Positions 1 through 36,521 of a DNA stretch of 36,521 nucleotides are shown here, in pieces. The position numbers and the translations under genes were made by a program. The stretch is from Candidatus Kuenenia stuttgartensis. GTDB taxonomy: Bacteria; Planctomycetota; Planctomycetia; Pirellulales; UBA1268. The DNA lies in contig CAMCQY010000024.1 in assembly GCA_945877135.1 (NCBI GenBank), forward strand, positions 1-36,521, read 5' to 3'. Every line of letters begins with the position of its first letter. Within the stretch, counting starts at the first letter, position 1. A model generated the notes under the pieces. It searched no databases, was not told the DNA's origin, and saw only the letters and a list, made by a program, of their open reading frames with translations.

Positions 1-124
1 GATCAGGCAGGCCAAAATCGTCGCCCCGAGCCCTTCCGCGGCCCTGGTGACGGCCATTTGCGTTGTCCTGAAAACCAAAAGAATCCTGGCCGGGAACACC
101 GGCGTCGTTATTGGAACGAAACAT
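1..124 (-). CDS. Partial CDS leaving the left edge, function unknown
   Basis: A minus-strand reading frame opens with ATG at 124 and runs 41 codons without a stop to the window edge. GAGG at 136-133 lies 8 nt before the ATG, a good ribosome binding site. The visible residues are polar and rich in Gly, Arg, Asn and Asp, with no signal peptide or membrane segment. Such N-termini occur in RNA-binding proteins, but nothing here identifies a family. Two hairpins lie just upstream in its leader (137-157 and 174-190). I favour a real gene because of the ribosome binding site and the open frame, but the evidence is limited to 41 residues. Confidence 0.45.
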   Translation of the reverse strand, partial: MFRSNNDAGVPGQDSFGFQDNANGRHQGRGRARGDDFGLPD

Positions 125-432
125 AGGAAAAACCTCGGAGGCGAAGGAATTGCCTCCGGGATGGGCAGTCCGGCGGGGCACGAAGCCCCGATCCGCTCAA
201 CGGCCTCGGCGGTAGAGCCTGCGGACCGTCCTCTTCCGTACCGCATCCTCCTCAAACCAGACCTGGTAGGCGAACGGGTACGGGCAGAGACCGGCTGTTT
301 CCGCGGAGATTCCGCCAGAGTGCCGAGTCGTACCGGAAGTGTCGTCGGGAGTCGCCCCGACTTCAATTCGCTGCGTGCAGTGGCAGCAGCGTGACAACGG
401 CCCCTCATCCCCAAGCTCGACCCGGCTATACT
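125..432. other. Intergenic stretch with two hairpins
   Basis: No convincing gene lies here; the short frames have atypical composition. Two inverted repeats are visible: GGAGGC (137-142) with GCCTCC (152-157), and CGGGGC (174-179) with GCCCCG (185-190) around a 5-nt loop. Both would fold in the leader of the minus-strand gene starting at 124. The right end carries a TATACT hexamer at 427-432 pointing rightwards. Confidence 0.4.
427..432 (+). promoter_or_regulatory. Candidate -10 box (TATACT)
   Basis: TATACT is a near-consensus -10 hexamer located just before the structured RNA region. No good -35 box stands 16-18 bp upstream; GTGACA at 391-396 is too far away. Assignment rests on position and the -10 match alone. 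Confidence 0.3.
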
Positions 433-437
433 CTAAG

Positions 438-656
438 CGTCGTTCCCCGGTGACGGCTGGGGAGAAAACAGCCCGGCGGTGATCTCGCAGTGATCGCGAC
501 GGCTGGGATTCCTTCAACGAGAGGAGGTGGTCTAGTGACGCAAACTGACTGTACGGGAGGGCTGCGCCGATAGCGGCGAGTCGACGGGCCTGCCGTTGAT
601 GCAGCCCACCAAATGGTTCCTACGGCTGCCGCCCCTTCGGGGGCGGCAGCTTTTTT
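438..656 (+). ncRNA. Candidate structured non-coding RNA with terminator
   Basis: The stretch between a -10-like box and a strong terminator has little coding potential but folds well by eye. GGGCTG (559-564) pairs with CAGCCC (602-607), enclosing CGCCG/CGGCG (565-569/574-578, ATAG loop) and TCGACGG/CCGTTGA (581-587/593-599, GCCTG loop, one G-U). This forms a three-way junction. Upstream, GGCTG (445-449) can pair with CAGCC (459-463). The 3' end is the UUCG hairpin at 625-650. I cannot match it to a known RNA family. It could be an independent sRNA, or a leader with an attenuator for the glucan synthase gene starting at 889. The 5' end is approximate. Confidence 0.45.
625..656 (+). terminator. 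Rho-independent terminator with UUCG loop
   Basis: A perfect 11-bp GC-rich stem (625-635 with 640-650) closes a TTCG tetraloop and is followed directly by six T (651-656). Nothing coding ends just upstream, so it most likely terminates the candidate RNA at 438-656. Confidence 0.88.
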
Positions 657-888
657 GTTGACCGCTCGCACTCCGCTGAGCGACAGACCGTCAGCATGAC
701 AGTCTGATCGACAGGACCGCGACCCCGCTGCCGGGCGGGCAAAAACTGTTTCCGTGGTGCAGCCCCGCCGATGCCGTCCCAGACGGCCACTGGCTTTTCG
801 TTCGTCACGGTGCGAGAGTTGTATCCGGCTCTCCTCCCTCGGGAGGCTGGCCAATCTTCGGAGCCCCACCGTGCATGTTCCATCATTG

Positions 889-3800
889 ATGGACATGGTC
901 CGCCGGCTCACGCCGCGGATCATCGCGGACAAGGACGCCATACAACTCGACGCTCCATTCGCCGCGACGGATGTCGGCTCGCCGCTGCGCGGTGATCGCC
1001 ATCTTGCCGACGAAAGGCCCCTACGCGGGGAACTCTTCTCCACCGAGCAGTTGCAGCGGCACGCCCGCACGGTGGCCAATTCGCATCGCGTCACACGGCA
1101 CCGCACGTCCGGCAGGCTACTCACGCGGTTGGCCGACAACGAACGGGTGTTGATCGAGACCTACGAACTGCTCGCCGCTGCGACCCGGCGGGGCAGACGC
1201 ATCGCGCCGGCGTCGGAGTGGCTGCTCGACAATTTCTACCTGATCGAGGAGCAGATCCACTCCACCCGCCGCCTCCTGCCCCGCTCCTACCTCGACCAAC
1301 TGCCCGGCCTCGCCTCCGATTGTCCGCGGACCTATGCCATCGCGATGGAACTGATCGCGCATGCAGACGGCCGCGTGGACTCGGCGGCACTCGACGCCTT
1401 CATCGCCGCTTATCAGTCCGTCTGCCCACTCAGTCTCGGTGAACTCTGGGCCATGCCGCTCATGCTGCGGCTCGCCCTCATCGAGAATCTTCGCCGCGTG
1501 GCCCAGCGGCTCGCGACCGCCCGACATCAACGCGACATCGCCGCTGACTGGTCCGAGCGGATGCTCGAGGCCGCGGAGAGGCGGCCCGCTGACCTCGTCG
1601 CCGTTCTGGCCGACATGACACGGGCTTCCCCTCCCCTGTCCGGCGCCTTCCTCGCCGAGTTCACGCGGGCATTGCAGGGCCACTCGCCTGCCTTCGCACT
1701 GGCCGGCACCTGGCTCGAGCATTGCCTCGCCGGACAGGGCCTCACGATCGAGCAGACGGTGCTGGCCGAAGGACAGGCGCAGGCAGCCAATCAGGTTTCG
1801 GTTGGCAACAGCATCGGCAGCCTGCGGTTCCTCGCGGTGCACGACTGGCGTGACTTCGTCGCTGGGCACAGCATTGTGGAGCAAACGCTCATCAATGATC
1901 CTGCCGCAGTGTATGGCCGGACCGATTTCGCCACCCGCAACCGTTACCGCTCGGCCGTCGAAACCATCGCCCGGCGGACGGGGCGATCCGAAGAAGAGGT
2001 CGCCGAACGGACCGTGTCGCTCGCTCATGAGGCCAGTGTCAGCGGCGTCCACGCGTCGCCTCCACGTGAATCGCACGTCGGCTACTGGCTTGTCGATGCG
2101 GGCCGCGACCGTCTGATGCACGAACTCGGCTGTCGCTTTGTCGGGGTGGCCGCCTGGTTCGCGCCGTGGCGTTCGTGCATCGCGGCAGCGCAGCGGAGCA
2201 CGCTGGGCCTCTTGCTGGCCAGCATCACGATGCTGACCGCCGCCGGTGTGCTCACGTTTCTGGAGGCGGCCGGCCTGGAGGGCAGGTCGTGGCCCCTCGT
2301 CGTGCCCATGCTGCTGGTTGCCCTGCATCTTGCCGTGGGGCTGGTCACCTGGGCGGCGACGCTCGTCGTTCGGCCGCACCCTCTTCCGCGGCTCGATTTC
2401 AGGGAGGGCATCCCACCCGATCAGCGCACCCTCGTCGCCGTGCCCGCCATGCTCAGCGACGCGGCCACGGTCGATCGACTCCTCGAAGGCCTGGAGATCC
2501 GCTTCCTCGCCAACCGCGACCCACACCTGCATTTCGCCCTGCTCTCCGACCTCCCCGATGCCGCGGCGGAATCGCTCCCATCCGACGAGCCGCTGATCCG
2601 GCAGGCCGTGGCCGGGGTTGATGCACTCAATCGGCGGTATCCATCCGATCGCTCCGATTCCTTCCTGCTGCTGCACCGCAGCCGCGCATGGAACGCCCGC
2701 GACGGCGTCTGGATGGGCCGCGAACGCAAACGCGGCAAGCTCGCCGATTTCAACGCCGTGCTCCGCGGAGCCGCCCTCACCGGCCCCGGCGGGCGATTCT
2801 CTCACGTGGCTGGAGACGGCGCGTTCCTGCCGCAGGTGCGGTTCGTCATCACGCTCGACGCCGACACCGACCTGCCCCGCGACGCGGCCCGCGAGATGGC
2901 GGGCGCCATGGCACACATCCTCAACCGGCCCGTGCCGCACCCCACGCAGCCCAGCATCATGGCCGGGCATGGCATCATCCAGCCGCGTGTGGCGGTGAGT
3001 CTGCCGAGCGCGCAGCGGTCGCGTTTCAGCCGCCTCACCTCGGGCATCCCAGGCATCGATCCCTACACGCGGGTCGTCTCCAACCTCTACCAGGACCTTT
3101 TCGACGAGGGGTCCTTCATCGGCAAGGGCATCTACGACGTCGATGCCTTCGAGCACTGTTGCGGCGTATTTCCCGAGCACACGATCCTCAGCCACGACCT
3201 GCTCGAGGGCTGCCACTGTCGCTCTGGATTGGAGAGCGACGTGGTGCTGCACGAAGACCATCCTTCCAGCTATCTCACCGACGCGCGGCGACGGCACCGC
3301 TGGATTCGCGGCGACTGGCAGATCCTCTGGTGGCTGCTCCCACGCGTCCCGAGTCATGGCGTGGCAGGTGTGAAGAACCCCTTGTCATCCCTCTCCCAGT
3401 GGAAGATCTTCGATAACCTCCGGCGGAGCCTCGTCCCTCCGGCGATGCTCGGCCTGCTGATCGGGGCCTGGCTGTCGGGCTCGTTGCGGCAGGGCATGGC
3501 GGCTGCGGGGCTGGTCGTTCTGGCGGCGCTTCTGCCCCCCTTGCTGGCCTGCCTGCTCGACTTTCTGCGAAAGGCCCACGACGTGCCGCTCTCGACACAC
3601 CTTGTCGAGGCCGCTCGGTCGGCGACGAGGCCACTGATGCAGGGGCTGCTCCAGCTTGCCATGCTGCCCTACGAGGCGAGCATCGCGATCGACGCCATCG
3701 CGCGGACGCTCGTACGGATGTTCCTCACCCATCGCCGCCTGCTGGAATGGCGCACCGCAGCCGACACCGAGCGAACGGCGACGGGCGATCTGCCCGGCTT

Positions 3801-6800
3801 CATTCGCGCGGTGGCCGTCAGCCCGCTGATGGCCATTCTCCTGGCCGCGGTTCTCTTTCCATATGGTCATCCCGACATGCTCGTGGCTGCATTTCCCTGG
3901 CTTGTGGCATGGCTGCTCGCGCCACTGATCGCCTGGTGGATCAGTCTGCCACTGCCGCCACGGACGGTCCGACTTTCGGACACCGAACAACAATTCCTGG
4001 CAACGGCCGGAAGGCGCACCTGGCGGTACTTCGAGGAGTATGTGACGGCCCATACCAACTGGCTCCCACCGGACAACGTGCAGATGAACGGTGAGTTGAT
4101 CGTGGCAGCCCGCACCAGCCCCACCAACATCGCGATGGGGCTGCTCTCCGACCTGGCTGCCTGCGACTTTGGCTGGTGTTCTGTCGCGCAGCTCGTCGGC
4201 CGCGTCGGCCATACGTTCGACACGCTCGGCAGCCTCGAACGGCACCGTGGTCACCTGTTCAACTGGTACGACATCCACACGCTTGCGCCGCTCTCCCCTC
4301 GCTACGTCTCCACGGTCGACAGTGGCAACTTTGTCGGCAGCCTCCTCGTGCTCGCCGGAGGGCTCGACGAACTGCGGGACGCGGCAGCGGTGTCGCCACG
4401 GCTCTTCGCCGGCCTCCGGGACTCGCTGCGTGTCCTGGCCGAATCCCGCCATGCATCGCCGACCGGCCACCGTCGTCAGCGTGACGGGGCGGCCTGCTGG
4501 CCCGGGGTTCCCGACGAACTCCTACGGGAGTCTGTCACGGTGGCTCGTGCCGCCGCCGCGCTGCCCCGCCTGATCGCGGCCGGCGCGGCGGCCCGCGGTG
4601 ATCTTGCCGCCGACGCCGAGTGCCGCTGGTGGACGGAGGCGGTGCTCCACGCCGCTGCCGACCAACTCGCCGACCTCCATCATCTCGCGCCATGGACCAC
4701 GCTGCCACCGCCACCCGAGCATTTCTGGCAACGGGTCACTGCGCAGTCGAATCCACGGGCGGCCAAGCTCCGCGCGATGCTGGACCATCTCAACGGCAGC
4801 CCCACCCTGCGGGAGATCGTCAGCCTGCCCGAGACGGTGCTGCCCTTGGTGGAGGAAGTGGCGCAGGCCAACGACACCAACCACTCGCCGGATGCCCCGG
4901 CCTGCTCGCGCTGGCTGCGACTGCTGCACGCATCGCTCGAGACCGCCACGCTTCATGCCAGCGAGCGGCGCGACGAACTCGGGCAGCTCGCGGACGCCTC
5001 CCGGGCGCTGGCCGACATCGACTTTCGATTTCTTTACGACCCGTCGAGACGGCTCTTCGCGATCGGCTTCAACGCCACCGAGCATCGCCTCGACGCGGGC
5101 TACTACGATCTGTTGGCGTCGGAGTCGCGACTGGCCAGCTACGTGCTCGTCGCCCGCCGCCAGCTCGACCAGGATCACTGGTTTGCGCTCGGCCGACTCC
5201 TGACGACCACCGACGGCGCACCGACGCTGCTCTCCTGGAGTGGCTCGATGTTCGAATACCTGATGCCGATGCTTGTGATGCCATCCTGGAGCGGCACACT
5301 GCTCGACCATTCCTGCCGCGCGGCGGTGCACCGCCAGATCGGCTACGCGGAGCAGCGCGGGGTGCCGTGGGGCATCTCGGAATCTGGTTACAACGCCCGC
5401 GATGTGCAGATGAACTATCAGTACAGGGCCTTCGGCGTGCCGGGGCTGGGCCTGAAACGCGGGCTGGCCGACGACATCGTGATCGCTCCCTACGCCAGCG
5501 CCCTGGCATTGCTCGTCGCGCCGCGAGAGGCCTGCAGCAACCTCCGGAGAATCGCCGCCGACGGGGGCATGGGTACATGTGGCTTCATCGAAGCGATCGA
5601 CTACACGCCCTCCCGCCGCGTGCCCACCAGCACCAACTCCAGCACCGGGCGGATCGACCCGGCCGAAACCGAAGCCGCCGCCGGTGGCGGCTTGGGCTTC
5701 GCGGGAGGCGTGCCTGTGCGGCAGTTCATGGCCCACCATCAGGGCATGAGTCTGCTGGCCTTCGCTTCCGTGCTGCTCGACAGCCCCATGCAGCGGCGAT
5801 TCATGGCCGATCCGGCGCTCAAGTCGGCAACGCTGCTCCTGCAGGAGCGGATCCCGAAACTCACGGTCACGGTCTTCCCGCATACGGGCGAGGCGGCCAA
5901 GGCCCGTGGAATCCCGGCCGCACAGCCAAATGCAATCCGCGTGGTGACCGACTTCGACGGCCCAATGCCGGAGGTGCACCTGCTCTCCAACGGCCGCTAC
6001 CACGTCGCCATATCCGCCGCCGGCGGAGGCTGGAGCCGATGGCGCGGCCTCGCCGTCACCCGTTGGCGCGAAGACGCCACCCGCGACCACTGGGGACAAT
6101 TCTGCTACCTGCGGGATCTCGATAGCGGCGTTGTCTGGTCCAATACCTGGCAGCCGACGACTCGTGGGGGTCGCCGCGGCGAGGCGGTCTTCATGCAGTC
6201 ACGGGCGGAGTTCCGTCGCTTCGACGAACAGATCGAGGCACACACGCTCGTCAGCGTATCCACCGAAGACGACGTGGAACTCCGCCGTCTCTCTCTCACC
6301 AACCACTCCGAACGCCGCCGCTCGATCGAGGTCACCACCTACGCGGAGGTAGCGCTCGCCCCGCAGGGCCAGGACGAGTCGCATCCAGCCTTTTCCAACC
6401 TCTTCGTGGAGACCGAGATCCTTGCCGGGCGGCCCGCGCTGCTGGTCACCCGCCGGCCCCGCAGCCCGGAGGAGCGGCCGCCGTGGCTGCTGCATGTCGT
6501 TACCGGCAGCTGTCCGACGGAAGCGTGCACGCACCCGGTCGGCGAGCCTTCGTTCGAGACCGATCGCGGGATCTTTCTTGGCCGCGGCCGCACGCCCCAT
6601 GACCCCGCCGCCTGCACGAGCGAATCGCAGCACAGGAACACGCTCTCCGGCACCAGCGGCGCCACGCTCGATCCGGTGGTGAGCATCCGCCGCACCGTCG
6701 TGCTCGCGCCGGGCGAGACGGTGCGGCTCGACATCGTCACCGGCATCGCCGAATCACGCGATCAGGCCGCAGAGATCGCCGTCAAATATTCCGATCCGTG

Positions 6801-9800
6801 CCTCGCCGATCGCATCATCGAGCTGGCTTGGACGCGGGGCGCGATCATGCTGCAGCAGCTTACGATCTCGGAGCAGGAGGCGCAGGCCTATGGAAGGCTG
6901 GCTGGGTCGCTGGTCCACGCGTCTCGACTGCGACGCACGAGCCCGGCGGTGATCGCCCGCAACCGCCGTGGCCAGTCGGGGCTGTGGGGGCATGGTATCT
7001 CGGGTGACCTGCCGATCGTGCTGGTTCGCATCCGCGATCACCACCAGCTCGAACTCGTGCAGCAGGCGATTCGCGGGCACGGTTGGTGGCGGATGCACGG
7101 ACTCGACGTTGACCTCGTCATCTGGAACGAAGACGAGTCGGTCTACCGGCAGGTGCTGCACGAGTCGATCCTCGACATCGTCTCCGCCAGTCCGGAGGCC
7201 GGGCTCATCGACCGCCCGGGTGGCATCTTTGTGCGCCGCGGCGAACAGCTCTCCGAGGAGGACCGGGTGCTGCTGCAAGCCTCCGCCCGCATTCTGCTCA
7301 CCGACGAAGCTGGCACACTAATCGAGCAGGTCGAAAAACGTAGCCGAGCGGAGATCACGATCCCCCGACTCAAGCCGCGGCGGCGGGCACCGCCTGCATC
7401 GACGGCCACCGACCTGGAGTCGGGGCCGAAACCGTCCGAGCTCCACGCCTTCAACGGCCTCGGCGGCTTCACGGCTGACGGGAGCGAATATGTGATCCTG
7501 CTTCGCCCAGGCGTCTGCACGCCGGCACCATGGGTCAATTGTCTGGCCAATTCCCGTATTGGCACCGTGGTCTCCGAGTCGGGTAGCGGCTGCACGTGGG
7601 TGGACAACAGCCACGAGTTCCGACTCACGCCCTGGACCAACGATCCGGTCTCCGACATGGGCGGCGAGGCGATCTACATTCGCGACGAGGACAGCGGCCG
7701 CTTCTGGTCGCCCACGCCTCAGCCGGCCCGCGGCCGCGGTACCTATGCCGTGCGGCACGGGGTCGGCAGCACTGTCTTCGAACATGCCGACGACGGACTC
7801 GCCTCCGAGCTCACGCTCTTCGTCGCCGAGCACGAACCGGTGAAGTTCGTGCGACTCACGATCACCAACACCTCCGGCCGGCCGCGGGCCTTGTCGATCA
7901 CGGGCTACTGGGAGTGGGTGCTCGGCGAACTCCGCACCCGGTCGCTGATGCAGGTCGTCACCGAGATCGATCAGCTCACCGGCGCCCTGTTCGCCCGTAA
8001 CGCGTTCACCGGTGAATTCGCCGGCATGGTCGCCTTCGTCGATGCGAGCGAACTTGCCCGCACCGTGACCGGCGACCGCACGGAGTTCATCGGCCGCAAC
8101 GGCTCGCTCGCGGCGCCGGCGGCGCTCGAGCGGATGCGGCTCTCCGGCCGCGTGGGGGCGGGCTACGACCCGTGTGCGGCGATGCAGGTGCAGGTGCTCC
8201 TCGACGAGGGGGAGTGTCGCACGGTCGTGTTCACGCTCGGCGCGGCACAGGGCGTGGCCGAGGCACAGCGGCTCGTGCAGCGGTTCCGCGGGGAACTGGC
8301 GGCGGAGCAGGAATGCGTCGCGATGCGTGCGGGGTGGCGGCATCGGCTCGCGGCGGTGCAGATCGAGTCGCCCGACCCGGCTGTCGATGCGCTCGTCAAC
8401 CACTGGCTTTTGTACCAGGTCGTCTCGTGCCGACTCTGGGGTCGAACATCGCTCTATCAGTCATCGGGGGCTTTCGGCTTCCGCGATCAGCTCCAGGACG
8501 CGATGGCGCTCGTGCACACCGCCCCCGAACTGCTTCGCGAACACCTGCTCCGCGCGGCGGGCCGACAGTTCGAGGAGGGTGACGTGCAGCACTGGTGGCA
8601 TCCTCCCGAGGGCCGCGGCATCCGCACGCACTGTTCCGACGACTTCCTCTGGCTGCCGGCGGCGGTCTGCCGCTACGTGCAGGCGACCGGCGACACGGGC
8701 GTGCTCGACGCGCCGGTGCCGTTCCTGCAAGGCCGCGTGCCCCGGGCCGACGAGGAATCGGCCTACGACCTGCCCCAGTCGGGCCCCGCCACCGCTTCGC
8801 TCTACGACCACTGCGCTCGGGCGATCGAACGCGGGCTCCACTTCGGCGTTCACGGTCTACCGCTCTTTGGCGGCGGCGACTGGAACGATGGCCTGAACCT
8901 CGTGGGGCATAAGGGCCACGGCGAGAGCGTCTGGCTGGCGTTCTTCCTCTACGACGTGCTCAGTCGCTTCGCCGACATTGCCGAACAGCGTGGCGACGTC
9001 GTCATGGCGGATCGCTGCTCCATCGAAGCGGGTCGTCTGCGGGGCAATGTGGACGACACCGCCTGGGACGGATCATGGTATCGCCGCGGCACGTTCGACG
9101 ATGGAATGCCGCTCGGGTCGGTCGGCTCCGCCGAATGCCGGATCGACTCTCTTTCGCAGAGTTGGGCGGTGCTCTCGGCCGCGGCCCCTCAGGCGCGGGC
9201 CGCGGAGGCGATGGCCAGCGTCGATGCGTTGCTCGTGTCGCGGTCCGATCGACTCGTGAAGCTTCTCACGCCCCCCTTCGACACCGCACCACTCGAGCCT
9301 GGTTACATCAAGGGCTATCCACCGGGTGTCCGTGAGAATGGAGGCCAATACACCCATGCTGCCGTCTGGACGGCGATGGCCTTCGCAGCCCTGGGCGACC
9401 ACACCCGCGCCTGGGAACTCTTCCAGCTCATGAACCCGGTCAGCCACGGCGACAGCCCCGATGCGATCGCCACCTATCGCGTCGAGCCCTACGTGGTCGC
9501 GGCCGACATCTATGCCGCCGTGCCGCACACCGGCCGCGGCGGCTGGACCTGGTACACCGGCTCGGCCAGCTGGATGTATCGGCTGCTCGTCGAGTCGCTG
9601 CTGGGCATCGAACGGGAGGGTACGGTGCTCAGACTTTCGCCCCATCCGCCCCGCGACTGGCCCAGGTATACGATCCGCTATCGCTACTACGACACGCTGT
9701 ACCGGATCACCGTTCACCATCCGGGGCACGGTGTCCGCGAACCAGGGCCGATCCGTACCATGGTGGTCGACGGCGTTCCGCAGACCGACCATGCAATCCC

Positions 9801-9849
9801 GCTCGTCGATGACCAACACGAACACGTGATCGAGATCAATTTGGCATGA
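889..9849 (+). CDS. ndvB: Cyclic beta-1,2-glucan synthase (NdvB/ChvB type)
   Basis: About 2986 aa, close to the roughly 2800-aa rhizobial enzymes, which build and cyclise periplasmic beta-1,2-glucan from UDP-glucose at the inner membrane. Two membrane segments (about 438-497) precede a GT84 glycosyltransferase domain with DADTD (657-661) and an R-x-x-R-W motif (801-805). Four more membrane segments follow (about 850-900 and 978-1025). Next come a glycoamylase-like domain (about 1475-1640, with [11 protein letters not shown]) and a C-terminal GH94 phosphorylase-like region with two sugar-binding sandwiches (from about 1700 and 2193) and the catalytic-type DWNDG at 2664-2668. The frame stays open upstream to 754, but that stretch is Arg-rich and unlike the family, so I chose ATG 889; a second ATG lies at 895. 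Neither has a strong ribosome binding site. No ndvA/chvA exporter is adjacent. Confidence 0.93.
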
Positions 9850-9882
9850 AACCAACGTATTCGTCATTCATGGTGTTCGTGC

Positions 9883-10659
9883 CTACGGAATCCGTCGCCT
9901 GAGCACGACCAGCGGGTCGGCCCCATCGCGAACCTCCCGATGGCTCATCGGCTTGGCGAGGATCATGCCCGCCACGAAACCCGCTACGTGCGCCGAGTAG
10001 GCTACGCCGCCGCCACCGCCCTGGTCGAGAAATCCGCTCACGAGCTGAAACAGAAACCAGATGCCCACCGCCACGTAGCCCGGCACGTCGATCATCATCC
10101 GCAGCAGGATCACGCTCACGCGGCGGTGCGGATGGAGCACGAGATAGGCCCCCAGTACGCCCGAGATCGCACCTGATGCACCCAGGCAGGGCGTCAGCGA
10201 CGCCTCGCCCGTGCTGTTGAGCGCGACGAAAGCCAGTGACGCGATGATGCCCGTGGCCAGGTAGAAGAGCAGGTATTTGACGTGCCCCATGTCGTCCTCG
10301 ACGTTGTCGCCAAAGATCCACAGAAACCACATGTTGCCAGCGAGATGCATGATGCCGCCATGCATGAAGATCGCGGTCAGCAGGGTCATCCAGGGGGGGA
10401 CCGGCGTCGCTTTGAGGCCGGGGTCGGGAACCTGAACCACGCCCTCGGGCGTCTGGACCATCCGCACCGACGGCTCGGTGATGACATCCCGCCCCGAGAT
10501 GATCTCGGCCGGCACCTGGCAGTAGGCGAGCGTGACGTTGTCGTTGGCCCCCATCTGCTGGAGTACCACAAACACGAAGACGTTCGCCAGCAAGAGCGCG
10601 ATCGTCACATACGGAAAGATCGTGCGGTCGGAATTGTCATCGCCAACGGGAAAGACCAT
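9883..10659 (-). CDS. Rhomboid family intramembrane serine protease
   Basis: The 258-aa polytopic membrane protein cleaves transmembrane substrates within the bilayer. It shows the rhomboid signature: HGG-x-x-HLAGN at 100-109 (oxyanion Asn109), GASG at 160-163 (nucleophile Ser162) and the catalytic His224 in an AHVAG context. A soluble insert (about 40-88) separates the first membrane helix from the core, as in the planctomycete/cyanobacterial subgroup. AGGAG lies 7 nt before the ATG. The gene converges on the glucan synthase gene with a 33-bp gap and diverges from the subtilase gene. Substrates cannot be inferred. Confidence 0.93.
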   Translation of the reverse strand: MVFPVGDDNSDRTIFPYVTIALLLANVFVFVVLQQMGANDNVTLAYCQVPAEIISGRDVITEPSVRMVQTPEGVVQVPDPGLKATPVPPWMTLLTAIFMHGGIMHLAGNMWFLWIFGDNVEDDMGHVKYLLFYLATGIIASLAFVALNSTGEASLTPCLGASGAISGVLGAYLVLHPHRRVSVILLRMMIDVPGYVAVGIWFLFQLVSGFLDQGGGGGVAYSAHVAGFVAGMILAKPMSHREVRDGADPLVVLRRRIP

Positions 10660-10888
10660 TGCGGAGCTCCTGAAGCCTCGTATCCTGTCACAATCGCATC
10701 AAATACCAACTGTCCTTTCACCTCTCCTCCGGATACGGTGAAGCTCCGGGCCAGGCGAAACGGTGGCAAAGTGCGACTATCGTAACGGACCTGGCCGGCC
10801 CCCGCATGGCCGCTGGACATTCGCTCTGCATGGGACGATACTACCCGTCGCAGGGGCAGACGGAATCAGCAGCATGGAAGGCATACCC

Positions 10889-12940
10889 ATGGACCGCCCC
10901 CTCTTTCTGCGCCGATTGACCCATCTGGCCCATGCGTGCCATGGCCATCGGGCGCATTCTGCAACGCTTCGCGGCCTCCGTTCCACGACGTGCACGGCCG
11001 AACTCCTCGAATCGCGGCTGACGATGTCCGCCGACGTCGCCGCAACCGCTCTCAGGCAGATTGAATGGCTTGGTCAGACCGCCGCTGCGCGGTCCGATGC
11101 CTGGATCGTGCGGACCCCCGCAACGGCGGCCACAACCGGCTGGAACCTCGCCCCAACCTGGCAGACGGCATCCTTGGGCGACGGCTTCCATGCGCTCTCC
11201 ACCCCCGGAGCATCGACGCAGGACGTGCTCGGCTGGGCCGCGCGGACGACCGGCGTGACCTACGTCGAGCCCGATTTCGTCATCGCACCCACCATCGCCT
11301 CCAACGATCCATCGCGTGGCCAACTCTGGGGCCTCGACAACACCGGACAGTCGGGCGGCGTCGTCGATGCCGATATCGATGCCCCCGAGGCATGGAACAT
11401 GACCACCGGCTCCCGCAGCGTGGTCGTCGCCGTCATCGACACGGGCATGGACTACAACCATCCCGATCTGGCTGCCAACACCTGGCGTAACCCCGGCGAA
11501 GTGGCAGGGGACGGTATCGACAACGACCGCAACGGCTTCATTGACGACATCATGGGCTGGGACTTCGCCAATAACGATGCCAACCCGATGGACGACAACG
11601 GCCACGGCTCGCACGTGTCGGGCACGATCGGCGCGGTGGGCAACAACGGCGTCGGCGTGGTGGGGGTCAATTGGCAGGTCTCCATCATGCCGCTGAAGTT
11701 TCTCGACGCCGCGGGGAGTGGCAGCACCAGTGCCGCGATCGCGGCCATCAACTACGCCACCCGGATGCGGCGTGATTTTGGCATCAACGTCGTCGCCACC
11801 AACAACAGCTGGGGCGGCGGCGGGCTCTCGACGGCCCTCCGTGACGCAGTCGACGCAGGCGCAGGGGCCGGGATTCTCTTCGTGGCCGCTGCGGGGAACG
11901 AGTCGAATAACAACGACGCCACTCCCTCCTACCCGGCCAGTCATCCGGGCACGGCCGTGATCTCGGTGGCGGCGACCGACCGGTCCAACCGTCTGGCGAC
12001 CTTCTCGAACTACGGCGCCACGAGCGTCGACCTCGCCGCTCCCGGCGCGGCGATCCTCTCGACGACACCCAACAACTCCTACGCCTCCTATAGTGGCACG
12101 TCGATGGCGACGCCCCACGTCACGGGCACCGTCGCCCTGCTGGCGGCGGCCAACCCGCAGGCTACGGCGACACAGATCCGCACCGCGATCCTGTCGAGCA
12201 CAACGCCGGTTGCCGGTCTCTCCGGCAAGGTGGCCACAGGTGGTCTGCTCAACGCGGCGGCCGCGCTGCAGGCTTTGGGAGCAACTGCGCCCGCCCCGAC
12301 TCCGACTCCGACTCCGACCCCGACCCCGACCCCAACGCCGACGCCGGTTCCCTCGCCCATCGACGCTGGTGACACGCTGGCGACTGCCGTGGCTGTGACG
12401 GCCTCGTCGGGCAGCGTGCGTTTCCCCGGCCAGATCGGTGACGGTCAGTCCGGCAGCCGCGACGTCGATCTCTTTAAAGTGGTGCTTCAGGCCAGGCAGT
12501 CGTTCACGATCGACGTTGATGCCCGCTCGCTCCCCTTGTCATCCACGCTCGACAGCGTCGTCCGTCTCTTCGACTCCCGGGGCCGCGAACTCGCCCGCAA
12601 CGACGACGCCAATGGCTCGCTCGACAGCCTCTTGTCGGTGGTCACGCGGACGGCAGGCACCTATTACGTCGGCATCTCGGGGTATCGCAACTCGGCCTAC
12701 ACGGCGACCCGCGCCGGTTCGGGCCGCGCCGGTTCGACAGGGATGTACGAAGTGGCCTTTCGCTTCGGTGCGGTGACACAGCGCACGGGGGCGAAGGCCG
12801 CCGCCATGCGAATGATGGGCGTTGCAGATGCCACGCAGCCAATGCTCCAGCCGATGTTCCAGGCGAGTGGAGCGGGCCAGCAGCAGGGCATCCTCGCTCA
12901 GCGATCCGCCGTGAAGCGGTGGACCATGGTGTGGCGATAG
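10889..12940 (+). CDS. Secreted subtilisin-like serine protease (S8) with PPC domain
   Basis: About 683 aa. The N-terminus has a basic stretch and ELLESRLTMSA (38-48), a variant of the LEPR-x-LL motif that marks planctomycete exported proteins. A propeptide-like segment (about 60-130) leads to the S8 domain with Asp184 (VIDTGMD), His239 (GHGSHVSG), oxyanion Asn337 (AAGNES) and Ser405 (GTSMATPH). A Pro-Thr linker (about 469-490) joins a C-terminal bacterial pre-peptidase (PPC) beta-sandwich (about 491-633). GGAAGG stands 7 nt before ATG 10889, which decides the start over the upstream in-frame ATG at 10874 and the open frame to 10763. It likely degrades extracellular protein. Its last 43 bp overlap the convergent aldose epimerase gene. 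Confidence 0.9.
   Translation: MDRPLFLRRLTHLAHACHGHRAHSATLRGLRSTTCTAELLESRLTMSADVAATALRQIEWLGQTAAARSDAWIVRTPATAATTGWNLAPTWQTASLGDGFHALSTPGASTQDVLGWAARTTGVTYVEPDFVIAPTIASNDPSRGQLWGLDNTGQSGGVVDADIDAPEAWNMTTGSRSVVVAVIDTGMDYNHPDLAANTWRNPGEVAGDGIDNDRNGFIDDIMGWDFANNDANPMDDNGHGSHVSGTIGAVGNNGVGVVGVNWQVSIMPLKFLDAAGSGSTSAAIAAINYATRMRRDFGINVVATNNSWGGGGLSTALRDAVDAGAGAGILFVAAAGNESNNNDATPSYPASHPGTAVISVAATDRSNRLATFSNYGATSVDLAAPGAAILSTTPNNSYASYSGTSMATPHVTGTVALLAAANPQATATQIRTAILSSTTPVAGLSGKVATGGLLNAAAALQALGATAPAPTPTPTPTPTPTPTPTPVPSPIDAGDTLATAVAVTASSGSVRFPGQIGDGQSGSRDVDLFKVVLQARQSFTIDVDARSLPLSSTLDSVVRLFDSRGRELARNDDANGSLDSLLSVVTRTAGTYYVGISGYRNSAYTATRAGSGRAGSTGMYEVAFRFGAVTQRTGAKAAAMRMMGVADATQPMLQPMFQASGAGQQQGILAQRSAVKRWTMVWR
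12294..12347 (+). repeat. CCGACN hexamer repeat coding a Thr-Pro linker
   Basis: Near-identical ccgact/ccgacc hexamers run in frame through the subtilase gene and encode alternating Thr and Pro between the protease and PPC domains. Such low-complexity DNA can change in copy number by slippage. Confidence 0.8.
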
Positions 12941-14127
12941 GTCTGCCCCGGATCGAGCCGGACAGCCGGCCAGTCGGCCTGGCCGGCATGGTGGATGCTG
13001 TCGGGATACTTCTGCGTCTCCAGGCAGATGGCAGCCTGCTTCGCATAGGCCGTCCCGCCCTTGCCCGTGACCGAGCCATCGAGATAGTTGCCGGTGTAGA
13101 CCTGGATGCCCGGCTGATCCGTGAGGATTTCCATACTTCGGCCACTGGCCGGATCCCGTAGCAGAGCCACACTCCGCAGGCTGCCATCGGGCTTCCAGTC
13201 GCGGACCACATAGTTGTGGTCAATGCCACCCGGATTCTTGCCATCGGTTGACGGCGGCAACTCCTTGATCGCATCACCGAGCACAGCCAACGACTGGCGT
13301 TCGGGCCGGAGGTCGAACGGCGTGCCCGCCACCCCGGCGAACTCACCCGTGGGGATGCCGCCGGCATCGACAGGCAGATAACGGTCGGCGGTCACCGACA
13401 GCGTATGCCGGTGTATCGAGCCTGAGTCCTGACCGGCGAGATTCCAGTAGGAGTGGTGGGCCATGTTCACGATCGTGGGGGCATCGCAGGTCGCCGACAT
13501 CTCGACCCAGAGTTCGCCGTCGGGCGTGAGCGTGTAGGTAGCTTTGGCCGAGAGCTGCCCAGGATAGCCCTCGTCGCCTGCGGGGGACACCATCTCAAAG
13601 TCAATCGCCGGCCCCTTCTCCGAGGTCCGTGGCGTCGCCCTCCAGAGCTTCTTGTCGAAGCCGACCAGACCACCGTGGAGATGGTTGGGCTCGTTGTTCG
13701 TCGCCAACGTGTAGGCCTTGCCATCGAGTTCGAACCGTCCGGCAGCGATGCGATTGGCCACGCGGCCACAGGTCGCGCCGAAGTAGGGATGCTTGGCCGT
13801 GTAGCCATCGAGCGAGTCGAAGCCGAGGACGACGTCCACCGGCTTGCCGTCCTTCCCGGGCACGTGCAGGCTCGTGAGGATCGCACCGAAGTCGGTGATG
13901 GTCGCCTTCCAGCCGCCGGGAACTTCGAGTGTGTAGAGGTGCGCCTCTCGACCATCGGGCAGACGGCCGAACGGGCTCACCGTCGGCAGAGAAAACACTG
14001 CAGCGGGCATGGACGTGGCAACTCCCAGTTTCGATGTGGACAAAGACGATGCCGGTGGCGCGGCTGCCGCCGCGGCACACGGCAGGACCACGATCAAAAC
14101 CATCGCCCACAGTCGCACCCACGCCAT
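12898..14127 (-). CDS. galM: Secreted aldose 1-epimerase (galactose mutarotase)
   Basis: The 409-aa protein interconverts alpha and beta anomers of free aldoses. It carries the mutarotase motifs NHLHGG (148-153), HSYWNLAG with His225 as catalytic acid, and CLETQ with Glu370 as catalytic base. Length beyond the usual ~340-380 aa comes from an N-terminal signal peptide (about 1-23, hydrophobic core then an Ala-rich cleavage region) and a short linker, so it should act outside the cytoplasm. GGAG lies 8 nt before the start. Its 3' end overlaps the convergent subtilase gene by 43 bp. The DoxX-like gene lies just upstream on the same strand (33-bp gap), so the two may be co-transcribed. Confidence 0.93.
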   Translation of the reverse strand: MAWVRLWAMVLIVVLPCAAAAAAPPASSLSTSKLGVATSMPAAVFSLPTVSPFGRLPDGREAHLYTLEVPGGWKATITDFGAILTSLHVPGKDGKPVDVVLGFDSLDGYTAKHPYFGATCGRVANRIAAGRFELDGKAYTLATNNEPNHLHGGLVGFDKKLWRATPRTSEKGPAIDFEMVSPAGDEGYPGQLSAKATYTLTPDGELWVEMSATCDAPTIVNMAHHSYWNLAGQDSGSIHRHTLSVTADRYLPVDAGGIPTGEFAGVAGTPFDLRPERQSLAVLGDAIKELPPSTDGKNPGGIDHNYVVRDWKPDGSLRSVALLRDPASGRSMEILTDQPGIQVYTGNYLDGSVTGKGGTAYAKQAAICLETQKYPDSIHHAGQADWPAVRLDPGQTYRHTMVHRFTADR

Positions 14128-14160
14128 GGCTTCAACTCCACCGGATATGAATGGCTCGGA

Positions 14161-14655
14161 TCAACCGCGTTCCGCCGGCTTGGCGGTGACTCGCGGCTTG
14201 GCGGGCGCTCCGCTCTCGGCTTCCTCGCGTTTCATGCCGATCCAGCCATCGATGCTCCATGGGCCGCCACCGAACGCCATCAGCGAGAGCAGGCCGCCGG
14301 CGATCGCCATGTTCTTCATGAACTGGATCGTCTGCAACTGCCGCTGACCGGCATCGGCGACCGACCAGAAGTCGTGGAAGTAGTAGGTGGCCGCGAGCAG
14401 GAAGACGAGCAAAAATGCCGCGCCGATCCGGGTCCAGGCGCCGAGCACGACGCTCAAGCCGCCGATCAACAGCAGTCCGATGGCACCGAATAGGGCAAAC
14501 TTGGGATTGGGCACCCCTTCGGTGGCCATGTAGGCCGCGGTCGCCTGGAACTGTGGAATCTTGTTCGCGACAGCGCTGACCACAAAGATTGCGGCCAGGA
14601 GCAGCCGTGCGACGAGCGCGATGGCGCCCTGCATGATCGAGGCAAGCTGTTCCAT
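14161..14655 (-). CDS. DoxX family membrane protein
   Basis: The 164-aa protein has four hydrophobic helices (about 10-30, 53-72, 75-95 and 112-130) in the DoxX/SURF4-like arrangement, with an Arg in the first helix region and a charged cytoplasmic tail. The family includes quinone-linked and redox-associated membrane subunits, but most members have no defined role. AGGAG lies upstream of the start. It precedes the aldose epimerase gene by 33 bp on the same strand and may share its transcript. No partner thiosulfate-oxidation gene is nearby, so I do not assign a reaction. Confidence 0.82.
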   Translation of the reverse strand: MEQLASIMQGAIALVARLLLAAIFVVSAVANKIPQFQATAAYMATEGVPNPKFALFGAIGLLLIGGLSVVLGAWTRIGAAFLLVFLLAATYYFHDFWSVADAGQRQLQTIQFMKNMAIAGGLLSLMAFGGGPWSIDGWIGMKREEAESGAPAKPRVTAKPAERG

Positions 14656-14788
14656 GATGGGTGTTCTCCTGATGGCGTGTCGCGTGGGGCGCTGACCCGG
14701 TCAGCGTCGGCCATGATCGTCGCGAACCGTCCGCCCCCCGGCAAGAGCGGATTGGCCGGCTGTGACGGCCGTTGACGCCCGAATGGCC

Positions 14789-15826
14789 TCAGCCGGCCGG
14801 CTGGTCCCGCGTGATGCAGTGGAGGGCTCCGCGGCCGCGAACGAGCTCCTGGCAGTCCACCGGCACGATCCGCCGGCCCGGAAAACAGGCAGCCAGCGTG
14901 TGGATTGCCGCCTCGTCGGTCGGTCCGCCAAACACCGGCACCATCACGGCCCCGTTGGCCACATAGAAATTCAGATGGCTGGCGGGCAGCTGCGTGCCCG
15001 CGAAGGCGAACCGCGCCGGGATGTCGATCGGGATCACCTCCAGCCGGCGGCCACGGGCATCGACGGCCGCCTCGAGCTGCGCGAGATTCTCGGCAAGCGA
15101 TGCGGAGTTGGGGTCGAGCCGATCGGACTGACGCGCCGCCACGACGCGGCCGGGGGCAACGAACCGGGCCAGTTGGTCGATGTGTCCGTCGGTGTCGTCG
15201 CCGGCGAGGTCGCCGCCCAGCCAGATCACGCGGTCGATGGAAAGCTGCTGCCTGAGAACCTGCTCGAGTTCGCCGCGTGGGAGGCCGGGATTCCGTTTGG
15301 GATCATCGACACAGCGGTGGTTCACCAGCAGCGTGCGCTCGCCATCGGTCTCGATCGCGCCCCCTTCGAGCACAACACCGGGCGACACGACCGTCATGCC
15401 GAGCCGGCCCGCGATGGCCCGCGACACCTTTGCGTCGAGATCCCAGGGAGGATACTTCCCGCCCCACGCATTCCACTCCCAGCAGACAGCCACGGGCCGG
15501 CTCGCCCCCTGCCCCTTTGCCCGCTGCTCGAGCGGCGTGAGAAAAACCGGTCCCGTGTCGCGGAGCCACGAGTCGTTGGTGGGAATGTCGATACACTCCA
15601 CATTGGCCACGCCATGGAGCCGATCCTGTGCGTCGGCGAGCGCCGCACCGCTGGCGATCACCCTCACCGGCTCCCATGGTGCCAAAAGGCGGATGAGCCG
15701 CGCGAAGAACTCGGGGATGACGGCGAAGTCTCCCAGAAACGTCGCCCGCCGGTGCGGCCAGGCTATCCACGTGGCCGCATGCGGCTCCCACTCCGCCGGC
15801 AGCCGATAGCCGTCCACGTGCGACAC
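14789..15826 (-). CDS. aguA: Agmatine deiminase
   Basis: A 345-aa peptidylarginine-deiminase-fold enzyme that converts agmatine to N-carbamoylputrescine and ammonia. Visible motifs are NDSWLRDTGP (84-93), EGG (154-156), DTDGHID with His215, and the nucleophile Cys337 close to the C-terminus. I chose GTG 15826 because the homologous region begins with GYRLPAEWEPH right after it and GGTGGGAG sits 8 nt upstream, inside the end of aguB. The frame stays open upstream to 15931, but that overlaps aguB. Only 2 nt separate the aguB stop and this start, so the two are translationally linked. With aguB it completes the two-step route from agmatine to putrescine. Confidence 0.95.
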   Translation of the reverse strand: MSHVDGYRLPAEWEPHAATWIAWPHRRATFLGDFAVIPEFFARLIRLLAPWEPVRVIASGAALADAQDRLHGVANVECIDIPTNDSWLRDTGPVFLTPLEQRAKGQGASRPVAVCWEWNAWGGKYPPWDLDAKVSRAIAGRLGMTVVSPGVVLEGGAIETDGERTLLVNHRCVDDPKRNPGLPRGELEQVLRQQLSIDRVIWLGGDLAGDDTDGHIDQLARFVAPGRVVAARQSDRLDPNSASLAENLAQLEAAVDARGRRLEVIPIDIPARFAFAGTQLPASHLNFYVANGAVMVPVFGGPTDEAAIHTLAACFPGRRIVPVDCQELVRGRGALHCITRDQPAG

Positions 15827-15828
15827 GG

Positions 15829-16740
15829 CTATTTCTCCCACCGCTTCAGCAGGCTGCCGTAGGCATCGATGCGGCGGTCGCGGAAGAAGGGCCAGCGGGT
15901 CCGCGACCATTCGATCCGGGCAAGGTCGCACTCCACCACGACTGTCTCGGGGGTCTCATGGCCCGCCGTCACGAGTCGCTCGCCATTGGGGGCGTAGACG
16001 ACGCTCGCGCCCCAGAACCGCAAGGGTCCCTCGCGGCCCGTGCGGTTCACCGCCACGACGAACACGCCGTTGGCGATCGCGTGGCTGCGGAGCATCGTGT
16101 CCCACGATTCATACTGCTCGCGATGCAGGTCCTCCTCGCCGTCGAGCCAGCCGATCGCCGTGGGATAGAAGAGCACCTCCGCGCCGGCCATGGCCGTCAG
16201 CCGTGCCGCCTCGGGATACCACTGGTCCCAGCAGACGAGCGGGCCGACCTGCAGCCGGCTGGTCGGCACCGACATGAATCCGGTGTCGCCGGGAGCGAAG
16301 TAAAACTTCTCGTAGTAGTGAGGGTCATCGGGAATGTGCATCTTGCGGTAGAGGCCCGCGGTCGAACCGTCGCGATCGAAGATCACGGCCGTGTTGTGGA
16401 AGAGCCCGTGCGACCGCCGTTCGAACACGCTTCCCATAAGCACGACACCATGCTCGCGTGCCGCTCCGGCAAGCCGTTCGGTGAGCGGCCCGGGCACGAC
16501 TTCCGCCTCGGTGAACTTTCCATGATCTTCGGCCTGGCAGGGATACTGCCCGGCGAAGAGTTCCTGCAGGCAGACGACCTCAGCGCCACCGCGGGCCGCC
16601 TCGGCGATGCCGGCCAAGGCCTGCGCGATGTTGTGGTCGCGGTCCGTCGTGCATGCAGACTGTACCAGCCCGATCCGTACATAGCGTCCGCCGGCGTCGC
16701 CCACCTTCGGGTGCGGTCGCTGCGTGCTATGGAGGCTCAT
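15829..16740 (-). CDS. aguB: N-carbamoylputrescine amidohydrolase
   Basis: A 303-aa nitrilase-superfamily enzyme that hydrolyses N-carbamoylputrescine to putrescine, CO2 and ammonia, the step after AguA. The Glu-Lys-Cys triad is visible: Glu60 (CLQELF), Lys133 (YRKMHIPDD) and Cys170 ([11 protein letters not shown]). The context [10 protein letters not shown] is typical of the AguB branch. ATG 16740 overlaps the glyA stop as ATGA, which fixes the start; the frame stays open upstream to 17298, but that is only a shadow inside glyA. Downstream, aguA starts after 2 nt. Confidence 0.95.
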
Positions 16741-18020
16741 CGTCCAGCCACTTCCACAACCGCATCGAGCTTCGCCGCAGGAACCGGAAACTGTTCGGCC
16801 AACTCGGCCACGTCGCCCTTTGTCGTCGCGATCAGCTGCTGATCGCTGGGTGATTTCAGCACGCGAAGGATCCAGGCCGCGATCTGCTTCATTTCGCCAG
16901 TGCCCATGCCGCGGGTGGTGAGGGCGGGCGTGCCGAGGCGGATGCCGGAGGGGTCCATCGGCTTCCGCTCGTCGAACGGGATCATGTTCTTGTTGCAGGT
17001 GATGCCGCAGCGATCGAGCACCTCCTCGGCCAGCTTGCCGCCAATGCCCAGCGGCGTCACGTCCACGAGCATGAGATGGTTGTCGGTGCCGCCGCTGACC
17101 AGCTTGACGCCGCCGGAAGCGAGGGCCGCAGCCAGCGTTCTGGCGTTGTCGACGACGTTCTGGCCATACCGTTTGAACTCCGGCTTGAGCGCCTCGCCGA
17201 AGGCCACGGCCTTGCCGGCGATCACGTGCATGAGCGGGCCGCCCTGCGTGCCGGGAAACACAGACCGGTCGAGCGCCTTGGCATTTTCCGCGCGGCACAT
17301 AGCGATGCCACCCCGCGGACCGCGGAGGGTCTTGTGGGTGGTGCTGGTAACGAAGTCGGCGACCGGCACGGGATTGTCGTGGATGCCCGCGGCGACGAGC
17401 CCCGCGTAGTGGGCCATATCGACCATCAGCTTCGCGCCCACCTCCCGCGCGATCTCGGCGAACCGGCCGTGAGGAATCTCACGTGGATACGCGCTCGCAC
17501 CGGCGATGATCAGCTTCGGCTTGTGCTCCCGTGCCAGGCTCGCGATCTGGTCGAAGTCGAGCAGCTGGTTGTCACGGCGGACGCCATAGTGCACGAACTT
17601 GTAGAAGATGCCCGAGCTGTTGAGCTTCATACCGTGCGTGAGATGGCCGCCGTGCGCCAGGTCGAAGGCGAGCACGGTATCGCCCGGCTGGATGGCGGTG
17701 AGGTAGACGGCGGAGTTGGCCTGACTGCCGGAGTGGGGCTGCACGTTGACGTGCTCGGCCCCGAAGAGAGCCTTGAGCCGGTTGCGGGCGAGGTCCTCCA
17801 CGGTGTCGACGAACTCGCAGCCGCCGTAGTAGCGGTGGCCGGGGTAGCCCTCGGCATATTTGTTGGTGAGCACGCTGCCGACCGCCTGCATGACGGCGGC
17901 GCTCGTGAAGTTCTCACTGGCGATCATCTCGAGCCCATCCTGCTGGCGGGTCTGTTCCGCAGCCATGGCCGACCACACCTCGGGGTCATCCTGTTCGACG
18001 AGATTGGGGGTACCGTTCAT
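16737..18020 (-). CDS. glyA: Serine hydroxymethyltransferase
   Basis: A 427-aa PLP enzyme interconverting serine plus tetrahydrofolate with glycine plus 5,10-methylene-tetrahydrofolate in the cytoplasm. The PLP-binding Lys230 lies in [13 protein letters not shown], with Asp201 and His204 in [18 protein letters not shown] and YAEGYPG near the N-terminus are also family signatures. GAGGAG precedes the ATG by 8 nt. It is the first gene of a minus-strand operon with aguB (4-bp overlap) and aguA. I saw no glycine riboswitch in the 250-bp leader, only a GC-rich hairpin-forming stretch. Confidence 0.97.
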
Positions 18021-18271
18021 CGGTTTTCTCCTCTGGGGTGTCCTGGCGGGACGGGAGCGGAACTTTAGCGGGGCGAGCCCCTGCGGGCGAGGTCTTAAAT
18101 TGTGGGCAGCGGCGGCGGGAGCGTCAACGAAGCGACGTGGCCGCCACGCTTTCCGCCATGCGCCACCGTTCGGCCCATGCCGAGCCGTGCGTTAATTCTT
18201 CCAAGCTTCGACAGTTTTGCGCCTTGCCGGCAGTGGAACCGCTGCCGCGGGAATGATGGTCCGACCCCGCC

Positions 18272-19189
18272 CTAGTCCAGCAGCAGCGGCTCGGGCATGA
18301 AGGTCACGATCGGGATTAGAAACGAGAGCACACCCAGCACCGTGCGGGCCAGGCCCAGCGGCCGGCCATCGGCACGAATAGGTGGATGATCCGTGCCCAG
18401 CAGCGTCACGATCACCACCATCGCGACCCAGTTGGTGCGGCCGAGGATCACGATCGCGGCGATCGACGCGATGAGCACGCTCCGCGCGATCCAGTGGGCC
18501 CGTCGACCGAAGATGGCGTAGCTCACGTGGCCGCCATCGAGTTGGCTGATCGGAATCATGTTGAGCCCCGTCACGAGCAGGCCCACCCAGCCGGCCATGA
18601 AAAGCGCGTTGGGAGCGATGGTCGCGTCGGCTGCGATGTCGGGTCGGACCAGCCCGAGAATGCCGCGAGCCAACGGCGGCATGGCGAAGGGGCTGTGCTT
18701 CGCGGGCTCGCCCGTGAGCAGGCCGACGGCGAGAACAGGAAGGGCGACCACGAGCCCGGCCAGTGGCCCGGCCAGCGCGATGTCGAAGAGCTGTCGCCGG
18801 CTGGCTCGGGAGCCTTCCATTCCGATCACGGCCCCCATCGTGCCGGTGAGCAGCACCGGCACCGGAATGAAGAACGGCAGTGTTGCCGGGATTCCGTGCA
18901 GTCGGGCGGCGATAAAGTGCCCCGCCTCGTGGGCCCCGAGCACCGCCATTACCGCTGCCATATAGAGGAGGCCGCGTTGCCAGTGCTCAGCCACCCTCAG
19001 GCCAAACTGGTCATCGAAGCCGAGCAGTTCCGCCTCCCAGCCCGATACGCCCGCCGCGAAGGTGGTGATGCAGGTGAGCAGAAAAAGCAATGCAGGCAGC
19101 CGCATCGGCTGCCGCCGCACCGGCAACGCAGCAGGCACCGCCGCATACGGCGGGGAACCGGGCTCGAAACCGTGGGAAAGCGGCTGCAT
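18272..19189 (-). CDS. Site-2 protease family (M50) membrane metalloprotease
   Basis: About 305 aa. The zinc motif HEAGH (87-91) lies in a hydrophobic helix, and N-x-IPISQLDGGH (210-221) supplies the third ligand Asp218, as in M50 enzymes that cut proteins within membranes. About six hydrophobic segments span residues 29-48, 75-95, 100-120, 135-158, 195-215 and 235-300. ATG 19189 was chosen because the frame upstream (to 19429) has atypical composition and would cross the promoter region of the divergent gene at 19299; GGAG is close, 2 nt before the ATG. No PDZ domain is seen. The target protein is unknown. Confidence 0.9.
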   Translation of the reverse strand: MQPLSHGFEPGSPPYAAVPAALPVRRQPMRLPALLFLLTCITTFAAGVSGWEAELLGFDDQFGLRVAEHWQRGLLYMAAVMAVLGAHEAGHFIAARLHGIPATLPFFIPVPVLLTGTMGAVIGMEGSRASRRQLFDIALAGPLAGLVVALPVLAVGLLTGEPAKHSPFAMPPLARGILGLVRPDIAADATIAPNALFMAGWVGLLVTGLNMIPISQLDGGHVSYAIFGRRAHWIARSVLIASIAAIVILGRTNWVAMVVIVTLLGTDHPPIRADGRPLGLARTVLGVLSFLIPIVTFMPEPLLLD

Positions 19190-19298
19190 CGACTCCACAA
19201 TACAGGTTTTGTGACTCGGCTGGTAAGCTGCGATCACCCGGAAGCTCCGCGGAGTTGCGGAACGCCAACCCCACTTGATCGCTCGCGAGGGAATTTCG

Positions 19299-21005
19299 AT
19301 GTCGTTCCTGCCTGTCAGCTGTCGTGGTCTGCGAAGAACAATGGTCGCCTGCGCCGTGGCTGTCGCGCTCTGCGTGGGCGGCCTCGTGCGGGCACACGCC
19401 GACGAGCGGACGGTCTTGGCCGTCGTCACCTGCGACAGCTACGCCGACCTCAAGAGACAGTTCGGCTGGCTCGGAGCGCAGGTCGGCCAGCCCGGCCTGC
19501 CCGGCATGCTCGAGTCGGTGCTTCTCATGGCCACACAGGGCCGGGGCCTGGCCGGTCTCGATGTGAAGCGGCCGCTGGGCGCGGTGCTGACGACCGACGG
19601 CGGCGACATCGCTGTGCACGGCTTCGTGCCGGTCAAGAGCCTCGACAAACTGCTCGATTCACTCCAGGCCGTGACCGGCCCCACCGAGCAGTCGGGCGAG
19701 ACCCGCAGCCTCACGCTTCCCAGCGGTGTCGCGCTCAACGTGAAGGAGAAGGATGGCTGGGCGATCGTATCGCCGCGGGGCATCGACGCCGAGGCGGTCG
19801 ATCCCGCGCCGCTGTTCGCCCCGCTCTCGGAGAACTACACGCTCGGCATCGAGCTGTTTCCCCACCGGCTGCCGGACCCGCTTCGCCAGCAACTCCGCAT
19901 GCTGATCGAACAGGGGGCGGCCGCCGCAGGCGATCAGGGCCAGCAACTGGATGGCCGCGCAGTCGCCGCCGCGCTTGACAGCCTTGGCAACACCGAGTCG
20001 CTGGCCCTGGGCATCGCGATCGACAGCGAGAAGGATCGGCTCTTCATCGAGAACCGCACCGTGGCGGTGCCGGGTTCTCCCATGGCGCAGGCCATGGAAG
20101 GCTCCGACAAGGGCCAGTCAACCGTGCCCATGCCGCCGGCGGTCGACGGCAAACGCCACGCAGTCAGTGGGCATCTGGTGCAGTCGGTACCCGTGGCCTC
20201 CCGCCAGGAGGCTCAGATCATGCTTGATCAGGCTCTCCCTCCCGGCAGCAACGATCCGCTGACGAAGACCTTGTCGCTGTTGTTGAGAGAGTCGCTGGCG
20301 TCGGTGCTCGCTACCGGCGGCATCGATGCGGCGGTCTGCATCGACAAGACCGCTGCAGCGAAGCCGACTGCCCTGCCCTCCATCACGGCGGGACTGCGGG
20401 TGAAGGATGGCGCGGCGCTCGAGAACCGCATCAAGCAGTCGTTCGGCGGCGAGAACACTGGAAAGACCCCACTACCGCCGGGCGTGGACGTCGCCTTCAA
20501 CTCGGGCAAGGTCGGCGCTGCCAACCTGCACACGATCAACGTCGACCTGAGCGAGACCGATGCCGCCAAGAGCCTCGGCAAGTCGCTCGAACTCACGCTG
20601 GCCGTTGCACCGGACTATGCCTTCCTGATGGCGGGCGGCGATCCGCGACAGCGGCTGGCAACCGTGCTTGGGCCAGAGGGCAAGGCTGATTCGCAGGCCA
20701 AACCGATCGTGGGCCTCGACGTGTCGGTGAATCGCGTGCTGGCCTACGCCGCCGACCGGGGGGCCCTGCCCGCCGAGGCTGTTCCCGCTGCGGAAGGGAA
20801 CGACAGTGACCAGCAGGATGGCAACGTCAAACTGCTCATCCGCCCGATTGAACGGGGCGTGGCGACCAGACTATCGGCTGATGGAGCCGCGGTACGGGCG
20901 TTGGCCGCTGGAGCCGGTGCCGGGGCTGCCAATGCCAATGGCGCGGCGGGCCAGCCGGGACTGCCGATCCCAAACGGGTTTCCGATCCCGGCACCCGCGC
21001 GATGA
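19299..21005 (+). CDS. Secreted protein of unknown function
   Basis: About 568 aa. A signal peptide (1-31, with Arg residues, a hydrophobic core and an AHA cleavage site) is followed by a soluble region with no motif I recognise. It has two loosely similar halves of alternating strands and helices and a Gly/Ala/Pro-rich tail (from about 530). GAGGGA stands 6 nt before ATG 19299, which decides the start over 19275. It is divergent from the M50 gene and is followed by a hairpin terminator. The composition and layout suggest a planctomycete-restricted periplasmic or surface protein. I assign no function. Confidence 0.75.
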   Translation: MSFLPVSCRGLRRTMVACAVAVALCVGGLVRAHADERTVLAVVTCDSYADLKRQFGWLGAQVGQPGLPGMLESVLLMATQGRGLAGLDVKRPLGAVLTTDGGDIAVHGFVPVKSLDKLLDSLQAVTGPTEQSGETRSLTLPSGVALNVKEKDGWAIVSPRGIDAEAVDPAPLFAPLSENYTLGIELFPHRLPDPLRQQLRMLIEQGAAAAGDQGQQLDGRAVAAALDSLGNTESLALGIAIDSEKDRLFIENRTVAVPGSPMAQAMEGSDKGQSTVPMPPAVDGKRHAVSGHLVQSVPVASRQEAQIMLDQALPPGSNDPLTKTLSLLLRESLASVLATGGIDAAVCIDKTAAAKPTALPSITAGLRVKDGAALENRIKQSFGGENTGKTPLPPGVDVAFNSGKVGAANLHTINVDLSETDAAKSLGKSLELTLAVAPDYAFLMAGGDPRQRLATVLGPEGKADSQAKPIVGLDVSVNRVLAYAADRGALPAEAVPAAEGNDSDQQDGNVKLLIRPIERGVATRLSADGAAVRALAAGAGAGAANANGAAGQPGLPIPNGFPIPAPAR

Positions 21006-21041
21006 GCGGGCTTGGGCGGCTTCAGCAAGCGTTCCACCGGG

Positions 21042-21083
21042 GCGTTGAACCGAACGGTTCGTTCAACGCGACCTTCATTTTTT
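21042..21083 (+). terminator. Probable rho-independent terminator
   Basis: GCGTTGAAC (21042-21050) pairs perfectly with GTTCAACGC (21061-21069), and an inner GAA/TTC pair continues the stem after a bulged C. A run of six T follows at 21078-21083, eight nt after the stem. It would end transcription of the secreted-protein gene. The gap before the T-run makes it weaker than average. Confidence 0.55.
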
Positions 21084-21185
21084 ACCCTCAGACGCGTTCA
21101 CACCGTGATTACCAATAACACGACATCCTCTGGTTCCCAGGCATCTGCGCACGCATCAGGCAGTGCACCTCCGTCCGGCATCTGC

Positions 21186-22463
21186 ATGCAGATCGCCGGC
21201 GTGAACGTGGCCGACCTGGCCCGCGAGCACGGCACGCCTCTCTATGCCTACGACGCCGACATGATCCGGCGTCGCTGCCGCGACCTCGCCGCCTGGGACA
21301 CGGTCCGCTTCGCGCAGAAAGCCTGCTCAAACCTTGCCGTGCTCGATCTGATCCGCCGCGAGGGCGTGGTGGTCGATGCCGTGAGCACAGGCGAGATTCA
21401 CCGGGCTCTCAAGGCCGGCTACTCCGCGCACGCCGACCGCGCTGCCGCAGCCGATGGCCTGCCGCCCGTGCACCCGATCGTCTACACGGCCGATATCTTC
21501 GACCGGCCGAGTCTCGACGCGGTCGCGAAGCTTGGGATTCACGTCAACTGTGGCTCGGCAGACATGATCGAGCAATTGGCCGAACGCGTGCCAGGGGCAA
21601 ACATCACGCTGCGGGTGAATCCCGGCTTCGGCCATGGCCATAGCCAGAAGACGAACACCGGCGGCGAAGGCTCGAAGCACGGCATCTGGCACGAAGACAT
21701 CCCCGAGGTGCTCCGCCGCGCCGAGTGGGCGGGGCTGTCGGTGAGCGGTCTGCACATGCACATCGGCAGTGGCACCGATCTGGCGCATCTGGCCGAGGTG
21801 GCCAGTGCGCTCGAGCGCGTGGCGATCGAGATTGGCCGTTCGCTCACGATGGTGAGCGCCGGCGGTGGCCTGCCGGTGCCCTACAAGCCGGGCGAGGTCC
21901 ACGCCGACCTCGGCGGCTATTTTCAGCTCTGGGATGCGATGCGAAAGCGGCTCGAAGACCGCTTCGGCCACCGCATCCGTCTGGAGATCGAGCCGGGCCG
22001 CTACCTGACGGCCGAGTCGGGATACGTGGTCACGGAGGTTCGCGCCATCAAGCGGCAGGGCTCGCGGAAATACCTCCTCGTTGACGCCGGCTTCAACACC
22101 CTTGCGCGGCCGGTGCTCTACGGCTCCTACCATCCGATGAGTCTCTGCCCGGCAAAGGCTGAGTCGGCCGCTGACTTGGTTGCCGGGGCCGCCACCGAGG
22201 AGGTGGCAGTGGGTGGCCCGTTGTGCGAATCGGGCGACATCTTCACGCAAACCGACGGCGGCTTCGTGGCCTCGCGGGCGTTGCCGCCGGCGCAGGTGGG
22301 CGACCTGCTCGTGATCGAGATCGCGGGTGCCTACGGCTTTGTGATGGCGAGCAACTACAACTCGAAACCCTTGCCGGCCGAGGTGCTGATCGACGGCGAC
22401 AAGGCCCGGCTCGTCCGTGCCCGCCAGACGCCCGAAGACCTCATCCGCGGCGAAACCGTCTGA
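21186..22463 (+). CDS. lysA: Diaminopimelate decarboxylase
   Basis: About 425 aa from ATG 21186. It decarboxylates meso-diaminopimelate to L-lysine, the last step of lysine synthesis. The PLP lysine is Lys45 (FAQKACSN), HIGSG with His192 and EPGRYL (269-274) bind the cofactor phosphate, and Cys347 in CESGDIF is the catalytic residue from the partner subunit. The frame is open upstream to 21012, with a GTG at 21105, but that region contains the preceding terminator and low-complexity residues unlike the family, so ATG 21186 or GTG 21105 is likelier. Neither has a clear ribosome binding site; the start is uncertain. Confidence 0.92.
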   Translation: MQIAGVNVADLAREHGTPLYAYDADMIRRRCRDLAAWDTVRFAQKACSNLAVLDLIRREGVVVDAVSTGEIHRALKAGYSAHADRAAAADGLPPVHPIVYTADIFDRPSLDAVAKLGIHVNCGSADMIEQLAERVPGANITLRVNPGFGHGHSQKTNTGGEGSKHGIWHEDIPEVLRRAEWAGLSVSGLHMHIGSGTDLAHLAEVASALERVAIEIGRSLTMVSAGGGLPVPYKPGEVHADLGGYFQLWDAMRKRLEDRFGHRIRLEIEPGRYLTAESGYVVTEVRAIKRQGSRKYLLVDAGFNTLARPVLYGSYHPMSLCPAKAESAADLVAGAATEEVAVGGPLCESGDIFTQTDGGFVASRALPPAQVGDLLVIEIAGAYGFVMASNYNSKPLPAEVLIDGDKARLVRARQTPEDLIRGETV

Positions 22464-22540
22464 CCGTTTCGTTCGGTGGGCGGGGATCGCCAGCGTGGAA
22501 ACCCCGCCTACACTACGGTCAACCGAGGAGAAAATCTGTC

Positions 22541-23248
22541 ATGTCTGGAACCTACGTCATCGCGGGAGGAAGTCACGGCATCGGTCTGGAGATCGTCCGA
22601 ATGCTGGCCCCGACTGCAGCGCGGATCGATGTCTGGTCGCGGACGGGCGGTGATCTGCCGTCCGTTGCCACCATTCGGCATATGCCGTGCGACTTCGCCG
22701 ATCCAGAAGGCCTGCTGCCGGAACTTCCAGAGGAGATTCACGGGGCGGTCTACTGCCCCGGCAGCATCAACCTACGGTCTTTCCGCAGCCTGCAACCCGC
22801 CGACTTTCGCCAGGATTTCGAACTCAATCTCGTCGGCGCCGTGCGATTCCTGCAGGCCTGCCAGCCGCGACTCAAGGGCCCTGATGGCGGGACCGCGAGT
22901 GTGGTGTTGTTCAGCACGGTGGCGGTGGGTCAGGGCCTGCCGATGCACGCATCGGTGGCGGCCGCGAAGGGTGCGGTGGAAGGGCTGACGCGGTCGTTGG
23001 CCGCGGAGTGGGCCCCGAAGATCAGGGTCAACGCGATCGCGCCCGCGCTCATCGACACGCCGCTCGCCGCGCGGCTGCTTTCATCTCCCGACAAGCGTGA
23101 GGCACTCGCGGCCCGGTATCCGCTCAAGCGGATCGGCGAGCCGGCGGACGTCGCGGCACTCGCGCGATTTCTGCTCTCCGCGGAGAGCGGCTGGATGACG
23201 GGACAGGTGTTCGGGGTCGATGGCGGGATGTCCACGCTCCGCACCTGA
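22541..23248 (+). CDS. SDR-fold oxidoreductase lacking the usual catalytic Tyr
   Basis: The 235-aa protein has the short-chain dehydrogenase fold: GGSHGIG (9-15) for dinucleotide binding, Asn in the FELNLVGA helix, Ser in LFSTVAV, and a C-terminal IAPALIDTPL and VDGGMS. In the YxxxK position the sequence reads VAAAK, so the Tyr is replaced by Val (the Lys is kept), and HAS just before it does not restore a FabI-like spacing. It may use another residue, bind nucleotide without classic chemistry, or be non-enzymatic. GAGGAG precedes ATG 22541 by about 11 nt. It lies 77 bp after lysA on the same strand; a GC-rich hairpin (22479-22508) lies between. Confidence 0.85.
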   Translation: MSGTYVIAGGSHGIGLEIVRMLAPTAARIDVWSRTGGDLPSVATIRHMPCDFADPEGLLPELPEEIHGAVYCPGSINLRSFRSLQPADFRQDFELNLVGAVRFLQACQPRLKGPDGGTASVVLFSTVAVGQGLPMHASVAAAKGAVEGLTRSLAAEWAPKIRVNAIAPALIDTPLAARLLSSPDKREALAARYPLKRIGEPADVAALARFLLSAESGWMTGQVFGVDGGMSTLRT

Positions 23249-23255
23249 CCTCGCC

Positions 23256-23353
23256 CATCCAAGCCCGCAGCGCAAGCAAGGGTATACAGGCAGCGTCAGC
23301 CCACTGGCCGAGCATCGCGGTTTCCCTCGCTCGCGCTTCGGGCTTGTATCGGG
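23256..23353. repeat. Dispersed inverted repeat, copy 1
   Basis: The left arm (about 23256-23282, starting CATCCAAGCCCGCAGCGC) and the right arm (about 23321-23353) are imperfect inverted copies around a 38-nt spacer. The same arms occur at 27426-27519. It lies between convergent genes, as expected for an intergenic palindromic element. Confidence 0.75.
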
Positions 23354-23359
23354 CCTTCA

Positions 23360-24061
23360 CTACGGCGGCGGAGGCATGGCTGGCAGACCAAGCTGCCCAC
23401 GACGCCGCTCGATCGCACCGATGTACTCCACGAAGCGGGCCCGCTGCTCGGGCGTGGTGCTGTCGAGAATTTCCTTTCGAAATCTGTTTCGATCCTCCTC
23501 AGAGCCGCCGGGAGGACCGAAGGGTGGTCGCGGCCCGACTCCCTCTTCACGTTTCCCGCCAGCCGATTTGCCCCGGCCACCGCCAAAAAAAGCAGCCACC
23601 GACTGCCCCGCCTCGAATGCCTTCCGCATGAACTCCATCTGCCTGATTTCCTGGTCCAGAAAATCCTGCCGCTTCTCCGCGGGGAGCGAGAAGTAGGTGG
23701 AGACCTTGCCGTCCAGCATTTTCCGAAACGTGTCCTGACCGATCCGCATGGCCTGCGGGCGAAGTTCCGGTGGCAACTGCTGCACCTTCACCATGACCTG
23801 TCCAATCGCCGCGACCCGTGCCGCCGCGTCCGCGGACCCGCTGATCGCCTGCCCCGGAGGATACCTGGCGGCCAACTCACGCTGCAGCGTCCGAATCTCC
23901 GTGATGCGGGGATCCTCGCTTCGCCCTCCGAACCGCCAGACTGCCCACGCTGCCAACAGGACCAGTGCGAGCGTCACTCCCAGCACCATCCGGCGTCTGG
24001 TCGCGTGGCCATCGATTGATTGCTGCACTTCTGTCATGGCGATTTCCGTCTGGGGCCGCAT
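23360..24061 (-). CDS. Membrane-anchored protein of unknown function
   Basis: About 233 aa. A short cytoplasmic N-terminus is followed by one membrane helix (about 25-43, VLGVTLALVLLAAWAVW type). A helical, charged soluble domain follows, then a Gly/Lys/Pro-rich low-complexity stretch (about 160-188) and a helical tail ending in prolines. I recognise no family. GGAG stands 6 nt before ATG 24061; an in-frame ATG at 24037 is a possible alternative. The helical, Glu/Arg/Gln-rich body suggests a protein-interaction or scaffold role outside the membrane. It converges on the SDR gene across the repeat. Confidence 0.7.
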   Translation of the reverse strand: MRPQTEIAMTEVQQSIDGHATRRRMVLGVTLALVLLAAWAVWRFGGRSEDPRITEIRTLQRELAARYPPGQAISGSADAAARVAAIGQVMVKVQQLPPELRPQAMRIGQDTFRKMLDGKVSTYFSLPAEKRQDFLDQEIRQMEFMRKAFEAGQSVAAFFGGGRGKSAGGKREEGVGPRPPFGPPGGSEEDRNRFRKEILDSTTPEQRARFVEYIGAIERRRGQLGLPAMPPPP

Positions 24062-24152
24062 TGGCCTCTCCGATCAGGCGGCTCTTGGCTGAGGCGGCTC
24101 TTGGCGTGTCCTCGCGGCTCCATTCCAGACTACAGACTCCGAAGTGCCAAAG

Positions 24153-24197
24153 CCACACAAAACCAGACCACACAAAACATGACCACACCAACCCCAG
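24153..24197 (+). repeat. Three imperfect 15-bp tandem repeats
   Basis: CCACACAAAACCAGA-like units occur at 24153-24167, 24168-24182 and, more diverged, 24183-24197. They lie in the 269-bp gap before the FAH-family gene. A second pair of direct repeats, AGGCGGCTCTTGGC, occurs at about 24074-24104. They may be regulatory or neutral. Confidence 0.65.
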
Positions 24198-24330
24198 GAG
24201 TGGTGTTTCCATCATCGACGCCGAGGTTGTCGGCGTTCGTGGCCATGCACGGTATTATCTGGCTGGCCACCAGTCGTTTCGCTGACACTGAAGGAATCCT
24301 CAACGTGTTTTTGTTTGGAAAGCCCCCACT

Positions 24331-25134
24331 ATGAAGATCGTCCGCTTTGAGTCTGCCGGTGCCACCCATCTGGGAAGCCTCCACACCGACGGCCGCGTGA
24401 CGATTCTGGAAGGAGCGTTGTTCGGCCCGCTCCGCGACACCGGCACCGTCGCCACAGTCGCCAAGCTCCTTGCGCCGCTCGAACCGCGCGACATTCTCTG
24501 CATCGGCCTCAACTACAAGGCGCACGCCGCCGAGAGCAACGCGGCCCCGCCGGCCCACCCCGTGCTCTTCCTCAAGAACTCTGGCACCGTGCAGAACCCC
24601 GGCGATCCGATCGTGCTGCCACGCAAACTGCGGAGCGACGAGGTCGACTACGAGTGCGAGCTGGCGGTCGTGATCGGGAAGACCTGCCACAACGTCAGCC
24701 GGGCCGACGCCCTCAAGCACGTGCTCGGCTACACCTGCGCCAACGACGTCTCTGCCCGCGACTGGCAGCGAAACGGCGGCGGCGGCCAGTGGTGCCGAGG
24801 CAAGACGTTCGCCACGTTCTGTCCGCTGGGGCCGAGCATCGTCACCACCGACGAGATCACGAATCCCAACGCGCTCTCGATCCGCACGGTGTTGAACGGC
24901 GAGGTGATGCAGGACTGGAACACCGACGACATGATCTTCGACGTGCCGGCGATCATCGAATTCATGTCGGCGAGCATGGTACTGCGGCCCGGTACGGTGA
25001 TCCTCACCGGCACGCCGCACGGCGTCGGCTTCGCCCGCAAGCCGCCCGTGTTTTTGAAAGCCGGCGACACGGTGACGATCGAGATCGAGAAGATCGGCAG
25101 CCTCACCAATCCCGTGGTCGAGGAACGGGTATAG
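24331..25134 (+). CDS. Fumarylacetoacetate hydrolase (FAH) family protein
   Basis: The 267-aa protein has the FAH fold used for hydrolysis or decarboxylation of beta-diketo acids such as fumarylpyruvate, acylpyruvates and oxaloacetate. Metal ligands Glu108 and Glu110 (DYECELAVVIGK) and Asp139 (NDVSARDWQ) keep the 29-residue spacing of FAHD1-type enzymes, and LTGTPHGVGFARKP is the conserved C-terminal motif. An N-terminal domain of about 50 aa precedes the catalytic core. No aromatic-degradation genes are nearby, so the substrate is unknown. It converges on the MpsC gene at 25559-25158 with 23 bp between. Confidence 0.92.
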   Translation: MKIVRFESAGATHLGSLHTDGRVTILEGALFGPLRDTGTVATVAKLLAPLEPRDILCIGLNYKAHAAESNAAPPAHPVLFLKNSGTVQNPGDPIVLPRKLRSDEVDYECELAVVIGKTCHNVSRADALKHVLGYTCANDVSARDWQRNGGGGQWCRGKTFATFCPLGPSIVTTDEITNPNALSIRTVLNGEVMQDWNTDDMIFDVPAIIEFMSASMVLRPGTVILTGTPHGVGFARKPPVFLKAGDTVTIEIEKIGSLTNPVVEERV

Positions 25135-25157
25135 GACACCTCACGCAGTCGTGCCAC

Positions 25158-25559
25158 TCAAGCAGTCGCGCCGCTCACGGGGGGCAGTCCCCCCGGTGTC
25201 AGTTGAAAAATCTGCACCACGTTGCCGCTTGTAAACGCATGGACGACCGTTCCCGTGACGGGCTCGACTTCCACGGCGGCCTCCCGCACCGTGCGGCCCG
25301 TGATCCGCTTGATCTCGTCCCGGAGCTCCGCCGACGATACGGCGAACAATTGCCGATGGAATTCCTGCACGTTGGCGGCTCCCTCCGCGGTCTCGCTCAT
25401 CAGCCTCTCCGCCGGCGACAGCGCATCGTGGAGCGTGATCACAAGCATGTCATCGCCGACGACGACGGTCACGGCCTTCGGAGGATGGCCTGTTCGTTCC
25501 TGCTGCAAGTCTCTTGCGACCTTGGCGAGTTGTTCCAGCACGGGAGGTGGCGGTGACAT
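25158..25559 (-). CDS. MpsC/DUF2294-like protein (copy A)
   Basis: The 133-aa cytoplasmic protein matches copy C over most of its length: helix, V-x-V-x-x-GDDMLVITL, L-S-x-A-E-R, V-x-E-F-H-x-x-LF and a Gly-Thr-rich C-terminal strand before the tail. Copy A and copy C form a divergent branch, with TGHPPK here where copy B has MGRGPK. The family (PF10057) was named after staphylococcal MpsC, a component linked to the MpsAB membrane potential or bicarbonate system, but its own biochemical role is poorly known. No mpsA or mpsB is in the window. GGAG lies 11 nt before the start. A 7-bp G/C hairpin (25178-25195) falls inside the 3' end. Confidence 0.8.
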   Translation of the reverse strand: MSPPPPVLEQLAKVARDLQQERTGHPPKAVTVVVGDDMLVITLHDALSPAERLMSETAEGAANVQEFHRQLFAVSSAELRDEIKRITGRTVREAAVEVEPVTGTVVHAFTSGNVVQIFQLTPGGLPPVSGATA

Positions 25560-25888
25560 GTCTGACGCGGCTCCGATCAGGGAATGAAGAAACGAATGGT
25601 CGCGATCAGCCGCGACGATCGGTAAGCCGCATGCGTATCACCAAAGCGGCTCAACAGAGGCTTTCTGAGGCATCCGGCGCTGTTGCGGCGATTGATTGTA
25701 TGCAGGCACCGCCGGGCCTACACTCGATTTGACGAGATTCGATTGAGCCGCAGTCGCTACCAGAACTGCAGTGTGGCTTGATCGGAACACCATGGCGGGA
25801 CTTTCCGGCACGTGATCTTCGGACGCTGACAGTTGGTACGGCCCGGGCAGTCGCTGCTCGGGCGACATGTGGACCTGAGAGGATTCCG
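25560..25888 (+). other. 329-bp intergenic region with a candidate promoter
   Basis: No gene is seen. It separates divergent MpsC copies A and B. The only clear signal is the TTGTAT-17-TACACT pair at 25696-25724, followed by a leader of about 160 nt before copy B. Confidence 0.5.
25696..25724 (+). promoter_or_regulatory. Candidate sigma70 promoter before MpsC copy B
   Basis: A -35-like TTGTAT (25696-25701) and a -10-like TACACT (25719-25724) are separated by 17 bp. The same TTGTAT hexamer appears in the promoter of the candidate RNA at 26303. Start of transcription would be near 25731, leaving a leader of about 160 nt. Confidence 0.45.
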
Positions 25889-26269
25889 ATGAAGACCCAG
25901 GGAGAAATCGAGGCTGCCGTCAGCAAAGGGGTGACGATCTTCATGCAGGAATTCATGGGCCGAGGCCCCAAGGATATCTGCACCTATCTGATCAGGGATC
26001 TCTTGGTGGTGCGACTGCAGGGAGTGCTTTCCGCCGCCGAGCAGCATCTCGTCGCTGCACTGCCGGCGGATAAAGGTCGCGACTTGCTCAAGGGAGTCCG
26101 CACGAACCTCGTCGAGATCTCCAGACCGCGACTTGAGAGAATGATCGAGGAGTCAAGCGGCATGCGGTGCGTCAGTTTGCACCACGATGTCAGCACCGTC
26201 ACCGGCGAGGAAGTGTTGATATTCACCCTCGCGCAGGCCCCCGACATGCGCACCGCAAAAAACAAATAA
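25889..26269 (+). CDS. MpsC/DUF2294 protein (copy B, canonical)
   Basis: The 126-aa protein is the clearest family member here: an N-terminal helix, MGRGPKD (23-29), an L-L-V-V-R-L-x-G-x-L-S-x-A-E strand-helix unit, a K-G-x-R helix, and C-terminal HHDVSTVTGEEVLIFTLA. Its length is typical (about 115-130 aa). GAGAGG precedes ATG 25889 by about 6 nt; the frame stays open to 25778 but without support. No membrane segments. It is divergent from copy A, and the RNA unit begins after it. A role in membrane energetics or bicarbonate use is a family-level guess only. Confidence 0.87.
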   Translation: MKTQGEIEAAVSKGVTIFMQEFMGRGPKDICTYLIRDLLVVRLQGVLSAAEQHLVAALPADKGRDLLKGVRTNLVEISRPRLERMIEESSGMRCVSLHHDVSTVTGEEVLIFTLAQAPDMRTAKNK

Positions 26270-26302
26270 CGAGCTGCCGCGAGAGGCGAAAAAAGAATTC
26301 AC

Positions 26303-26330
26303 TTGTATTGGTTATCTGCTGCGGTAAAAT
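26303..26330 (+). promoter_or_regulatory. Candidate sigma70 promoter of the csrA-proximal RNA
   Basis: TTGTAT (26303-26308) and TAAAAT (26325-26330) are separated by 16 bp. Both hexamers are AT-rich in a GC-rich genome. The start of transcription would be near 26337, directly before the structured RNA. Confidence 0.55.
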
Positions 26331-26336
26331 GGGCGT

Positions 26337-26508
26337 GTGGTTTGATCACGAGCAGTCGTGTTAGAGCCTCACGGTGTGTGACACCTCACGGTGAAGCAGC
26401 CGACGGATGACGAGTTGACGAGCAGTCCGGCTGAGGCCGGAAGGTTGGTCACAACGTAAGCCGGCGTGAGAGTTTGCCTTCGGGCAGGCTCTCCCGCCGG
26501 CTTTTTTT
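26337..26508 (+). ncRNA. Candidate structured RNA between two MpsC genes
   Basis: About 170 nt between a promoter and a strong terminator, with no plausible protein. CACGA/TCGTG (26347-26351/26356-26360) forms a hairpin. The 10-nt sequence CCTCACGGTG occurs twice (26367-26376, 26384-26393), and GGTGT/ACACC (26373-26377/26381-26385) competes with CACC/GGTG (26382-26385/26390-26393), so two folds are mutually exclusive. CAGCCGAC pairs with GTCCGGCTG (26397-26404/26425-26433, one bulge), with GGA at the start of its loop (26405-26407). GGCC/GGTT (26435-26438/26443-26446) closes a GGAA tetraloop. It may be a trans-acting sRNA, possibly bound by CsrA, or an attenuator leader of mpsC copy C-csrA. 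I cannot match a known family. Confidence 0.55.
26459..26508 (+). terminator. Strong rho-independent terminator with UUCG loop
   Basis: A near-continuous stem of about 20 bp runs from AGCCGGCG (26459-26466) to CGCCGGCT (26495-26502), through GAGAG/CTCTC, with GCC/GGC closing a TTCG loop at 26479-26482. Only one T-C mismatch and two G-U pairs interrupt it. Seven T follow the stem (26502-26508). The MpsC copy C start lies 43 nt downstream, so read-through could be regulated. Confidence 0.88.
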
Positions 26509-26550
26509 GTTTTTCGGTTTTATGCCATTGAACTCCGGAGCAACGATGCA

Positions 26551-27015
26551 ATGCATACACCCTTTGAGACGAATCTCGCACGGCAACGTACGGCGCGAGC
26601 AGTGGCGAGGGCGGCTGGGAGTTTCGAGCATCTTCTCACCGGCCGCGTGCCGACGAGCGTGATGATCGTGGCCGATGGCGACTGGATGGTGGTGAGCCTG
26701 AGCGAGGCCTTTTCAACGGTCGAACGACGGCTGGCCGCGAATGGGCAGGAGGGGCTGACGAGGGTGAGGGACTTTCACCAGCACCTCTTCGATGGCTCCC
26801 TCGACTCGCTCCGCCGTCACGTCGAAAAGCAGACGGGCGTCACGCTACGAGGCGCAGTCGCCCATGTTGACTCGGTGACGGGAAGTGTGATGAAGACCTT
26901 CACGACCAGCGCGGCCGTGGAACTGTTTGAACTGGGGCAGGCGGTGCGGCCACTTGGCATTCCGATCGACACCCACCTGCATGCCGACGCGACAAGCAGC
27001 AGCGACGCTGCTTGA
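26551..27015 (+). CDS. MpsC/DUF2294-like protein (copy C)
   Basis: The 154-aa protein is longer than copies A and B because of a C-terminal tail (from about 132). It has TGRVPTSV, a GDWMVVSLSEA strand-helix unit, VRDFHQHLF, and VDSVTGSVMKTFTTS where copy B has DVSTVTGEEVLIFTL. Copy A shares the FH-x-x-LF motif. GGAG lies 10 nt before ATG 26551. It follows the RNA terminator by 42 bp and precedes csrA by 47 bp on the same strand, so the two are probably co-transcribed. Function unknown beyond family membership. Confidence 0.78.
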   Translation: MHTPFETNLARQRTARAVARAAGSFEHLLTGRVPTSVMIVADGDWMVVSLSEAFSTVERRLAANGQEGLTRVRDFHQHLFDGSLDSLRRHVEKQTGVTLRGAVAHVDSVTGSVMKTFTTSAAVELFELGQAVRPLGIPIDTHLHADATSSSDAA

Positions 27016-27062
27016 CGCTGATCTTTTCCTGGATGGATCCGCAACCATGAAGAAGGTGACCC

Positions 27063-27329
27063 ATGTTGGTATTGACCAGAAAGAACCGCGAAAGTGTTGT
27101 GATCGGGAGGCCTGATGATCAGGAAGTGGTGATGGTGATCACGATCCTTTCGGTCGAGGGGGGCAGAGTGCGTCTCGGATTCGAAGCCGATAGCACGATG
27201 CCGATCCATCGCCGCGAGGTGTGGGACCGAATCAACGGCGAACACGCAACTGCCCGCGGAGGCTTTGCGAACGATCGAGAACCGCCGGGTCGTGGAACCA
27301 TGAGCAGAGCCGTCTCCGTCGTGCACTGA
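27063..27329 (+). CDS. csrA: CsrA family post-transcriptional regulator
   Basis: The 88-aa protein starts MLVLTRKNRESVVIG and continues VVMVITILSVEGGRVRLGFEA, then IHRREVWDRI; His49-Arg50 matches the RNA-binding His43-Arg44 of E. coli CsrA. CsrA dimers bind GGA in RNA loops and block or stabilise mRNAs. About 20 residues beyond the usual 61-70 form a polar tail, and there is a short insertion near residues 16-21. AAGGTG lies 4 nt before ATG 27063. GGATGGATCC at 27031-27040, just upstream of the ribosome binding site, holds two GGA triplets and could serve autoregulation. It follows mpsC copy C by 47 bp. Confidence 0.93.
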   Translation: MLVLTRKNRESVVIGRPDDQEVVMVITILSVEGGRVRLGFEADSTMPIHRREVWDRINGEHATARGGFANDREPPGRGTMSRAVSVVH

Positions 27330-27374
27330 GCGAGTGAGCCCATCAGACAGTGAAGTGTCGTGGACGAGTGGCAT

Positions 27375-27398
27375 GGGGGCGGGCGACAGCCCGCCCCC
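27375..27398. repeat. GC-only 10-bp hairpin after csrA
   Basis: GGGGGCGGGC (27375-27384) pairs perfectly with GCCCGCCCCC (27389-27398) around GACA. No T-run follows on either strand, so it is not a standard terminator, though it could slow transcription. Confidence 0.6.
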
Positions 27399-27425
27399 AC
27401 CCAGCTTGTACGTCGACGACGGCAT

Positions 27426-27519
27426 CCCATCCAAGCCCGCAGCGCAAGCGAGGGAATCCGCCAACCATCCCAGCAAGGTCATCCGCATTCCCTTGCTTGC
27501 GCTGCGGGCTTGGATGGGG
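27426..27519. repeat. Dispersed inverted repeat, copy 2
   Basis: Left arm about 27426-27457 and right arm about 27485-27519 are inverted copies (CCCATCCAAGCCCGCAGCGC against its complement) separated by about 27 nt. The arms nearly match those at 23256-23353. It sits between the convergent csrA and aldo-keto reductase genes. Confidence 0.85.
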
Positions 27520-27553
27520 ATACACGGTGCGGTCACGGCGAACAACGGTGCGA

Positions 27554-28543
27554 CTATTCGTAGATCGGAAAGAATGTGCCGAATGCACGTTCGCAGAAGT
27601 CACCCGGGTCGTTGAACCGGCGGCCGCGGTCGAGTGACGAGATCGCCTGCATCTGCTCGGACGAAAGCGAGACGTCGCAGGCGGCGAGATTCTCCCGCAG
27701 CCGCTCTGGGTGGGATGTCTTGGGAATCACGGCCGTGCCACGCTGCATGCCCCACCGTAGCACGACCTGCGCCGGCGTCCGTCCGATCGCCGCGGCGATA
27801 CCGGTCACCACCGGATGATTGAGAACCGACTCCGCAGCGGTCGCCATGCCCAGCGGCACATAGGACGGCGCCCCGAGCGGCGAAAATCCAGTCACTGCGA
27901 TCGAGGACTCTCGGCAAAATCGCAGCAGCTTGTCCTGCGTGAGAAATGGGTGGAGTTCCACCTGGAGGACGGCTGGCCGGATCCGCGCCCCGGCGAGCAG
28001 GTCGCGAATGAGGGCGACGCTGCAGTTACACAGGCCGATCCGCCGAACGAGGCCACTCACCACGAGGTCTTCCATCGCCCGCCAGGTGTCGGCCAGCGGC
28101 ACGGCGATCGGCTTCATGCGGGGTTCGCTGGCAGCGGGATCGTGGATCCACTCTGGCGGATAGCGTGTCTCGAACGGCACATATTCGAGCGCAATCGGAA
28201 AGTGCACGAGATAGAGATCGAGCGATTCAAGCCCGAGATCGTGCAGCGACCGTTCGACTGCCGGCCTGACATGCTGCGGCTCGTGGTAGGTGTTCCAGAG
28301 CTTCGATGTGATCCAGAGGTCTTCCCGGCGACAAAGCCCCTTCTCAATCGCACGACGGATGCCCTGCCCTGCCTCAACCTCATTGCCATAGTCGCAGGCC
28401 GAGTCGATGTGCCGGTAGCCGACGCGGATCGCCTCCTCCACGAGCGCGGGGGCGTCGGAGCGGGCGACCTTCCAGAGGCCGAGGCCGATGGCGGGAGGCG
28501 GAGTGTCAGCGAGAGTGATCGTTCGAGCGGATGATGTGGCCAT
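27554..28543 (-). CDS. Aldo-keto reductase, xylose-reductase-like (AKR2 type)
   Basis: About 329 aa from ATG 28543. The AKR catalytic tetrad is visible: Asp and Tyr in HIDSACDYGNE, Lys in ITSKLWN, and His in YLVHFP. It reduces aldehydes or aldoses using NAD(P)H in the cytoplasm. The segment HFPIALEYVPFETRYPPEW and the end RFNDPGDF are like those of fungal xylose reductases, and IPKTSHPERLREN replaces their IPKSNT-type cofactor loop, keeping Lys and Arg but with Ser in place of Asn. The frame is open to 28669, but residues upstream have atypical composition; no strong ribosome binding site is seen. Substrate is unproven. Confidence 0.9.
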   Translation of the reverse strand: MATSSARTITLADTPPPAIGLGLWKVARSDAPALVEEAIRVGYRHIDSACDYGNEVEAGQGIRRAIEKGLCRREDLWITSKLWNTYHEPQHVRPAVERSLHDLGLESLDLYLVHFPIALEYVPFETRYPPEWIHDPAASEPRMKPIAVPLADTWRAMEDLVVSGLVRRIGLCNCSVALIRDLLAGARIRPAVLQVELHPFLTQDKLLRFCRESSIAVTGFSPLGAPSYVPLGMATAAESVLNHPVVTGIAAAIGRTPAQVVLRWGMQRGTAVIPKTSHPERLRENLAACDVSLSSEQMQAISSLDRGRRFNDPGDFCERAFGTFFPIYE

Positions 28544-28618
28544 ACAGTACCGTACCGAATTGGAGCCGGCCTTACGACAGGAGCCGAGCCTCCTCGCGAC
28601 GCGGCCTTGCGGGGGCGT

Positions 28619-28624
28619 TATAGT
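28619..28624 (+). promoter_or_regulatory. Candidate -10 box (TATAGT)
   Basis: TATAGT lies 28 bp before the ATG at 28652, in an otherwise GC-rich stretch. No convincing -35 box stands 17 bp upstream. Confidence 0.3.
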
Positions 28625-28651
28625 ATTAGCTGATCCAGCAAGGACCGATAT

Positions 28652-30910
28652 ATGGCCGTGCGTGTTCACCTCTGGCAGTCGTCAGTCCGCGCATCCGCAT
28701 TCCGCGGACTTTTTGTCGCCGGCTTGCTGCTGCTCACCGTCGCGGCTGGAGCCCAGCCGGCACCGCCAGCGGCGTTGGCATCAGTCGAGGAACTCGCCAA
28801 GCGGGTGCGGCCTTCGGTCGTGGTGGTGATGTCCGAAGGCCGGGAGGGCCGGCAGCAAGGGCTGGGCACGGGATTTCTTATCGACGCCGACGGTCTCATC
28901 GCGACGAACCTGCACGTGGCCGGCGAGGCCCGACCGCTGGCCGTGCAATTGGCGGATGGATCTCGGCATGCGGTAACCGAGGTCACCGCGTCGGACCGGG
29001 CAATGGACCTTGCCATCCTCCGGATCAAGCCGCCCGCTGAGCCACTGGTGCCGCTGCCGCTGGGCGACTCCGAAAACCTGCCCGATGGGCTGCCCGTGAT
29101 CACTGTTGGCAATCCGCACGGTCTCGCGTTCAGCGTTGTGAACGGCGTGGTGTCGGGCGTGCGCGAGGTCGATGACCGCCGCATGATCCAGTTGGCGATG
29201 CCGATCGAGCCGGGCAATAGTGGCGGCCCGGTCATCGATCCCTCAGGCCGTGTGGTTGGCATCGTGACGATCAAGTCGCTCGTCACGCGGAATCTCGGCT
29301 TCGCCGTCGGCGTCAACGAGCTCAAGCCGCTGCTGGAAAAGCCGAATCCGGTGCCGATGTCACGGTGGCTGACGATCGGCACGCTCGACGCCACGCAGTG
29401 GACGACGCTGTTTGGCAGTCGGTGGCAGCAGCGTGGCGGGCGACTCACCGTCACGGAGGCCGGCAGCGGATTCGGCGGTCGTTCGCTCTGCCTGTCGCGC
29501 CGCGAGGCCCCGGCGCTGCCGTTCGAACTGTCTGTCCACGTGAAACTCGGTGACGAGTCGGGGGCCGCGGGGCTCGCGTTTCACGCCGACGGCGGCAATC
29601 GTCATTACGGCTTCTACCCAACGGCCGGCAAGCTGAGGGTCACTCGGTTCGACGGGCCGTCGGTATTCGAGTGGAAGGTGCTCCGCGAGATGCCATCGCC
29701 GCACTACCGCCCGGGCGATTGGAACCAGCTGACCGTGCGGGTGGAGAAAGAAGGGTTTCGCTGCCTGATCAACGGCGAACCGTTCGCCACGGTCGACGAC
29801 GACAGCCTGCCCACGGGCCGGGTGGGGCTCGCCAAGTTCCGCGACACGGATGCCGAGTTCAAGCGGTTTCGCGTCGGGCCGCCGGCGGACGACGTTCGAC
29901 CCGATGCTGCGATTACCGCGCGGCTCGAGGCGGCCATTGATCGATTGCCTCCGCTCGAACGACTGACACCCGCGGGCATCGCGCCGCTCGTGAACGACGC
30001 CGGGCCGGCTGCGACGGCGGTGCGGGATCGCGCGACGGCGCTCGAGAAGCGGGCGGCGGACCTGCGGCTCGTGGCGGCCGACCTGCACACGGCGCGCGTT
30101 TGCCGCGAACTGGCCAGGCTGTGTGCGCAGGGCGAGAAATGCGACCTGCTTCGGGCAGCGCTGGTCGTCGCGCAACTGGACGACGAGGAACTCGACATCG
30201 ACGCCTACGTGCAGCAGGTCGATCGCATGGCGCAGGAGATCGCACAGTCGTTGCCGGAGGATGCAGCCGAACCGACCCGCCTCGCCGCGCTCAACAAATA
30301 TCTGTTCACCGACAACGGCTTCCACGGCAGTCGCACCGATTACTATCACCGCGCCAACAGCCAACTCAGCCGCGTCATCGACGACCGCGAGGGGCTGCCA
30401 ATCACGCTGTCGATCCTCTACATGGAACTCGCGCAACGCCTCGACATGAACGTCGTCGGCATCGGCCTGCCGGGGCACTTCGTGGTGAAACACATTCCAC
30501 GCCAAGGCGACGAGCAGCTCATCGACGTGTTCGAGGGGGCAGTGCCGCTGTCGCGAGAGGAAGCGGCAAAGAGGGTCCGGGCGATGACCGACGAGGAACT
30601 GGACGACGACCACCTGCGACCATTTTCCAAGGAGCAGATTGTGCGGCGTGTGCTGCGCAACCTCTTGGGGGTCGCGCAGGACGCAAAGGACCGCGAGGCG
30701 ATGCTCCGCTCCCTCGAGGCCCTCGTCGCAATCCAGTCCGACAACACCGCCGACCGCGGCCTGCTGGCCGTTGCGCGATTCGAAACCGGTCGCCGTGAGG
30801 CGGCGATCACCGGACTCGACTGGTTCCTCGAGCAGCAGCCCCCCGGCATCGACCTCGATGTCATCCGCACGCTGCAGGATCGGTTCCGGAACGCCACGCC
30901 CCCACAGTGA
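28652..30910 (+). CDS. Trypsin-like protease fused to LamG-like and SirB1-like domains
   Basis: The 752-aa exported protein has a signal peptide (about 1-34) and three modules. Residues 45-235 form an HtrA/Deg-type protease with His88 (ATNLHVAG), Asp119 (AMDLAIL) and Ser190 (PGNSGGP); no PDZ domain follows. Residues about 241-410 resemble the DUF1080/LamG sandwich (GDWNQLTVRVEKEG, INGEPFATVDD). Residues about 500-690 match the SirB1/transglutaminase-like family (NKYLF, GFHGSR-x-DYY, ANSQLSRVIDDREGLPITLSILYMEL, GLPGHFVVKH). A TPR-like helical tail may close the protein. Role unknown; proteolytic quality control or envelope processing is a guess. AAGGA stands 8 nt before ATG 28652. Confidence 0.9.
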   Translation: MAVRVHLWQSSVRASAFRGLFVAGLLLLTVAAGAQPAPPAALASVEELAKRVRPSVVVVMSEGREGRQQGLGTGFLIDADGLIATNLHVAGEARPLAVQLADGSRHAVTEVTASDRAMDLAILRIKPPAEPLVPLPLGDSENLPDGLPVITVGNPHGLAFSVVNGVVSGVREVDDRRMIQLAMPIEPGNSGGPVIDPSGRVVGIVTIKSLVTRNLGFAVGVNELKPLLEKPNPVPMSRWLTIGTLDATQWTTLFGSRWQQRGGRLTVTEAGSGFGGRSLCLSRREAPALPFELSVHVKLGDESGAAGLAFHADGGNRHYGFYPTAGKLRVTRFDGPSVFEWKVLREMPSPHYRPGDWNQLTVRVEKEGFRCLINGEPFATVDDDSLPTGRVGLAKFRDTDAEFKRFRVGPPADDVRPDAAITARLEAAIDRLPPLERLTPAGIAPLVNDAGPAATAVRDRATALEKRAADLRLVAADLHTARVCRELARLCAQGEKCDLLRAALVVAQLDDEELDIDAYVQQVDRMAQEIAQSLPEDAAEPTRLAALNKYLFTDNGFHGSRTDYYHRANSQLSRVIDDREGLPITLSILYMELAQRLDMNVVGIGLPGHFVVKHIPRQGDEQLIDVFEGAVPLSREEAAKRVRAMTDEELDDDHLRPFSKEQIVRRVLRNLLGVAQDAKDREAMLRSLEALVAIQSDNTADRGLLAVARFETGRREAAITGLDWFLEQQPPGIDLDVIRTLQDRFRNATPPQ

Positions 30911-30914
30911 GAGA

Positions 30915-30963
30915 AAAAAGGAGGGTGAAAAAGGTGTCAGCCACGTTTTCCACCCTCCTTTTT
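30915..30963. terminator. Bidirectional terminator and AAAAAGGTG-type palindrome, copy 1
   Basis: A perfect 13-bp stem, AAAAAGGAGGGTG (30915-30927) with CACCCTCCTTTTT (30951-30963), encloses 23 nt that contain AAAAAGGTGTCAG. A- and T-runs flank it, so it can stop transcription in both directions between the convergent protease fusion and prmA genes. The same core recurs at 31861-31908 and at the right window edge. Confidence 0.8.
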
Positions 30964-31844
30964 CATCTTTCTGGAAGCTGATAATGCAGGCAGACCCACT
31001 CGCCTTCCTGTGAGCGATCCGGCTGCCCGAGTCGCGGATCGAGGGCGTCGCGAACACGTCGCTCGCGATCAGCCAGAATGCCGCACAGGATCAGGTGTTT
31101 TTCTGTTTTCGCGATCAGGGAGTCAGCCAGGTCGACGATGGTGTCGGCAAACAGGTTCGCGAGCACGATGGTCCATCGTCCCGGCACGTCGGCAAGCGGC
31201 GTCGTGTCGAACGGCACGGCCAAGCCGTTGCGTGCAGCCTGAGAGAGCGCACCCTCGACCGCGAATGGATCGCTGTCGATGCCGTAGGCGTCGGCCCCGA
31301 GATGGGCCGCCGCCAAGCCGAGGATGCCGGAGCCGCAGCCGACGTCGAGCACGCGGCAGTGGGGCGTCGCATCACCTTCAAGGTCGAGGAGTGAGACGAG
31401 CCGTTCGAGGACCAGCCGCGTGGTCGCATGTTGGCCCGTTCCAAACCCCTGCCCCGGCTCGAGAATCAGCGATCCCGGCACCTCCTCCCAGGGCGGCGCG
31501 ACGACGAGTCGGCCCACGTGGAAGACAGGGAAATTGACTCGCCACCCTGTCGACCAGTCCTCGTCGGGGACAGTCTCCCAGCGGGCCTCGACCGCGGGAG
31601 GCAGGCATGCCTCGGCTGCCGCGCGAAGATCTGCATCGGGCGACTCAAACCATGCCCGCAGGCGAACGGTGAGGCCAGGCGGCGGCGGCGGACCGTCGTC
31701 CCAGGTCTGACGTGTGGGCGGCTCGACTCCACGATCACCCTCCTCGGCGACGCCGACGGCGGCCAGGCTGAACATCGCAGATGAGATGTCGTCGAGGCGT
31801 TCGCGAGCCAGACCGTCAACGACGAGGGAAACCCAGTGAGCCAT
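30963..31844 (-). CDS. prmA: Ribosomal protein L11 methyltransferase
   Basis: The 293-aa SAM-dependent enzyme methylates lysines and the N-terminus of ribosomal protein L11. ILEPGQGFGTGQHATT and VLDVGCGSGILGLAA are the PrmA signature and SAM-binding loop, with ANLFADTIVDL downstream. Its length is that of the bacterial family (about 290 aa). ATG 31844 (MAHWVSL) was chosen because the longer frame upstream crosses the palindrome at 31861-31908; there is no clear ribosome binding site. It converges on the protease fusion gene. Confidence 0.94.
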   Translation of the reverse strand: MAHWVSLVVDGLARERLDDISSAMFSLAAVGVAEEGDRGVEPPTRQTWDDGPPPPPGLTVRLRAWFESPDADLRAAAEACLPPAVEARWETVPDEDWSTGWRVNFPVFHVGRLVVAPPWEEVPGSLILEPGQGFGTGQHATTRLVLERLVSLLDLEGDATPHCRVLDVGCGSGILGLAAAHLGADAYGIDSDPFAVEGALSQAARNGLAVPFDTTPLADVPGRWTIVLANLFADTIVDLADSLIAKTEKHLILCGILADRERRVRDALDPRLGQPDRSQEGEWVCLHYQLPER

Positions 31845-31860
31845 CGCCGCAGGATAGCCC

Positions 31861-31908
31861 GGTTCCAAAAAAGGTGCAAAAAAGGTGACCGCCACCTTTT
31901 TTGGAACC
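31861..31908. terminator. Palindrome, AAAAAGGTG-type, copy 2
   Basis: A perfect 16-bp inverted repeat, GGTTCCAAAAAAGGTG (31861-31876) with its complement (31893-31908), encloses a 16-nt loop that contains a second AAAAAAGGTG. It lies between the end of the DUF1501 gene and the start of prmA on the same strand, so it may separate two transcripts. Confidence 0.75.
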
Positions 31909-31912
31909 CAGG

Positions 31913-33436
31913 CTACGACAGGATGCCGCTTATGACGTGCCCGTGCACGTCGGTCAGCCGGCGGTCGATGCCGTTGTGCCGCCAGGTGAGCTTCGTGTGC
32001 TCGATGCCAAGGAGCCGCATCACAGTCGCGTGCACGTCGTGCACCGTCGTCGGGTGGTCGCGGTCGAGCGGCTTGTAGCCCCACTGGTCGCTCTCGCCAT
32101 GGACGATGCCCCCCTTGATGCCGCCGCCGCAGAGCCAGTTGGTGAACACGAACGGATTGTGGTCGCGGCCCCTGCCCCCTTGCGAGCTCGGCATCCGGCC
32201 AAACTCCGTCGTCCAGAGCACGAGCGTGTCTTCGAGCAGGCCCCGCTGGTCGAGGTCCTTGATCAGCGCGGCCGCGCCTCGGGCCATGCCGGTGGCCAGC
32301 GGGCCGTGGTCGCGCTCCACGTCCTCGTGCGAGTCCCAGTTGCGGCGAGGGAAGCCGTTGTCGTTGCCGCTCCAGACCTGCACGAACCGCACGCCCCGTT
32401 CGAGCAGCCGACGGGCCGCCAGGCAACGGAGCCCGAAGTGATGCGTCTCCTCCTCGGCGTTGATCTGGCTGGGCCAGCTCGTCCGGGCCCGATCGAGGCC
32501 GTAGAGCTTGAGCACGTGCTCGGGCTCGCTGTCGAGATCGATCGCCTCGGGCGCGGCCAACTGCATCTTGGCAGCCAATTCGTAGCTTTGAATCCGCGCC
32601 TCGAGCCGACTGTCACCCGCGTGGCTCTCCAGATGGTGGCGATTGAGCCAGCCGATCAGGTCGCGGGCGGCGGCATCGGAAGCGCCGTTCACGAACGTGG
32701 CGGCCTTGTGCGGTCGGAGGTCGGCCAGCGGTTCGTCGGCTGCGGGCTGCACGACCGTTCCGCTGTACTGCGACGGCAGGAATCCAGCGTCCCAGTTCTT
32801 CACGCCGTTGGACCCGTAGCCACGGTGGTCGGGGAGAACGACGAAGGTCGGCAGATTGTCGTTCATCGAGCCGAGCGCGTAGCTCACCCAGCAGCCGGCG
32901 CCGGGGAACCCGGGCAGCACGAAGCCGGTCGTCTGCAGGAGCGTGGCCGCGGAGTGCACGCCGGAGGTACTCACCATGTTGTGGATGAACGCCATCTGAT
33001 CGACCATGTCGCCGAGCGCCATAACGGGGGTGGAAAGCAGCTTGCCGCTCTGGCCGTAGGGCTTGAAATCCCAGATCGGCTTGAGCCAGGGGCCCAGGCC
33101 GTTCTGAAACGCCTCCACGGGCTCACCGAAATCGCTCGGCTTCCCGTGGTGCTTGACGAGATCGGGCTTGTAGTCCCAGAGGTCGATGTGGCTGGCCGCC
33201 CCCGCCATGAAGAGCTGCACCACCCGCTTCACTTTTGGCGGATAGGTGCAGGCCGGGTGCATGCTGACGCCAGCCTCAGCGGTGCCTGCAGCCACCGCAT
33301 CGCGGTCGCCGGCCAGCATCGCCGCCAATGCCAGCGAGCCAAACCCGCAGCCAGAGCGGGCCAGCAGCTCGCGGCGTGTGAGGGCACTCGAGGTCGAGCC
33401 GCGCGACGAGGCATGGTAGGGGGAGGTGTTTTTCAT
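31913..33436 (-). CDS. DUF1501 family secreted protein (alkaline-phosphatase-superfamily-like)
   Basis: About 507 aa. An N-terminal twin-arginine-like signal (TRRELLARSGCG then an Ala/Leu-rich helix, about residues 20-45) targets it for export. The body has the sulfatase/phosphatase-like DUF1501 features: LFMAGAASHIDLWDYKP, GVHSAATLLQTTG, NWDSHEDVE and FGRMPSSQGGRGRDH. In Planctomycetes this family is paired with DUF1549/1553 proteins. GAGGGA is 4 nt before ATG 33436, which decides against the ATG at 33448. It is 22 bp after the DUF1549/1553 gene. Its reaction is unknown. Confidence 0.94.
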   Translation of the reverse strand: MKNTSPYHASSRGSTSSALTRRELLARSGCGFGSLALAAMLAGDRDAVAAGTAEAGVSMHPACTYPPKVKRVVQLFMAGAASHIDLWDYKPDLVKHHGKPSDFGEPVEAFQNGLGPWLKPIWDFKPYGQSGKLLSTPVMALGDMVDQMAFIHNMVSTSGVHSAATLLQTTGFVLPGFPGAGCWVSYALGSMNDNLPTFVVLPDHRGYGSNGVKNWDAGFLPSQYSGTVVQPAADEPLADLRPHKAATFVNGASDAAARDLIGWLNRHHLESHAGDSRLEARIQSYELAAKMQLAAPEAIDLDSEPEHVLKLYGLDRARTSWPSQINAEEETHHFGLRCLAARRLLERGVRFVQVWSGNDNGFPRRNWDSHEDVERDHGPLATGMARGAAALIKDLDQRGLLEDTLVLWTTEFGRMPSSQGGRGRDHNPFVFTNWLCGGGIKGGIVHGESDQWGYKPLDRDHPTTVHDVHATVMRLLGIEHTKLTWRHNGIDRRLTDVHGHVISGILS

Positions 33437-33458
33437 ACGGTCCCTCAATCCACTTCTT

Positions 33459-36452
33459 TCAATCCACGAAGGAGAGTTCGTTCAGGTTCAGGATCGCACG
33501 GCAGACGTTGGCGAGGCCATGGGTCTTCGCGACCTCGACGAGTGCGGCAGCCTCCTCGGCATCGGGATCGCGGCCCATCGCCAGCTCAAAGGCCCGTTTC
33601 ACCTGCGCCGCAGGATCGTTGCCCGCCTCCCGCACGACGCGGTCGGCGAACTGCCGGGCCTGCACCACCATGAACCCGTTGTTCAAGAGCGCCAGCGCCT
33701 GCAGCGCTGAAATGCTTTCGTTCCGCTTCTCGACCCGCATCGAGGGATCGGCGCAGTCGAGGCAGGTCATGAAGGGCTGCGTCTGGCTGCGGACGATAAA
33801 CCGGTAGACGCCCCGCCGCCAGGTTTTCTTGTCGTCGGGGTCGGCGAGGTCGTAGCGGTAGTGGGGCGACTGCTGCGGATGCTCGACCTTGAAATCCTGC
33901 CAGCCCGGGCCGCCCATCGTGAGGTCGAGCGTGCCGGCCGCGGCGAGCACGGCCTCGCGAATACCCTCCGCCTCGAGCTTTCGGCGGTTCTGCCGCCAGA
34001 GATACTGGTTGTCGACGTCGATCGAGGCACAGTCTTCCCGTGCCGTGCTCGCCTGCCGGTAGGCGGCGCTCGTGACGATCAGACGATGGAGGCTCTTGAG
34101 CGAGCCGCCACCGTCGCGGAACTCTGTCGCCAACCAGTCGAGCAGGTCGGGGTGCGTCGGCGCGGCCCCCATCCGACCAAAATCACTCGCCGTCGCGACG
34201 ATGCCCCGGCCGAAGTGATACTGCCAGACACGGTTGACGATCGACCGCCACGTGAGCGGATTTTCATCGCTCGCAATCCAACGGGCCAACGCCACGCGGC
34301 GATCCCCTTCGGCATGCTCCGGCGGCAGGGCGAACCGGCTCGGCAGCGTTTCGACGGCGGCGAGCGACCCGGGCGTCACCTCGTGCGCGGGGGCGAGCAC
34401 GTTGCCGCGGGAGAGCACGTGAATCGTCCGTGGCTTCCCCTGCCTCACTTTCGTCGAGGCCGCGTAGACAGACGAGAGCGCCGGTAACGCCTTCTGCTCG
34501 GCCTCGGTGGCAGTGACCTGCTGCTTCACCTCATCGCGTTCGGCCGTCAGCTTCGGATCGACCGTCTTCGCCACGAGCGCCTCACGCTCCTCTCGGAGCG
34601 GCGTCGCCTTGTCGACGAACTCGGCCGGGCTCTCGCCATCGACGATATTCTGCCGCGCCCACCGCGGGGCCGCCTCGATGGAGTCGAGCGAGGTCACGAC
34701 TGCGTTCGCCGCGAGGTTCGCACCGTCGCTGCCGAGCACCTTCAGTTCGGCCAGCGCCAGAATAAAATCATTCGACCGCGGGGCGAGCTTTGTGGCCGTG
34801 ACGCGAACATACCGGCCCACGCCCCCGGCCGAGTGCGACTGCGGCTTGGTGCCGGGGTTGGCCAGATCGGCATCGGCGAACGCGGCGACCGTCGTCACGC
34901 CCTCGCGAAACTCCGGGCCGCTTGCCACCTCGACGCGATACCGCAGTGGAAACCCGAATCCGGCCCCGATCCCGTTGAAATTGTCGAAACAGGGATGGAG
35001 CACGATTTCCTTGATCGGCAGCTCGCGGCCGAGGTCCACCTGCACCCACTTCACGGTATCGGACGCCACGGCAATCCCGCTATGGTAGCCGTAGGCTTGG
35101 CCTGGATTGCCGTCAGCGATCTTCGGCGTCTCCTTGATCAGCTTGTCGAGTTCGGCCAGCCGCGGGCCGGCAGCCTTGGCGAACTCCGCCTCGATCTCCT
35201 TTTTACGGGCCTCAAGCGACTGCCTCTTGGCATCGAGGGCCGCATGCTGCCGCATCAGATCGGGATCGGTCGAATACTTCCGGTCCTCGCGGTCGATCGC
35301 CGCAAAGACGGACTGTAGCGAGTAGTAATCGTCCTGCGTGATGGGGTCGAACTTATGGTTGTGGCACTGGGCGCAGTGGACCGTGACGCTCGTAAACGTG
35401 CCGATCGTGTTGGCAACCATGTCGTCGCGGTCGAGGTGGCGGGCGATCTTGCCGTCGGTCTTCGTCTCAGGCACCTCGCGGTGGCCGATCAGGTCCCACG
35501 GCCCGGCGGCGATGAAGCCGATGGCCTCCTGCCCATCGGTCGAATGTGGAAAGAGCACGTCGCCGGCGAGCTGCTCCTCGATGAACCGGCCGTAGGGCTT
35601 GTCAGTGTTAAGCGAACGGATGACGTAGTCGCGATAGGGCCAGGCATTGGGCCGGGGCTGGTCCTTGTCGTAGCCGTGCGTGTCGCCGTAGTGGACGACG
35701 TCGAGCCAGTGCCGGGCCCAGCGTTCACCGTAGCGGGGTGAGGCGAGCAGACGATCGACGAGTTTTTCGTAGGCCGCGGGATCGGCATCAGCGATGAAGG
35801 CACTCGTCTCTTCGGGCGTCGGCGGCAGGCCCGTCAGGTCAAACGCGAGCCGGCGGATCAGCGTGCGGCGGTCGGCGACGGCAGACGGCGAGAGGTTCTT
35901 CTCGGCGAGCTTTTCGCGGATGAAAAAATCGATGGCGTTGCGTTCGGCTTCGACGCCGGGCATGGCCGCGAACGACTCCACGCGAACGGGCACGGCCGGC
36001 TTCGCGATCGGCTTCCACGCCCAGTGGTCGAGCCGGGGATCGCGGGCAGCGGCAGTCGGCGAGTCGTCGGAGCCGGGCCAGGGTGCATCCGCATCGATCC
36101 AGGCGGTGATGGCAGCGACCTCTTCTTTGGAGAGCCGCTCACCCTCGGGCGGCATCATCTGCTCGGCATTGGTCGTCGTGATCCGCCGGACGAGTTCGCT
36201 CGTGGATCCCTTACCCGAGACGGCGGCGGGACCGAAGTCGCCCCCTTTGAGCATGGCGGCCCGCGAGTCGAGCCGCAGGCCCGATTCCTGGGCGTCGGCC
36301 CCGTGGCACTCCACGCAGCGGGCCGCGACAACCGCCCGGGCGGGGGCGTGCGCGTCCTGCGAATCGTCTGCGGCGGCATGCGGCCCACCCCCAGGAGCGC
36401 ACCACACTACCGAAAGGCAGATAAAAACCAGCGATCGCTGCGGCTGAGTCAT
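33459..36452 (-). CDS. Planctomycete cytochrome (PSCyt1), DUF1549 and DUF1553 protein
   Basis: About 997 aa. After a signal peptide (about 1-24) comes a PSCyt1 c-type heme domain with CVECH (46-50) and a Met-rich PPEG segment near 99-103 as likely axial ligand. A DUF1549 domain follows (about 170-380), including a second heme motif CAQCH (360-364). A discoidin-like insert (about 457-617) precedes DUF1553 (about 720-977, RWIASDENPLTWRSIVNRVW). The family is thought to take part in redox chemistry at the planctomycete envelope. GGAGG lies 8 nt before ATG 36452, which fixes the start although the frame continues to the window edge. The DUF1501 gene starts 22 bp downstream. Confidence 0.94.
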   Translation of the reverse strand: MTQPQRSLVFICLSVVWCAPGGGPHAAADDSQDAHAPARAVVAARCVECHGADAQESGLRLDSRAAMLKGGDFGPAAVSGKGSTSELVRRITTTNAEQMMPPEGERLSKEEVAAITAWIDADAPWPGSDDSPTAAARDPRLDHWAWKPIAKPAVPVRVESFAAMPGVEAERNAIDFFIREKLAEKNLSPSAVADRRTLIRRLAFDLTGLPPTPEETSAFIADADPAAYEKLVDRLLASPRYGERWARHWLDVVHYGDTHGYDKDQPRPNAWPYRDYVIRSLNTDKPYGRFIEEQLAGDVLFPHSTDGQEAIGFIAAGPWDLIGHREVPETKTDGKIARHLDRDDMVANTIGTFTSVTVHCAQCHNHKFDPITQDDYYSLQSVFAAIDREDRKYSTDPDLMRQHAALDAKRQSLEARKKEIEAEFAKAAGPRLAELDKLIKETPKIADGNPGQAYGYHSGIAVASDTVKWVQVDLGRELPIKEIVLHPCFDNFNGIGAGFGFPLRYRVEVASGPEFREGVTTVAAFADADLANPGTKPQSHSAGGVGRYVRVTATKLAPRSNDFILALAELKVLGSDGANLAANAVVTSLDSIEAAPRWARQNIVDGESPAEFVDKATPLREEREALVAKTVDPKLTAERDEVKQQVTATEAEQKALPALSSVYAASTKVRQGKPRTIHVLSRGNVLAPAHEVTPGSLAAVETLPSRFALPPEHAEGDRRVALARWIASDENPLTWRSIVNRVWQYHFGRGIVATASDFGRMGAAPTHPDLLDWLATEFRDGGGSLKSLHRLIVTSAAYRQASTAREDCASIDVDNQYLWRQNRRKLEAEGIREAVLAAAGTLDLTMGGPGWQDFKVEHPQQSPHYRYDLADPDDKKTWRRGVYRFIVRSQTQPFMTCLDCADPSMRVEKRNESISALQALALLNNGFMVVQARQFADRVVREAGNDPAAQVKRAFELAMGRDPDAEEAAALVEVAKTHGLANVCRAILNLNELSFVD

Positions 36453-36501
36453 CGACAATCCTCCGCCACAGTATGAGCCGGCGGAGCCACTATTAGCACT
36501 C

Positions 36502-36521
36502 AAAAAGGTGTCAGGACTCAT
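36502..36521. repeat. Partial AAAAAGGTGTCAG palindrome at window edge
   Basis: AAAAAGGTGTCAGGACTCAT at the right edge shares its first 13 nt, AAAAAGGTGTCAG, with the loop of the copy at 30915-30963. The other arm is outside the window. Confidence 0.5.

Follow-up and report, generated by a model that had tools for sequence, protein, structure and literature searches.

An apparently undescribed leader RNA family, likely a transcription attenuator, ahead of MpsC, csrA and stress-type genes in planctomycetes

Terminator-type riboswitches, T-box leaders and RAT/BglG leaders are attenuating leaders in which a structured RNA ends in a terminator directly before the gene, an alternative stem uses the 5′ arm of this terminator, and one leader serves many unrelated genes. 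The RNA described here, located between two MpsC genes of a planctomycete, shares these traits with them, but it has no Rfam match and the core of the RNA (UCGGANGAC...GUAAGCCG) differs. It also differs from RAT/BglG and ANTAR systems in the proteins available to bind it. CAT_RBD proteins, the RAT binders of the BglG-LicT type, had no match in the source genome and 59 relatives (60 genomes), and ANTAR proteins were absent from the source genome and its family, being present in 7 of the 59 relatives; both were discarded as candidate binders. To our knowledge, few regulatory RNAs are known in planctomycetes.

The genes around the RNA recall two further systems. As in the MpsABC/DabAB bicarbonate system, three of them (A, B and C) match PF10057, and a second cluster of the same genome adjoins dabA (mpsB); however, the island itself is without dabAB, and its types A and C are divergent and stand in an operon with csrA, an arrangement not described in the literature searched. 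In Staphylococcus aureus, deletion of mpsC gave no growth phenotype and mpsC was dispensable for mpsAB complementation (PMC6689103), so that MpsC may have a regulatory role. The order of C and csrA can be compared with the FliW-CsrA system. There too, csrA shares a conserved operon with the gene of a small protein, but the partner at the present locus is MpsC and not FliW according to Pfam. Finally, the RNA is structured, adjoins csrA and carries a conserved GGA like the CsrB/RsmY sponge RNAs, whereas it has too few GGA motifs, occupies a leader position and precedes many genes.

The MpsC-csrA island and its dabA-linked paralogue

The window, i.e. the whole 36,521-nt stretch of DNA analysed, contains the following genes of the island.

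25158-25559, minus strand: MpsC paralogue A (PF10057, 76.2 bits), with a degenerate N-terminal motif and FHRQLF; dN/dS 0.17
25889-26269, plus strand: MpsC paralogue B (PF10057, 107.4 bits), canonical GRGPK type; dN/dS 0.14
26551-27015, plus strand: MpsC paralogue C (PF10057, 36.7 bits), first gene behind the leader; GGAG at 26537-26540
27063-27329, plus strand: csrA-like gene (CsrA, PF02599, 60.6 bits), conserved partner of C

In the Pfam profile search all three paralogues exceeded the curated cut-off of PF10057 (23 bits) and the csrA-like gene exceeded that of PF02599 (27 bits), in agreement with the first-pass annotation, which had assigned three small genes to this family and had placed csrA directly after C. 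The csrA-like gene stayed below the NCBIfam csrA equivalog cut-offs (TIGR00202 and NF002469, 50.4 vs 70.1 and 53.9 vs 73) and, judged by these profile scores, is a divergent CsrA. The description of the genes as divergently arranged applied to A only, since B, the RNA, C and csrA all lie on the plus strand. Pairwise dN/dS values of the island genes against their orthologues ranged from 0 to 0.30, i.e. purifying selection, indicating that the genes are real. AF2 models of paralogues B and C (pLDDT 93.4 and 83) both showed an alpha/beta fold. Comparison of MpsC with the PDB by sequence and by fold yielded no clear relative (best Z 7-7.6), and the fold therefore gave no functional lead.

A repeat, CTTGCGCTGCGGGCTTGGATGG, was observed in three exact copies in the window (expected 0) at 23255-23276, 27427-27448 and 27496-27517. 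Two of the copies form an inverted pair after csrA, and similar repeats were seen near the loci of related genomes; the repeat resembles a REP-type element.

The A-B-C-csrA order had been noted in this single stretch, and a neighbour search extended it beyond one genome: the order B-RNA-C-csrA was kept in two related genomes, in one of which A was also in place. The order is thus not unique to the source genome, and the copies are not unrelated to PF10057. The A-B-C trio was rare and RNA-MpsC-csrA common, MpsC followed by csrA being found behind 28 RNA copies in 24 genomes, including families distant from that of the window. Orthologous C-csrA pairs were present in many genera, and the position of csrA after C or A, downstream of the RNA, was conserved as well; MpsC adjoining csrA is a conserved operon theme. 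A profile search of genome contigs with a narrow set of A and C proteins found 15 loci, almost all of them from records with planctomycete MAG titles.

The statement that neither mpsA nor mpsB is present was correct beside the island, but failed when the whole genome was considered. Contig C235 carries a further, paralogous cluster, in which an MpsC gene (D) is oriented divergently to RNA-C-csrA-MpsC (E) and a gene for a response-regulator/SpoIIE phosphatase comes after E. D directly adjoins DabA (MpsB, PF10070, 788 bits) in related genomes, and the cluster lies beside dabA in the genus of the source genome and in other genera. Two contigs of the source genome start within the same D gene and then run into dabA. 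On these contigs (C187 and C131) the D gene was followed by two different dabA copies, 77% identical; the source genome has four DabA genes in total. About fifteen genomes of the family carried the C-csrA-E cassette, and paralogues A, B, C and D, E kept distinct types across genera. In type E the Pfam match is split by a variable mid-domain insert, some 20-30 residues long (L039 1677-2117 and L043 5590-6303).

Structure and distribution of the leader RNA

The window RNA (26330-26512) folded at -91.7 kcal/mol (z = -5.8), and 0 of 200 shuffles were as stable. Copies of the RNA were collected by their conserved core and aligned (alignment A1), and a model (R1) was built from this alignment. The elements in the window are listed below; those of the secondary structure are predicted.

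26303-26330, plus strand: promoter-like site TTGTAT-16-TAAAAT ahead of the RNA
26392-26506, plus strand: conserved core of the leader RNA (model R1, comprising hairpin P1-P3 and terminator), 113.6 bits, full length
26401-26406, plus strand: 5′ strand (CGACGG) of P0, the putative anti-terminator stem; its core CGG hardly varies across the family
26410-26457, plus strand: hairpin P1-P3 (P1 26410-26412/26455-26457; apical stem 26426-26431/26436-26441)
26458-26508, plus strand: intrinsic terminator (stem 26458-26503, U tract 26502-26508)
26461-26466, plus strand: 3′ strand of P0 in the predicted folds, CCGGCG, also within the terminator 5′ arm

Strict sigma-70 consensus and terminator scans missed both the promoter and the terminator of the window, which reflects the limits of those scans. 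In the family, 60 of 137 copies had promoter-like sites upstream, whereas shuffled sequences gave 11.7; most of the sites lay 60-80 nt ahead of the core. The end of the window RNA is separated from the start codon of C by 44 nt and the ribosome site lies 29 nt past the U tract, a distance too short for a further promoter. Promoter-like site, RNA and terminator were all seen where a unit between B and C had been reported, but the RNA is best regarded as the leader of C-csrA and not as a unit of its own, and the window RNA very probably controls these two genes.

Matches to R1 were present in 79 of the 298 genomes of the order (E <= 1e-6) and in 13 genomes of a phylum-wide sample of 292, with none in the other 279. 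Up to 10 copies occurred per genome, and 138 copies were mapped. Among 143 distinct sequences, in an alignment that was fitted to R1 and so leans towards the structure, 94.7% of cells were paired and 28 of 32 pairs had changed on both sides. The covariation score was 0.493, compared with 0.200+/-0.005 after shuffling and no more than 0.10 after sliding, and covariation was strong in every helix. Folded with RNAalifold, the MAFFT alignment A1 showed double changes in 20 of 32 pairs. Although the terminator arm GUAAGCCG was the most conserved part of the RNA, all 14 pairs outside the terminator varied on both sides, indicating that more than a terminator is conserved. Rfam release 15 gave no match at the gathering score, either for the window or for six loci with many copies, and at a relaxed threshold gave only a chance-level match (E 4). 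Literature searches on DUF2294, planctomycete leader RNAs or csrA found nothing relevant, a large 2017 RNA-motif survey being outside their scope. The RNA between the MpsC genes thus apparently belongs to an undescribed family of structured leader RNAs across planctomycetes. At one locus (L121:5690-5922, minus strand) a single gene was preceded by two tandem copies, an arrangement known from tandem riboswitches.

When the family alignment was folded without the 3′ arm of the terminator, the invariant UCGG paired with CCGA/CCGG of the terminator 5′ arm. The core CGG/CCG pairs were kept in nearly all 138 copies, and GG of UCGGA in 135. In single-sequence folds before the 3′ arm, P0 had a mean probability of 0.91, compared with 0.075 after shuffling of the 5′ segment, which is an easy control because it destroys the CGG motif. 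In the window, P0 formed as 26401-26406/26461-26466 with one A.G mismatch, while in the full-length fold the terminator won and P1-P3 were retained. In the predicted folds, P0 and the terminator are thus two mutually exclusive states. The pairs of P0 beyond the four core pairs showed no covariation, and an extension of the stem past these four was ruled out for this reason. That P0 shows no covariation follows from its hardly varying; the stem is supported by conservation and exclusivity rather than by covariation.

Genes behind the RNA

By profile, the first gene downstream of the 138 copies was MpsC in 42 and CsrA in 7 cases (49 copies, 38 genomes). All 57 MpsC or CsrA genes within 500 nt downstream lay on the same strand as the RNA and none on the opposite one. 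As expected of a cis-acting leader, the RNA was on the same strand as the gene and directly upstream of it, and ended in a terminator that is part of the model. Many copies ended 15-60 nt ahead of the start codon, leaving no room for a second promoter, and some lay 100-400 nt away. RNA and MpsC showed strong co-occurrence: counted by genome, they occurred together in 65 genomes, the RNA without MpsC in 14, MpsC without the RNA in 15 and neither in 205, as raw counts that ignore phylogeny.

Behind 85 of the 138 copies the downstream gene was not MpsC, CsrA or a response regulator by local profiles, and for weak or distant RNA copies the call of this gene is uncertain. Domains among 87 downstream proteins included BON (10), Response_reg (8), HisKA (5) and CsbD (3), and further downstream genes encoded PAS proteins or kinases, PEP-CTERM proteins, YflT, catalase-type proteins and a transglycosylase-associated protein. 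The established roles of BON, CsbD, YflT and similar families have a general-stress flavour. Since one leader precedes many genes of stress type, it may mark a regulon. In the stress islands L173 and L174 of one genome (G210), adjacent BON genes, response regulators and MpsC each had their own copy of the leader RNA. At four loci, L109 (G000:C77:15452-15566), L110, L111 and L112, a copy preceded a very large secreted-type protein starting MNVFDTLFPKRT, in the first 500 residues of which Pfam found no domain; loci of this type with an RNA copy were found in the source genome and its relatives.

Proposed attenuation and alternative readings

The RNA is probably the 5′ leader of the C-csrA operon and acts as a transcription attenuator, one that would serve a stress regulon with the MpsC-csrA operon among its members. 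Polymerase would start at the leader's own promoter, and the leader would first fold as one extended hairpin, consisting of P0, a 3x3 purine loop and P1-P3, with UCGG paired to the CCGA/CCGG that would later be part of the terminator. If this hairpin were left unheld, the terminator 3′ arm would displace P0 and transcription would stop some 40 nt short of C; polymerase would read through if P0/P1 were stabilised by a protein or a small molecule. By such anti-terminator/terminator switching, the leader very probably decides the transcription of MpsC, CsrA and general-stress genes. The MpsC-csrA operon would be the commonest member of the regulon, located in some genera beside the DabA bicarbonate transporter.

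CsrA is an attractive candidate regulator because UCGGA contains a GGA that is left unpaired in the terminated form. In a special form of the attenuator, CsrA bound to UCGGA would block P0 and thereby favour termination, resulting in csrA autoregulation and control of the stress genes. The near-invariance of GG, the identity of UCGGA with the 5′ strand of P0 and the position of csrA among the commonest downstream genes fit such repression, but CsrA sites lie mostly in hairpin loops and the source genome has six CsrA genes, most of them located elsewhere, so that this form has a minor chance of being right. The same GGA, a CsrA-type core, could also belong to a stand-alone small RNA acting in trans, which would bind the neighbouring CsrA or pair with mRNAs and whose position would reflect conserved synteny only. 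Such an RNA would have its own promoter-like site and strong terminator, as observed, and csrA is often within the operon. It is nevertheless unlikely: the MpsC/CsrA genes show a complete strand bias (57 to 0), the RNA also precedes genes unrelated to them (BON, CsbD, kinases), the gap to the gene often leaves no space for another promoter, a genome may hold up to 10 copies, and the window RNA contains no more than two GGA, of which one is within a stem.

The first-pass annotation had centred on the proteins, suggesting that the three MpsC copies form a hetero-oligomer or an antagonistic set that is controlled by CsrA and would be tied to bicarbonate or membrane-potential systems. The distinct types held by A, B, C and D, E across genera and the position of the second cluster beside dabA agree with this reading, which is quite unlikely given the rarity of the A-B-C trio beside the common RNA-MpsC-csrA order and the dispensability of mpsC, for growth and for mpsAB complementation, in S. 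aureus (PMC6689103). That the conserved element is a mere terminator or repeat without a regulatory role is very improbable: its terminator arm is the most conserved part, but P1-P3 covary independently of the terminator, which already contradicts this reading, its position and orientation are fixed, and 279 genomes of the phylum-wide sample of 292 lack it.

The principal finding is this family of leader RNAs, together with a likely attenuator mechanism. A more far-reaching version, somewhat short of an even chance, is that the RNA represents a new class of riboswitches or protein-responsive attenuators defining a planctomycete general-stress regulon, with MpsC-CsrA as its core feedback member, and that it senses a new small-molecule signal or is bound by MpsC or CsrA as the RNA-binding regulator. 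The leader RNA is short, well defined and amenable to in vitro work, and the conserved MpsC-csrA operon is a testable partner pair. Stress regulation in planctomycetes would become directly accessible through one leader family located ahead of MpsC, CsrA, OsmY/BON, CsbD, YflT and signalling genes, and the MpsC family, which is poorly understood, would gain a first functional context.
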